From NCBI GenBank assembly GCA_021798415.1, contig JAJZGO010000004.1:1-49970 (forward strand): DNA of 49,970 nucleotides, in the 5' to 3' direction. Position numbers and translations under genes: made by a program. Positions 1 to 49,970 of this stretch are shown here, in pieces. Source of the stretch: Thermoplasmata archaeon (lineage in GTDB: Archaea > Thermoplasmatota > Thermoplasmata > Lutacidiplasmatales > UBA184). The stretch's first letter is position 1; every line of letters starts with the position of its first letter. The notes beneath the pieces are model-generated. The model had not been told where the DNA came from. It made no database searches and saw nothing but the letters and a program-made list of their open reading frames with translations.

Positions 1-49
1 CCCGCGCGCCCGGCCGCGGCCGCCGCGCGTCCCAGGGAGGCGAAGGTCC

Positions 50-622
50 GTGGGCACCAAAGGGGACGCTGAGCGCCCGACGGTCACGCACGCCGTCCGC
101 TACATCGGCGAGCGGGTCACCGCCGCGCTCGAGCGGGTCGACCCGAAGGCCATCGGACGCGCCGTCGACCTTCTCGCTCGCGCCCCGCAGATCTTCGTCT
201 ACGGCGCGGGACGCAGCGGCATCATCGGCCGTGCGTTCGCGATGCGGCTCGTCCAGGCGGGCCTGCGCGCGTACGTCATCGGGGAAAGCGTCACTCCGAT
301 CGTCCGGCGGGGCGACACCGTCTTCCTGCTCTCGGGCCAGGGCGAGAGCTACTCGTCGATGCAGACCGCCAACATCGTGCGGCGCGAGGGCGCCGACCTC
401 ATCGTCCTCACGGCCCGCCCGGGGTCGAAGATCGCCCACACCGCGACCGTCCTCCTCACGATCGAGTTCGCCGAGGACCGCGACCGCCCCCGCTACGCTC
501 CGCTCGGAACGCTGTTCGAGTCGGCGAGCCTGCGGCTCACCGACAGCCTCGTGGCCGAACTTCTGCGGACGCGAGGCGAGACCGAGGATTCGATGCGACG
601 GCGCCACGCGATCATGGTCTAG
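50..622 (+). CDS. hxlB: 6-phospho-3-hexuloisomerase (SIS-domain sugar isomerase)
   Basis: A 190-aa single SIS-domain protein. Family members interconvert 3-hexulose 6-phosphate and fructose 6-phosphate; in archaea lacking the oxidative pentose phosphate pathway this ribulose monophosphate route usually supplies pentoses. The sugar-phosphate motif GAGRSG is at residues 52-57, followed by the family-typical FAMRL, and a second SIS loop SGQGES is at 95-100. Length matches the family (about 180-200 aa). The GTG start has a GGGAGG Shine-Dalgarno-like stretch about ten bases upstream. The partner hexulose-6-phosphate synthase (hxlA) is not in the window and may lie upstream of base 1. The assignment rests on motif recognition; other SIS isomerases are possible but fit less well. 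Confidence 0.88.
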   Translation: MGTKGDAERPTVTHAVRYIGERVTAALERVDPKAIGRAVDLLARAPQIFVYGAGRSGIIGRAFAMRLVQAGLRAYVIGESVTPIVRRGDTVFLLSGQGESYSSMQTANIVRREGADLIVLTARPGSKIAHTATVLLTIEFAEDRDRPRYAPLGTLFESASLRLTDSLVAELLRTRGETEDSMRRRHAIMV

Positions 623-641
623 CGGCCGGCCGCGCGCCAAA

Positions 642-648
642 GCTTAAG
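642..648 (+). promoter_or_regulatory. TATA-like box for arginine decarboxylase gene
   Basis: GCTTAAG lies 24-30 bp before the GTG at 672, the spacing expected for a leaderless archaeal transcript. The box overlaps an AAGGAG sequence that could be mistaken for a Shine-Dalgarno site, but it is too far from the start to act as one. Confidence 0.5.
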
Positions 649-671
649 GAGCGGCCACCTTCCCGGCCGAC

Positions 672-1172
672 GTGTCCGCCAAGGGCGCTGCGGTCTCTCG
701 CACCCTCGTACCGGTCCCGTCTCGGTTCTTCGTCACGAGCGGGAAGGGGATCAACAAGACGAGCGAGCTCAACGCGTTCGACCTCGCGCTGCTTCAGGCC
801 GGCATCGGGGAGCAGAACCTCGTGAGCGTCTCTTCGGTCCTGCCGATCGGGATCCGCCAGATCGACCGGGAGACGATCCCCCGAGGGGCCATCACGCACT
901 GCGTCCTCTCGCGCCACGCGGGCGGCGAGGGCGAGGTGATCAGCGCGGGGATCTCCTACGGCTTCCGCACCGATGGCCAGGGCGGCTACGTGGCCGAAGG
1001 CCATCTCCACGGCACGCAGAAGTCCCTCAAGGAGTTCCTCAAGTGGCGGATGGAGGAGATCGCCCACTTCCGCGGCGTCGAGCTGCGACGCATCCACTAC
1101 CGGACCGAGGAGCTCTCGATCCCGATGGACCACTACGGGGTCTGCATCGCCGCGTGCGTCTTCCTGCCCTAG
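672..1172 (+). CDS. pdaD: Pyruvoyl-dependent arginine decarboxylase
   Basis: A 166-aa proenzyme of the PvlArgDC family, which converts arginine to agmatine for polyamine synthesis (and for agmatidine modification of tRNA in archaea). The self-cleavage site is visible as VSVSSVLP at residues 51-58: cleavage between the two serines would give a small beta chain and an alpha chain capped by a pyruvoyl group. The N-terminal SGKGINKTSELNAFD and C-terminal GVCIAACVF segments are typical. The start is a GTG that fits the upstream TTAA box. It stands alone between hxlB and a convergent gene pair. Length agrees with characterised archaeal enzymes (about 160 aa). Confidence 0.93.
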   Translation: MSAKGAAVSRTLVPVPSRFFVTSGKGINKTSELNAFDLALLQAGIGEQNLVSVSSVLPIGIRQIDRETIPRGAITHCVLSRHAGGEGEVISAGISYGFRTDGQGGYVAEGHLHGTQKSLKEFLKWRMEEIAHFRGVELRRIHYRTEELSIPMDHYGVCIAACVFLP

Positions 1173-1192
1173 GCCCCCGGGCGGCCGCGCGG

Positions 1193-1528
1193 CTAGAGCA
1201 GCTTTCGGAAGAGCAGCTTGTCCTCGAGCCGGCCGTCGATCGCGAGCTTGCGCGTCACGAGGGCCTTCATCGGGCCGATCTCCTTGCGCACGAGGCCGTG
1301 GAACGTCGCGACGTCCGTCGTGATCGTGACGTCGGCCTGCGGGGCGGGGCCCGAGCGCAGGTTCGCGAGCCGGCCCCCCGCGAGGTCGACCGCGTAGGTC
1401 CCCGCGTCGGTGAGCCGGATCTCGATCGTCCGCGCGAGGCCGGCGAGCTCCTCCGCCGACGCGGGGGTCCGCTCGGCGTGGCGGTTGAACCGCTCGACGA
1501 GCCCGGCGAGGGTCTCCTCCACCGTCAT
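1193..1528 (-). CDS. SCP2 sterol-binding-domain protein
   Basis: A 111-aa protein consisting of one SCP2-like lipid-binding domain. The pattern of a helical N-terminus, then IEIRLTDAGTYAVDL, then PQADVTITTDVATFHGL and the C-terminal LAIDGRLEDKLLFRKL is the usual SCP2 layout, where the domain forms a hydrophobic pocket for lipids or acyl-CoA. Its ATG overlaps the TGA of rnhB in an ATGA arrangement, so the two are probably co-transcribed and translationally coupled. The ligand cannot be told from the sequence; in archaea such small SCP2 proteins are mostly uncharacterised. Confidence 0.75.
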   Translation of the reverse strand: MTVEETLAGLVERFNRHAERTPASAEELAGLARTIEIRLTDAGTYAVDLAGGRLANLRSGPAPQADVTITTDVATFHGLVRKEIGPMKALVTRKLAIDGRLEDKLLFRKLL

Positions 1529-2212
1529 GGAACGAACGCGTCCAGCGTCCGAGCCGGTCGGGCGGGCTTAACCCTTTGCACCGTCGCCCACGAACCGCGC
1601 ATCCACGGAGGGACGGGGCCGCCGTCGGCGAGCGCGCGCCGGGCGAAGTCGATCGTCCGCCGGTCGGACGGGTAGCCGCTCCCGATCGACGCGTCGAGGG
1701 AGCGCGCGAGCCGCGCGATCGCCCGGTCGCGACGGACCTTCGCGACGATCGACGCGGCCCCGACGACCGGGTCGTCGCGGTCGGCGTGGTGCCGGGCGAC
1801 GACCCGCACGTGGCCGCCGGACCGCTCGGCGACCGACCGGCCGAACCGCGCCGCGTCGACGTCGCACGCGTCGACGTACGCCACGTCGGGCCTCAGCGCG
1901 CGGACGAGCCGGGCGAACGCCTCGGCCTCGAGTTCGTTGAGGCGACCGCGCTCGACGTAGCGGTCGATCGTCTTCGGCGCGATCGCGACCGAGCGACGCT
2001 CGCCGACGGACGCGAGACGGCGGTAGACCGTCGACCGGGCCCCGGGAGAGAGGGCTTTCGAGTCCCGCGCGCCGGCCCCCACGAGCGTCGGGATGCGGTC
2101 GTCGCGCACGAGGAACGCACCGACGACGAGAGGGCCGAGGAGGCTTCCCCGCCCCGCCTCGTCGATCCCGAGGACCCGAGCGCCCGTCGTACCGCTCCCC
2201 GGTGCCGGACAC
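1525..2212 (-). CDS. rnhB: Ribonuclease HII, with apparent frameshift at the N-terminus
   Basis: RNase HII cuts the RNA strand of RNA-DNA hybrids and excises single ribonucleotides. The ORF track begins at GTG 2109 and lacks the catalytic N-terminus, but the same frame reads VLGIDEAGRGSLLGPLVVGAF just upstream, with the active-site Asp-Glu and Gly-Arg-Gly. Further motifs are SKALS, a catalytic Asp in YVDACDVDA, and DPVVGAASIVAKVRRD. No ATG, GTG or TTG exists in this frame between the motif and the upstream TAA. A GTG at 2212 in the next frame would join it if the GGGG run (plus-strand 2197-2200) lost one base, giving 228 aa, a normal archaeal length. I annotate the full span and flag an assembly error, a real frameshift or a non-canonical start. 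It is followed by the SCP2 gene with ATGA overlap. Confidence 0.8.
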
Positions 2213-2221
2213 GCGTCAAGG

Positions 2222-2229
2222 AGTTAAGC
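2222..2229 (+). promoter_or_regulatory. TATA-like box upstream of KDG-aldolase-like gene
   Basis: GTTAAGCC, with TTAA 24-27 bp before the ATG at 2251, fits a leaderless plus-strand transcript. It lies in the divergent gap with rnhB; on the minus strand it would place a transcription start inside the GGGG region near 2200, so it could also drive rnhB. Confidence 0.45.
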
Positions 2230-2250
2230 CGTCGCGGCGCTGGGCCGACC

Positions 2251-3150
2251 ATGGCGCTCGACGGACTCATCGTACCGATCCCGACCCTCTTCGCCGATGA
2301 CGGCGGCCTCGACACCGGGCGCAACGCGAAATTCGCGCGCAACCTCTCGGACGCGAAGGTCGACCACCTCTTCCTCCTCGGCTCGCTCGGCGAGTTCCCG
2401 TCGGTGGACGACGACGAGCGTACCCGCCTCGTCGACGTCGTCGTCGAGAGCGCGACGGGGAAGACGGACGTCTGGGTCGGGGTGGGCGCGCCCTCGACCC
2501 GGCGGGCGGTCGCCTACGCGGAGGAGGCGGAGGCGGCGGGCGCCGCCGCGGTCGTCGCCGTCCCACCGTACTACCTCCATCCGTCCCTGCCGGCCGTCGC
2601 GAGCTACTACCGTACGATCCGCGCCGCCGTGACCGTGCCGCTCCTGGCGTACAACATCCCGTCCCTCGTCGGCTACCCGCTGCCGGCCGACCGCGTGCAC
2701 GCCCTGGCCGCGGACGGGACGCTCGCCGGCGTCAAGGACACTTAGGGCTCGCTGGCGAGCGTCGAGGGGTTCCTGCGCGGGGCTCCGTCCGGCTTCGCCG
2801 TGTTTCCGGGGGACGACGTGCTCGCGAGCGCCGCGATCGCCCGGGGCGCACGGGGCGCGGTGATGGGGATCGCCAACGTCGTGCCGAAGCTGTGCGTCGA
2901 GCTCGTCACCGCCGCACGGGCCTCCGACCGCGCCCGCAGCGAGGAGCTCCAGTCGCTCGTGGACGCGCTCGTCGACGTCTCGAGGAGCGCGCCGTTCCCG
3001 TCCGCCGACAAGTTCCTCGCCGCCGAGCTCCGGGACGCGGAGGTCGGGTATCGGGCCCCGTACGACCCGCTCACGCCCGAGGAGCGCGAGGGGGTGCGGG
3101 AGCGCCTCGCCCCGCTCCGGCCGCGCCTCGCGCCGTTCCTCGGGCGGTGA
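2251..3150 (+). pseudogene. 2-keto-3-deoxygluconate aldolase-like (DapA family), interrupted by in-frame TAG
   Basis: A dihydrodipicolinate synthase/KDG aldolase family TIM barrel of about 299 codons. Residues 1-164 carry GSLGEF (44-49), the YNIP tyrosine (Y134) and the Schiff-base lysine K162 in GVKDT. The next codon, 2743-2745, is TAG; the same frame then continues with family-like sequence (GSLASVEGFLRG, VFPGDD, GAVMGIANV) to a TGA at 3150. A serine (KDTSGS) is expected at the stop, and TCG, a common Ser codon here, differs from TAG by one base. Glucose dehydrogenase starts 3 bp downstream, so the pair would form a non-phosphorylative or semi-phosphorylative Entner-Doudoroff module. Whether the gene is broken, misread or read through cannot be decided here. 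Confidence 0.8.
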
Positions 3151-3153
3151 ACC

Positions 3154-4275
3154 GTGCGCGCGGTCGTCGTTCGACCCCCGGCCGCGGGCGTCGCCCTCGA
3201 GGACGTTCCCTCTCCCGCGCTTTCCGCCGGGGCCGTGCGGGTCTCGGTCATCGAGTGCGGCGTCTGCGGGACCGACCACGACATCGTGGGCGGGCGGTAC
3301 GGACGGCCGCCGGCGGGCTCGGAGTTCCTGATCCTCGGCCACGAAAACCTTGGGGAGGTGGCGGAGGTCGGCGCAGGGGTCGACGGGTTCGCCGCCGGCG
3401 ACCTCGTGGTCGCGACGGTGCGGCGAGGCTGCGGCCGGTGCCGGTTCTGCCGGTCGAACCGGTCGGACTTCTGCGAGACGGGCGGCTTCACCGAGCGGGG
3501 TATCGGTGGGGCCCACGGATACATGGCGGAGGAGTACGTCGACGTTCCCGCCTACCTCGTGAAGGTCCCGCCCGCGCTGCGCCGGGTCGCGGTCCTCCTC
3601 GAGCCGCTCAGCGTGGTCGAGAAGGCGGTCTTCCAGGGTCAGCGCGTGCTCGATCGGAAGGAGCCGACCCCGGGCGAGCCGAAGACGGGAACGCCGACCG
3701 CCCTCGTCGCCGGGACCGGGGCGATCGGAATGCTCGCCGCGCTCCTCCTGCGGGTCCGGGGCTACGAGGTCGTGGGGGTCGACCGTCACGGCGACGACAC
3801 GCCCGCCGCGAAGACGCTCGCCCGCGCCGGAGCGACGCACGCGAACGTGCTCGCGGGGTTCGACGCGCTCGGCGGGCGCCGGTTCGACCTCGTGGTCGAG
3901 GCGACCGGGTCGGCCACGCTCGACTTCGCGCTCGTCGACCGGCTGGGGCCGAACGGCGTCCTCGTCCTCACGGGCATCCCGGACGCCGACTCCCCGCCGA
4001 CGCCGGTCCCCGGCGGCGCGCTCCTCCGGGACGTCGTGCTCGGCAACCAGGCGATCGTGGGCTCCGTCAACGCGAATCGCACGTACTTCGAGGCCGGCCT
4101 GCGCGACCTCACTGTCTTCGAGGAGCGGTGGCCGGGGGCGGTCGACGCCCTGGTCTCGGGCCGCCGGCCGCTCGAAGAGTTCCGGGACGTCCTTGCGGGC
4201 CACCCCGGCGGAACGATCAAGACGGTCCTCACCGTGCGGCCCGGGGGCGCGGCGGGGACCGCGCCGGATGGGTAG
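3154..4275 (+). CDS. gdh: Glucose 1-dehydrogenase, medium-chain (Zn) dehydrogenase family
   Basis: A 373-aa NAD(P)-dependent sugar dehydrogenase of the archaeal glucose dehydrogenase type (Sulfolobus/Thermoplasma). It would oxidise glucose (or galactose) to the lactone as the first Entner-Doudoroff step. The catalytic zinc region is ECGVCGTDHDIVGGRYG, with GHENLG (H63, E64). The structural zinc cysteines are C93, C96, C99 and C107 in RGCGRCRFC...DFC. The Rossmann motif GTGAIGML is in the middle, and the family-typical GSVNANRTYFEAGLRDL is near the C-terminus. The GTG start lies 3 bp after the aldolase-like gene, implying one transcript. The last ten residues (Gly/Ala/Pro rich) look like a run-on tail. 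Confidence 0.9.
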   Translation: MRAVVVRPPAAGVALEDVPSPALSAGAVRVSVIECGVCGTDHDIVGGRYGRPPAGSEFLILGHENLGEVAEVGAGVDGFAAGDLVVATVRRGCGRCRFCRSNRSDFCETGGFTERGIGGAHGYMAEEYVDVPAYLVKVPPALRRVAVLLEPLSVVEKAVFQGQRVLDRKEPTPGEPKTGTPTALVAGTGAIGMLAALLLRVRGYEVVGVDRHGDDTPAAKTLARAGATHANVLAGFDALGGRRFDLVVEATGSATLDFALVDRLGPNGVLVLTGIPDADSPPTPVPGGALLRDVVLGNQAIVGSVNANRTYFEAGLRDLTVFEERWPGAVDALVSGRRPLEEFRDVLAGHPGGTIKTVLTVRPGGAAGTAPDG

Positions 4276-4582
4276 AAACCCTCCGTCCGCTCTTCGGCTC
4301 CCGAGCCTCTTCTGGAGCGGCCGGGCCATTACCCCGAGTTCGCGCAGTCCGCACCGTGTTGGCCGTCGTCCCTCGGGCCGCAGCGTTTCCGTCCGCCCCG
4401 CCGACCGGAGCGCCGCGTCGGGGCGAAAGTGTGGGCCCACGGCCTCCGCCGGTTCGCGGAGGGGAGGCGGATCGCACCACGCCCCCGGACGACGGCGCTC
4501 CTCCGGGGGATTCCGCAGACCCGACGCGCCCTAAAGGTCAAATACGCGACTCCGCTCGAACCGCTCCTCGCTGGGAGGATCG
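4276..4582. other. Gene-free segment with four consecutive hairpins, then the S8e promoter
   Basis: No credible ORF, tRNA, SRP RNA or RNase P RNA motif was found here. Four perfect inverted repeats follow one another: CCGCTC 4287-4292 with GAGCGG 4315-4320 (enclosing GGCT/AGCC), CGCCCCG 4394-4400 with CGGGGCG 4419-4425, CCTCCGC 4443-4449 with GCGGAGG 4456-4462, and CCCCCGGA 4482-4489 with TCCGGGGG 4502-4509. A/T-rich AAATAC at 4540-4545 and GGGAGG at 4573-4578 belong to the downstream S8e gene. The segment could be a structured RNA or a read-out zone after gdh; high GC makes chance hairpins common. Confidence 0.5.
4573..4578 (+). promoter_or_regulatory. Shine-Dalgarno site for S8e
   Basis: GGGAGG ends 4 bases before the ATG at 4583. 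With the A/T box at 4540-4545 this indicates a leadered transcript, in contrast to many single genes of the window. Confidence 0.6.
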
Positions 4583-4978
4583 ATGGGGATCTGGCAGGGA
4601 TTGTCCCGACGCAAACGCACCGGGGGCCGGCTCCGGCCGATCCGCAAGAAGAGACGGTTCGAGATCGCCCCGGAGCTCCAGCACGCGACCGTCGGCCCGG
4701 GGACCGTCAAGCGCTACCGGGGCCGCGGACTCAACTCGAAGCTGAGGATCCTCACGACCCAGTCGATCAACGTCTTCGACCCCGCCACGAAGAAGATGCA
4801 GAAGGCGACGATCGTCACGGTCCGGGAGAACCCGGCGAACCCGAACTACGTCCAACGCAACATCATCACGAAGGGTGCGATCCTCGAGACGGACGTCGGA
4901 TTGGTCCAGGTACGCTCCCGCCCGGGCCAGGACGGGGTCCTGAACGGGGTTCGCGTCCCGCCGCGCGCCACGGCGTGA
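4583..4978 (+). CDS. rps8e: 30S ribosomal protein S8e
   Basis: A 131-aa small-subunit protein shared by archaea and eukaryotes. The N-terminus MGIWQGLSRRKRTGGRLRP is the S8e signature, and the middle NPANPNYVQRNIITKGAILET and closing GQDGVLNGV are family hallmarks. Archaeal S8e lacks the long eukaryotic extension, as here. It is first of a three-gene plus-strand set with SRP19 (13 bp later) and a GPN GTPase. A good Shine-Dalgarno sequence sets the start. Confidence 0.97.
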   Translation: MGIWQGLSRRKRTGGRLRPIRKKRRFEIAPELQHATVGPGTVKRYRGRGLNSKLRILTTQSINVFDPATKKMQKATIVTVRENPANPNYVQRNIITKGAILETDVGLVQVRSRPGQDGVLNGVRVPPRATA

Positions 4979-4991
4979 GGCGTCCCGGCGG

Positions 4992-5291
4992 ATGCCCGAG
5001 CACTTCTACGTCTACCCGGCGTACCTCGCCCAGGGTCGCTCGCGCGCCCAGGGACGCCGCCGTCCCTCGGGCGAGGGGGTCCCCGACGTCACGGTCGCCG
5101 AGATCGCGGAAGCGGCCCGACGGCTCGGCTACCGCGTCGAGGTCGAGGCCGAGAAGTCGTACCCCCGGGACCCGACGACGCTCGTCGGGCGGGTCAAGGT
5201 GACGAAGCGCGCGGGAAGCTCGAAGGCCGGGTTCCTCAAGCTCGTGGCCGCGGAGGTCCGTCGCCATCGGGGACCCGGGGGACGGCCCTAG
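4992..5291 (+). CDS. srp19: Signal recognition particle 19 kDa protein
   Basis: A 99-aa protein that binds SRP RNA and promotes SRP54 assembly for co-translational targeting to the membrane. Recognised from the N-terminal FYVYPAYLAQGRSRAQGRR block, the DVTVAEIAEAARRLGYRVEVEAEKSYPR helix-strand region and the KVTKRAGSSKAGFLKLVA segment. The usual length is 90-110 aa. It lies 13 bp after S8e and 1 bp before the GPN GTPase, so it is surely co-transcribed. The SRP RNA itself was looked for nearby and not seen. Confidence 0.93.
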   Translation: MPEHFYVYPAYLAQGRSRAQGRRRPSGEGVPDVTVAEIAEAARRLGYRVEVEAEKSYPRDPTTLVGRVKVTKRAGSSKAGFLKLVAAEVRRHRGPGGRP

Positions 5292-5292
5292 C

Positions 5293-6084
5293 ATGGAGGA
5301 GCCCGGGACCGTCTACTTCACCGGCACGGCCGGCGCGGGGAAGACGACGCTCGTGCGCGCGTTCGCCGACTGGATGAAGAGCGCCGGGTACGACGCGACG
5401 GTCATCAACCTCGACCCGGGCAGCGAAGCGGACGGCACCGGGTTCGACATCGACATCCGAGAGTGGGTCCGCCTCTCCGACCTCCAGGAGGAGTACAACC
5501 TCGGGCCGAACGGCGCCCAGGTCGCGGCCGCCGACATGATCGCCCTCAAGATCTTCGAAGTGCGGCAGGCGATCCAGGAGCTCAAGTCGGACTACGTGCT
5601 CGTCGACACGCCCGGCCAGATCGAGCTCTTCGCCTTCCGCGAGGCGTCGAAGGCGATCGTCGACGCGCTCAGCGGCGACCGGTCGGTGATCGCCTTCCTC
5701 TTCGACCCCGCGCTCGCACGAACGCCGGGAGGTTTCGTCTCGCTCCTCATGCTCAGCTCGACCCTCGAGTTCCGCTTCCGTTTGCCGATGGTGAACCTGC
5801 TCGCGAAATCGGACGTCCTCACGCCCGAACAGCTCGCCGAGGTGACCTCCTGGTCCGACGAACCCGGGGCGCTCTACGAGGCGGTCACGCGCGACGCGCC
5901 GACCCCCGACGTCCAGCTATCGACCGAGCTCTTCCGGGCCATCGAGACGATGGGCCCGCTCGGCGGGGTGCTGCCGACCTCGGCCAAGGAGAACCTCGGC
6001 CTCGAGGCGCTCTACCAGGCGTGCCAGCGGGTCTTCGCCGGCGGCGAGGACCTCGAGCCGTCGCACGCCCCGTCGACCGACTGA
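5293..6084 (+). CDS. GPN-loop GTPase
   Basis: A 263-aa P-loop protein of the GPN family (archaeal PAB0955 type; eukaryotic Gpn1-3 act in RNA polymerase II assembly, while the archaeal role is unproven). Visible motifs are the P-loop GTAGAGKT (11-18), DPGSEADG in switch I, the diagnostic Gly-Pro-Asn at 71-73 in LGPNGAQ, DTPGQIELF as G3 and NLLAKSD as G4. The GPN loop completes the active site of the partner monomer in the homodimer. The start follows the SRP19 stop by one base and the gene closes the S8e-SRP19 operon. The C-terminal 15 residues are likely disordered. Confidence 0.93.
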   Translation: MEEPGTVYFTGTAGAGKTTLVRAFADWMKSAGYDATVINLDPGSEADGTGFDIDIREWVRLSDLQEEYNLGPNGAQVAAADMIALKIFEVRQAIQELKSDYVLVDTPGQIELFAFREASKAIVDALSGDRSVIAFLFDPALARTPGGFVSLLMLSSTLEFRFRLPMVNLLAKSDVLTPEQLAEVTSWSDEPGALYEAVTRDAPTPDVQLSTELFRAIETMGPLGGVLPTSAKENLGLEALYQACQRVFAGGEDLEPSHAPSTD

Positions 6085-6115
6085 GGCCGACCGGCTCCGG
6101 GCGACCGTCGGCGCG

Positions 6116-6418
6116 TTACTCGTCGGTGAAGAAGAGGCCCATGCCCGCGGAGGCGCTCTCCTCTTCGTCCTTGAACCGTCGGTAGAGCGGTTCGGCCTCG
6201 GCGCTCGCAAGGCGGGTGCCGACGGCGTCGAGGAGCCCTTCGGCGCGCTTCACCGCGTCGGCCGAACCTTCGATGAGCACGTACGTGCGGTCGCCCGGGC
6301 CGCCGAGGGCCCCCGCGTCCCGGACCTTCTGGCTCTGTCGGGAGACGACGTCGTCCCGGAGCGCTGCGTCGAGCTCGGTCCGCCTCGCGGACGGAACGGA
6401 GTAGATCGTCCACGCCAT
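6116..6418 (-). CDS. Small conserved-looking hypothetical protein
   Basis: A 100-aa protein I do not recognise. It begins MAWTIYSVPSARRTEL and has a central YVLIEGSADAVKRAEGLLDAVG stretch, a strand-helix pattern reminiscent of KH- or ferredoxin-like alpha/beta folds that I cannot assign firmly. The C-terminus is acidic (FKDEEESA) and ends LFFTDE. I chose the ATG at 6418 over the longer track ORF because a TATATA-like box sits 24-28 bp upstream, as for a leaderless message, and the extra residues of the long ORF are antisense to the neighbouring TraB gene. It is divergent from that gene. Confidence 0.65.
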   Translation of the reverse strand: MAWTIYSVPSARRTELDAALRDDVVSRQSQKVRDAGALGGPGDRTYVLIEGSADAVKRAEGLLDAVGTRLASAEAEPLYRRFKDEEESASAGMGLFFTDE

Positions 6419-6441
6419 GCGCCCGGCCGACCCGGCTCGCC

Positions 6442-6446
6442 TATAT
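6442..6446. promoter_or_regulatory. TATA box between divergent genes
   Basis: TATAT is 24-28 bp from the minus-strand start at 6418 and 49-53 bp from the plus-strand start at 6495. No other A/T-rich box lies in the 76-bp gap, so one near-symmetric element may serve both genes. Confidence 0.5.
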
Positions 6447-6494
6447 GGGGTTGTTCGAAGGGGACGGACGGGCGGACGGGGGGTTCCGGGAGCG

Positions 6495-7211
6495 ATGTAC
6501 GCGCGGTCGACCGAGTCCCCGATACTGCTCATCGGCGCCGCGCACGTGGTGGACCTCGCCCGACCGCTTCGCGAGCTCCTGAACGAACGGACGCTCGACG
6601 GGATCGCGGTCGAGCTCGACGCGGAACGCGCGGACGCGCTCCTCGCCCCCGAGGGTCGCCGCTCCCGGGGCGGCGACGGGCCCCTCTTCGTACGCCTGTG
6701 GAGCCTCTTGCAGCGCCGCCTCGGCGCCGAGATCGGTGGGGGAGTCCCGGGCGCGGAGATGAAGGCGGCGGCCCTCGTGGCGCGGGAGCGGTCCCTTCCG
6801 CTCTTCCTGATCGACGACCCGATCCGGTCGACGCTCGTCCAGCTGGTGCGGGCGATGCCGTTCAAGGAGCGCGTGCTCCTCCTCGCGAGCGCCGTGGTCG
6901 GTCTCTTCCTCCCGGCACGGGTCGTCGAGCGGGCGATGGACCGCTACGTCGACGCGCCGGACGACTACACCGCGGAGCTGAGGCAGGTGAGCCCGACGCT
7001 CGCCCGCGTCCTGATCGACGACCGCAACGAGCACATGGCGGACCGCCTCGCCGAGCTGCGGCACCGGGGGTACGGGCGGATCGCGGTCGTGGTCGGCGAC
7101 GCGCACCTCTCGGGGCTCCGCACCGCGCTCGGACGACGGGGGATCCCGACCGAGTCGGTCCCGTTCCGCGACCTGAGGGCGGCTAAAGGACCCGGACCGA
7201 GCTCTTCGTGA
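6495..7211 (+). CDS. TraB/PrgY-family protein
   Basis: A 238-aa member of the TraB family (PrgY/GumN-like; some members inhibit peptide pheromones or are proposed metalloproteases; archaeal function unknown). Family features are the N-terminal LIGAAHVVDL, ELDAERADALL, GAEMKAAALVARERSLPLFLIDD, the late DDRNEHMADRLAELRHRGYGRIAVVVGDAHLSG and a short hydrophobic stretch LLLASAVVGLFLPARVV in the middle. I took ATG 6495 rather than 6417 because the family motif begins about 14 residues later and the TATA box lies between the two candidates. The last 29 bp overlap the 3' end of the convergent Mrp gene. Confidence 0.8.
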   Translation: MYARSTESPILLIGAAHVVDLARPLRELLNERTLDGIAVELDAERADALLAPEGRRSRGGDGPLFVRLWSLLQRRLGAEIGGGVPGAEMKAAALVARERSLPLFLIDDPIRSTLVQLVRAMPFKERVLLLASAVVGLFLPARVVERAMDRYVDAPDDYTAELRQVSPTLARVLIDDRNEHMADRLAELRHRGYGRIAVVVGDAHLSGLRTALGRRGIPTESVPFRDLRAAKGPGPSSS

Positions 7212-8055
7212 CCTCGTCCACGGCCTTCGTGAACGCGTCCGCGAACCGGGAGAGTTCGGGGGAGCGGTGCTCCTCGAGCCGGCCGGCGTCGCCCAGCGCC
7301 GAGACCTCGGGGACGACGGGGAGCTCGGCCAGGACCGGGAGCCCGTACTCGGCTCCGACGGCGCGCACCCGGCTCGGACCGAAGAGCGAGATCCGTTCGC
7401 CGCAATGCGGGCACGTGAGGTACGCCATGTTGTCGACGACCCCGAGGAGGGCGACGTGGAGGTCGCGGGCCATGTTCATCGCCTTCTTGACGATCAGCGC
7501 GGCGAGGTCCTGGGGGGTCAGGACGAAGACCATCCCGTCGATCGGGATCGTCTGGAAGACCGTGAGCGGCACGTCGCTCGTTCCGGGCGGCATGTCGATG
7601 AGCAGGTAGTCGAGCGACCCCCAGTTGACGCCGCCGAAGAACTGCGTGATGAGCCGGGTGACGAGCGGTCCCCGCCAGATCACGGGCGTCTGCTCGTCCT
7701 CGACCATGAACTGCGAGGAGACGACCGAGATCCCGGTCCGGGACGACGCCGGCTCGATCCCCTCCCCGCGGTCGACGAGCGGTCCGGTGAGCCCGAGGAG
7801 CTTCGGGATCGACGGGCCGGTGATGTCCGCGTCGAGAATCCCCACGGAGAGGCCGCGTCGGCGCAGCTCGGTCGCGAGGAGGGCCGTGACCGACGACTTC
7901 CCGACCCCGCCCTTGCCGCTGCCGATCGCGACCACGTGGCGGACCGCGCCCTTGCTCATCCGCTGGAGCAGCCCGCGCGCCGGTGGCCGGACCCCGTGCG
8001 AGTGTCCTTCCGCGGACGGCGGTGGGGCGGGCGTCGCGCCGGGAGGAGCGGCCAT
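7183..8055 (-). CDS. Mrp/NBP35-family Fe-S cluster carrier ATPase
   Basis: A 290-aa deviant-Walker ATPase of the Mrp/ApbC/NBP35 family, which binds and transfers 4Fe-4S clusters to target proteins in the cytoplasm. The P-loop GSGKGGVGKS is at 45-54, DADITGPSIPKLLG and DMPPGTSD are the switch motifs, and the cluster-bridging CPHC lies in the C-terminal third. The first 35 residues are Pro/Ala rich with HSHG and probably flexible. A TATATAA box 23-29 bp upstream supports a leaderless start at 8055. The 3' end overlaps the TraB gene by 29 bp. Confidence 0.93.
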   Translation of the reverse strand: MAAPPGATPAPPPSAEGHSHGVRPPARGLLQRMSKGAVRHVVAIGSGKGGVGKSSVTALLATELRRRGLSVGILDADITGPSIPKLLGLTGPLVDRGEGIEPASSRTGISVVSSQFMVEDEQTPVIWRGPLVTRLITQFFGGVNWGSLDYLLIDMPPGTSDVPLTVFQTIPIDGMVFVLTPQDLAALIVKKAMNMARDLHVALLGVVDNMAYLTCPHCGERISLFGPSRVRAVGAEYGLPVLAELPVVPEVSALGDAGRLEEHRSPELSRFADAFTKAVDEVTKSSVRVL

Positions 8056-8077
8056 CCGGTTGCCACGGGGGTGCGGC

Positions 8078-8084
8078 TATATAA
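8078..8084. promoter_or_regulatory. Shared TATATAA box of divergent mrp and ADP-forming synthetase genes
   Basis: TATATAA stands 23-29 bp from the Mrp start (8055, minus) and 38-44 bp from the synthetase start (8122, plus). For the plus gene a GGGAG at 8111-8115 would act as Shine-Dalgarno, so the same box may give one leaderless and one leadered message. Confidence 0.6.
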
Positions 8085-8121
8085 CGCGAGACCCGTGCGA
8101 ACGACCGGTCGGGAGCGATCG

Positions 8122-10272
8122 ATGTCGGTGGGCCGATCGGCTGAGCTGGACGAGTTGTTCTGCCCGGCGTCGGTAGCGGTCGTCGGCGCCTCGAACCGTC
8201 CCGGCAAGGTCGGCACGATCCTCTTTCGCAACATCCTCGGGGCCGGCTTTCGGGGGGTCGCCTACCCCGTCAACCCGACCTGGAAGAGCGTCTCGGGGGT
8301 GCGCTGCTACCGGGACGTCGCGTCGCTCCCGGAGGCGCCCGACCTCGGGGTCGTGATCGTCCCGGCACCGGGGGTGGCGGACGTCGTCGAGGAGCTCGGC
8401 CGCGCCGGAACCCGGGGGGTCGTGATCATCTCGGCGGGATTCCGCGAGGTCGGCGACGCGGGCGCCCGGCTCGAGGCGGAGGTCGTCCGTCGCGCGGAGA
8501 AGTACGGCATGTCGCTCGTGGGACCGAACTGCTTCGGCGTCTTCAACACCGACCCCGAGGTGAGCCTCAACGCGACGTTCAGCGAGTCGCTCCCCCCGCG
8601 GGGGAACATCGCCTTCGTCTCCCAGAGCGGGGCGCTCGGCGCGGGGATCCTCCAGTACGGCATCGCGGAGCGGATCGGGTTCTCCCGTTTCGTCTCGGTC
8701 GGGAACCGGGCCGGCGTGGACGAGAACGACCTGTTGCACTCGCTCGGCCGGGACCCGGCGACGAAGGTGATCCTCCTCTACGTCGAGAGCCTCGCGAACG
8801 GGGAGCGGTTCCTCGAGGCGGCCCGCGCGGTGACGGAAGAGAAGCCCGTCCTCGTGATCAAGAGCGGGCGCACCGCCGCCGGCGAGCGCGCGGCGAAGAG
8901 CCACACGGGCTCGCTCGCCCAGTCGGGCCGGGACCTGCTCTTCGACGCCCTCTTCGAGCAGGCGGGCGTCCAGCGGGCGGAGACCCTCGGCGACCTCTTC
9001 CGGACCGCGAAGATCTTCGCGACCGGGCTCACCCTCGCGGGCCCCCGTCTCGCGATCCTCACGAACTCGGGCGGGCCGGGGATCGTGGCGGCCGACGCGG
9101 CGATCCGCCACGGCCTCGAGCTCCCGGCGCTGCCGGAATCGATCCGGTCCGAGATCGCCCGACGACTGCCCTCGATCGCGTCGGTCGGGAACCCCGTCGA
9201 CATGACCGCCGACGTCGGGGCCGACCAGTATCGCGAGGTGCTGCGGCTCCTCCTCGACGACCCCGGCGTCGACGCGGCGCTCGTGATCACTACGCCGGCG
9301 GGCACGATGACCGCGGACGCCGTCGCGCGGGCCGTGCTCGAGGCGAAGCGCACGTCGAAGAAGCCGATCACGGCCTGCCTCTTTGGCCTGAGCGACCTCT
9401 CGAAGGAAGTGACGTTCCTCGAGGAGAACGGCATCCCCACGTTCACCTTCCCCGAGGAGGCCGTCCAGGGACTCGGGAGCCTCGCGCGCTACCAGGCCTG
9501 GCGCACGCGCCCCCGCACCGAGGTGCGGTCGTTCCCGGTCGACCGGGCGAAGGCCCGCGAGGCGATCGACCAGGCCGCCCGCGACGGGACGCCGGTCCTG
9601 CCCGAGTACGCGGCCCGCGAGCTGCTGAGCGCGTACGGGATCCCGTTCCCGCCGGTCGCGCGCGTGCGGTCGGTCGACGAGGCCGTCGACGCCGCCGCGA
9701 GCATCGGGTTCCCGGTCGTGCTCAAGGTGGCTTCGCCCGACATCCCGCACAAGACCGACGTGGGCGGGGTCGCGCTCGGCCTCGACAGCCCCGCGAAGCT
9801 CCGGGCGGCGTGGGCGACCATGCAGGACGCGTTGCGCCGTCACGTGCCGACGGCCCGGATCGAGGGATTCGAGGTCGAGTCCCAGGTCCCGTCGGGGAAG
9901 GAGGTCCTGATCGGCGTCCAGCGCGACCGGAGCTTCGGGCCGGTCCTGGTCTTCGGGCTCGGCGGGATCTACGTCGAGGTCCTGCGGGACGTCACGTTCC
10001 GGCTCGCCCCGGTGCGGCCGCTCTCGGCGAAGCACATGGTCCAGTCGGTCAAGGCGTTCCCGCTCCTCGCGGGCGTACGCGGGGAGGCGCCGAGCGACCT
10101 CGAGGCGCTCGAAGAGGCGATCGAACGAGTCAGCCAGCTCGCGATCGACCTTCCCGAGGTCGTCGAGCTCGACATCAACCCGTTGATCGTGCGCGGGCGC
10201 GGCCAGGGCGTCGTCGCGGTCGACGCACGGGTCGTGCTCGCTCCGTCTTCCAGATCGGCACCGACGCCTTGA
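8122..10272 (+). CDS. acd: Acetyl/acyl-CoA synthetase (ADP-forming), fused alpha-beta chain
   Basis: A 716-aa enzyme making ATP from acyl-CoA, ADP and phosphate, the archaeal energy-conserving step of acetate formation. The N-terminal CoA-binding domain starts FCPASVAVVGASNRPGKVG; succinyl-CoA-ligase-like domains follow with LVGPNCFGVFN and AKSHTGSLA (the phosphohistidine His). The C-terminal ATP-grasp (beta) part contains LKVASPDIPHKTDVGGVALGL and ELDINPLIV. Alpha and beta are joined in one chain, as in many archaea and bacteria. Substrate choice (acetyl-, indoleacetyl- or other acyl-CoA) cannot be read off. The last 98 bp overlap moaE on the opposite strand. Confidence 0.93.
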   Translation: MSVGRSAELDELFCPASVAVVGASNRPGKVGTILFRNILGAGFRGVAYPVNPTWKSVSGVRCYRDVASLPEAPDLGVVIVPAPGVADVVEELGRAGTRGVVIISAGFREVGDAGARLEAEVVRRAEKYGMSLVGPNCFGVFNTDPEVSLNATFSESLPPRGNIAFVSQSGALGAGILQYGIAERIGFSRFVSVGNRAGVDENDLLHSLGRDPATKVILLYVESLANGERFLEAARAVTEEKPVLVIKSGRTAAGERAAKSHTGSLAQSGRDLLFDALFEQAGVQRAETLGDLFRTAKIFATGLTLAGPRLAILTNSGGPGIVAADAAIRHGLELPALPESIRSEIARRLPSIASVGNPVDMTADVGADQYREVLRLLLDDPGVDAALVITTPAGTMTADAVARAVLEAKRTSKKPITACLFGLSDLSKEVTFLEENGIPTFTFPEEAVQGLGSLARYQAWRTRPRTEVRSFPVDRAKAREAIDQAARDGTPVLPEYAARELLSAYGIPFPPVARVRSVDEAVDAAASIGFPVVLKVASPDIPHKTDVGGVALGLDSPAKLRAAWATMQDALRRHVPTARIEGFEVESQVPSGKEVLIGVQRDRSFGPVLVFGLGGIYVEVLRDVTFRLAPVRPLSAKHMVQSVKAFPLLAGVRGEAPSDLEALEEAIERVSQLAIDLPEVVELDINPLIVRGRGQGVVAVDARVVLAPSSRSAPTP

Positions 10273-10615
10273 GCTCGTCGATCAGGAACCGGGCGGCGTC
10301 GAACGCGGCGGCCCGGTGGGCGCACGCGGCGCCGACGACGACGGAGACCTCGCCGACCTTGAGCCGTCCGACGCGGTGCCAGAGCACGACGCGGCCCGCA
10401 CCGAAGCGCGCGCGCGCGTCGCGCTCGATCGCCGCGAGCCGCCGAAGGGCGGGCGCGCGGTGGGTCTCGTAGTCGAGGGCGAAGACTCGGCCTGCTCTGC
10501 CCCGGTCGGGGCGCACGCGCCCGGCGAAGACGACGACGCCTCCGAGCCCCGGGCCCTCGAGCGCCCGCATCGCGCCGGCGACGCTGAGCGTTCGATCGGT
10601 GAGGCGGACCGACAC
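10175..10615 (-). CDS. moaE: Molybdopterin synthase catalytic subunit MoaE
   Basis: A 146-aa MoaE, which with MoaD converts precursor Z (cPMP) into molybdopterin. Recognisable elements are GAMRALEGPGLGGVVVFAGRVR, LDYETHRAPALRRL, VVLWHRVGRLKVGEVSVVV, and the catalytic C-terminal FDAARFLIDELKASVPIWKTE with its conserved lysines. I start at the GTG 10615, two bases after the moaD stop, rather than the longer track ORF, whose extra N-terminus is moaD read in the wrong frame. About 25 Arg/Pro-rich residues after WKTE are antisense to the acyl-CoA synthetase gene and look like run-on to the next stop. Confidence 0.9.
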   Translation of the reverse strand: MSVRLTDRTLSVAGAMRALEGPGLGGVVVFAGRVRPDRGRAGRVFALDYETHRAPALRRLAAIERDARARFGAGRVVLWHRVGRLKVGEVSVVVGAACAHRAAAFDAARFLIDELKASVPIWKTERARPVRRPRRRPGRARARSTG

Positions 10616-10617
10616 GG

Positions 10618-10884
10618 CTAGCCCCCCCCGTACGGCGGATGGACGGCGAACTCGTCCCCCGGGCGGATCGGCGTCGAGAGGTCGTGGAGGTACTCGCCGT
10701 TGTGCACGAACCGGCTCGCCCGCAGCGCGAGGCCGAGCCGCGGGTACGTTCGGGCGAGGGCCCGCACGAGCGCGTCGGCGCGTACGCCGTCGGGAGAGAC
10801 CGGCCAGTCGAGCGTTCGGCGCCCGAGCGCTTCGCGCGCGGAGGCGAACAGGAGGATGACGACTCGGGAGCGACGACGCGTCAC
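10618..10884 (-). CDS. moaD: Molybdopterin synthase sulfur carrier subunit MoaD
   Basis: An 88-aa ubiquitin-fold protein that carries the thiocarboxylate used by MoaE. It starts (GTG) with an Arg-rich stretch, then VVILLFASAREALG, the characteristic RFVHNGEYLHDLSTPIRPGDEFAVHPPYGGG, and ends in the Gly-Gly tail that is adenylated and thiolated. The ORF track hides it inside a longer 199-aa frame. It is immediately upstream of moaE (2-bp gap), so the two subunits are made from one message. Confidence 0.88.
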   Translation of the reverse strand: MTRRRSRVVILLFASAREALGRRTLDWPVSPDGVRADALVRALARTYPRLGLALRASRFVHNGEYLHDLSTPIRPGDEFAVHPPYGGG

Positions 10885-10946
10885 ACCGGGGCCAGAGGGG
10901 CCGCCAGGCGTAAAACCTGCGCCGGGCCGACGGAGCGCACAACCGA

Positions 10947-10953
10947 TTAATAC
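10947..10953 (+). promoter_or_regulatory. TATA-like box for the 2-oxoacid oxidoreductase operon
   Basis: TTAATAC ends 22 bp before the ATG at 10975, fitting a leaderless transcript. Confidence 0.55.
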
Positions 10954-10974
10954 GGACCCTGGCTCAAACGCCCG

Positions 10975-12729
10975 ATGGCCGAGATCGCGGTCCGCGTGGG
11001 CGGCCAGGCGGGCGACGGCATCCAATCGATCGGCGAGGCGCTCGCCCGCGGGTTCTCGCGGATGGGCTTGCACGTTTTCGGTCTCACCGCCTACCAGTCG
11101 GTGATCCGGGGCGGCCACGTCTGGTTCCAGGCCCGCGCCTCCGACGGCCGTCCGTACTCTCCGGGGGACGCGGCGGACATCCTCTACGCCCTCGACAAGG
11201 CGACGGTCGAGATCCACGCGGCCGCGCTGCGCCCGGGGGGGACGGTCATCTACGACCCCGAGAAGTTCGCCCTCCCGCCGTCGGACCTACCGGCGGGAGT
11301 GCAGGCGCTCGGTGTGCCGACGCTCGCGATCGCGCGCAAGTTCACGAGCCAGTCGATCCTGCAGAACGCGGGCGGCCTCGGGGCGGCGGCGTTCCTCGCC
11401 GGGATCCCGCTCGACCTCCTCCACCAGATCCTCCTCGACTCGTTCGGCCGCAAGGCCGGTGACGTCGTCACCTGGAACACGGGGGCGAGCGCGGAGGGTT
11501 ACCGATTCGCCGAGGCGCACGCGAGCGTCTGCGCCCGCGCCCTCTCCAAGCGGGGCGCCCCGAAGCTCCTGATGACGGGCAACCAGGCGATCGCCCTCGG
11601 GGCGGCGGCGGCCGGGCTCAAGTTCCTGGCCCAGTACCCCATGACCCCCGCCTCCTCGATCATGCACTGGCTCGCCGCCCACGCCCAGACGCTGGGGATC
11701 GTCGTGAAGCAGGCCGAGGACGAGCTCGCGGCGATCAACATGGCGATCGGGGCGTCGTTCGGCGGCGTCCGGTCGATGACGGCGACCAGCGGAGGCGGCT
11801 TCGCCCTGATGGTCGAGGCGCTCGGGATGGCCGGGATGACCGAGACCCCGGTCGTGGTCGTCGAGTCGCAGCGGGCGGGCCCGTCGACGGGACTCCCGAC
11901 CAAGACGGAGCAGGGCGACCTCAACCTGATGCTCGGCGCCGGTCAGGGCGAGTTCCCCCGGGCGATCCTCGCCCCGTCGAACCCGGCGGAAGCGTACCGC
12001 GCCGCGATCGACGCGTTCCGTCTCGCCGAGGAATGGCAGACGCCGGTCCTGCTCGCGAGCGACCTCCATCTCTCCGAAAACCTGATGACGGTCGACCGGG
12101 AGGAGGTCGACCTCGACGTGCCGGTTCCGTCGCTCTTCACGGTGACCCCGAACGGGCACACCTACCAGCGCTACCAGTACACCGAGTCGGGGGTCTCCCC
12201 CCGCGCTCTGCCGGGCCAGCCGGGCCTCGAGTTCGTCGCCGGCTCGGACGAGCACGACGAGCGGGGCCACCTCGTCTCGGACATTCGGGCCGGCATCCCG
12301 GTCTGGGTCTCCGAGCGCCGGCGGATGATGGAGAAGCGCATGAAGAAGCTCGAGGGGCTCGCGAAGGACGCCCCGCCGCCGGTCCTCGAAGGCACCGCCG
12401 GCGCCCCGCTCACGTTCGTCGCGTGGGGTTCGACCGTCGGAGCGGTCCGTGACGCCCAGGCCGAGCTCGCCGCCACCGGGCACCCGACGAACCTCCTCCA
12501 CTTCCCGACCGTCTATCCGCTCGACCTCCCGGCGACCCGCCGCCTGCTCGCCGTCGCCCATCGGACGCTCCTGGTCGAGGCGAACTACTCCGGCCAATTC
12601 GGTCGCCTTTTGCGCGCGGAGACCGGCGTCGAGCTTCGAGAGCGGTTGCTCAAGTACGACGGAGAACCCTTCCTCCCGCACGAGATCGTCGCGCGGGCCC
12701 TCGAGGTGCTGAACGATGTCCGAAAGTAG
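10975..12729 (+). CDS. 2-oxoacid:ferredoxin oxidoreductase, fused gamma-alpha subunit
   Basis: A 584-aa chain with an N-terminal gamma-type domain (VGGQAGDGIQSIGEALARGFSRMG, residues 5-28) followed by the alpha pyrimidine-binding domain with YPMTPASS near residue 221, ADDELAAINMAIGASFGGVR-like and TATSGGGFALM elements. This is the two-subunit layout known from Sulfolobus OFOR and from many KorA proteins. The enzyme oxidises 2-oxoglutarate or other 2-oxoacids to acyl-CoA, reducing ferredoxin, and would feed the ADP-forming synthetase encoded just upstream. The YPMTP motif deviates slightly from the usual YPITP. The stop overlaps the beta gene by 14 bp. Confidence 0.92.
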   Translation: MAEIAVRVGGQAGDGIQSIGEALARGFSRMGLHVFGLTAYQSVIRGGHVWFQARASDGRPYSPGDAADILYALDKATVEIHAAALRPGGTVIYDPEKFALPPSDLPAGVQALGVPTLAIARKFTSQSILQNAGGLGAAAFLAGIPLDLLHQILLDSFGRKAGDVVTWNTGASAEGYRFAEAHASVCARALSKRGAPKLLMTGNQAIALGAAAAGLKFLAQYPMTPASSIMHWLAAHAQTLGIVVKQAEDELAAINMAIGASFGGVRSMTATSGGGFALMVEALGMAGMTETPVVVVESQRAGPSTGLPTKTEQGDLNLMLGAGQGEFPRAILAPSNPAEAYRAAIDAFRLAEEWQTPVLLASDLHLSENLMTVDREEVDLDVPVPSLFTVTPNGHTYQRYQYTESGVSPRALPGQPGLEFVAGSDEHDERGHLVSDIRAGIPVWVSERRRMMEKRMKKLEGLAKDAPPPVLEGTAGAPLTFVAWGSTVGAVRDAQAELAATGHPTNLLHFPTVYPLDLPATRRLLAVAHRTLLVEANYSGQFGRLLRAETGVELRERLLKYDGEPFLPHEIVARALEVLNDVRK

Positions 12730-13615
12730 TGCGACCGCCGCGCCCCAGCCGATCGGAACGCCCCTGCCGGTCGTCGGCAAGTCCGACATCAAGCCGACGT
12801 GGTGCCCCGGCTGCGGGGATTTCGGCGTCATCGCCGCGGTCGAGACGGCGCTCAAGCGGCTTAAGATTCCGCGGCACAACGTGGTCCTGGTCTCGGGAAT
12901 CGGTTGCTCGTCGAACCTTCCCCACTTCCTCGGCGCCTACGGATTCCACGCGATCCACGGCCGGGCGCTGCCGGTCGCGGAAGGGATCCGGTGGGCGAAC
13001 CACGGCCTCACGGTCGTCGGTACGGGCGGCGACGGTGACGGGTTCGGCATCGGGGCGGGCCACTTCGTCCACGCGATGCGTCGCAACGTCGACCTCACGT
13101 ACGTCACCATGGACAACCAGATCTACGGGCTCACGACCGGCCAGGCGAGCCCCACGTCGACCCTCGGCCAGAAGACGAAGTCCACGCCCGCGGGGGTCAT
13201 CGAGAACCCGATCGACCCGATCGCGCTCGCGCTGGCGAGCGGCGCGACGTACGTGGCGCGAGGCTTTTCGGGCGACGTGAAGCACCTCACCGACCTCGTG
13301 GCGAACGGGATCACGCACCACGGGTTCTCGTTCGTGGACGTCTTCAGCCCGTGCGTCACCTACAACAAGATCAACACGTTCGACTTCTTCCGCCAGCGCG
13401 TCTACAAGCTCGAGAGCGCGGGCCACGACCCCACCGACCTCGTGGCCGCTTGGCAGCGCTCGCTCGAGTGGGGGGAGAAGATCCCGATCGGCCTCTTCTA
13501 CCGGACGGAGAAACCGACGTACGAGGACCTCGAGGAGGTCCTCTCCGCCGGCCCGCTCGCGCTCCAGCCGGCGGGGCTCCACGGCAAGGAGAAGCTGCTC
13601 GAGGAATTCGTCTAG
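12716..13615 (+). CDS. 2-oxoacid:ferredoxin oxidoreductase, beta (TPP-binding) subunit
   Basis: A 299-aa thiamine-diphosphate subunit partnering the gamma-alpha chain. Fe-S cysteines are C30 and C33 in WCPGCGDFG, with another in GIGCSSNLPH; the TPP/Mg motif GGDGDGFGIG begins near residue 104 and continues to DNQIYGLTTGQASPTS. FVDVFSPCVTYNKINTFDFFRQR is the typical C-terminal segment supplying a further cluster cysteine. It starts within the last codons of the alpha gene (14-bp overlap), so translation is coupled. No separate ferredoxin-like delta subunit is present, as expected for this enzyme class. Confidence 0.93.
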   Translation: MSESSATAAPQPIGTPLPVVGKSDIKPTWCPGCGDFGVIAAVETALKRLKIPRHNVVLVSGIGCSSNLPHFLGAYGFHAIHGRALPVAEGIRWANHGLTVVGTGGDGDGFGIGAGHFVHAMRRNVDLTYVTMDNQIYGLTTGQASPTSTLGQKTKSTPAGVIENPIDPIALALASGATYVARGFSGDVKHLTDLVANGITHHGFSFVDVFSPCVTYNKINTFDFFRQRVYKLESAGHDPTDLVAAWQRSLEWGEKIPIGLFYRTEKPTYEDLEEVLSAGPLALQPAGLHGKEKLLEEFV

Positions 13616-13625
13616 GCGGGGGGCG

Positions 13626-15683
13626 CTAGCCGAGCGCGCAGCCGAAGAGGTAGGCGCTTCCGTTCTCGTCGAGCAGCGGGAACGTCGTCGGGTCGGCGAG
13701 GAGCGGCGCGGGAGAGAACGGCGGCCAGAGCCGAGTGTTCGCGCCCGTGACGACGATCGCGTCGATCGCGAGGGCGGAGAGGGCGCGCCGGCCGGCGGCG
13801 TCGAGCGTCGCGTTCGAGAGTTCGGAGACGAGCAGGCGATAGGAGGCGTTCCCGTACCACCACCCCGGCACGAGCGGGTAGACGAGGACGAGGTCGCTCG
13901 CGTAGCCGGGCAGGAAGTCGGCGGCGCTTCCCGGCGCGACCAGGACCCGTGCGCCCGCCGGCAGCTGCGCCCCCGCGGACGCGATCAGCGCGAGCTCTTG
14001 CGCCGTCACGTTGCCGAAGTCGCCGTAGAGCGTGGAGAGCACCGGGGGGAGCGCGGTCGGTGTGAGAGCGACTCCCGGGACCACGATCGCGAGCGCGATC
14101 GCGAGCGACACGACCGCGCGACGGGGCTCGAACGGCGCGGGTCGGGCGCGGGACCTCCCCCCCGCCGTCCGGGCGGTCGTCACGCGGTCGTCGTCGGACC
14201 GGCCGAGCCAGCCGGCGAACCGTTCGAGCGCGAGGACGAGCGGAAGCGCGGCGACGAGCGCGTACAGCGAGAGGAGGTAGAGCGAGAGCTCTCCCGCGCT
14301 CGTCACCGATTCGACCGCGACCGCCGGGGGAAACCCGCTCGACGCCGCCCAGAGCACCGCGAGGAGGCCGACGATCGCGGCGACGGCGGCCGCGGCGAAC
14401 CGGCGGAATGCCCCGAGGTAGCGGGCGAGGGCCGAGTCGCCGCCCACGACCACGAGGAGGCCGAGCCCGACCACGAGCAGCACGGCGAGCTCGAGCCGGA
14501 GCGCGGGGACCGCGCTGAACTGGACGTCCTGGGGTCGGAAGAGGAACGGGTCGATGCTCCCGATGAACTGCGCGCTCGAGATCCCGGTCGGACTGCCGGC
14601 CGGTGCGGCCGCGGCGCCCGGGACGAACCCCGGGCTCGAGCGGCCGAGGGTGAGGACGTAGAGCGAGGGGGCGACGCCGACCAGGGAAGCGCCGACCGCG
14701 ACGGCCCAGCGTGCGACCCAGGTCCGCGCGCGTCCCCCGAACCGCGGCCACGCGAGGGCGCCCGCGATCGGCAGCGCGACGAACAACCACTCGGGACCGA
14801 CGGGGTTGAGCGCGGCGGCGTACCCCGCGAGCAGGCCGAACCCCACGGCTTCGCCGAGCGACGGCGGCGAATCCCGCGTCCACGACGTCGCCCGCCCGCA
14901 GAGCAAGAGGACGAGCGGGAAGGCGAAGACGAAGTCGTTGCTCCCCGAAACGATCGTCCGCGTCGCGGGCGCGAGCCACGCGAGGACGAGGGCCGTCGCG
15001 ACGCCCGCGCGGTCGCTCGCGAACAGGCGGCGACCGAGGACGAACGCGCCGAGCGGCGCGAGGGCGAAGAAGAGCGGAGTGACGAGGAGGCTCGTACGGG
15101 CCGGCGGGAGGCCAAAGACGAGCTGGGCCCAGCCGAGCCAGACCGTCGTTCCTTGGGGGTAGAGGATCGCCGGGGCGGCGTACGGCTGGAACGAGAGCGG
15201 GATCGAGTGGTGCGAGAGAAGGAGCGCGACGTAGGTCGTCAGGAGGCCCGAGTCGAACGTGTTGCCCGTGCCGACGGGTCCAACGACCGCGAGCTCCACC
15301 GCGAAGAGCGCGAGCGCCGAGACGAGCACGACGAGCGACCCCGGCCGTACGAGGCGGGCGAGCGACCCCGCGACCTCTTCCCCGAGCGTTCCGCCGGGCC
15401 GCCCGCGGGCGAAAAGGAGCCCGAGCCCGACGGCCGCCGCGACCGGGAGGCCGAGGACGACCGGGGCCACGAACAGGCCGAGCGGAAGCGCCGCGAGGAG
15501 GTAAAGGACCGCGCCGCCGAGGTAGAAGTCGAGGAGCACGGCCTCGATCGGCTCGTCGGTCCGCCACCCGGCGAACCGACGGCCGACGAGCCGACGCACG
15601 AACTCGCCGAGGACGGCGGCCGACGCTGCCCAGAGGACGAGGCCGACGGCCCACACGGCACCGGACGGCCCGGGAAGGTCCAC
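13626..15683 (-). CDS. Large polytopic membrane protein, GT-C glycosyltransferase-like
   Basis: A 685-aa protein with about a dozen hydrophobic helices over residues 1-520 (for example VWAVGLVLWAASAAVLG, ALFAVELAVVG, AVSLAIALAIVVPGVAL) and a C-terminal soluble domain of about 150 residues. The size, topology and the loop after the early helices (TFDSGLLTTYVALLLSHHSIPL) resemble GT-C enzymes that use lipid-linked sugars, but no diagnostic catalytic motif is certain. The C-terminal domain contains four N-glycosylation sequons (NVT, NAS, NAT, NGS), arguing that it faces outside. It diverges from a Wzx-like flippase across 91 bp, so a role in surface glycan assembly is inferred. GTG start; TTATA 32-36 bp upstream. 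Confidence 0.7.
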   Translation of the reverse strand: MDLPGPSGAVWAVGLVLWAASAAVLGEFVRRLVGRRFAGWRTDEPIEAVLLDFYLGGAVLYLLAALPLGLFVAPVVLGLPVAAAVGLGLLFARGRPGGTLGEEVAGSLARLVRPGSLVVLVSALALFAVELAVVGPVGTGNTFDSGLLTTYVALLLSHHSIPLSFQPYAAPAILYPQGTTVWLGWAQLVFGLPPARTSLLVTPLFFALAPLGAFVLGRRLFASDRAGVATALVLAWLAPATRTIVSGSNDFVFAFPLVLLLCGRATSWTRDSPPSLGEAVGFGLLAGYAAALNPVGPEWLFVALPIAGALAWPRFGGRARTWVARWAVAVGASLVGVAPSLYVLTLGRSSPGFVPGAAAAPAGSPTGISSAQFIGSIDPFLFRPQDVQFSAVPALRLELAVLLVVGLGLLVVVGGDSALARYLGAFRRFAAAAVAAIVGLLAVLWAASSGFPPAVAVESVTSAGELSLYLLSLYALVAALPLVLALERFAGWLGRSDDDRVTTARTAGGRSRARPAPFEPRRAVVSLAIALAIVVPGVALTPTALPPVLSTLYGDFGNVTAQELALIASAGAQLPAGARVLVAPGSAADFLPGYASDLVLVYPLVPGWWYGNASYRLLVSELSNATLDAAGRRALSALAIDAIVVTGANTRLWPPFSPAPLLADPTTFPLLDENGSAYLFGCALG

Positions 15684-15714
15684 GGGGAGGCGAGCCGCCG
15701 GCGACTTATAGAAT

Positions 15715-15719
15715 CCTAC
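15715..15719 (-). promoter_or_regulatory. TATA-like box for the GT-C-like gene
   Basis: TTATA (TATAA on the minus strand) is 32-36 bp upstream of the GTG at 15683, implying a leader of only several bases. Confidence 0.45.
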
Positions 15720-15734
15720 CGGCCCACCGGAACG

Positions 15735-15740
15735 TATTTA
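15735..15740 (+). promoter_or_regulatory. TATA-like box for the flippase gene
   Basis: TATTTA is 35-40 bp upstream of the GTG at 15775. It is a separate element from the minus-strand box 16 bp away, so the divergent pair has two promoters in a 91-bp gap. Confidence 0.45.
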
Positions 15741-15774
15741 CCCCACAATCGCAGCCCCCCTGCGGACGTGGGCG

Positions 15775-17334
15775 GTGGCCACGGACTCCGATAGGGAGGT
15801 CCGAGAGGGACTTTCGAGCATCACCCGCGGAACGCTGTTCCTCCTCTTCGCGACCCTCGGGTTCGTCGTCCTCAACTTCGTCTCGCGCGTCGTGGTCGTG
15901 CGCAGCATCCTGCCGGGCGACTTCAGCGCATTCTCCCTTGGCCTGTCGCTCGCGGGTCTCCTGTCGGCGTTCGGAACGCTCGGACTCACGAACGCCGTCG
16001 CGCGCGGCATCCCGCATGCGGCCTCGGACGCCGAGCGGCGGACGATCGTCCGGAGCACGTTCGCGATCGGGAGCGTGGCCGCCGTCGCGAGCTCGGCCCT
16101 CCTCTGGGTATTCGCGGGACCGATCGGTCGGGCGCTGGGCCAGCCGGGGCTGACGCTCGCGCTCGAGTTCTTCCCCGTCGCCGTCGCCGCGTCGATCATC
16201 GGGAGCCTCGTCGCGTCGATCTTCCAGGGATTCGAGGACGTCACACCGAACGCGCTGTTCCTCCAGCTCGTCAACCCGGGGCTGTTCGTGGTCTTCCTCG
16301 GGATCGCGATCGTCGTCCCTCCGTCCGGTATCGACTATCGCGAAGCGCTCGCGACCTACGCCCTCGCGAACGTCGTGACGCTCGCCCTCATCCTCGTCTA
16401 CGCGGGCCGCCAGCTGCCCCGCCGGCTCCCGAGGGGCCCCCTGGCGCCCGAAGCGCTCGGCCCGCTGCTGCGCTTCGCGGCCCCGCTCTTCGTGGTCGGC
16501 ATCATGGGCAGCATCACGGCGTCCGGAGATACGATCCTCCTGGGGGCCTACCATTTCAGTGAGACGGGGACCTACAGCGCCTCGCTCACGCTCGCCCGGC
16601 TCCTTCAGATCGGGATCGGAGCGGCCGGGTACATCTTCCTGCCGGTCGCGACCAAGTTCTTGCGGCAGAACGACTCCCGGTCGATCCAGCTGACCTACGC
16701 GACGGTGACGAAGTGGATGACGCTCGTCTCGTTGCCGCTGTTCCTGGTGTTCTTCTTCTTTCCGAGCCCGTCCCTCGGGCTCGTCTATGGCCCGAGGTAC
16801 GTCTCGGTCGTTGAGCCGCTCCAGCTCGCCGTGCTCGGGGCGTTCCTGACCACCATCCTCGGTCCCTCGACGATGCTCCAGGTCGCGTTCGGGCAGACCC
16901 GTCTCTTGATGTACAACTCGATCGCGGCCGGGGTCGTCGACGTCGGGCTCGCGCTCCTTCTGGTCCCGGGATTGGGGTACGTCGGGGCCGCCGTCGCGTG
17001 GGCGGTGGCGAACTCGCTCTTCACGGGACTGTCCCTGGTCGAGCTCGCGGTCCTCTCGGGCGTGCACCCGTTCCGGCGGCACTTCGTGGCCCCGCTCCTC
17101 GCGACGGCGCTCCCGATCACCGTCGTGTTCGTCGTGACCCGGCCGCTCGTGTCGGGTCTAGGACTCGTCGTACTCGCGCTCGTGTTGGCGGGGCTCTTCG
17201 TCCTCCTCGTACTCCTCACCCGGAGTGTCGACGACGGCGACCGGCTCCTCCTCGAAGCCGTCGAGCGTCTGATCGGCCGGCGTCTCTCGATCTTGCGGCG
17301 CCTCGGCCGGATCGGGCTGCGCTCGACCCGGTGA
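15775..17334 (+). CDS. Polysaccharide/oligosaccharide flippase (Wzx/MATE-like exporter)
   Basis: A 519-aa protein of the MOP superfamily with about 14 membrane helices. The N-terminal pattern LSSITRGTLFLLFATLGFVVLNFVSRVVVVRSI, the later APLFVVGIMGSITASGDTILLGAY, and the central LPLFLVFFFFPSPSLGLVYG are typical of Wzx-type flippases that move lipid-linked oligosaccharides across the membrane. Substrate is unknown. It diverges from the GT-C-like gene, supporting a joint role in glycosylation of the cell surface or S-layer. The C-terminal tail is Arg rich and cytoplasmic. The last 177 bp overlap a convergent membrane-protein ORF. Confidence 0.85.
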   Translation: MATDSDREVREGLSSITRGTLFLLFATLGFVVLNFVSRVVVVRSILPGDFSAFSLGLSLAGLLSAFGTLGLTNAVARGIPHAASDAERRTIVRSTFAIGSVAAVASSALLWVFAGPIGRALGQPGLTLALEFFPVAVAASIIGSLVASIFQGFEDVTPNALFLQLVNPGLFVVFLGIAIVVPPSGIDYREALATYALANVVTLALILVYAGRQLPRRLPRGPLAPEALGPLLRFAAPLFVVGIMGSITASGDTILLGAYHFSETGTYSASLTLARLLQIGIGAAGYIFLPVATKFLRQNDSRSIQLTYATVTKWMTLVSLPLFLVFFFFPSPSLGLVYGPRYVSVVEPLQLAVLGAFLTTILGPSTMLQVAFGQTRLLMYNSIAAGVVDVGLALLLVPGLGYVGAAVAWAVANSLFTGLSLVELAVLSGVHPFRRHFVAPLLATALPITVVFVVTRPLVSGLGLVVLALVLAGLFVLLVLLTRSVDDGDRLLLEAVERLIGRRLSILRRLGRIGLRSTR

Positions 17335-17703
17335 GCTCCCGGCCGCCGGGGCCGACGCGGCCCGCCCCTCGCGTACGTGCTCGACGAGGAGAAGGACCAC
17401 GCCGCCACCGAGCAGGAAGAAGACGTACTCCGCCAGCGCGTTCGCCGCCCCGGTGTTCCCGAGCGCGTCGACGACCGCCGTGACCACGAGAAGGACCAGG
17501 GCGGCGCCGATAGGATAGCGGGCGTCGAGATGGGCCCACACGGAGTACACCATGTAGGCGAGGAGCAGGACGACGAACGCGATCGTGAACGGGAACGTCA
17601 CGGGCCTCGGATCGCCTCGAACGGTCGCGAGTTCAAAATCGTATCCCGTCGGGTTCGGCCGCACGCCGTGGGTCCGCAACGTGTCGACTACCGGCCGCGT
17701 CAC
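17158..17703 (-). CDS. Small membrane protein of unknown function
   Basis: A 181-aa ORF that I do not recognise. Residues 1-35 are soluble, followed by about three hydrophobic helices: TIAFVVLLLAYMVYSVW, GAALVLLVVTAVVDALG and YVFFLLGGGVVLLLVEHV. The hydrophobic core lies outside the flippase gene, which supports it being real. The last 59 codons are antisense to the 3' end of the flippase and give a strongly acidic tail, probably because Val/Leu codons of the flippase helices read as Asp/Glu on the other strand. Start is GTG at 17703. The gene could be a three-helix accessory protein of the envelope cluster. Confidence 0.55.
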   Translation of the reverse strand: MTRPVVDTLRTHGVRPNPTGYDFELATVRGDPRPVTFPFTIAFVVLLLAYMVYSVWAHLDARYPIGAALVLLVVTAVVDALGNTGAANALAEYVFFLLGGGVVLLLVEHVREGRAASAPAAGSSPGRAQPDPAEAPQDRETPADQTLDGFEEEPVAVVDTPGEEYEEDEEPRQHEREYDES

Positions 17704-17786
17704 GCCCCGGTGGGGCGGGTGCCCAGTCAGGTTTACATAGGTCGTCCCTTATGCCAATCCCGAGAGACCGATTTCGGTTATCCCAG

Positions 17787-18386
17787 ATGGTGGGAAGTTC
17801 GCGCAGGCGACGCATCGTTCCGATCGTGCTCGGATTGGCGATGCTCGCGGTGGTCATTGCGGCGGCCCTGTCGCCGAACACCGGTGTGGTCCAGGCCCAG
17901 ACGAATGCGCAGTACAACCAGTCCCCCTCCTCGACCGTTTCTCCCTACCTCTACGTCGGCATCGGGGTGGCGGTCGCGCTCGCCGCGCTGCTCGTGGCGC
18001 TCCTGTTGATGGGCCGTCGGCGACGCCGACCGCCTTCCCCGCCCCCCCCGCAGTTGTGGCAGGGCGGTCCGTCCGCGCCGGCCTCGGCGGCCGCCGTAGC
18101 GCCTCCCCCGCCTTCCCCCCCGCCGGCGAGCCCCCCTCCGCCCGCCGCCGGCCCGGCGTACCTCGAGACTCCCGAGGACGTCGGCCAGGCCGCCCAGGCC
18201 GGGCCCATCGTGGGAGCGGGCGTTGGCGCGGGGGCGGCGGGAGCGGGCGCCGAAGCGGAACCGGACATCGACTCGCTGATGGCCGAGCTCGACAAGATCA
18301 GCGGCGAGATCCTGAAGCGCGCCCCGAAGAAAGGTGCCGGGTCGGTACCCGCCGACGAAGGGGCCGGCACGACCGGAAACCGCTAG
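17787..18386 (+). CDS. Predicted type I membrane protein with signal peptide and Pro-rich cytoplasmic tail
   Basis: A 199-aa protein (or 211 aa from ATG 17751) that I do not recognise. After RRRR comes a hydrophobic segment IVPIVLGLAMLAVVIAAAL ending VVQAQ, a plausible signal peptide with Ala-X-Ala-like site. A short external stretch with an NQS sequon follows, then helix YVGIGVAVALAALLVALLLMG with an RRRRR stop-transfer. The remainder is Pro/Ala/Gly-rich linker and a C-terminal amphipathic segment DIDSLMAELDKISGEIL. I favour ATG 17787 because the best TATA-like element (TTTACATA, about 17731-17738) is too close to 17751. Function unknown; it may tether a cytoplasmic complex to the membrane. 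Confidence 0.6.
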   Translation: MVGSSRRRRIVPIVLGLAMLAVVIAAALSPNTGVVQAQTNAQYNQSPSSTVSPYLYVGIGVAVALAALLVALLLMGRRRRRPPSPPPPQLWQGGPSAPASAAAVAPPPPSPPPASPPPPAAGPAYLETPEDVGQAAQAGPIVGAGVGAGAAGAGAEAEPDIDSLMAELDKISGEILKRAPKKGAGSVPADEGAGTTGNR

Positions 18387-18413
18387 AGCCCCCGCGCCCG
18401 TGGGCCGGCGGTG

Positions 18414-18418
18414 CTTAA
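18414..18418 (+). promoter_or_regulatory. TATA-like box for small Cys-pair protein
   Basis: TTAAG lies 26-30 bp before the ATG at 18444, fitting a leaderless start there and arguing against the ATG at 18411 used in the ORF track. Confidence 0.45.
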
Positions 18419-18443
18419 GAACCCGGGCGGAGTCGTTCGGACG

Positions 18444-18701
18444 ATGCCCGAAGCCCCGGGAACTCCGGACGAGGACGGCCTCTTAGTGGAGTTGCACGAC
18501 GCGATCGCCCGGGCCTCCCGCCGGCCCCGCGAGATCGAGGTCGGGATTGTGCTCTCGATCGCCCTCGGTCGGCGACGCGGTGCCGTCTCCTGCGGAGGCT
18601 GCCAGATCCCGCTCGAGTTCGAGGGGATCCCGGCCCGGACCAACGCCCGTCTCGGGGGCCCGTTCCGCTTGGTGTTCGAAGAGCGTGCGACCGGTTCGTA
18701 A
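18444..18701 (+). CDS. Small hypothetical protein with one CXXC pair
   Basis: An 85-aa soluble protein that I cannot assign. It begins MPEAPGTPDEDGLL, has an amphipathic helix (LVELHDAIARASRRP), and carries a single SCGGCQIP pair in the middle, which alone is too little to claim a zinc ribbon. It ends GPFRLVFEERATGS. It lies between the signal-peptide protein and DedA on the same strand (26-bp gap to DedA), so it may be part of the envelope cluster. Codon use looks like its neighbours, with G/C in third positions, which supports it being coding. Confidence 0.5.
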   Translation: MPEAPGTPDEDGLLVELHDAIARASRRPREIEVGIVLSIALGRRRGAVSCGGCQIPLEFEGIPARTNARLGGPFRLVFEERATGS

Positions 18702-18727
18702 CCGCGTCGGTCGCCGGAGGTCTTCGG

Positions 18728-19423
18728 ATGTCGATCCTGGGAACGGTCGCTGACCTGATCACGATGATCCTCGCCACGGCCGGACTCGCGGGGGTCTTCG
18801 GCCTGATGGCCGTGGAGAGTTTCGGCCTACCGCCCGTCCCGAGCGAGGTGATCCTGCCGTTCACGGGATTCCTCATCGCGTCGGGGACGTTCCCGCTGGT
18901 CGGGGCGGTGCTCGCCGCTCTGCTGGGAGGCCTCGTCGGCTCGTACGCCGGCTACGCGGTCGGACGGTGGTGGCGCCACCGCATCACCGGCCTCGGGATC
19001 GGCCGACTTCGACTCGAGCCGCGCCACCTAGAGCGGATGGACCGGTTCTTCGCCCGTAGAGGAGAGGTCACGGTCGGCGTGGCGCGTCTACTGCCCGTCG
19101 TCCGAAGCTACATCTCCTACCCGGCCGGGACCGCCGAGATGAACCCGGTGCGCTTCGGTGTGTACACGCTCCTCGGCAGCATTCCGTTCACGCTGGGCCT
19201 CATCTATGCGGGGATGGTCCTGCGATCCGACTGGACCCTGGTCTCTTCGTACTTCTCCGTCCTCGATTACCCGCTGATCGCGATCGTGGCGATCGTCGTC
19301 GTCTTCATCATCCTCCAGGTGGCGGGCGTCCTCGCCCCCGGCTGGCCGCCCCGCCGCGCGTCGAAGGCGCCCACCGCAAGCTCGGCCGACCCGGCCGCGC
19401 CGTCGCCTCCTCCCTCGGGGTGA
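18728..19423 (+). CDS. DedA-family membrane protein
   Basis: A 231-aa protein of the DedA/VTT (SNARE-associated) family, whose members include undecaprenyl-phosphate and phospholipid flippases. The signature re-entrant region is visible: FGLMAVESFGLPPVPSEVILPFTGFLIASG, then GGLVGSYAGYAVGRWW, and RRGEVTVGVARLLPVVRSYISYPAGTAEM with the conserved arginines. A last helix IAIVAIVVVFIILQVAGVL precedes a Pro/Ala-rich tail. Placement next to a Wzx-like flippase and a GT-C-like protein suggests recycling of the lipid carrier in glycan assembly, an inference from context. Confidence 0.87.
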   Translation: MSILGTVADLITMILATAGLAGVFGLMAVESFGLPPVPSEVILPFTGFLIASGTFPLVGAVLAALLGGLVGSYAGYAVGRWWRHRITGLGIGRLRLEPRHLERMDRFFARRGEVTVGVARLLPVVRSYISYPAGTAEMNPVRFGVYTLLGSIPFTLGLIYAGMVLRSDWTLVSSYFSVLDYPLIAIVAIVVVFIILQVAGVLAPGWPPRRASKAPTASSADPAAPSPPPSG

Positions 19424-19454
19424 ACGTCGTCTTCTCGCCCCGGCGCTCGGTCGG

Positions 19455-20825
19455 CTAGGGCCGGGCCCCCGTCCTCGTACGCGCTGGCGGGTGCGAGCGG
19501 GCGTACTCCGGCCGAACGACCTCACCGACCGACCGTCCGATGTACTGGCCGTCCTCGACGATCCGTTCGCCCCGCAGGTAGTGCTCGCGGGGGAAGATCG
19601 CCTCCCAACCCTCGAAAGCGGTCCAGCCGCACGGTGCGTGGAGCCGGCGGGCCTCCAGGCGGGTCCGGGCCCGAAAATCGACCACGAGGAGGTCGGCCCG
19701 ATGCCCGACCGCGAGCCGGCCTCGGGGCTGGCCGACCCAGCGCGACGGTCGGTCGCTCGCGGCTGCGACCAGCGTTCCGAGCTCGAGCTCCGAGGCCCGA
19801 ACCCGGGCGAGCATGAGCGGGAGCATCGTCTCGACGCCCGGCATCCCGCTCGGGGCGAGGTCGAACGGTCGGTCCTTCGTGTCGAGAGAGTGCGGCGCGT
19901 GGTCGCTCGCGAGGCAGGGGACCTCACCGCGCCGGAACCTCGCCCACAGGGCCGCGCGGTCGGCCTCGGAGCGCAGCGGCGGGTTGACTTTGCGGTACGA
20001 GCTGTCGCCCGAACGCTCGGAGAGGAGAAGGTGGTGCGGCGTCGCTTCGAACGACACCCCCGCCGCCCGCAGGCGGTCGGCGACGGTGCCGGTCGTGACG
20101 TGGGCGACGTGCAGGCGCAGCGACGGGGGCGCTTCGCCCAGCGACGCGACGGCGGCGAGCTCGGCGGCGGCCGGACGGCGGGCGTTCCAATCGGCGAGCC
20201 CCCGGTCCGGCAGGTCCGTCCGGAACCGGCTCGGGTCCTCGGCGTGGACGCTGACGGGCAGGCCGAGCTCCGCGAGGCGCGCGAGGAGCCCCGGGACCTC
20301 GACGGACGCAGGGACCTCCTCGACCCCCGTCGTCGGGCTGAGGTAGACCTTGAACCCGCCCGCGGTCTCGGCGAGGCGCGCGAGAGCGCGCGGTCGCACG
20401 GGAAGGGCGTAGAGGAGGACGTCGACGGCCGCCCGGCCGGGAACGCGGCGGGCCTTTTCCTCGACGCCGTCCGAGTCCGTCACCGGCGGGATCGTGTTCG
20501 GCATGTCGCCGACGAGCCCGACCCCCCCGAGGGCGGCCTGGATCGTCCCGGACGCGAGCGTCTCGACGTCGCGAGGTCCTCCCGGCTCGCGCAGGTGAAC
20601 GTGCAGGTCGGTCGCGGCGGGGAGGATCACCGAGTCGCCGACGTCGTGTCGGGGCCCGCCCCTCAGGTCCCGGCCGAGGGCGGCGATGATGCCGTCGTCG
20701 TCGATCGCGATCTCGACCGGCTGGAGGCGCCCGCGAACCTGGGCCCGGCCGACGAGGATCCACGCGACGTGCCCGGTCCGCTCGGGTGCGCCGTCCGGGC
20801 CCCCGGGGTCGTCGTCGGTCCCCAT
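19455..20825 (-). CDS. pyrC: Dihydroorotase
   Basis: A 456-aa amidohydrolase of the class I dihydroorotase type, closing carbamoyl-aspartate to dihydroorotate in pyrimidine synthesis. Metal ligands appear in DLHVHLREPG, the bridging (carboxylated) lysine in GGFKVYLSPTTG, histidines in VSVHAED and LHVAHVTTG, and the late aspartate in CLASDHAPHS. FEATPHHLLLS and KVNPPLRS are family landmarks. I chose ATG 20825 because a TACGTAAA box lies 20-27 bp upstream; the longer track ORF runs through the divergent purM. The C-terminal 20 residues are Arg/Pro rich and may be run-on. Confidence 0.92.
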   Translation of the reverse strand: MGTDDDPGGPDGAPERTGHVAWILVGRAQVRGRLQPVEIAIDDDGIIAALGRDLRGGPRHDVGDSVILPAATDLHVHLREPGGPRDVETLASGTIQAALGGVGLVGDMPNTIPPVTDSDGVEEKARRVPGRAAVDVLLYALPVRPRALARLAETAGGFKVYLSPTTGVEEVPASVEVPGLLARLAELGLPVSVHAEDPSRFRTDLPDRGLADWNARRPAAAELAAVASLGEAPPSLRLHVAHVTTGTVADRLRAAGVSFEATPHHLLLSERSGDSSYRKVNPPLRSEADRAALWARFRRGEVPCLASDHAPHSLDTKDRPFDLAPSGMPGVETMLPLMLARVRASELELGTLVAAASDRPSRWVGQPRGRLAVGHRADLLVVDFRARTRLEARRLHAPCGWTAFEGWEAIFPREHYLRGERIVEDGQYIGRSVGEVVRPEYARSHPPARTRTGARP

Positions 20826-20844
20826 CCTCGGGCGGACGGTGCGG

Positions 20845-20852
20845 TACGTAAA
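20845..20852 (-). promoter_or_regulatory. TATA-like box for pyrC
   Basis: TACGTAAA (TTTACGTA on the minus strand) is 20-27 bp upstream of the pyrC ATG. Confidence 0.4.
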
Positions 20853-20880
20853 GAAGCCAGTCCCCGCCCACCGGGTATCG

Positions 20881-20886
20881 TATAAT
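20881..20886 (+). promoter_or_regulatory. TATA box for purM
   Basis: TATAAT lies 22-27 bp before the GTG at 20908, a clear leaderless arrangement that decides the purM start. Confidence 0.6.
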
Positions 20887-20907
20887 CCCCGGGTCCATGG
20901 GACCCCC

Positions 20908-21966
20908 GTGCTCTCCCCACGGGGCCGTGCGCGGTGGACGTACGCGACGAGCGGCGTGGACCTCCGGGCGCGGTCGCGTGCTCTCGCGGCGCTCCTCGAG
21001 TCACTCGAGTACCGGGCTCCGCCCGACCACGGGCGACCGATACGGGCCCCGGGACACTTTGCCGGGATGATCCGGGTCGGTCGCGAAACGATCGCGGTGA
21101 CCACCGACACCGTCGGGACTAAGGTCCTTCTCGCTGAGCAGCTCGGCCGTTGGGAGGAGGTCGGCGAAGACATCGTCGGTGTCAACGTCAACGACCTTGC
21201 GGCGGTCGGCGCCCGGCCGGCCGGCCTCGTCGACACGATCCTCTGCGTCCGTCCCGACGAGGGGGTCTTCCGGGCCCTCGGACGGGGGCTCGACCGGGGG
21301 ATGCGCGCGGCGCGGTGCACGCTCCTGGGAGGAGAGACGGCGATCGTCCCCGACCTCGTGCGCGGGATCGACCTCGGGGGGACCGCGGTCGGGTTCTTCC
21401 CGCGCGGCCGGGCCCCGGTCACCGGCGCTCGCCTCTCCGCCGGCGACGTGATCCTCGGGATCCCCTCCGTGGGGCTCCACGCGAACGGCTTCACGCTGGT
21501 GCGGAAGTTGCTCGACGACCGCGCGGTCGACCTCGCGGCTCCGCGGCCGGGCGCGAGCGAGCCGGTCGGGGTCGAGCTGTTGCGGCCGACGCGGATCTAC
21601 TCGACGATCGCGGACGCGCTCGCCGGCCGTCCCGACGTGCACGGGTTCGCCCACATGAGCGGAGGCGGGGTGCGCAACCTCGTCCGGCTCCACGCGCGGC
21701 TCGGCTTCGTCCTCGACCACTGGCCGGTCCCTCCGCCCCTCTTCCGGTGGGTGCAATCCTTGGGCGAGCTCCCGGACGAGGAGATGTTCGAGACGTTCAA
21801 CATGGGGATCGGTTTCGTGGTGATCGTCGCCCGCCACCGACTCTCGGAGGTGCGCCGGCGGCTTGCCCGCGCGGGGGCGCCGGACGCGCTCGCGATCGGG
21901 CACGTGGCGCGCGGCGGTGGCGTCCGCCTGCCCGACCTCGGTCTCGAGTACGCGCAGTACGCCTGA
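20908..21966 (+). CDS. purM: Phosphoribosylformylglycinamidine cyclo-ligase
   Basis: A 352-aa AIR synthetase, which closes the imidazole ring in purine synthesis with ATP. Landmarks are TYATSGVDL near the N-terminus, TTDTVGTKVLLAEQLGRWEEVGEDIVGVNVNDLAAVGARP, LLGGETAIVPD, IPSVGLHANGFTLVRK, HMSGGGVRNLVR and EMFETFNMGIGF. The track ORF starts at 20686 inside pyrC; GTG 20908 is preferred because of the TATAAT box and because it falls just before the first family motif. It diverges from pyrC, so a pyrimidine and a purine gene share an 82-bp control region. Confidence 0.93.
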   Translation: MLSPRGRARWTYATSGVDLRARSRALAALLESLEYRAPPDHGRPIRAPGHFAGMIRVGRETIAVTTDTVGTKVLLAEQLGRWEEVGEDIVGVNVNDLAAVGARPAGLVDTILCVRPDEGVFRALGRGLDRGMRAARCTLLGGETAIVPDLVRGIDLGGTAVGFFPRGRAPVTGARLSAGDVILGIPSVGLHANGFTLVRKLLDDRAVDLAAPRPGASEPVGVELLRPTRIYSTIADALAGRPDVHGFAHMSGGGVRNLVRLHARLGFVLDHWPVPPPLFRWVQSLGELPDEEMFETFNMGIGFVVIVARHRLSEVRRRLARAGAPDALAIGHVARGGGVRLPDLGLEYAQYA

Positions 21967-22000
21967 GCCGCGCGTCCGGCGGTCCCGGGCGCAAACAGTT

Positions 22001-22984
22001 ATGGAACGACCGCCCTCCTCGGCGCCGGAGGGCAGAGGGGGCGTGGACCGCGCGAAAGGGTACGCGGTCTTCTTGTCGCTGGCCGCGGCCCTCCTCTGGG
22101 CGACCTACTACATCTTCGTCCTCGCGCTCGACCGAAGTGCCCCGCCGTCGGCCGTCGTGTTCTACCCGTTCCTCTTCGGCGGGGCCGCGTACACCGCCTG
22201 GGCGGCCGCGGCGGGCCACGGCCGGGCGCTGCTCGCGCTCTGGCGGCAGCCGATGGCGTACGTCCGCACCGGGTTCCTGGTCGGGATGCAGGTCTCGGTC
22301 CTCGCCGCGACGTACCTCACAGGTCCGGTCGACGCTTCGCTCCTCTCGCTGATCGGGGACGTCGTGCTGACCCCGCTGATCGTGGCCCTCGTGATCGGCG
22401 CCCACCGGGCGCACGTGACGTCGCGAGTCTTCTCGCTCGGGCTCGTGCTGAGCCTCGCCGGTGGGGCGCTCACGATCGCGGGAGGGCAGGGCCTGACCGC
22501 GGTCCGCGGCCTCGGGTGGGCGGTGGTTCCGGCGGTCCCGGTCTCGGTCGCGCTCTACTTTCTGCTGAGCGCGCGGGAGAACGAGCGCTCCCCTCCGTCG
22601 GCGGTCGTCGCGCAGTCGATGCTCGCCGCGGCGCTCGTCGGCGCTCTCGTCTCGCCCGCGCTCCCGGGTGGGCTCGCGGGACTCGGGTCGCCCTCGCCCG
22701 CCGCTCTCGTCCTCCTCGCCGCGACGGGCGTGACGAGCTTCTTCCTCGCTCCGGCGCTCTACTTCCACGCGATCTCGCGCGCCGGCCTCGTGATCCCGCC
22801 GATGCTGATGACCGGGATCCCGGTCTTCACCCTCCTGCTCTCCGCGACCGTCCTCCGCCTCGAGCTTCCGTGGGTCGCGGTCCTCGGGATCCCGGTCGCG
22901 GTCGTCGGCGCGGTCCTCACGCTCCGCGGCGAGAGCGGCCCCGAGACCCCCGGGCCCCCGGGGCCCGAGACGGCCTCCTCGTAG
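22001..22984 (+). CDS. EamA/DMT-superfamily transporter
   Basis: A 327-aa membrane protein with about ten hydrophobic helices in two EamA repeats (first: GYAVFLSLAAALLWATYYIFVLAL; second: GWAVVPAVPVSVALYFLLSA). The sequence of short loops and the second-half motif HAISRAGLVIPPMLMTGIPVFTLLLSATVL are typical of drug/metabolite transporters. The substrate cannot be predicted. It begins 34 bp after purM on the same strand and could be co-transcribed with it. The final 15 residues (Pro/Gly/Glu) are a short cytoplasmic tail. It converges on polB with 9 bp between stops. Confidence 0.85.
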   Translation: MERPPSSAPEGRGGVDRAKGYAVFLSLAAALLWATYYIFVLALDRSAPPSAVVFYPFLFGGAAYTAWAAAAGHGRALLALWRQPMAYVRTGFLVGMQVSVLAATYLTGPVDASLLSLIGDVVLTPLIVALVIGAHRAHVTSRVFSLGLVLSLAGGALTIAGGQGLTAVRGLGWAVVPAVPVSVALYFLLSARENERSPPSAVVAQSMLAAALVGALVSPALPGGLAGLGSPSPAALVLLAATGVTSFFLAPALYFHAISRAGLVIPPMLMTGIPVFTLLLSATVLRLELPWVAVLGIPVAVVGAVLTLRGESGPETPGPPGPETASS

Positions 22985-22993
22985 CCCGCGAGC

Positions 22994-25453
22994 TCACTCG
23001 AAGTCGGCGAGGCTCTTCGTCGTGCGGCGGCGCTTCGGGGGGGCCGCGAGGTCGGCGAGCGAGGTATCGAGGGACGCGGTCGGTCCTGGCTCGACCGCCG
23101 GCCGCTCGGCCGGGTCGCCGAGACGGCGCTGGTGGCTCCCGCGCAAAAGCGCCGCCGCGTCCCAGTCGTAGACCTCCGTCACCCGGGCGAGCGTCTGGGC
23201 GACGCGGTCGGCGTAGTACTCCCAGTCGGGTTCCTTGCCGAACGGCCGGCCCTCGACCCACGGCTCGACCTCCTGCGGTGAGGCGCGAGAGCCGGTCACG
23301 ACCCACGCGACCCTCATGCCGGGGATCACGTCGTACCCTTCCGCCTTGAGGCGCTTGTAGACCCTTAGGAACGGCAGCGAGTCGCGGGTCGCTTCGTTGT
23401 ACTCGCTCTCGGGCCGGACCGTGCGCGCGATGACGAGCCTCTCGACCGGGACCGACCGGTTCCGCACCGCGAGCACGAGCTCGCGCGCGCGGCGCACCGC
23501 ACCGTCGGTGTCCCCGCGAAGGACGAGGTCGAAGATATCCATGAGCGCCTGCGACTGGTAGTCGAAGGCGTCCGTGCGCCGGGTCTCGTAGCCGCGCACG
23601 ACGCGCTCCTCCCGTGGCCAGGCCGTCTGACCGACGTACCGCTTCTTCGCGCCGTGCGAGAAGAACGACTCGAAGACCGACTGGAACTCGAACGTCGTCC
23701 CTTCGTGGGTGAATCGCTTCGCGATCTCCTCGCCGAACTCCCGGGCGCCCTCGAGGGTCGGGACCGGCGCTCGGACGAACACGGAATCGGTGTCGGAGTA
23801 GACCACCTCGTGGCCGTCGGCCTCGAGGTCGCGGATGATCGAGGTGATCGCCTCCCGCGCGAAGGCGGTGATCGCGGCGCCGATCTCTTTGTTGGTGAAC
23901 CGGTAGAAGCTCGACGCGAGCACCCCATAGAACGAGTTCATCAGGAGCTTCACCGCGAGCTGGAGGCCGTCGAAATACGCCTTCAGCTCCTCGGTCGGGG
24001 CCTCGCGCGACTCCCGCCGGAACCGGTCCCGGTCGGCGAGGAGCTGCGCGAGGAGCTCGGGGACGATCCCTCGGCGGACGGAGGGCGCGAGGAACCGGGC
24101 GCCCGACGGCGCGACCGTCGTGCCGTCGGGGGAGAGCGTGGTGAAGCAGAGGTTCTTCGCGATGATGATCGACGGGTACATCGACTTGAAGTCGAGCAGG
24201 ACGACCCAGCGCGACATGCCCGGGCGGATCGCGTGGACGTACCCGCCCTCGATCGGGGCGTCGCGTCCGCCGCGGTGGCTCGGCGGGACCCCGACGCCGC
24301 GTTCGTCGGCCCGCGGAATCAGCAGCGCATCGATGTAGAGGGACGTCCGACCGTTGAGGCCCTCCTCGAGCGGAAGGCGCGCGACGGTCGCGAGGTCGGC
24401 CGCCTTCTCGATCGAGCGGAGGCGTCGAAGGATCCGAAGGGCGAGGTCGGCGTCGTGCTCGCAGTACTCCATCACGCGGGCGGGGTCCCGGGCCCACTCC
24501 TGCTCGATGTTGCGGCGGTCGACGTCGAGCTTCGAATCTCCGAGAAGCGTGCGGGCGACATACTGCAGGGTCTCCTGCTTCGGGTGGAGCTCGCTGCGGG
24601 CGGACCACCACGCGTCCGCGACCACGCGCCCGGTCACCTTCCACAACCGCTCGCCCATCTCGCGCGGGCTCGATCCCTCCCGTCCGAGGCGGAGGGCCTC
24701 CGCGCCGGTCGCCTGCGCCCGCTCGACGAGCAGGGGGACGTCGTAGCCCCCGATGTTGTATCCGGTGAGAATGTCCGGGTCGTCCTCACGGACGATGCGG
24801 GCGAACTCTTCGAGGATCCTGCGCTCGCTCGGGTCGGTGATCCGGAAGGTCCGGCGCGGCCGGTCGCCGCCGTCGGCGACGCCGCAGATCGTGAAGATCG
24901 TTCGCTCGCGGATCGCGTTCTCGATGTCGAAGGAGAGGAACCGCAAGGACGGGCGGAACGGCTCGGCGGGTCGGATGTCGTGGGTGGCGTCGACGACGAC
25001 CCGCACCACCTCGGGCACCGTGTAGCGGGCGCGGACCTCGTCGCTCTCCTCCTCGGCCTCGAACCCCACCGTCAGGCCGAGGTGGTGGTCGTAGAGGAAG
25101 CGGTGCACGAACGGGATGTCGCACGCGAGGACGCTCGCCTCCTCCCCCGGACGGCGGTAGGCGTCGCGGTACTGGGGCACGAGCCACGGACGGTGGATGG
25201 TGACGCGGGCGGCCGCTCTCTCGCGGCCCCCTACGAACGTGACGAGGTCCTCGACCCTCACGACCTCGGGGTCGGACCGGAGCCGCTCGCGCTGCTCCGC
25301 GGTCGGCTCGGCGAGGACGAAGTACGGCCGGAAACCGTAGTACCGGGCGACCATCGGGGTCCCTTCCCGGGTCCGACCGAACAGCTCGACGACCACCGCG
25401 TCGTCCCGAGCCTGGTACGAGCCCTCGAGGAGGAACAGTTCGACCGTGCGCAC
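22994..25453 (-). CDS. polB: Family-B DNA polymerase
   Basis: An 819-aa archaeal replicative/repair polymerase with 3'-5' exonuclease. ExoI is LSFDIENA (FDIE at 175-178), ExoII GYNIGGYDVPLL (Tyr where Phe is usual), ExoIII YCEHDADLAL. Polymerase motif A is DFKSMYPSIIIAKN around residue 421, motif B KLLMNSFYGVL around 505 and motif C YSDTDSVFV around 550. An N-terminal domain that in this family reads template uracil precedes them. The C-terminus PPKRRRTTKSLADFE may include a PCNA-binding peptide (a QxxLxxFF-like SLADFE end, uncertain). The family-4 uracil-DNA glycosylase gene sits 22 bp upstream on the same strand. No intein is present. Confidence 0.96.
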   Translation of the reverse strand: MRTVELFLLEGSYQARDDAVVVELFGRTREGTPMVARYYGFRPYFVLAEPTAEQRERLRSDPEVVRVEDLVTFVGGRERAAARVTIHRPWLVPQYRDAYRRPGEEASVLACDIPFVHRFLYDHHLGLTVGFEAEEESDEVRARYTVPEVVRVVVDATHDIRPAEPFRPSLRFLSFDIENAIRERTIFTICGVADGGDRPRRTFRITDPSERRILEEFARIVREDDPDILTGYNIGGYDVPLLVERAQATGAEALRLGREGSSPREMGERLWKVTGRVVADAWWSARSELHPKQETLQYVARTLLGDSKLDVDRRNIEQEWARDPARVMEYCEHDADLALRILRRLRSIEKAADLATVARLPLEEGLNGRTSLYIDALLIPRADERGVGVPPSHRGGRDAPIEGGYVHAIRPGMSRWVVLLDFKSMYPSIIIAKNLCFTTLSPDGTTVAPSGARFLAPSVRRGIVPELLAQLLADRDRFRRESREAPTEELKAYFDGLQLAVKLLMNSFYGVLASSFYRFTNKEIGAAITAFAREAITSIIRDLEADGHEVVYSDTDSVFVRAPVPTLEGAREFGEEIAKRFTHEGTTFEFQSVFESFFSHGAKKRYVGQTAWPREERVVRGYETRRTDAFDYQSQALMDIFDLVLRGDTDGAVRRARELVLAVRNRSVPVERLVIARTVRPESEYNEATRDSLPFLRVYKRLKAEGYDVIPGMRVAWVVTGSRASPQEVEPWVEGRPFGKEPDWEYYADRVAQTLARVTEVYDWDAAALLRGSHQRRLGDPAERPAVEPGPTASLDTSLADLAAPPKRRRTTKSLADFE

Positions 25454-25475
25454 GGACCGAGGAGCCCGACGGGCG

Positions 25476-26111
25476 CTAAAGCCGTTTGGAGGGGCGCTCG
25501 GCGAGCCAGGCGCCGAGGGCCCGAAGGTCGTCGTCCCAGCGGCGGTAGAGGCGATGAGAGCGCAGGGCGGCCGGGTGGACGAGCGGGAAGAGCGGAGGGT
25601 CGGTCGACGGGCGCGGCCGACCGGCCGCGGTGAGGATCGGCGGCGCCCCGGGATCGAGCGCGTGGAGCGCCGAGGTACCGAGGGTCACGACCGCCGCCGG
25701 ACGGAGCAGCGCGAGCTGCCGGTCGAGGAACGGACGACACGTCGTGGCCGCCGCCCGGACGAACCGGTTCGCCGGCGGGCGGCACTTGAGGACGTTCAGC
25801 ACCCCGAACTCGTCGTCCTCGAGCCCGAGCCGATGGGTCGCGTCGTCGAGCCGCCGGCCGGCGCGTCCGACGAACGGGAGCCCGGTGCGGTCCTCCTCGG
25901 CACCCGGGGCTTCGCCGACGAACACGATGCGCGGCGCAAGGCTCCCCCGGTAGACGACCGCGTGCGTGCGGTGCGCGCCGAGCGGGCAGCGGCGGCAGGA
26001 CCGGATCTCTTCGGAGAGCTCGGCCCAGGCTCGCTGCCGACGGGTCGCGGGCGGCCGGACCCGGCCGGTGGCGATGCCCTGCACGCCCCGCCACAGTCCG
26101 GCCGCCCGCAT
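25476..26111 (-). CDS. Uracil-DNA glycosylase, family 4 (Fe-S)
   Basis: A 211-aa thermophile-type UDG that removes uracil from DNA. Four cysteines for the 4Fe-4S cluster are visible: two in IRSCRRCPLG, one in LNVLKCRPP and one in TTCRPFL. Motif 1 is FVGEAPGAEEDRTGLPFVGRAG and motif 2 ends in LVHPAALR. The gene precedes polB by 22 bp, so glycosylase and uracil-sensing polymerase are probably made from one transcript. The C-terminal RPSKRL is short. A 14-bp palindrome lies directly before the ATG. Length and order of motifs match family 4 rather than family 5. Confidence 0.93.
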   Translation of the reverse strand: MRAAGLWRGVQGIATGRVRPPATRRQRAWAELSEEIRSCRRCPLGAHRTHAVVYRGSLAPRIVFVGEAPGAEEDRTGLPFVGRAGRRLDDATHRLGLEDDEFGVLNVLKCRPPANRFVRAAATTCRPFLDRQLALLRPAAVVTLGTSALHALDPGAPPILTAAGRPRPSTDPPLFPLVHPAALRSHRLYRRWDDDLRALGAWLAERPSKRL

Positions 26112-26113
26112 AG

Positions 26114-26127
26114 CGCTCGCGCGAGCG
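26114..26127. promoter_or_regulatory. 14-bp perfect palindrome upstream of UDG-polB
   Basis: CGCTCGCGCGAGCG begins 2 bp before the UDG start codon (on the minus strand), between that ATG and the A/T box at 26154-26160. It could be an operator or a hairpin in the 5' leader; a chance palindrome in GC-rich DNA cannot be excluded. Confidence 0.35.
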
Positions 26128-26153
26128 AAGGAGCGCGCGGCGCGGCACGGACC

Positions 26154-26160
26154 TTAAATA
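26154..26160. promoter_or_regulatory. TTAAATA box between UDG-polB and the str operon
   Basis: TTAAATA is 34-40 bp before the S12 ATG (26194) and 43-49 bp before the UDG ATG (26111, minus). The core CCTTAAATAGG is close to symmetric, so it may drive both directions. Confidence 0.5.
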
Positions 26161-26193
26161 GGGGCTCCCTGTGGCTCGGCCCCTTCGCCGACC

Positions 26194-26628
26194 ATGCCTC
26201 CGCCGTCCGGACTCAACACTGCGGGTCGCCTGACCCGGCTCCGCCAGCGGCGACGCTGGTCCGACCGGTACTACAAGCGGCGCACCCTCCATCTCAAGGA
26301 ACGGTCCGACCCTCTCGAGGGTGCCCCCCAGGGCCGCGGCATCGTGATCGAGAAGGTCGGGGTCGAGGCGAAGCAACCGAACTCGGCGATTCGAAAGTGC
26401 ATCAAGGTCCAGCTGATCAAGAACGGCCGTCAGGTGACGGCGTTCGCGGTCGGCGACGGGGCGATCAACTTCATCGACGAGCACGACGAGGTCCTCGTCG
26501 AGGGAATCGGGGGCCGGATGGGCCGGTCCTACGGCGACATCCCGGGCGTCCGCTACAAGGTGATCCAGGTGAACAGCGTCTCGCTCGACGAGCTCGTTCG
26601 CGGACGCAAGGAGAAGCCGGCCCGATGA
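26194..26628 (+). CDS. rps12: 30S ribosomal protein S12 (uS12)
   Basis: A 144-aa decoding-centre protein. The block [24 protein letters not shown] (residues 56-78) and [19 protein letters not shown] are almost invariant in archaea. In the second decoding loop I see FAVGDGA (84-90), whereas archaeal S12 normally has a proline at the Val86 position (for example LPGDGA or VPGDGA). The first 12 residues ([12 protein letters not shown]) differ from relatives. It is the first gene of an S12-S7-EF-2 string and overlaps S7 by four bases (ATGA). Confidence 0.97.
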
Positions 26629-27284
26629 GCGGAGCGCCCGAGCCCCTCAGCCCGGAGCCGACCGCCGAGGACGCGGGACCCGTCGTCCAGCGTCCCCAGC
26701 CGCCGCCCCCTCCGCCGTTCGTCCTTCCGCCGCTCTTCGGGAAGTACCCGTTCGAGGGCGTGGAGGTCCACGACCCCGGCCTCCTGCCCTACCTGTACCT
26801 GCACCCCGTCTACACGCCCCACACCGAGGGCCGGCTCACCGGTCGACCGTTCCTCAAGACTCGGATGCACCTGGTCGAGAGGCTCGCCAACCACCTCATG
26901 AAGGGCGGCAAGTTCACCGGTAAGAAGTCGAAGGCGATCACCACCATCCGCAAGGCGTTCGTCGAGCTCGCCCAGAAGGAGGGGAAGAATCCGCTCCAGC
27001 TCCTTGTCGATGCGGTCGAGAACGCGTCGCCCCGAGAGGAGGTCACGCGGCTCCAGTTCGGCGGGATCTCCGTCCCTCGGGCCGTGGACGCCTCACCCGC
27101 CCGCCGTTTGAACGTCGCGATCCGCAACCTCGCGCTCGGCGCGATCCAGTCCTCGCGCAAATCGACGAAGCCGATCCACTCCTGCCTCGCGGACGAGATC
27201 CGGCTCGCGGCCAAGGGCGACCTCACGTCGTTCGCGGTCGGACGGAAGGAAGAGGTCGAGCGGGTCGCGCAGTCGGCGCGCTGA
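26625..27284 (+). CDS. rps7: 30S ribosomal protein S7 (uS7) with Pro-rich N-terminal extension
   Basis: A 219-aa protein that organises the 16S rRNA 3' domain. The conserved body starts near [18 protein letters not shown] and includes [41 protein letters not shown], and the C-terminal [17 protein letters not shown]. About 35 residues before this are rich in Pro and Glu and contain six consecutive prolines, longer than I expect for archaeal S7. The ATG overlaps the S12 stop (ATGA), which fixes the start. The PPPPPP run should need aIF5A for efficient translation. Confidence 0.95.
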
Positions 27285-27302
27285 AGCCCGACAGGAACCC
27301 CC

Positions 27303-29504
27303 ATGACCCACATTCGTGCTGAGCTCGCGAAAGCCATCCCCGAGATGATGCGCAACGTCGACCGGATCCGCAACATCGGGATCGTCGCGCACATCCACCA
27401 CGGCAAGACGACGCTGTCCGACAACCTCCTCGCGGCGGCGGGGATGATCTCGAACGAGCTCGCGGGCAAGCAACTCTACCTCAACTTCGACGAGCAGGAG
27501 CAGGCTCGCCTGCTCACGATCAACAACGCGGACGTCACGATCGTCCACGAGTTCGAGAACGAGCAGTACCTGATCAACCTCATCGACACGCCCGGCCACG
27601 TGGACTTCGGCGGGGACGTGACGCGAGCGATGCGGGCGGTCGACGGCGCGATCGTCGTCGTCTGCGCGGTGGAGGGCGTCATGGCCCAGACCGAGACCGT
27701 GCTCCGGCAGGCGCTGCGCGAGAAGGTCAAGCCGGTCCTCTTCATCAACAAGGTCGACCGCGCGATCAAGGAGCTCCAGCTCACCCCCGATTCCCTCCAG
27801 AAGCGGTTCGGGTCGATCATCTCCGAGGTGAACGAGCTCATCCGTCGCATGGCTCCCGAGGAGTTCGTCGACGACTGGAGCGTGGACCCCCGGGACGGGT
27901 CGGTCGCGTTCGGTTCCGGCTACGAGAACTGGGCGATCAGCGTGCCGTACATGCTGCGCACCGGGGTCAAGTTCCCCGACATCATCGACTTCGTCTCGAC
28001 CGGACGCTCTCGGGAGATCGCGCAGCGCGCGAAGATCAACGACGTCATCTTCGACATGGTCGTCCGCCACCTCCCGAGCCCGCACGTCGCCCAGCGCTAC
28101 CGGATCCCGAACATCTGGAAGGGCGAGGTCGGCTCGACGATCGGCCAGGCGATGCTCAACACGGACACGAACGGCCCGACCTCGTTCATGGTCACCGACA
28201 TCACGATGGACCCGAGCGCGGGCGAGATCGCGACGGGCCGCGTCTTCTCCGGGCGCATCCAGAAGGGGATGGAGCTGAGCGTCGCCGGGACGAAGATCAA
28301 GGACCGCGTCCAGCACGTCTCCCTCTTCATGGGTCCCGAGCGGCTGATGGTCGAGGAGGTCACCGCGGGCAACATCGCCGCGGTCATCGGACTCACGGAC
28401 GCCTTCGCCGGCACGACGATGTCGGCGGTCCACGACATGACCCCGTTCGAGGAGATCCGTCACGTCTCCGAGCCGGTGGTGACGGTCGCGATCGAACCGA
28501 AGCGGATGTCCGACCTTCCGAAGTTGATCGAGGTCATGCGCAAGATCGCCAAGGAGGACGCGAGCCTCAAGGTCGAGATCAACCAGGAGACGGGCGAGCA
28601 CCTCCTGTCGGGCATGGGAGAGCTCCACCTCGAGATCACGCAGTACCGCATCGTCAACGACTACAAGGTCGAGATCGAGGCGTCGAAGCCGATCGTCGTC
28701 TACCGCGAGGTCGTGAAGCACCCGGGAGGGCCGTTCGAGGGGAAGAGCCCGAACAAGCACAACCGGTTCTACTTCGAGGTCGAGGCGCTCCCCGCGGCGG
28801 TCGTCCAGGCGATCCGGGACGGAGACATCCCGCAGGGAAAGTCGTTCAAGGACACGAAGACGCTGGTCGCGAAGCTCGACCAGCTGGGCGTCCCCCGGGA
28901 CGAGGGTCGCGGGATCGTCGCGGTCGAGGGGACGAACATGCTGTTCGATGTGACGAAGGGGATCCAGTACCTCAACGAGACGATGGACCTGATCGTCGAC
29001 GCCTTCAAGGAGGCGGTCAACCGCGGGCCGCTCGCCAACGAGAAGGTCTACGGCCTCAAGGTCCGTATCGTGGACGCGAAGCTCCACGAGGACTCGATCC
29101 ACCGCGGACCCGCGCAGACGATCCCCGCCGCCCGCTCGGGGATCTACGGGGCGATGGTCCTCGGCGACCGTCTCCTCCTCGAGCCGTTCCAGAAGGTCAC
29201 CGTCAACGTCCCTCAGGAGGTCCTCGCGGGCGCGACCCGGGAGCTCCAGCGCCGACGCGGCGAGATCCTCGACATGACGAGCGTCGGCGACCTGCAGACG
29301 ATCGTCGCGAAGGTCCCGGTCGCGGAGATGTTCGGGTTCGCTTCCGACATCCGCAGCGCGACCGCGGGCAAGGTCCTCTGGGCGACCGAGTCGATGGGGT
29401 TCGAGCCCGTCCCGGGAGAGCTCCAGCCGAAGGTCGTCGGCGAGGTGCGTCAGCGCCGTGGCCTCAAGCCCGAGCCGTACGACGCGGCGTACTACTCCGG
29501 GTAG
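27303..29504 (+). CDS. fusA: Elongation factor 2 with substituted P-loop and switch I residues
   Basis: A 733-aa translocase GTPase. Domain order is normal: G domain with DTPGHVDFGGD (G3) and INKVD (G4), domains II-V with SGMGELHLE and GGPFEGKSPNKHNRFYF, and the diphthamide loop HEDSIHRGPAQ near residue 600. The end KPEPYDAAYYSG resembles Thermoplasma EF-2. Two near-universal positions differ: G1 reads AHIHHGKTT with His32 where Asp is expected, and switch I reads QARLLTINNAD with Leu70-Leu71 where RGIT is expected; Thr72 is kept. Both are clear in the DNA (CAC, CTG CTC). It starts 18 bp after S7 in the str operon. The rest of the protein looks fully functional. Confidence 0.97.
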   Translation: MTHIRAELAKAIPEMMRNVDRIRNIGIVAHIHHGKTTLSDNLLAAAGMISNELAGKQLYLNFDEQEQARLLTINNADVTIVHEFENEQYLINLIDTPGHVDFGGDVTRAMRAVDGAIVVVCAVEGVMAQTETVLRQALREKVKPVLFINKVDRAIKELQLTPDSLQKRFGSIISEVNELIRRMAPEEFVDDWSVDPRDGSVAFGSGYENWAISVPYMLRTGVKFPDIIDFVSTGRSREIAQRAKINDVIFDMVVRHLPSPHVAQRYRIPNIWKGEVGSTIGQAMLNTDTNGPTSFMVTDITMDPSAGEIATGRVFSGRIQKGMELSVAGTKIKDRVQHVSLFMGPERLMVEEVTAGNIAAVIGLTDAFAGTTMSAVHDMTPFEEIRHVSEPVVTVAIEPKRMSDLPKLIEVMRKIAKEDASLKVEINQETGEHLLSGMGELHLEITQYRIVNDYKVEIEASKPIVVYREVVKHPGGPFEGKSPNKHNRFYFEVEALPAAVVQAIRDGDIPQGKSFKDTKTLVAKLDQLGVPRDEGRGIVAVEGTNMLFDVTKGIQYLNETMDLIVDAFKEAVNRGPLANEKVYGLKVRIVDAKLHEDSIHRGPAQTIPAARSGIYGAMVLGDRLLLEPFQKVTVNVPQEVLAGATRELQRRRGEILDMTSVGDLQTIVAKVPVAEMFGFASDIRSATAGKVLWATESMGFEPVPGELQPKVVGEVRQRRGLKPEPYDAAYYSG

Positions 29505-29540
29505 GACGACCGAGCGCTTTCGCCCGCCTTCCCGGGGACG

Positions 29541-29559
29541 CCGGGCCGGTCGCGCCCGG
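29541..29559 (+). terminator. Hairpin downstream of EF-2
   Basis: CCGGGC 29541-29546 pairs with GCCCGG 29554-29559 around a 7-base loop, 37 bp after the EF-2 stop. It has no U-tract. Termination is a guess from position only. Confidence 0.3.
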
Positions 29560-29632
29560 ACTACGCGGTGCCGTGGGAACGGCGGCCGGAGACCTACTAC
29601 GACCTGTAGCAGGAACGGACCACGGGCGGCGT

Positions 29633-30247
29633 TTAGTTACTACGCTTCGTAGTAGCTCTGGCCCGACGGGAGGGGCCCGTCGGGAGGCCGATGAGCTCGT
29701 CCAGGGTCCGCTGGCCCCGGGGCCGGGGGCCTTCGGCCGACCGCGAGCGGATCGGCCAGGCGCCTTCGTGGTCGAGCAGCCAGCGTTTGCGCCAGAGGCC
29801 GAGCCCGTAGCCCGTGATCGAACCTCCCGTGCCGATGACCCGGTGGCACGGGATCACGATGGGGATCGGATTGCGCCGCATCGCCCCCCCGACCGCCCGC
29901 GCGGCCCCGGGGAACCCAGCCCGTCGCGCGAGCTCGCCGTAGGTCACGGTCCGCCCCGCCGGCACGTCGATCAGCCGCTCCCAGACCTTCCGGTCGAACG
30001 CCGAGGCCGTCCCGGTGTCCGGCACGAGGTCGAACGCGGTGCGCTGGCCCCGGAAGTACTCGAGGAGTTGGCGGGCCGGGTTCCCGGCCGGGAGCGGGGG
30101 GCGGCGACGGACCGCCCCCGTCGGCACCCCGCTCTGGGCGAGTCCGTTCTCGAGCAGGTCGACCACGCGCACGCTCGAGCCCTGGTAGACCACCCGGAAA
30201 GTCCCGATCGGAGTGGTCACGTCGGAGTACTCGACCGGGTCGGCCAT
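29633..30247 (-). CDS. ogt: Methylated-DNA-[protein]-cysteine S-methyltransferase
   Basis: A 204-aa suicide repair protein that takes alkyl groups from O6-alkylguanine. The active-site PCHRVIG and the preceding NPIPIV, with AVGGAMRRN (Asn hinge and Arg finger region) and TVTYGELARRAGFPGAARAVG (DNA-binding helix-turn-helix), are clear. SITGYGLGLWRKRWLLDHEG closes the domain; about 35 further residues form a basic tail. I chose ATG 30247 (MADPVEYSD) because an ATAAG box is 23-27 bp upstream; the track's longer start runs through that promoter. It lies downstream of radB with a 34-bp gap but has its own box. Confidence 0.93.
   Translation of the reverse strand: MADPVEYSDVTTPIGTFRVVYQGSSVRVVDLLENGLAQSGVPTGAVRRRPPLPAGNPARQLLEYFRGQRTAFDLVPDTGTASAFDRKVWERLIDVPAGRTVTYGELARRAGFPGAARAVGGAMRRNPIPIVIPCHRVIGTGGSITGYGLGLWRKRWLLDHEGAWPIRSRSAEGPRPRGQRTLDELIGLPTGPSRRARATTKRSN
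29638..29654 (-). terminator. Perfect 7-bp hairpin at the 3' end of ogt
   Basis: TACTACG 29638-29644 and CGTAGTA 29648-29654 form a stem with a 3-base loop, covering the last codons of ogt just before its TAA. A related CTACTACGACCTGTAG occurs at 29594-29609. The pair may separate the convergent EF-2 and ogt transcripts. Confidence 0.35.
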
Positions 30248-30269
30248 CGCCGGGGCAGGTGCGGGCACG

Positions 30270-30274
30270 CTTAT
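30270..30274 (-). promoter_or_regulatory. TATA-like box for ogt
   Basis: CTTAT (ATAAG on the minus strand) is 23-27 bp upstream of the ogt ATG. It decides the start and lies in the 34-bp gap after the radB stop. Confidence 0.45.
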
Positions 30275-30281
30275 CTCCGTT

Positions 30282-30989
30282 TCAACCCGGGCCACTTCTC
30301 GGGGGACCCCCCGGGCTCTCGAGGCCGGTCGGGGTGATGCGGAACTCCGCGGCCCCCTCGGGGAGCGAGCGATGCTTGACGAGCACCACGCAGCGGCGGT
30401 CGCCCGGAAGGCGGTCGAACCGCAGGATCGTCTTTGCGGCGTGGTTGAGGAACGAGCCGCCGAGCGGCTCGAGGGTTCCTTCGCGCACGCTCCGGTAGAC
30501 CTGGTTCGTGAACAGCACCGGGACGTGGGCCGAGAGCGCGGTCACGACCAGGTCGGCGACGCCGACGGAGAGGGCCTGGCGCGCGTCGTCCTCGTCGGGC
30601 CCCGAGAGAGAGAGCCGGTAGTAGAACGTGCCCGAGTCGACGACGATGAGGCCGACCGGGCGCGCCCCCTCGCGGGCGAGCCGACACGCGGTCGCGACCG
30701 CCCGGCCCTGCTCGTCGAGGCTCTTCGGGCTCGAGAGCAGGAGCCGACCGAGGACCTCGTCGAGCGTCGGGCCGCAGACCGCGCTCAGGCGGTCGACGCT
30801 CACGCCTTCGGTATCGATGTAGAAGACCCAGCGTCCCGACCTCGCCACGCGCGCGGTGACCTCGAGGCAGAAGAGCGTCTTGCCGCTCCCGCCCTCTCCG
30901 TAGATCTCGGTGACCGAGTCGCTCTCGAGCCCGCCGCCGAGGAGCCGGTCGACCGACGGGATCCCCGTCGGCTGGCGCTCGGACGGCAT
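30282..30989 (-). CDS. radB: DNA repair and recombination protein RadB
   Basis: A 235-aa RecA/RadA-like paralog of euryarchaea, thought to assist RadA recombinase. It has the short N-terminus of RadB (no helix-hairpin-helix domain) beginning PTGIPSVDRLLGGGLESDSVTEIYG, Walker A GEGGSGKT, VFYIDTEG, Walker B LIVVDSGT and a terminal FLNHAAKTILRFDRL region. RadA would be 320 aa or more, so RadB is the better call. An A/T-rich box at 31014-31023 lies 25-34 bp upstream. It follows the RNase J-like gene on the same strand by 52 bp. Confidence 0.92.
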   Translation of the reverse strand: MPSERQPTGIPSVDRLLGGGLESDSVTEIYGEGGSGKTLFCLEVTARVARSGRWVFYIDTEGVSVDRLSAVCGPTLDEVLGRLLLSSPKSLDEQGRAVATACRLAREGARPVGLIVVDSGTFYYRLSLSGPDEDDARQALSVGVADLVVTALSAHVPVLFTNQVYRSVREGTLEPLGGSFLNHAAKTILRFDRLPGDRRCVVLVKHRSLPEGAAEFRITPTGLESPGGPPRSGPG

Positions 30990-31013
30990 CGGCGCGGCGA
31001 GACGCTCCGAGGG

Positions 31014-31023
31014 GATAATCTAG
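31014..31023 (-). promoter_or_regulatory. TATA-like box for radB
   Basis: GATAATCTAG (CTAGATTATC on the minus strand) lies 25-34 bp upstream of the radB ATG. Confidence 0.45.
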
Positions 31024-31041
31024 TATCGTCGGGGTCGCCCG

Positions 31042-32385
31042 TCACCGGCCGATCGGGTACGGCCGACCGAGCTCCGGCAGCCGTACGCTCGGACCGGCGG
31101 CGCGGAACGCCTCCGGGTGTTCGGTGTGGATCGGAAAGACGGTCGTCGGCGCGACCGACCGGACGATCTCGAAGAGCTCGCGCTCCGACGCGTGCCCGCT
31201 CGCGTGCATCTGGTGGAACGAGAGGCCGAAGTGGTCGAGCCAGTTGTGCATCACCCGATCGTCGACGTCGTCCTCGCTGAACGGCTCGCTCATCGAGTGG
31301 ATGAAGGGGGCTCCGTGCGGGGGCCGCAGGTCGATGAGTTCGGGGAAGTGCAACAGGTCGAGGGCGAGCAGGTACCGACGCCCGTGGGCGCGGACCTCCT
31401 CGGCCGAAAGGGCGTCGTCGAGGAACGGCTTCTCCCAGTTGAAGTGGCGCTTCTTCTTGCGGTCGTAGACGAGAAGACCGCGTCCGGGACCGGGGACGGG
31501 TACGCCCCCGCCGGGGAACTGCGGCGCGACGGTCGTGAGGAGGTGCGCCGTCCGCGCCGAGACCACGAGCGAGCGGTCGGCTTCGAGCGCCGCCGCGTGG
31601 AGGGTGAGCAGCCGGTCGATGTCGCGCGGGTAGGTGCAGGCGAGCGCGAGCTCGGGACGGTCCGCGAGCAGACGGTCGACGTGAGAACGCACCCCCGCCT
31701 CGGAGAGGTTCGGGCGGGCGTCCGGCCCGGCGCGCGTCCCCTCGGTCACGAGGGTGGCCGGGCGCTCCTCGGCCGCGGCCCGGAAGAACTCCCGGGTGTC
31801 CGACGCCCGAGGTCCGTGCTGGCGGAAGTCGCCGGTGTAGACGAGCGAGCCGTTCGACGTGCGGACGATGAACCCGTAGGCGAACGGGATCGAGTGGTCG
31901 ACCGGGTACGGCACGACCTCGATACGGCCGAACCGGACCGGCGTGCGGTCGGTGAACGTCCGGTAGGGGTGCTCCCCGTACCGCATCATCGTCGAGGTCT
32001 CGATCGCCGACATGAGGGTCCGCGTCCCGGCGCCCACGTAGACCGGGATCTCGGGGTCGACGAGGTCGAGGTACCCCGCGTGGTCGGCGTGCGCGTGGCT
32101 CACGAAGATCCCCTGGACGGTCGGGGGCTCCCAGGCGAGGTCGGCGTCGCCGAGCGCGTCGCGCGAGTAGAGGCCGCCGAGGCGGGGAACGAGGCCGAAC
32201 TCGAGTAGGTCCTTCGCCGGGCTGGTGGACCTCGGCTGCAGGTAGTCGACGTAGTACTCCTCCCGACGTGCCGAGAACGACGGCCCGAAGTCGAACAGGA
32301 CGCGGTCCGGTCCGTCCTCGATCAGGAGCTTGTTGCCGCCGATCTCGCGTACGCCGCCGAGGAACGTGACGGTCGGCCCGGCCAT
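31042..32385 (-). CDS. RNase J-like metallo-beta-lactamase/beta-CASP ribonuclease
   Basis: A 447-aa protein of the MBL/beta-CASP superfamily, close to archaeal RNase J (5'-3' exoribonuclease). The N-terminal TVTFLGGVREIGGNKLLIED is the RNase J/MBL opening; metal ligands are in SHAHADHAG and VDHSIPFAYGF, then VYTGDFRQHG. The beta-CASP part contains FIHSMSEPF, HASGHASERELFEIV and ends with VFPIHTEHPEAF. It is downstream of rpoP in the exosome string, separated by 138 bp with a hairpin. The alternative is another beta-CASP hydrolase; aCPSF1 is excluded as it lacks KH domains. No good TATA box precedes it. Confidence 0.85.
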   Translation of the reverse strand: MAGPTVTFLGGVREIGGNKLLIEDGPDRVLFDFGPSFSARREEYYVDYLQPRSTSPAKDLLEFGLVPRLGGLYSRDALGDADLAWEPPTVQGIFVSHAHADHAGYLDLVDPEIPVYVGAGTRTLMSAIETSTMMRYGEHPYRTFTDRTPVRFGRIEVVPYPVDHSIPFAYGFIVRTSNGSLVYTGDFRQHGPRASDTREFFRAAAEERPATLVTEGTRAGPDARPNLSEAGVRSHVDRLLADRPELALACTYPRDIDRLLTLHAAALEADRSLVVSARTAHLLTTVAPQFPGGGVPVPGPGRGLLVYDRKKKRHFNWEKPFLDDALSAEEVRAHGRRYLLALDLLHFPELIDLRPPHGAPFIHSMSEPFSEDDVDDRVMHNWLDHFGLSFHQMHASGHASERELFEIVRSVAPTTVFPIHTEHPEAFRAAGPSVRLPELGRPYPIGR

Positions 32386-32524
32386 GTCGGACGGCGTACC
32401 CCTACGGCATCTTGGGTGTTTCGGAGGGCCGCGATCGGGAGAGAGACCGACCGCCCCCCCGGGGGCCGCTGCAAAAGCGGCCGGGGCGAGGCGGCGCGAC
32501 CGGCCGTGGGGTCGAGGGGCGCGG
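32386..32524. other. Intergenic segment between rpoP and the RNase J-like gene, with a hairpin
   Basis: GGCCGCT 32464-32470 pairs with AGCGGCC 32476-32482 around a 5-base loop. No ORF, tRNA or TATA-like element is convincing. It may be a processing or attenuation point that lowers read-through from the ribosomal/exosome genes into the RNase gene. Confidence 0.4.
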
Positions 32525-32659
32525 CTACCGCGCCTTCAGCACCTTCTTGACGTTCGGGTGCTCCTTCGTGAAGATCTTGCCGCCGCAGTTGTCGCAGCGG
32601 ACCCCGAAGAGGTTCGCGTCGGAGGGAAGCCCCTCTCCGCAGCGGATACAGCGGAACAT
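32525..32659 (-). CDS. rpoP: DNA-directed RNA polymerase subunit P (Rpb12-like)
   Basis: A 44-aa zinc-ribbon protein too short for the ORF track as a separate entry. It reads MFRCIRCGEG, then GVRCDNCGGKIFTKE and the basic VKKVLKAR end, matching the archaeal Rpo12 pattern of CX2C...CX2C and a Lys/Arg C-terminus that contacts polymerase subunits. It lies directly after rpl37ae (26-bp gap), the classical position in archaea. Confidence 0.93.
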   Translation of the reverse strand: MFRCIRCGEGLPSDANLFGVRCDNCGGKIFTKEHPNVKKVLKAR

Positions 32660-32685
32660 CGACGGTATCGAGCGACCGTGGGGGC

Positions 32686-32958
32686 TTAAGCGTTGCCCGC
32701 GCCGGTGGCCGTCCTCTCGGTCCGCGTGATCGGAGGCGGCGCCTGGAAGACGTAGGCGTTCGAGGCGAACCGCGTGCCGCAGCGCCGGCACTCGAAGATC
32801 CCGCTCGCGACCCGCTGGAGCGTGGACGTCGAGCATCGGGGGCAGGGGGCGGGCCGCTGACGCGCCCGGTCGATCTCGAGAACACGCCGGCGGATCCGGA
32901 TCCCGTAGCGGGGGCCCATCCAACCGGTCGCGCCGACCTTCTTCGTCCGGCGGCTCAT
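32686..32958 (-). CDS. rpl37ae: 50S ribosomal protein L37ae (eL43)
   Basis: A 90-aa zinc-ribbon ribosomal protein. It begins MSRRTKKVGATGWMGPRYG, the family opening, followed by the ribbon APCPRCSTSTLQRVASGIFECRRCGTRF (two CX2C pairs). The C-terminus TRTERTATGAGNA differs slightly from the usual short end. Its ATG overlaps the rrp42 stop by four bases, so translation is coupled with the exosome subunits upstream. Confidence 0.95.
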   Translation of the reverse strand: MSRRTKKVGATGWMGPRYGIRIRRRVLEIDRARQRPAPCPRCSTSTLQRVASGIFECRRCGTRFASNAYVFQAPPPITRTERTATGAGNA

Positions 32959-33743
32959 CGAGCGCCTCCGGTCGCGAGCCCGCGCAGCCGGTCGCCGTGG
33001 ACGAACGCCCGTCGCACCACGTCCTTCACGTCGTCCGGGGAGAACGCGCCGATCAGCCCCTTCTGCATCGCCACCACGCGACCCGTCTCGTCCGTCGCGA
33101 TCGTGATCCGGCCCTGCGCCGCCCGTTCCTCGTCGAACGTCGGGTCGACCACGATCGAGTCGCCGAGGCGAACGAACGTGCACTCGATCGGGACGTGCTG
33201 GACCTCGAGCGGATAGTCGGCCTCGGCGATGCCGAACCGTTTCGCGGGCATGGTCGCGTGCGCCAGCGCCGAGACCGCGGCGAGGAGCGCCGCGTCGATC
33301 AAGTTGCCCGAGTGGTCGAGGACGTGGATGTCGGTGTAGCAGACCCAGCTCTTCTCGCCCGGGGTCACGCAGAGGCGGGTGAGGTCGATCGTCTCGGCCG
33401 CGCGGATGGCGCGGTCGACGACGCGCGAGACCTCGATCGCCCCCGGCTGGGGGGGACCGGGCTCGAACGTCGGGTTCGAGAGCGGGATGAGCTCGGCGTT
33501 GGTCGTCAGCACGCCCGCGTTCGGGGTGTCGGCGAACGGCTTCCCGGGCTCGAGCTTGATGCCGGCGAGGACCGCCGTGTCCCCGATCCGCACGAGGGCC
33601 GAGCCGTCGGCCGTCACGACGAAGCCGGGCTCGACCGTGATCTTCCGGTACTCGTCGGGGCCCCGGCCGTCGAGCCGCTTCCCGTCGGCCGCGAGGTCGA
33701 GGATGTGGCTCGTCCGGATCTCGGCGCTGACCTCTCCGCTCAT
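32955..33743 (-). CDS. rrp42: Exosome complex subunit Rrp42
   Basis: A 262-aa RNase PH-fold subunit that forms the hexameric ring with Rrp41 but lacks the catalytic residues itself. It reads ILDLAADGKRLDGRGPDEYRKI at the N-terminus, then GSALVRIGDTAVLAGIK and IDAALLAAVSALA, and ends with GDRLRGLATGGAR. It overlaps rrp41 (ATGA) and rpl37ae (ATGA), giving strict order and coupling. Sequence and length are standard for archaeal Rrp42. Confidence 0.96.
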   Translation of the reverse strand: MSGEVSAEIRTSHILDLAADGKRLDGRGPDEYRKITVEPGFVVTADGSALVRIGDTAVLAGIKLEPGKPFADTPNAGVLTTNAELIPLSNPTFEPGPPQPGAIEVSRVVDRAIRAAETIDLTRLCVTPGEKSWVCYTDIHVLDHSGNLIDAALLAAVSALAHATMPAKRFGIAEADYPLEVQHVPIECTFVRLGDSIVVDPTFDEERAAQGRITIATDETGRVVAMQKGLIGAFSPDDVKDVVRRAFVHGDRLRGLATGGAR

Positions 33744-34492
33744 GCCGAACCTCCCGCGAGCGGGGCGACCGCGTACCGGTCGCGCAGCGCCTGTTTCATC
33801 GTCTCGTGGATCGATCGGCACCCCTTCACGCCGAGGTCGAGCGCTTGGGCGAGCTCGGCCTCCGTCATGTGGCCCTCCATCTGCAGGAGCACCAGGCGGC
33901 CCGACTGCGGCACCAGCGCCATCGGGAGGTCCGCCTCTCCGAAGTTGTCCTCTTCCTTCTTCAGGTCGAGAGCGATCGCCCCTCCGATCTTGCCGACCGC
34001 GACCGAGGGCAGGAGGTCGACCATCGGGATCCCGGCGTCCGCGAGCGCGACCGACGCGGCCACGACACCCGCGCAGCGGGTCCCGGCGTTCGCTTGAAGG
34101 ACCTCGATGTAGACGTCGATGCTCGTGCGGGGGAACTCTTCGGCGAAGACGACGGACTCGAACGCCTCGCCGATCACCTTCGAGATCTCCTGCGAACGTC
34201 GGTCGAGTCCGGGACGCTTGCGCTCGTCGACCGAGAACGCCGCCATGTTGTAGCGGCACTGGATGACCGCCTTGTTGTTCTGCTGGAGGTGGCGGGGATG
34301 GACCTCGCGGGGCCCGTAGACCGCCGCCATCACCTTGTTCGCTCCCCACTCGACGAACGCGGAACCGTCGGCCTGGTGGAGCGCGCCCGCCTGAATGCGG
34401 ATCGGTCTCAGCTCGTCCAGTCGCCGCCCGTCGATCCGTCGCCCGTCCGCGCTCAGGAGGACGGGGACCTCTTTCGCACCTACGCTTCCCAT
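33740..34492 (-). CDS. rrp41: Exosome complex exonuclease Rrp41
   Basis: A 250-aa catalytic RNase PH-fold subunit performing phosphorolytic 3'-5' RNA decay and tailing. Visible are RRIDGRRLDELRPIRI, GANKVMAAVYGPREVHPRHLQ (phosphate/RNA-binding arginines), ERKRPGLDRRSQEI, and the catalytic acidic pair in DLKKEEDNFGEADLPMAL. It is flanked by rrp4 (19-bp gap) and rrp42 (4-bp overlap). All key residues expected for an active enzyme appear present. Confidence 0.96.
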   Translation of the reverse strand: MGSVGAKEVPVLLSADGRRIDGRRLDELRPIRIQAGALHQADGSAFVEWGANKVMAAVYGPREVHPRHLQQNNKAVIQCRYNMAAFSVDERKRPGLDRRSQEISKVIGEAFESVVFAEEFPRTSIDVYIEVLQANAGTRCAGVVAASVALADAGIPMVDLLPSVAVGKIGGAIALDLKKEEDNFGEADLPMALVPQSGRLVLLQMEGHMTEAELAQALDLGVKGCRSIHETMKQALRDRYAVAPLAGGSA

Positions 34493-34511
34493 GGTTCCTT
34501 CTCCGAATGTA

Positions 34512-35387
34512 TCAGTGATCGCCCGGTGCGCCGGGCTCGGCCGCGTCGTCGGCCTCGTCCTCGAGGTCGCCGTCCCCGTCGTTGTCGGTGGACGCCGGCT
34601 GAGTGCCCGGGGCGTCCCGGTGCGCGGTTTCGGCCGGGAGCGGCTCGGGCCCCTGCTCGCCCGTCGGCATCGTCGTAAGGAGGTAGCTCTCGATCCGCTC
34701 GGTGAGCCCCGGCCTCTGGCCGTTCTCCTCGATCGTGCGCAGGACCTCCGACACCCGGTGGATCGCCTCGGGGCTCCCGCCGATCCAGACACGGCCGTTC
34801 TGTCCGACCGCGACCTGGGCGCCGGTGAGACGCGTGATCGTCTGGATCATGGACCCGCTGCGACCGACCACGCGGGGCACCCGGGCGGGCGAGATGTGGA
34901 TGATCGAGCCGCCCTCGAGCTTCCCGAGCCCCTCGCCGACCATCGTCACTCCGATGCGGCCGGTCGCGTCGAGGTTCTCGACCTGGACGACCACGCTGTC
35001 CCCGACCCGGAGGTAGCGGCCGGTCTCTCCGACGTCGACCTTCCACGGCGTCCCGGTCATGTGCAGGGGCGCCCAGCGGGGCGCGCCGATGTCGAGCAGC
35101 CAGAACGTCGTCTGGACGTCCGTCACGGTCCCGATCACCACGTCGTTCGGGCGGGGGATGTACCGCCCCGAGAGCGGGATCACCTGGACGAACGGCGGGC
35201 GGGCCGAGAGAAGGCCGAGTATGCTTGCGTAGACCTTCCCGCCGGTGCGGTAGGTCCCGTGGCCCGGTCGGAGGTCCCGGACCGGGAGCTCCTCGCCGGG
35301 GAGAACTAGTATGCGCTCGCCCGCAGATGGCGGGGAGGATGCCTCGCGGCCGCGCCGTCGGCGGCCGGGCCGATTCCCTCTGGACAT
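34512..35387 (-). CDS. rrp4: Exosome RNA-binding cap subunit Rrp4
   Basis: A 291-aa cap protein with an N-terminal domain (LVLPGEEL...GHGTY), a central S1 domain (DVVIGTVTDVQTTFWLLDIGAPRWAPLH) and a KH domain (IHISPARVPRVVGRSGSMIQTITRLTGAQVAVGQNGRVWIGG). The protein is longer than usual at both ends: an Arg-rich start (RGNRPGRRRRGRE) and an approximately 45-residue acidic, low-complexity tail after the KH region. An A/T box overlapping the SBDS stop codon may give it its own promoter. It precedes rrp41 by 19 bp. Confidence 0.95.
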   Translation of the reverse strand: MSRGNRPGRRRRGREASSPPSAGERILVLPGEELPVRDLRPGHGTYRTGGKVYASILGLLSARPPFVQVIPLSGRYIPRPNDVVIGTVTDVQTTFWLLDIGAPRWAPLHMTGTPWKVDVGETGRYLRVGDSVVVQVENLDATGRIGVTMVGEGLGKLEGGSIIHISPARVPRVVGRSGSMIQTITRLTGAQVAVGQNGRVWIGGSPEAIHRVSEVLRTIEENGQRPGLTERIESYLLTTMPTGEQGPEPLPAETAHRDAPGTQPASTDNDGDGDLEDEADDAAEPGAPGDH

Positions 35388-35421
35388 GTTCTGTGCTGCA
35401 CCGGGGCGCGCGACGGAGGTG

Positions 35422-35430
35422 GCCTATTTA
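35422..35430 (-). promoter_or_regulatory. Internal promoter box overlapping the SBDS stop codon
   Basis: On the minus strand TAAATAGGC-type sequence (GTTAAATAGG across 35421-35432) forms the last SBDS codons and its TAG. It lies 35-43 bp before the rrp4 ATG, suitable for a second promoter inside the superoperon. Confidence 0.4.
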
Positions 35431-36119
35431 ACTAACGCGGTCTCGGCCGTGCCCTTCGTGCGGGCGCCGAGCTTCTCGTAGAGCTCGGTCTGGACTCCGG
35501 CGGGGATCTCGACGAGGGCGCTCCAGCTGCCGTCCGAAAGCCACCGCTCCTCCGATATCCGACCGAGTCCCTTGACCTCGCCGATCGCCCGCGGATAGTA
35601 CTGCCCGGGGACCCGGACCCGGACCTTGACGACCTCGAAGCGGATCGGGATGAGGGGGCGGAGCTTCGCGAGGATCTCCTGGACCTGCGCGTCGACGGGA
35701 CGGAACGGGTCGACGTGGACCTTCGCCTCGGCCATCGCGGACTCGATCCGCGCGGGAGGGTGGGGCGCGCCCGTCTGCGGGTTCATCGCGTTGCGGGCGA
35801 TCAGGGTGACGATCTGGCGGTGCTTCGCAGCCTGGAGCTGGTGGCGCTGCTCGGTCGTGACCTGGACCTCGCCTTTGAGGACGATCTGACGAGCGATCTC
35901 GGCGAGGTTGCGCGTGTGGAACGTCTTCTCGAGGTACTCCTCGGAGATCTTGTCGCCCTTTTTCGCGTCCTTGAAGACCTGGTCGAGCGCGAGCTTGTCC
36001 GAGAGGTCGACGTCCTTGCCGTCCTTCAGGTCCTGGACGGCCTGGGGGTCGACCAGGACCTCGAATCGGGACCCGTGGGTCTCCCAGCGCGCGATGACCG
36101 CGTCGTCGACGTTGACCAT
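35424..36119 (-). CDS. sbds: Ribosome maturation protein SBDS/Sdo1
   Basis: A 231-aa protein homologous to human SBDS, which with EFL1 releases the eIF6 anti-association factor from new large subunits; the archaeal role is probably similar in binding the large subunit. The N-terminal FYSH domain has VNVDDAVIARWETHGSRFEVLVDP and LALDQVFKDAKKGDKISEEYLEKTF, then a helical middle with GEVQVTTEQRHQLQAAKHRQIVTLIARNAMNPQTG, and the ferredoxin-like C-terminus. It sits 21 bp after psmA. Its last codons TTA-GTT-AAA-TAG are unusually A/T rich and double as a TATA-like box for rrp4. Confidence 0.96.
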   Translation of the reverse strand: MVNVDDAVIARWETHGSRFEVLVDPQAVQDLKDGKDVDLSDKLALDQVFKDAKKGDKISEEYLEKTFHTRNLAEIARQIVLKGEVQVTTEQRHQLQAAKHRQIVTLIARNAMNPQTGAPHPPARIESAMAEAKVHVDPFRPVDAQVQEILAKLRPLIPIRFEVVKVRVRVPGQYYPRAIGEVKGLGRISEERWLSDGSWSALVEIPAGVQTELYEKLGARTKGTAETALVK

Positions 36120-36140
36120 CGGGCCCCCTGGCGGGAGGCA

Positions 36141-36896
36141 CTACGCGCGGTTGCTCTTACCCGTTCCGCCCGGAGCGGGAAGACGGGCGACGTACTTCTG
36201 GACCTCGTCGGAGGGCAGCCGGGTCATCCCGACCCCGCGTTCGACGGTGCAGACCTCGACCTGGGCCAGGTTCCCGCCCTCCTCGAGGCCCGCGCGCAGA
36301 CCCTCGAGGGCGAGGAGGATCGCGGCGTCCCGGTCGAGGCCGGGCCGGTACTTCTGCTCGAAGAGGTCCATCACGGGACCCTTGTTGCCGCCCGTGCTCG
36401 CCGCCTTGAAGCTGGTGAGCGAGCCCGACGGCTCGGTCTCGAAGAGGTGGACGCCGGTGTCGTCGTATCCGCCGACCAGGAGCGCGGTCCCGAACGGGCG
36501 GACCCCGCCGTACTGGGTGTACTGCTGCTTGTAATCGCAGATGCGGCGGACGAGGAGCTCGACCGACATCGGTTCGGCGTACGTGACGCGGTTGATCTGC
36601 GCCGAGAGCCGGGCGTAGTCGACCAGGACGCGGGCGTCGGCGACCAACCCCGCGGTCGCGCACGCGATGTTCTCGTCGATCTGGTGGACCTTCTCGAGAC
36701 TCGCCGGTTCGGCCAGCTTCGGGTTGGGGATCCGTCGGTCGGCGATCAGGACCACGCCGTCAGTAAAGACCACTCCCGCGGTCGTCGCGCCGCGCCGCAC
36801 CGCCTCGCGGGCGTATTCGACTTGGAAGAGTCGACCGTCGGGTGAGAAGACCGTGATCGCCCGGTCGTAGGCCATCTGGCCGGGTTGCATCTCCAT
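36141..36896 (-). CDS. psmA: Proteasome subunit alpha
   Basis: A 251-aa alpha subunit of the 20S proteasome. The N-terminal gate/YDR region is MAYDRAITVFSPDGRLFQVEYAREAVRRG, followed by GVVFTDGVVLIADRR, ICDYKQQYTQYGGVRPFGTALLVGG and ETEPSGSLTSFKAASTGGNK. The start is the ATG at 36896; the long track ORF upstream is antisense to the DUF255 gene. An ATATAA box lies 35-40 bp upstream. It is the first gene of the psmA-sbds-rrp4-rrp41-rrp42-rpl37ae-rpoP series. Confidence 0.96.
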   Translation of the reverse strand: MEMQPGQMAYDRAITVFSPDGRLFQVEYAREAVRRGATTAGVVFTDGVVLIADRRIPNPKLAEPASLEKVHQIDENIACATAGLVADARVLVDYARLSAQINRVTYAEPMSVELLVRRICDYKQQYTQYGGVRPFGTALLVGGYDDTGVHLFETEPSGSLTSFKAASTGGNKGPVMDLFEQKYRPGLDRDAAILLALEGLRAGLEEGGNLAQVEVCTVERGVGMTRLPSDEVQKYVARLPAPGGTGKSNRA

Positions 36897-36930
36897 CGGG
36901 GGCGCCTCGGCTCGGGCACTGAGGTCCCCC

Positions 36931-36936
36931 ATATAA
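36931..36936 (-). promoter_or_regulatory. TATA box for the proteasome-exosome superoperon
   Basis: ATATAA (TTATAT on the minus strand) is 35-40 bp upstream of the psmA ATG, implying a short leader. Confidence 0.5.
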
Positions 36937-37018
36937 CGAGCGCGCGCGCAGTAACTCGTCCGACAGCCGGTTACGGCTCGTCCGGCCTCGCCGGGGCCTT
37001 TCCGCGTCGCGGACAAGG

Positions 37019-37025
37019 GTAAAGG
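37019..37025 (+). promoter_or_regulatory. TATA-like box for the DUF255 gene
   Basis: GTAAAGG is 23-29 bp before the GTG at 37048, consistent with a leaderless transcript diverging from psmA. Confidence 0.35.
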
Positions 37026-37047
37026 CGCCCTGCCGCCGTTCCCCCCC

Positions 37048-39162
37048 GTGGCGTCGACCCACGGAACGTCGTCGCGCCCCGGAACGTCCCGCCTCGCGGG
37101 GGCCTCCTCCGCGTACCTGCGGGCCGCCGTCGGGCAGCCGATCGATTGGCATCCGTGGGGCGCCGAACCGTTCTCGCTCGCGAAGGAGACCGGCCGTCCT
37201 ATCCTTCTCGATATCGGGGCGTCGTGGTGCCACTGGTGCCACGTGATGGACGAGGGAACGTACGCCGACCCCGAGGTGGCGGCGCTGCTGAACCGGCACT
37301 TCGTCGCCGTCAAGGTCGATCGCGACGAGCATCCCGAGATCGACCGTCGCTACCAGCGCCAGGTCGGCGCCCTCACGGGCGAGGGCGGCTGGCCCCTCAC
37401 CGCATTCCTCACCCCGGACGGGGAGGTCTTCCTCGGTGGCACGTACTTCCCCCCCGAGGACGGGCACGGGCGGCCCGGTTTCCGCCGGGTGCTCCAGGAG
37501 GTCGCGCGCGTCTTCCGCGAAGAGCCCGCGCGCGTCCTCCAAAACGCTCGGGCGGTCCAGGGCGCGATCGTTCGGATGCGCGCCGCCCCGAGGGGCGAGC
37601 CCCGGGCGCTGGGGGAGTTCGTCGCCAGCGTCCGGGCGTCGCTCCTCTCCTCCTACGACCCCGTGAACGGCGGGTTCGGTACGGCCCCGAAGTTCCCGCA
37701 CCCGACGGCCGTCTCCTTCCTGCTCCTCGACAGCTTCGCCCGAGGCGCCGCCGCGAGCGCCGATCGGGCGCGCGACACGCTCGCTCGGATGGCCGACGGG
37801 GGTCTCTACGACCAGGTCGGCGGCGGATTCCACCGCTACTCGGTCGACGAGGGATGGCACGTCCCCCACTTCGAGAAGATGGGGGTCGACAATGCGGCGC
37901 TCCTTCTCGCGTACGTGGAAGGGGCCCAGCGGTTCCACGAGCCCCGGTTCGAGGAGGTCGTGCGGGGGACGGTCGGGTGGGTACGCGAGGTGCTCGCCGA
38001 CCCGCTCGGAGGGTTCGGGGCGAGCCAGGACGCCGACAACGCTCCGGGCGACGATGGGGGATACTTCACCTGGACCCGGGCCGAGGTCCGGTCGGCGCTC
38101 GAACCCGAGGACGCGAAGCTCGTCGTCCGCTACTTCGGGTTGGGAACCGAGGGCCGGATGCCTCACGATCCCGACCGCAACGTCCTCTTCCGGTCGCTGC
38201 CGTCGGCCGAAGCGGCCGAAGGGCTCGCGCTCGACGGAGGGCCGACCGCGGCGCTCGCTCGGGCGCTCGACGGCCTCCGGGCGGCCCGCGCCCGTCGGCC
38301 CACGCCCACCATCGACCGTGCCGTGTACGCGGACATCAACGGCCACTTCATTCGCGCGTTCGCGCGGGCGGGCGCTTTTCTCGGCGACGCATCGATCGTG
38401 GCCGACGCCCGCCGGGCCGCCGATCGACTGCTCGAGGCCGCCTACCGCCCCGGCGTGGGGGTGGCGCACCGACTCGGTGGTGACGGGCCGAGCGGTTTTG
38501 GTCTCCTCGAGGACCAGGTGGCGTTCGCGGCCGGGCTCACGGAGCTCGCGGGCACCCTGGGGGACCCCCGGTACGTCGCTCCCGCCACGGAGCTCCTCGC
38601 GCTCGTCGACCGCGAGTATCGAGGGGAGGACGGTCTCCTGCGCGACGTGGCTCCGAAGTTCTACGACGGTCCGACCGTCGCGGGGGTCGACCGGGCGTCG
38701 TACCCGCTCGAGGACAGTCCCCACCTCTCCGCGAACGCCGGAGCCGCGCTCGCGTTCCTTCGGATCGAGTCGCTCCTCCACGACGACTCCTGGCGCGCGA
38801 AGGCGGTCGCCCTGCTCGGGCCGATCTCCGCCCGCCTTGGGGAGGCGGGCCTCTTCGGGGCGGGGTCCGCCCTGGCGGCGGGCCTCCTCGACGTCGTGCC
38901 CGTCACCGTCGTCGTCGAAGGGAACGGCGCCGCCGCCCGGGACCTCGTGCGGGCCGCCCGGACGACCTGGCACCCGAACGTCTGGGTCTTTGACGGCCGT
39001 CCGCCCCCCCCGATCTCGCTTCCGGGCGAAATCGCCGAGCTGCCGGAGCGTACGGAGCCCCGCGCGCTCGTCTGCTTCGGCACCTCGTGCGCGCCGCCGG
39101 TCAGCGACCCCGGCGGGCTCGCGTTGCTCCTCGCGACGCGGGCGCCGACGCCGTCGGGATAG
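37048..39162 (+). CDS. DUF255/YyaL-family thioredoxin-fold protein
   Basis: A 704-aa protein of the YyaL/SPATA20 family: an N-terminal thioredoxin-like domain (about residues 20-180) joined to a six-hairpin glycosidase-like (alpha/alpha)6 domain. The opening AYLRAAVGQPIDWHPWGAEPF and SWCHWCHVMDEGTYADPEVA with the CHWC active site are diagnostic, as is GEGGWPLTAFLTPDGEVFLGGTYFPPED. GGFGTAPKFPHP and DQVGGGFHRYSVDEGWHVPHFEKM mark the second domain. The biochemical role is unknown; redox or sugar-epimerase-like activity has been proposed for the folds. The last 62 bp overlap a convergent phosphoesterase gene. Confidence 0.92.
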   Translation: MASTHGTSSRPGTSRLAGASSAYLRAAVGQPIDWHPWGAEPFSLAKETGRPILLDIGASWCHWCHVMDEGTYADPEVAALLNRHFVAVKVDRDEHPEIDRRYQRQVGALTGEGGWPLTAFLTPDGEVFLGGTYFPPEDGHGRPGFRRVLQEVARVFREEPARVLQNARAVQGAIVRMRAAPRGEPRALGEFVASVRASLLSSYDPVNGGFGTAPKFPHPTAVSFLLLDSFARGAAASADRARDTLARMADGGLYDQVGGGFHRYSVDEGWHVPHFEKMGVDNAALLLAYVEGAQRFHEPRFEEVVRGTVGWVREVLADPLGGFGASQDADNAPGDDGGYFTWTRAEVRSALEPEDAKLVVRYFGLGTEGRMPHDPDRNVLFRSLPSAEAAEGLALDGGPTAALARALDGLRAARARRPTPTIDRAVYADINGHFIRAFARAGAFLGDASIVADARRAADRLLEAAYRPGVGVAHRLGGDGPSGFGLLEDQVAFAAGLTELAGTLGDPRYVAPATELLALVDREYRGEDGLLRDVAPKFYDGPTVAGVDRASYPLEDSPHLSANAGAALAFLRIESLLHDDSWRAKAVALLGPISARLGEAGLFGAGSALAAGLLDVVPVTVVVEGNGAAARDLVRAARTTWHPNVWVFDGRPPPPISLPGEIAELPERTEPRALVCFGTSCAPPVSDPGGLALLLATRAPTPSG

Positions 39163-39958
39163 GCAACGGACCCACGTCCGTCCCGTCGAGCAGATACGCC
39201 CGCGCGACCCCGCGGGAGAGGAACCGCCCGTAGAGGAACGAGCGACCGCGGGCCGGTCGATCGCGGTTGAGCGACTCGGTGCCGGCGAGCGGGTTGAACG
39301 CGGGGACCACCACGATCTCGCGGGCCCTCAACTCCGCATGCCGACGGCGCCGACGGGGCCGGGCGGGTTCCGGCTCTCGCTCGACGCGGACCCAACACCG
39401 CCGCTTCCCCTCCGGGTCCGCCGCGGTGGGGGCGAGCCGGAACCCCGGGTGGAGGTGACCGGCGACCAGTCGGTCCGCGCGCAACACGCGGTTCGACGGC
39501 CAGGCATGGCCGTGGAAGATCCCGACCCCGTCGCGCACGGTGCCTCCTGCGGGATAGACGTCCACCTCGCGGGGCAAGTGGGGGACGATCCCGACGTCGT
39601 GGTTGCCGAGGACGAGGCCGACCCGCACGTCCTCCGATAGGATCCGGGCGAAGAACCCGAAGACGACCGGACGAAGGGCGGGCGGCGTGCCGACGATCGG
39701 GTGCTTGGCATCGCCCGCGACGAGCACTCCCTCGGTCCCGGTGCGCTTGACGATCGCGATCAGCTGGTCGGCCAGGCGGTCCGCGGAGCCCTCGGGCGGT
39801 CCCCCCGGGCGTTCGAGGGTTCCCCCGAGGCCGAGGTGGACGTCCGCGACCACGAGCGTCCGCGGGGCGTCGCGCCGGTCGGGCTCGAGCAGGAGGGCCG
39901 GCGCGTCCGGCACCGGGGCGAGGCGGGTCGGCACGGACCCGGCTACGGGGCGACCCAC
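39101..39958 (-). CDS. Metallophosphoesterase (archaeal ICC-like)
   Basis: A 285-aa calcineurin-like phosphoesterase. Metal-binding motifs in order are VVADVHLGLGG, VLVAGDAKHP, LVLGNHDVG and VAGHLHPGF, in the form seen in archaeal ICC-like proteins often found beside DNA helicases. The substrate is unknown (DNA ends, nucleotides or phosphoproteins). The GTG start at 39958 could be replaced by an internal GTG a few codons later, since the first conserved residues begin near residue 35. The C-terminal 20 residues are antisense to the DUF255 gene and rich in Ala/Arg, probably run-on. Confidence 0.85.
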   Translation of the reverse strand: MGRPVAGSVPTRLAPVPDAPALLLEPDRRDAPRTLVVADVHLGLGGTLERPGGPPEGSADRLADQLIAIVKRTGTEGVLVAGDAKHPIVGTPPALRPVVFGFFARILSEDVRVGLVLGNHDVGIVPHLPREVDVYPAGGTVRDGVGIFHGHAWPSNRVLRADRLVAGHLHPGFRLAPTAADPEGKRRCWVRVEREPEPARPRRRRRHAELRAREIVVVPAFNPLAGTESLNRDRPARGRSFLYGRFLSRGVARAYLLDGTDVGPLPIPTASAPASRGATRARRGR

Positions 39959-40020
39959 GAAGACCCTTCGCGTCCCGCGAGGACGTCCCGACCGTCTCGA
40001 CAGGTCCGGCCGTACCTCTT

Positions 40021-40026
40021 TATATA
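40021..40026 (+). promoter_or_regulatory. TATA box for the HTH regulator operon
   Basis: TATATA within CTCTTTATATACAAG lies 33-38 bp before the ATG at 40059. It is one of the strongest A/T boxes of the window. Confidence 0.6.
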
Positions 40027-40058
40027 CAAGCGGAAACTGAAATCCTACGGGGGCCGAG

Positions 40059-41036
40059 ATGCCACGAGACCGCGAACGGTCAATCGGCCGGATCCGCTCG
40101 TTCCTCGAACGGGCCGGCTTCTACGTGGCGGACACGCACGGGATCCGCCCGTCGAGTTTCGACCTGGCCGCGCGACGGGACGCGACGCTGCTCCTGGTCA
40201 AGGTCCTCAAGAACATCGACGCGCTCGACGCCGGCGAAGCCGGTCGGCTGCGCGAGCTGGGGCGCCTCTTTCCCGCGATCGTTCTCGTGATCGGGCAGAC
40301 GTCGGGCGCGTCGGACCTCGACCCGGGCGTCGTCTACACCCGGTACGACGTACCGATCATCAACGAGGAGACCCTCGCCGGATTCCTCGAGAAGGCCGCG
40401 CTGCCGTTCCTGTACGCGAGCCCGGGCGGGATCTTCGCCCGGATCGACGGCGAGCGCCTCCACGACCTGCGCGTGCGCCGAGGGCTGTCGCTCGGAACGC
40501 TCGCGTCGATCGCCGGAGTCTCGCGGCGGGCGATCCAGCTCTACGAGGATGGCGCCGGCGCCGAAGTGACTGTTATTGACCGTATAGAAGCATATCTTGG
40601 AGTCCCGGTCATCGAGCCGATCGACCTCTTCGAGGCGATGCGGACGGGGTCCCGACGCCCGGCGGCCGACGAGGGCGACCGCGGTCCCGAGCGCGCGATC
40701 CCACCGTCCGGGGACCCCTGGCGCGACGGCGTTCTCCAGCAGCTCGACGGGATCGGGCTCGAGATGACCTTGACCGCGCGCGCGCCGTTCGATGCCCTCG
40801 CCCGGACCCCCGACATCCTGCTCGCGGCCATCGGGAGCCTCCGGACCGCGCTCCACCGCGCGGAGCTCCTTCACGGCCTCGCCCGCGTCGCGGAGGGCCA
40901 CGCGATGTTCGTCGTGCGCGAGAACGTTCACCGTGCGTCGATCGACGGCCTGCCGATCCTCACGATCGGCGAGCTTCGCCGCCACCGGGACGCCGACGAC
41001 CTGATCGACGCGATCTCCGAGCGGGAAGGCGCGTGA
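40059..41036 (+). CDS. HTH-type transcriptional regulator, COG1395 family
   Basis: A 325-aa archaeal regulator of the MTH967/MJ1164 type. Residues 1-125 form an N-terminal domain with a restriction-endonuclease-like look (LLLVKVLKNIDALDAGEAGRL); residues about 130-185 are a Cro/C1-type helix-turn-helix (LHDLRVRRGLSLGTLASIAGVSRRAIQLYEDG); the rest is an effector-like domain. Target genes are unknown. A 33-bp A/T-rich island within the end of the HTH domain (40569-40601) uses codons foreign to the gene. The stop is overlapped by the next gene (GTGA), so the two are coupled. Confidence 0.85.
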   Translation: MPRDRERSIGRIRSFLERAGFYVADTHGIRPSSFDLAARRDATLLLVKVLKNIDALDAGEAGRLRELGRLFPAIVLVIGQTSGASDLDPGVVYTRYDVPIINEETLAGFLEKAALPFLYASPGGIFARIDGERLHDLRVRRGLSLGTLASIAGVSRRAIQLYEDGAGAEVTVIDRIEAYLGVPVIEPIDLFEAMRTGSRRPAADEGDRGPERAIPPSGDPWRDGVLQQLDGIGLEMTLTARAPFDALARTPDILLAAIGSLRTALHRAELLHGLARVAEGHAMFVVRENVHRASIDGLPILTIGELRRHRDADDLIDAISEREGA

Positions 41037-41686
41037 TCTCCGCGCGCGTGGGCCCCGGCGGCTCGACGCTCCTGGTCGCGCCGGTGCGGGGGCTCACGTC
41101 CGAGGCGGCCCTCCTCGCACAGGCGCTCGACGCCTTCCGGCCCGATACGGTCGGCCTCGGGACTTCGGCCGAGGAGTTCGAGGGGCTCGACACGTACTTC
41201 GTCCGGTCCGGCGCGGAGCCGATCGTGCCGCTCTCGCCGGCCGAATCGAGCGAGGTTCGGGGGCTCGTGCGGTTCGGCGAAGTGAGCGTTCCCAACCCCT
41301 CGTTCGTCCGGGCGATCGATTGGGCGCAGGGCCAGGGGATCCGGGTCGAGCCCCTCGACCCGAGCGACGACCGCTCGGCGTCCCTCTTCGCCGAGCACAT
41401 CGGCTACCTCGAGCTCGTCCGTCGCACCGTGCGCGAGCGCGGCGTGGGGCGACGTCCGCCCGCGCCGTCGACGCCGGACCAGTTCGCCCTCGAGTGGGAC
41501 CGCGAGGTCTCGGGGGGCCGTGGGTCGAGGGCGTTCGCCCGAGCTCGCGACCGGCACCTCGTCCGGGAAGCGCGTCGCTTGGTGTCGGACGGGGGCCGGG
41601 TGGCGGTCGTCGTCGACCGCGAACGGTTCGACGAGGTCCGGGAGCTCTTCGACCGCGAGCCGCCGTCGACGACCGAGAGCGACTGA
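41033..41686 (+). CDS. Uncharacterised protein, possibly degenerate TraB-like
   Basis: A 217-aa protein without a family name that I recognise. The layout echoes TraB proteins: a strand TLLVAPVRGL, a helix and FRPDTVGLGTSAEE, then PNPSFVRAIDWAQGQGIRVEPLDPSD, and finally RDRHLVREARRLVSDGGRVAVVVDRERFDEVRELF, where TraB proteins have an Arg-Asp..Met-Ala helix before a VVGxxH strand. The histidines and glycines of the TraB motifs are missing, so any such relation would be to a non-catalytic form. It starts with a GTG overlapping the regulator stop by four bases; it may serve as partner or sensor for that regulator (inference). Confidence 0.6.
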   Translation: MISARVGPGGSTLLVAPVRGLTSEAALLAQALDAFRPDTVGLGTSAEEFEGLDTYFVRSGAEPIVPLSPAESSEVRGLVRFGEVSVPNPSFVRAIDWAQGQGIRVEPLDPSDDRSASLFAEHIGYLELVRRTVRERGVGRRPPAPSTPDQFALEWDREVSGGRGSRAFARARDRHLVREARRLVSDGGRVAVVVDRERFDEVRELFDREPPSTTESD

Positions 41687-41690
41687 GCGC

Positions 41691-42233
41691 TCAGTCGTCG
41701 CGCGCGAGCGCCTTCTCGAGGGCGGCGCGCGCGTCCCGCCGGAACTGGTCGAGCGGCCCCTCGTTCACGAGCATCGCGTCGGCGAGCGTGAACGCGTTGC
41801 CGATCCCCCACTTGAGCTCCCGGCGGTCGCGCTCGTAGAACTCCTCGAGGCCCGCGCCGTCGTCGCTGCGGCCGCGCGACGTCATGCGGGCGTGGCGCGT
41901 CTCGGGCGAAGTGAAGATCGCGAGGACGAAGAGGTCGCCGAAGTGGTGGCGGAAGACGGTGATCTCGCTGTCCGACCGGCACCCGTCCACGAGCATCCGG
42001 GTCTCGGTGAGCTTCGGGAGCGCGCGCTGCGCCCATACGGCGGGGCCGTGCTTCTCGCGCTCCTCGGAAGCGATCCGCGCGACGTTCGCGTTCGTGACCG
42101 GGAGACCGCGACGCCGGGTCTCGTCGCGGACGAGGTCCCCCATCTTGAGGGTCGCGAGCCCCATCGACTGGGCGATCCCGACGAGCTCGTCCTTGCCCGA
42201 ACCGGGCATCCCGACCGTGACGATGAGTTTCAT
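41691..42233 (-). CDS. UPF0200-type P-loop nucleotide kinase-like protein
   Basis: A 180-aa archaeal P-loop protein with MKLIVTVGMPGSGKDELVGIAQSMG at the N-terminus (Walker A GMPGSGKD, residues 8-15), then MGDLVRDETRRRGLPVTNANVARIA, VDGCRSDSEITVFRHHF and ILFTSPETRHARMTSRGRSDD-like lid sequence. The overall pattern is the UPF0200/dephospho-CoA-kinase-like group found in nearly all archaea; the substrate is not established. Its ATG overlaps the TGA of the coiled-coil gene, so the two are translationally coupled. It converges on the TraB-like gene with 4 bp between stops. Confidence 0.8.
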   Translation of the reverse strand: MKLIVTVGMPGSGKDELVGIAQSMGLATLKMGDLVRDETRRRGLPVTNANVARIASEEREKHGPAVWAQRALPKLTETRMLVDGCRSDSEITVFRHHFGDLFVLAIFTSPETRHARMTSRGRSDDGAGLEEFYERDRRELKWGIGNAFTLADAMLVNEGPLDQFRRDARAALEKALARDD

Positions 42234-42859
42234 AGCGTGCGGGGTGGCTCGTCGGGTTCGGCGCTCTTCGCCGACGGCGCGGTCGTTTCGAGGTGGGCGG
42301 AGACGTCCTGCTCGGTGACCATCTGCAGGCGGTCGGCACGCTGGCGGTAGGAGGCGGCCTCCTGCTCCTCGAGGCGCGCGGTCTCGACGTACCGTCCGAC
42401 CTTGACCTTGAGCTCGGCCGTCTTCTGCGTCTTGGTCGCGGCCCTCAGCTCGTACGCCCGGGCCTTCTGCTGGCGGTCGACGATCTTCTGCTGGAGCTTG
42501 CGCACGCGGTAGTGGAGGTTCGTGACGTCCGACCCGATCGGCGCCCCGCCCCGGCGGCTGGTCGCCCCCTCGATGTCGCGCTCGTGCTGACGCATCTGCT
42601 GCTCGATGTCGGGGATCTCGCCGAGCACCTTCTGGCCCTTCTCCCGAAGGACCGTCGCCTGGTGCCTCAGCTTCTCGATCTTCGTGTTCAGGCGAGAGGC
42701 GCGCTGCTGCGCCCGGGCGCCGGCCCGGTCGTGCTTCGCCGCGATCTCCCGTAGCTTGGTGATGTCGGCGTACTGCTGGCCGATCCACCGGGACTGCCGG
42801 GCCGCGAGCGGGCTCGGTGGCTCGAGCGGCTCGGGAGGAGTGCCTCCGCCGGTCGCCAT
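42230..42859 (-). CDS. Coiled-coil protein of unknown function
   Basis: A 209-aa protein dominated by long charged helices with heptad-like spacing (KLREIAAKHDRAGARAQQRASRLNTKIEKLRHQA, then NLHYRVRKLQQKIVDRQQKARAYELRAATKTQK). The N-terminal 20 residues are Pro/Gly rich. I do not recognise a family beyond archaeal coiled-coil proteins. The ATG at 42859 was chosen because a TTAAAG box is 26-31 bp upstream and the larger ORF in the track is antisense to glyS. It overlaps the UPF0200 gene by four bases, which suggests the two products work together. Confidence 0.7.
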   Translation of the reverse strand: MATGGGTPPEPLEPPSPLAARQSRWIGQQYADITKLREIAAKHDRAGARAQQRASRLNTKIEKLRHQATVLREKGQKVLGEIPDIEQQMRQHERDIEGATSRRGGAPIGSDVTNLHYRVRKLQQKIVDRQQKARAYELRAATKTQKTAELKVKVGRYVETARLEEQEAASYRQRADRLQMVTEQDVSAHLETTAPSAKSAEPDEPPRTL

Positions 42860-42884
42860 CGGAGGGGCCTCACCCGACCACGAG

Positions 42885-42890
42885 TTAAAG
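42885..42890 (-). promoter_or_regulatory. TATA-like box for the coiled-coil/UPF0200 pair
   Basis: TTAAAG (CTTTAA on the minus strand) is 26-31 bp upstream of the ATG at 42859, just after the glyS stop. Confidence 0.5.
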
Positions 42891-42918
42891 AGATTGTCGT
42901 GCGCGGGCCGGCTCCGCG

Positions 42919-44424
42919 CTAGAGCCGGGCGGGCCGAACCAGCGCGTCCGCGGACCGAAGTCGATCGACGAGCGCCGCGCGCCCGACACGGCTCTGCTGC
43001 CGGGAATCCCGATCGCGCAGCGTCACGGTGTCGTGGTTCGGGCCCTCGGCGACAGTCTCGCCGTCGACCGTGACACAGAACGGCGTCCCGGCCTCGTCCA
43101 TGCGGGCGTAGCGTTTCCCGATGGTGCCGGCGTCGTCGTACCGGACCGAGATTCCGGCGGCCGTGAGCTCGTCGGCGACGCGGAGCGCCGCCTCGGCGTG
43201 AGCCTTGGGGATCAGCGGGAAGACTCCGACCGTCACCGGCGCGAGGTAGGCGGGAAGCTTCCAGACCGTACGTTCCCCCTCGTTCGCGAGATGGGTGTCC
43301 GCGAGCGCCCAGAGGTTGCGGTCGACGCCGAACGTGAGCTCGAGGACGTGCGGCAGGACCTTGCGTCCGTCCGGCCGGGTCACCGAGAGGTCCTTCCCCG
43401 ACCCCTCCCCGTGCCGACCGAGGTCGTAGTCCCCGCGGTAGTGGACCGCGCCGAGCTCCTTGAAGCCCGAGAGGCTCTCGAGGTGGACCTCGACATCGAA
43501 CTGGATGCGGTTGTAGAACGCGCGCTCCCGCTCGGATTTTTCGAAGAGGCGGATCCGGTCCGCCGGGTAGCCGAGAACGTCGCGGTAGAACCGGTAGGTG
43601 TGCGCCAGGTGGAAGACGTAGAACTCGGGGAGGTCCCCCGCGGCCACGAGGTCGGCGGCCGAGACCCACTCCGGGCTCTCCGCGCCGGACTCCCTCCGGG
43701 CGGCCCGCAGGACGGGCAGTCGTTCGTCGCGCACCCGGTCGAACGGCACCGGAAAGCCGGCCGGGTCGAAGAAGATCTGGAGCTCCGCCTGCGTGAACGC
43801 CCGCATCCGGAACAGGACCTGGCGCGGGGCGATCTCGTTGCGGTAGACCCAGCCGATGACCGCGACGCCGAGCGGCAGGGCGCGGCGACCGACGTCCCAC
43901 ATCCGCGCGAACGCGAGGTAGCTGTTCTGGGCGGTCTCGGGGCGGAGGTACGCCCGTTCCGTGCCGGCGACGCCGAAGTCGACGCCGAACATGAGGCTGA
44001 ACGGTCGCGGGACGCTGAGCGCGGTGGAGCCGCATCGCGGGCACGTGACCCCACGGTCGCGGACCAACGCCCCGATCTCGGCAGGTGCGAGGCCGTCGAC
44101 GCCCTCGGGCCGGACCTTCTCGAGGACGGTGTCCGCGCGGAACGAGGTGCGGCACTGGTCGCACACCACTTCGGGGTCGGTGAAGTTCTCGAGGTGGCCC
44201 GAAGCGCGGACGACCGCCTCGGGGAGGAGCTCGGCCGGGTCGATGAGGTAGAAGTCGTGGGAGAGCCCGACGAACCACGCGGTCCACGCCCGCTCCAGCC
44301 GCTGCTTGAGCGCCGCCCCGAGGGGACCGTAATCGTAGAGCCCCTGGGCGCCTCCGTAGATCTCCGCCGTCGGCCAGAGCACGCCGCGGCGACGCAACAA
44401 CGCGTACAGCTCGTCGCTCTTCAT
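42919..44424 (-). CDS. glyS: Glycyl-tRNA synthetase
   Basis: A 501-aa class II, dimeric archaeal/eukaryotic-type enzyme. The start MKSDELYALLRRRGVLWPTAEIYGGAQGLYDYGPLGAALK is diagnostic. A zinc-ribbon insertion has VVCDQCRTSF and VTCPRCGSTA (two CX2C pairs). Motif 2 is in FRMRAFTQAELQIFFDP and its surroundings, YRNEIAPRQVLFR; the anticodon-binding C-terminal domain has LAPVTVGVFPLIPK and ISVRYDDAGTIGKRYARMDEAGTPFCVTVD. The length is somewhat shorter than the usual 560-620 aa, partly because the insertions are compact. The ATG overlaps the stop of the amidohydrolase gene by four bases. Confidence 0.96.
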   Translation of the reverse strand: MKSDELYALLRRRGVLWPTAEIYGGAQGLYDYGPLGAALKQRLERAWTAWFVGLSHDFYLIDPAELLPEAVVRASGHLENFTDPEVVCDQCRTSFRADTVLEKVRPEGVDGLAPAEIGALVRDRGVTCPRCGSTALSVPRPFSLMFGVDFGVAGTERAYLRPETAQNSYLAFARMWDVGRRALPLGVAVIGWVYRNEIAPRQVLFRMRAFTQAELQIFFDPAGFPVPFDRVRDERLPVLRAARRESGAESPEWVSAADLVAAGDLPEFYVFHLAHTYRFYRDVLGYPADRIRLFEKSERERAFYNRIQFDVEVHLESLSGFKELGAVHYRGDYDLGRHGEGSGKDLSVTRPDGRKVLPHVLELTFGVDRNLWALADTHLANEGERTVWKLPAYLAPVTVGVFPLIPKAHAEAALRVADELTAAGISVRYDDAGTIGKRYARMDEAGTPFCVTVDGETVAEGPNHDTVTLRDRDSRQQSRVGRAALVDRLRSADALVRPARL

Positions 44425-45515
44425 CGTCCCGTGCGCGTCCGAGGGCTCACCGGCTCGCCCCGGACCATAAGGTGTTCGGTCGTGCGCGTGACGACCTGGT
44501 ACGCCGGGTCGTCCGGGGGGAGCCGGAGCACGAGCGGACGCGCCGACGAGCCCGGGGCGATGCGCGCCGCCGCGGGTTCGCCGAGCCATCGCCAGGGCTC
44601 GACGAGCGCCGCCCGAGCGAGGAACGCGGCCGAGACGGGCCGCCGGCGCAGGCGCGTCGCGACGTACGCGAACTCGAGCTCACGCCAGAGCGACGGGGCG
44701 TGGAACATCGCGTTGTCCGTCCCGAGGAGCACCGAGAGACCGAGCCGCTCCATCCCCGCGAGGTCCGGCTGACGGCCGAAGAGGGCGTTCGACCGGGGAC
44801 AGACGACGACCGGCACGCGCGCGTCGCGGACCCGCACGAGGTCGTCCCGGGTCGCCCGCGCGAGGTGGACGACCAGGTCGGGCCGCGGGTTGAGGTAGCT
44901 CTCGGGGTCTTCGCGGACCGCCTCGCTCGCGTGGAGCGCGTAGAACTTCCCGGCGCGACGGCACGCCGCGGCGACCCGTCGGCGGTCGGCGTCGGACTCG
45001 TCGCGAGCGCTCGAGAGCCCGATGCCGTCGGCCGCGCCCAGGAGGTCGGCGAGCTCCCGGGGGTCGACCGGACGCGCGACCGGCCGCCCGAGCGAGAGCG
45101 CGCGGATCGGAACCCCGCGGGCGGCGTCCCGCAAGAGCTCGACACCCCCACGGCCCTCTTCGCGGAAATCGACCGTCGCCGCGACCCCCTCGTGGACCAT
45201 CCGTTCGAGGGCGGCGCGGATCGCGGCGACCTTCTCCGCGCGCGAGGCGCGCTCGAGCAAACGGAACTTGTAGCCGTCGGGCGGGCGTACGAGCGTCGCG
45301 ACCGACCCGTGGGGGGGCTCGACGGACGAGACCGCGTCCCCGAGATGCGTGTGCGCGTTCACCGGGGAAGGGACGACGATCCCCCGGACCCGGGTCTCGC
45401 GTCCCCGGGTGCTGTCGGTTCCGGGGGTCCCGACCTCGACCACCCGGCCCCCGCGCAGGCGGACGTACGCGGGTCGGGCGCCGTCGATATCAAGGACCGC
45501 CCCTTCGACCAGCAT
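44421..45515 (-). CDS. Amidohydrolase (cytosine/adenosine deaminase-like family)
   Basis: A 364-aa metal-dependent hydrolase. The metal ligands are visible in VNAHTHLGD, FYALHASEAV (His), LVVHLARAT (His) and LLGTDNAM (Asp), the order typical of COG0402 deaminases and related hydrolases. A composite beta-sandwich domain is formed by the N- and C-terminal ends (VEGAVLDIDG... and LVLRLPPDDPAYQVV). The substrate is unknown. I prefer ATG 45515 over 45536 because the CTTAAGG box sits about 30 bp upstream of the former and only about 9 bp from the latter. It is in a tight pair with glyS (ATGA overlap). Confidence 0.82.
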   Translation of the reverse strand: MLVEGAVLDIDGARPAYVRLRGGRVVEVGTPGTDSTRGRETRVRGIVVPSPVNAHTHLGDAVSSVEPPHGSVATLVRPPDGYKFRLLERASRAEKVAAIRAALERMVHEGVAATVDFREEGRGGVELLRDAARGVPIRALSLGRPVARPVDPRELADLLGAADGIGLSSARDESDADRRRVAAACRRAGKFYALHASEAVREDPESYLNPRPDLVVHLARATRDDLVRVRDARVPVVVCPRSNALFGRQPDLAGMERLGLSVLLGTDNAMFHAPSLWRELEFAYVATRLRRRPVSAAFLARAALVEPWRWLGEPAAARIAPGSSARPLVLRLPPDDPAYQVVTRTTEHLMVRGEPVSPRTRTGR

Positions 45516-45543
45516 GGCCGCTCGCGTCCGAGGCATCGCCCCC

Positions 45544-45550
45544 CTTAAGG
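45544..45550 (-). promoter_or_regulatory. TATA-like box for amidohydrolase-glyS
   Basis: CTTAAGG is palindromic around TTAA and about 29-35 bp upstream of ATG 45515. It supports the shorter start of the amidohydrolase. Confidence 0.45.
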
Positions 45551-45610
45551 CCGAGCCTGACCCCGTCCCGAACCGCTAAGCGGCCCGGCGACTCGGGGGC
45601 TTCGTACCCG

Positions 45611-46486
45611 ATGACCGCACGACCGAACGACCCGCCCCGCGACCTCCTCGTCTCCGGGCACGTGAACGTCGACCGGTTCCTGTCGGTTCGCGCGTTCCCG
45701 TTGGCCGACCGGACCGTCCCCGTGGTCGGGAACCGGACCGAGCTTGGAGGGACCGCGTCGAACCTCGTGCGCGTCGCGTCGACCTATGGGGTCGCGAGCG
45801 GCTTGGTCGCTCGCGTCGGCGAGGGTTTCCCGCCCGAGTTCCGACGCCGCCTCGAGCGCGCGGGGATCGACCTCCGCGGGCTCGTGACGGTCCCCGGGCG
45901 GCCGACGCCTACCTGCTTTATCCTCGAGGACAGCAAGGGCGGTCAGCGGACGTTGATCGACCAGGGACCGATGGCGGACGCAGGCCACGCGCCGCTCCCC
46001 GGCGACTGGATCCGGGAGTACAGCTGGGCCCACCTCACGACCGGCGACCCCGACTTCCAGCTCCGGCTCGCGCGACGGGCTCGCGCCTCGGGACTCCACG
46101 TCGCCGCCGACCCGGCGCAGGAGATCCACTACCGCTGGGACCGCCGCCGCTTCGCCGGGCTCCTTGACGAGTGCGAGCTCCTGTTCGGCAACCGCTCCGA
46201 GATCGCGCGTGCCCTCGTGCTCGTCGGCGCCCGCTCGCTCGATCGGTTGCTCGACCATGTCCCGCTCGTCGTCCGGACCGAGGGCCGCGCCGGCGCCTCG
46301 GCGTTCTCCCGGGCCGGACGCGAGCACGTCCCTTCGGTCCGCCCGAGGGGCCCCCGGACGTTCGTCGGCGCGGGCGACGCGTTCCGCGGCGGGTTCTACG
46401 CAGCCTTTTTTGGGGGCCGCCCGATGAAGGAGTGTCTGACCGCCGGCGCCCGGGCCTCCGCGGCCTGGATCGACGGACCGGGTTAG
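45611..46486 (+). CDS. PfkB-family carbohydrate kinase
   Basis: A 291-aa ribokinase-like sugar or nucleoside kinase. PfkB signature 1 is reflected in GGTASNLVRVASTYGVASGLVARVGEG and signature 2 is the C-terminal FVGAGDAFRGGFYAAFFGG with the catalytic Asp in GAGDAF. The N-terminal LVSGHVNVDRFLSV has the sugar-binding Asn-Val-Asp. The substrate cannot be assigned: candidates are 2-keto-3-deoxygluconate (which would link to the Entner-Doudoroff genes at 2.2-4.3 kb), ribose or a nucleoside. It precedes moeA by 13 bp on the same strand. Confidence 0.85.
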   Translation: MTARPNDPPRDLLVSGHVNVDRFLSVRAFPLADRTVPVVGNRTELGGTASNLVRVASTYGVASGLVARVGEGFPPEFRRRLERAGIDLRGLVTVPGRPTPTCFILEDSKGGQRTLIDQGPMADAGHAPLPGDWIREYSWAHLTTGDPDFQLRLARRARASGLHVAADPAQEIHYRWDRRRFAGLLDECELLFGNRSEIARALVLVGARSLDRLLDHVPLVVRTEGRAGASAFSRAGREHVPSVRPRGPRTFVGAGDAFRGGFYAAFFGGRPMKECLTAGARASAAWIDGPG

Positions 46487-46499
46487 GGAGGGAGCGCGC

Positions 46500-47747
46500 G
46501 TGGAGATGCATGCGTTCGGCCGCCTCACGGAGGTCGACGTCGCGCGCCGCCGGCTCCTCTCCGCCGCCCGACCGGTACGACGCACCGAGACCCTTCCCGT
46601 CGCCGAGGCGTTCGGACGCGTGGCGGCGGCCACGATCCGGGCGCCGTTCCCGGTGCCGTCGTTCGCGCGCACGACCTGGGACGGCTACGCCGTCCGGTCG
46701 AAGGACACCACCGCGGCCGGGCCCGGGCGCCCGGTTTCGCTGCGGATCGTCGGCGAGGTCTTCGCCGAGCAGGCGTATGCCGGCCGACTCGGCGCGGGGG
46801 AGACGGTCGCGATCGCGACCGGTGGAGCGATCCCTCCGGGCGCCGACGCCGTCGTCATCTTCGAGGAGGTCGAGAGGACGGAAGGGTCGATCGTCGTCCG
46901 TCGGCGCATCCCGGCCGGCGATCGGATCAGCCGACCCGGCCACGACTTCCCCCGCGGTGCCGCGCTCGTGCGCCAGGGCACGGAGCTCTCGGCGACCGCG
47001 CTCGGCACGCTCGCGGCGTGTGGGGTTCCGACCGTGCCGGTCTACGCCCGGCCGGTCGTGGCGGTCGTCCCCAACGGCAACGAACTGCTCGTCCCCGGGG
47101 CTCCGCCGCGGACCGGTATGATCTACGAGAGCAACAACGCGACGATCGCCGCCGTCGTCACTGCCGCGGGCGGGATCCCCCGGCTCTCGGACCCGGTCCC
47201 GGACGACCCGGCGGTGATCGAGCGGGCGATCCGCGCCGCGCTCGACTCCTCCGACCTGGTCCTCGCGACCGGGGGGAGCTCGGTCGGCGAGCGGGACCAC
47301 CTGCCGCGGATCCTTCCTCGCCTCGGGACCCTCCTCTTCCACGGGGTCGCCGTCCGTGCCGGCAAGCCGACGCTGGCCGCCCGAGTGGGCGACAAGCTCG
47401 TGGTGGGCCTTCCCGGTCACCCGACGTCGTGCCTGGCGAACATGTACTGGCTCATCCTGCCCGTGCTGCGGAAGATCGCCCGCCGTGCCGGTCCCGGGTT
47501 CACCGAAGGGTGGGCGGTCCTGGGCCGCGACGCGATGGCGCCGTCCGCCGGGCTCGCCACGATCGTGCCCCTACGTTTCGAGAACGGCCGAGCCTACTCG
47601 ACGTTCCGGGGCTCCTCGATCATCACGAGCCTATCGGGCGCGACGGCGTTCGCGATGCTGCCGCCCGGACGGCGGGTCGTGCGCGCGGGGGCCAGGATCC
47701 GGGTCTACCACCTCGACCCTCCGCTCGGTACGGCGCGCCCGCAGTGA
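46500..47747 (+). CDS. moeA: Molybdopterin molybdenumtransferase MoeA
   Basis: A 415-aa enzyme that inserts molybdate (or tungstate) into adenylylated molybdopterin. Family landmarks are ARTTWDGYAVRS, ATGGAIPPGADAVVIFEEVE, PGHDFPRGAALVRQGTELSATALGTLAACG, YESNNATIAAVV, LATGGSSVGERDHLP, HGVAVRAGKPTLAARVGDKLVVGLPGHPTSCLANMYWLILP. The GTG at 46500 or the ATG two codons later could be the start. With MoaD-MoaE at 10.2-10.9 kb this shows a functional molybdopterin pathway. It lies 13 bp after the PfkB kinase gene, with which it may be co-transcribed. Confidence 0.94.
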   Translation: MEMHAFGRLTEVDVARRRLLSAARPVRRTETLPVAEAFGRVAAATIRAPFPVPSFARTTWDGYAVRSKDTTAAGPGRPVSLRIVGEVFAEQAYAGRLGAGETVAIATGGAIPPGADAVVIFEEVERTEGSIVVRRRIPAGDRISRPGHDFPRGAALVRQGTELSATALGTLAACGVPTVPVYARPVVAVVPNGNELLVPGAPPRTGMIYESNNATIAAVVTAAGGIPRLSDPVPDDPAVIERAIRAALDSSDLVLATGGSSVGERDHLPRILPRLGTLLFHGVAVRAGKPTLAARVGDKLVVGLPGHPTSCLANMYWLILPVLRKIARRAGPGFTEGWAVLGRDAMAPSAGLATIVPLRFENGRAYSTFRGSSIITSLSGATAFAMLPPGRRVVRAGARIRVYHLDPPLGTARPQ

Positions 47748-47772
47748 CCCGCACCCGGCGCGACGACAACGG

Positions 47773-47776
47773 TTAA
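47773..47776 (+). promoter_or_regulatory. TATA-like box for purQ
   Basis: TTAA in CGGTTAAGCGC is 24-27 bp before the GTG at 47800, the leaderless spacing. It decides the purQ start inside a much longer open frame. Confidence 0.5.
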
Positions 47777-47799
47777 GCGCCCCGGACGGCTCGTCCGGC

Positions 47800-48630
47800 G
47801 TGGCCCGCCGAGACCTCGGGGTCGCGATCCTCTCGATCGAAGGGACGAACAACGACGAGGAGCTGTTCGTCGCGCTCTCCGCGCTCGGGGCGAACCCCGA
47901 GATCGTCCACCTGAAGCAACTCGAGGGCCGGGACGTGACGCGGGAGGAGCGCCGCCGGCTCGACGACTACCGGGTCCTCTTTCTGCCCGGCGGATTCTCC
48001 GCCGGGGATTACGTCCGGGCGGGGGCGATCTTCGCCGCGCGCCTCCGGGCATCGATCGGCGTCGAGCTGGAAGAGTTCGTGCGGTCGGGACGGCTCGTGG
48101 GCGGGATCTGCAACGGGTTCCAGGTGCTGACGGAGCTCGGCCTCTTGCCCGGACGCCCGGGCGGGCGCCTCGGCGCCCCGGAGGCGGCCCTGATGACGAA
48201 CGACAGCGGCCGGTACGAGTGCCGTCCGACGTTCCTCGCGTGGGACGGCGGACGGTTTCCGGCGCTGGAGGACGTGCCGAAGGGCACGCGGTACCTCTTC
48301 CCGTCCGGCCATGGGGAGGGGAAGCTCGTCCTGAGCGGCGACGAGGAAGCGCACCGCCGTCGTCTCGAGGAGAACGGCCAGGTCCTCTTCCGCTGGGTCG
48401 CGCCGGACGGGGGGCCGGCGACGTACCCGTGGAACCCGAACGGTTCGGCGGGGAACATCGCCGGGCTCACGAACCCGGAGGGGAACGTCTTCGGCCTGAT
48501 GCCGCACCCCGAGCGGGCGCTCGACCGGGCGCAGGCGCCGGACTGGACGCGGACCGGCTCGTCGAAGGGGTACGGGGACGGGGAGAGGTTCCTCCGCGCG
48601 ATCCTCGACTACGCCGAGCGCCAGCGGTAG
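47800..48630 (+). CDS. purQ: Phosphoribosylformylglycinamidine synthase, glutaminase subunit
   Basis: A 276-aa class I glutamine amidotransferase subunit of FGAM synthase, working with PurL and PurS (not in this window). The N-terminal LGVAILSIEGTNNDEELFVAL, the oxyanion region FLPGGFSAGDYVRAGAIFA, the nucleophile Cys in GGICNGFQVLTELGLLPG and the His-Glu pair in GLMPHPERAL are all present. The track ORF starting at 47356 runs through moeA; the GTG at 47800 matches the TTAA box. Its 3' end overlaps a convergent methylase ORF by 164 bp. Confidence 0.94.
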   Translation: MARRDLGVAILSIEGTNNDEELFVALSALGANPEIVHLKQLEGRDVTREERRRLDDYRVLFLPGGFSAGDYVRAGAIFAARLRASIGVELEEFVRSGRLVGGICNGFQVLTELGLLPGRPGGRLGAPEAALMTNDSGRYECRPTFLAWDGGRFPALEDVPKGTRYLFPSGHGEGKLVLSGDEEAHRRRLEENGQVLFRWVAPDGGPATYPWNPNGSAGNIAGLTNPEGNVFGLMPHPERALDRAQAPDWTRTGSSKGYGDGERFLRAILDYAERQR

Positions 48631-49270
48631 CCGGCCCCGCGGGCGCCCGACCGGCCCGGTCCGCGACATCGAGCCGCCAGACGTCAAGCCGTTCGCCTTC
48701 GAGCGATCGCGAGGCGACCACGCTCCGCCGTCCCCCCGCCGCGCGCCAGGCGCCGGCGAGCTCGTCGAGCGCGGAGGCGTCCTGTACCGTAGAGACGACC
48801 ACGTACGCCTCCCCGCGGGGGGCGAGGTGGTCGGCCAGGTCGTGGAGCAGGCGAGCGAGCACCCGGCAGCCGTCGGGACCCCCGTCGAGCGCGAGGCTCG
48901 TCCAAGGGTCGGGGTCCCGTTCCTCGGGCTGCGTCGGGAGGTACGGGGGGTTCGCGAGCACCCGATCGAACCGACCGAGGCCGTGGGCGAGGTCCGTGCG
49001 CACGCACTCGAGGTCGAGACCTTCCGACCGCGCGGCCTCCCGCAGCCTCGCGAGCGCGCCCGGGTTCCGGTCGGTCGCCACGACGCGGGCTCCCGCGCGC
49101 CCGGCCGCCATCGCGGCGATCCCGGAGCCCGCGCCGACCTCGAGCACGCGCGTTCCCGGGGCGACGGTTGCGAACGGGAGCAGGAGGAACGAATCCTCTC
49201 GCGGCGGGTAGACCGAGGGGATCGCGACCCGGGAACCTCGCCGCTCCGTTGGCGTGCGAATCCGCTGCAT
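48467..49270 (-). CDS. HemK/Mtq2-like protein methyltransferase
   Basis: A 267-aa Rossmann-fold SAM methylase. It begins with SVYPPREDSFLL (residues 19-30), the VYxPxEDS motif of archaeal and eukaryotic Mtq2-type enzymes that methylate the glutamine of release factor 1. The SAM motif LEVGAGSGIAA is at 43-53 and the catalytic NPPY at 107-110. The conserved core ends near residue 195 (LDVWRLDV); about 70 further Arg/Pro/Ser-rich residues are antisense to purQ, probably a run-on tail due to lack of stop codons. Start 49270 has an AATAAG box about 21-30 bp upstream. Confidence 0.85.
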   Translation of the reverse strand: MQRIRTPTERRGSRVAIPSVYPPREDSFLLLPFATVAPGTRVLEVGAGSGIAAMAAGRAGARVVATDRNPGALARLREAARSEGLDLECVRTDLAHGLGRFDRVLANPPYLPTQPEERDPDPWTSLALDGGPDGCRVLARLLHDLADHLAPRGEAYVVVSTVQDASALDELAGAWRAAGGRRSVVASRSLEGERLDVWRLDVADRAGRAPAGPATAGARRSRGSRGGTSPRPRTPSTSRSASSPAPAPGRAPARGAASGRRRSPPGS

Positions 49271-49290
49271 GGCCGTTCCGGGGCGCGATG

Positions 49291-49300
49291 CCTTCTTATT
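49291..49300. promoter_or_regulatory. A/T box between the methylase and THEP1 genes
   Basis: TTCTTATTCG-type sequence is 21-30 bp upstream of the methylase ATG (minus) and about 41-50 bp before the THEP1 ATG (plus). An AAGGAG at 49315-49320 lies in the plus-strand leader but 20 bases from the ATG, rather far for a Shine-Dalgarno site. Confidence 0.4.
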
Positions 49301-49340
49301 CGCCCCCCGCCTAGAAGGAGCGCCTACGCACTTATTCTCC

Positions 49341-49898
49341 ATGCCTCGACGTCTCTCTCCTCCGGTCAAGATCGGCATCACGGGTCTGCCCGGGGCCGGA
49401 AAGACCCAGACGCTCTTGCGGATCATCCAGCTCCTCGAGGAGGAGGGCGTGGTCGTCGGGGGGATGGTCACGGAGCCGATCGTCGAGAAGCAACGACGCA
49501 CCGGCTTCAAGATCACGAACTGGCTCACGAAGGAGCACGCGGTCTTCGCGCACGAGGGGCTCAAGTCGCGGGTGAAGTCCGGTCGCTACGGCGTCAACCT
49601 CGCCGCGCTCGAGGACCTCGGCACCCGGGCGCTCGCCCAGGCGCGCGAGTCCGCCGACGTGATCGTGATCGACGAGGTCGGGAAGATGGAGGTCGAGAGC
49701 GACCCTTTCACCCAGGCGGTCACCGAGACCCTCGACGCGAAGAAGTCGATCGTGATGACGCTCCACAAGAAGTCGCGCAACCCCTTGCTCCAGGATATTC
49801 GTCGGAGGGACGAGCTACGCCTGCTCGAGGTGACGCCGGTCAACAAGAACCTCCTCGCGTTCAAGATCGTCTACCTGATCACGGGTCGGGCGCACTAG
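49341..49898 (+). CDS. Nucleoside-triphosphatase THEP1
   Basis: A 185-aa P-loop NTPase of the THEP1 family (archaeal homologues of human NTPCR), hydrolysing ATP/GTP slowly; the cellular role is unknown. Walker A is GLPGAGKTQTLLRII (residues 13-20 for the core), and Walker B is VIVIDEVGKMEVES, followed by MTLHKKSRNPLLQDI and a hydrophobic end ITGRAH. The start at ATG 49341 is favoured over 49254 because the family begins a few residues before the P-loop. It diverges from the methylase gene. Confidence 0.9.
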   Translation: MPRRLSPPVKIGITGLPGAGKTQTLLRIIQLLEEEGVVVGGMVTEPIVEKQRRTGFKITNWLTKEHAVFAHEGLKSRVKSGRYGVNLAALEDLGTRALAQARESADVIVIDEVGKMEVESDPFTQAVTETLDAKKSIVMTLHKKSRNPLLQDIRRRDELRLLEVTPVNKNLLAFKIVYLITGRAH

Positions 49899-49970
49899 TC
49901 CCGGGCCGCGAAGGGGCGACGGACCTTCTGCTCCCTACCGCCCGGGAAGGCCCGGGCCCCCGAGAGCGCG
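49899..49970. other. Window end, no gene seen
   Basis: The final 72 bases after THEP1 hold no ORF or RNA signature that I can support. They are GC rich and contain CCCGGG-type inverted repeats. Confidence 0.3.

Follow-up and report, generated by a model that had tools for sequence, protein, structure and literature searches.

The cation subsite of elongation factor 2 (EF-2) is, as far as sequence comparison can tell, remodelled throughout one order of Thermoplasmata, and the remodelling is real, clade-wide and specific to EF-2, in an otherwise normal single-copy translocase. It was noticed in a stretch of 49,970 nucleotides (hereafter the window, the whole of the DNA that was analysed), whose EF-2 is without the Asp and Gly ligand residues of monovalent-cation-assisted translational GTPases. 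The order is Lutacidiplasmatales/TMEG (UBA184, AcS/SubAcS genomes), with a habitat pH below 4.5 (PMC9287336). The reading to which we give the most weight, with a probability of roughly 45%, is that of a working translocase whose cation subsite would be rebuilt around His32, the metal probably being dispensable.

The EF-2 gene, its place and its copy number

The gene follows two ribosomal protein genes on the same strand.

26194..26628, + strand: uS12, which opens the str-type operon uS12-uS7-EF-2
26625..27284, + strand: uS7, directly upstream of EF-2
27303..29504, + strand: EF-2 gene (aEF-2, 733 aa), from the open reading frame and TIGR00490; the nearest solved folds are archaeal EF-2

TIGR00490 matches the product over its full length (1083 bits against a cut-off of 738.45, profile positions 2-720 of 720), and the AF2 model has the EF-2 fold, with the Methanoperedens EF-2 with GMPPCP as its best structure match. 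In length, five-domain fold, PGH His, G4, diphthamide loop, operon and single copy it resembles the known archaeal EF-2s (TIGR00490; 6u45 from Methanoperedens with GMPPCP/Mg2+ and 5h7j from Pyrococcus), while it differs from the canonical ones in lacking Asp at 32, Asp61 and Gly70 and in carrying I71L, G45A, P128A and L250F. By its remaining features and its position, the protein is thus classed as an archaeal EF-2, the cation site itself being variant.

Is there a second copy? The genome, a MAG of 94% completeness, holds a single match above the TIGR00490 cut-off, with EF-1A, aIF5B and aIF2-gamma as lower-scoring matches. A second, canonical EF-2 that would make this one a side paralog had been raised as an objection; it was looked for in this search and none is present. 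A single EF-2 was likewise found in the other genomes checked, both of the order and of f35, a family of another class that is discussed below, so a side paralog is ruled out. In both groups the variant gene occupies the usual uS12-uS7 operon. The best reading is that it would be the order's sole working ribosomal translocase.

Altered residues and intact motifs

The residues in question are listed below; switch I reads AR-L70-L71-TIN.

27387..27413, + strand: P-loop AHIHHGKTT, residues 29-37, with gate Ile31 and SRL-contact His30 conserved
27396..27398, + strand: His32 (CAC) replacing the P-loop Asp at position K-3; in 66/66 variant EF-2s, with Asp in all canonical ones
27435..27437, + strand: Ala45, a linked change from the variant/canonical comparison, Gly elsewhere
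27483..27485, + strand: Asn61 in switch I (T-11), replacing an invariant Asp and aligning with EF-Tu Asp51
27510..27512, + strand: Leu70 (CTG) replacing the switch-I Gly at T-2; L/Q/K/C in relatives
27513..27515, + strand: Leu71 (CTC), fixed, replacing Ile (variant/canonical comparison)
27585..27599, + strand: G3/switch II DTPGH with catalytic His99, intact, in invariant columns
27684..27686, + strand: Ala128, fixed, replacing an invariant Pro (MPQT to MAQT; variant/canonical comparison)
28050..28052, + strand: Phe250, fixed, replacing an invariant Leu (variant/canonical comparison)

The earlier note on this DNA had read His32 and Leu70-Leu71 here, and its reading is exact to the codon. Its further statement that all other motifs are intact stands for G3, G4 and the diphthamide loop and fails for residues 61, 71, 45 and 128, which are altered (D61N, I71L, G45A, P128A). 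The invariant columns of the EF-2 alignment include D95-H99, K150-D152 (G4 NKVD), I31 and I73. Also intact are the residues that correspond to those of EF-G for contact with the SRL (His30), for the hydrophobic gate (Ile31 and Ile73) and for catalysis (His99) (PMC6562825). Asn61 and EF-Tu Asp51 both stand eleven residues before the switch-I Thr, and Asp51 has been described as touching the GTP phosphates and Mg2+ (PMC4329189); a literature search on EF-Tu Asp50/Asp80 turned up no papers. In the AF2 model, switch I (residues 55-76) has pLDDT below 50 and the geometry of the site is not readable from it.

For the linked changes, 66 variant EF-2s were compared with 32 intact canonical ones. Among the canonical sequences 164 positions are invariant, and seven of these are always altered in the variants: D32H, G45A, D61N, G70(L/Q/K/C), I71L, P128A and L250F. 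A mixed state was seen in none of the sequences of either group, and this joint loss bears out the claim of the same note that the two cation-site positions changed in a correlated way. Five of the seven fall within residues 20-80, a region with 25 of the 164 invariant positions (p about 0.001, the region being picked post hoc), and the two carboxylates near the triphosphate, D32 and D61, are lost together. Note that the two cation-site positions then went different ways. Residue 70 is L, Q, K or C in the variant group and never Gly, while His32 is invariant. The two His codons both occur, and so do almost all of those for Leu, so that conservation acts at the protein level. Since His32 is fixed while residue 70 drifts, the His would be selected and not just tolerated. 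This suggests that His32 has gained a role and is not merely the trace of a lost site. Gly70, by the same comparison, appears freed from constraint, and His32 adopted and retained.

Distribution in the order and class

Of the 106 genomes of the order 92 carry the HIHHGKTT pattern, among them all 39 with completeness of at least 90%, and every one of the nine genera has it; where it is missing, the genome is incomplete. Alignment of related genomes and independent assemblies, proposed at the outset as a check, showed the same residues in independent assemblies, with residue 70 varying among L, Q, K and C. In a scan of the class, the codon at K-3 does not start with G in 89 of 400 genomes, all within the nine genera of the order, and such a codon is absent from the roughly 300 class genomes sampled outside it. 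Outside the order, the motifs of relatives are HIDHGKTT and RGITIN, and about a dozen EF-2s examined from other archaeal phyla all have Asp/Gly where readable. Sequencing error or chimeric assembly is ruled out by the identical state in dozens of independent assemblies from all nine genera. The variant state belongs to a whole order and to one further family, and is not peculiar to a single genome.

The survey also met irregular EF-2 genes of other kinds. In one MAG (L128, genome G158, family f33) the P-loop reads APIDDGKTTF instead of AHIDHGKTT, a candidate variant or an error. In L129, L130, L131, L132, L133 and L134 (families f11 and f30 of the class) an intein of roughly 200-320 aa splits the P-loop between GK and TT (DHGK-C...HN-TTLSD). 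In a UBA184 contig (L082:3124-3155) an N run in the EF-2 gene shortens switch I, giving a false deletion in any automatic alignment there.

A second holder and probable gene transfer

Where else does the His occur? In a scan of the phylum, among the about 150 matches listed, His at K-3 outside the order is found only in two genomes (G130 and G138) of family f35, with the motifs AHIHHGKTT and ARCLTIN. Their EF-2s are 67-70% identical to that of the window, against 57-65% for the canonical ones in the class to which the window belongs; the classmates of f35, families f46 and f55, have canonical EF-2 by sequence comparison. Two EF-2 trees, one from domains II-V and one from the G domain after removal of the diagnostic sites, join f35 to the order (100/100 and 100/98, respectively), and grouping f35 with its own classmates is rejected (p-AU 0.0017 for domains II-V and 0.0003 for the G domain without diagnostic sites). 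Convergence in f35 is therefore disfavoured by both trees relative to shared descent of the gene. In a tree of uS12 and uS7 the grouping of f35 with the order is not seen, and it is not rejected either (p 0.41 and 0.33). The EF-2 gene has likely moved between the lineage of the order and that of f35.

Other GTPases, the SRL and diphthamide

The EF-1A, aIF5B and aIF2-gamma of the same genome all retain Asp in the P-loop and Gly in switch I (GHVDHGKST/ERGVTID, GHVDHGKTT/AGGITQH and GHVDHGKTT/KRGISIK, respectively), and the change is thus specific to EF-2. The SRL, AGTACGAGAGGAAC, is present without a mismatch in this genome, where it lies within an archaeal LSU rRNA, and likewise in families f2 and f3. 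A change across all translational GTPases or in the SRL is ruled out by these canonical motifs and the exact SRL. The diphthamide loop, LHEDSIHRGPAQ, is conserved in the variant EF-2. Of eight variant genomes tested for Dph2, seven have it; the window's own MAG (94% complete) gave no match in spite of the intact loop, most likely because of an assembly gap.

The canonical cation site

Passages in PMC4342817, PMC4509514 and PMC9599734 describe Asp at K-3 and Gly at T-2 as monovalent-cation ligands, the Asp and the T-2 carbonyl holding K+/Na+ in the canonical free factor. In ribosome-bound EF-G, one Mg2+ is shared by Asp22 and the phosphate of SRL residue A2662 (PMC6562825), and in aIF2-gamma Asp19/Gly44 bind a second Mg2+, which superposes on the RasGAP Arg finger (PMC4357699). 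The switch-I ligand position is not conserved in eEF2, Snu114, Ria1, EFGII and aIF5B (PMC4342817). The catalytic share of the cation is disputed even in canonical factors: it has been reported as a minor contributor on or off the ribosome (PMC4509514, PMC5311926), and EF-Tu Asp21 has been called crucial on the ribosome (PMC5311926).

Against this background, the ligand pair that the earlier note named is half right in its weighting. Both residues are described ligands, and the Gly was overrated, its contribution being a backbone carbonyl only. Since this carbonyl is available from any residue and the position is unconserved in eEF2 and others, the loss of the Asp is the weighty one. The note's suggestion of a "cation-independent or otherwise altered" GTPase mechanism may be called a fair guess.

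Proposed mechanism and alternatives

How might the variant site work? In canonical factors the cation bridges the phosphates of GTP and, once the factor is ribosome-bound, that of A2662 in the SRL too. In the variant, two carboxylates (D32 and D61) are removed and one imidazole is brought in, with the switch-I Gly and its neighbours altered in step. The metal ion would most likely be dispensed with. The imidazole of His32, probably protonated, may be placed between the GTP and SRL phosphates and supply positive charge or a hydrogen bond directly, like the K-3 Arg of atlastins, while His99 of the PGH motif would still position the water.

The atlastin-type GTPases (GB1/RHD3) are the nearest literature parallel for a basic K-3 residue where K+-dependent relatives have Asn/Asp and a cation; they differ in that the residue is an Arg finger (PMC9599734), activation is by dimerisation and the function is unrelated. 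Eukaryotic eIF2-gamma and bacterial EF-G II are translational GTPases that, like the variant, are without canonical cation-site residues (Ala/Asn; Gly in the P-loop), and they differ from it in the replacing residues; eIF2 depends on the GAP eIF5, and EF-G II is a paralog alongside canonical EF-G. Against the His32 reading it can be said that the charge of His is weaker than that of Arg and depends on protonation. A bolder version would make these EF-2s a metal-free class of translocase: the P-loop His would serve as a built-in cationic finger, placed between GTP and the SRL, instead of the Asp-bound cation regarded as shared by translational GTPases, and the gene would have passed between the order and another archaeal class and be functional in both. 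This version seems doubtful to us.

In one alternative the cation site is simply lost: the SRL and His99 would activate alone, the cation would be dispensable, and His32 would be a tolerated filler fixed by ancestral chance. The small contribution reported for the cation on and off the ribosome (PMC4509514, PMC5311926) and the drift of residue 70 speak for it. But His32, N61, L71, A45 and A128 are invariant across EF-2s of about 70% identity, including those of another class, and the crucial role given to EF-Tu Asp21 (PMC5311926) also stands against it; we regard plain loss as unlikely.

It is still less probable that a cation is bound through other ligands, such as a His nitrogen, the Asn61 amide, the residue-70 carbonyl and the phosphates, with an ion preference perhaps fitted to an acidophile cytoplasm. 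Any residue offers a backbone carbonyl, as the unconserved switch-I position of eEF2 illustrates, Ski7 retains its cation with Asn replacing Asp (PMC4509514), and the order's habitat is acid (PMC9287336). However, the His together with the loss of D61 cuts negative charge and disfavours an alkali cation, and other Thermoplasmata retain Asp/Gly.

A comparison with Snu114/EFTUD2, the spliceosomal paralog of EF-2, suggests another possibility. Like the window EF-2, it has His at K-3 (LHSGKTS in yeast and LHHGKT in others, by sequence comparison) and an unconserved switch-I ligand position. It hydrolyses GTP with a kcat of about 1e-3 per s, and Prp8 holds its GTP state, hydrolysis being perhaps unnecessary (PMC7192624). 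With Snu114 as an analogue, a His at K-3 need not aid catalysis, and the variant might be a slower, GTP-holding translocase in which the GTPase rate is lowered and translocation driven mostly by GTP binding. We consider this improbable, since His99, the gate residues and the SRL are all intact and a sole EF-2 must leave the ribosome at each step, which requires hydrolysis. Snu114 also differs in being non-ribosomal and eukaryotic and in its extra N-terminal region: in the window EF-2 about 21 residues precede the G domain, with no Snu114-type acidic extension, and its best matches are archaeal EF-2s, not spliceosomal factors. A PDB chain labelled "Elongation factor Tu, chloroplastic" (8xi2_C) has a Snu114-like P-loop (GHLHHGKTT) and an EF-2-like length, and is probably mislabelled.

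Finally, it is very improbable that the changes shield the GTPase centre from an inhibitor or toxin, or are neutral drift spread by gene transfer: the gene has apparently passed between the order and f35, in the way resistance genes can, but no inhibitor is known to read these residues, and the gene lies in the normal uS12-uS7 operon in both groups with no canonical copy kept alongside.

Significance

No mention of an order-wide His variant of EF-2 was found in the literature searched. The replacement of the near-universal Asp occurs here naturally, in an essential single-copy translocase and with its linked changes included, so the question can be tested directly by exchanging a handful of residues. 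It offers a good natural test case of whether the pair of Asp and cation is needed. It also has a counterpart in nature in Snu114, an EF-2 paralog no longer on the ribosome, in which this P-loop position likewise turned into His. If our reading of the site is right, the cells of Lutacidiplasmatales probably power translation with a rewired GTP-splitting site.
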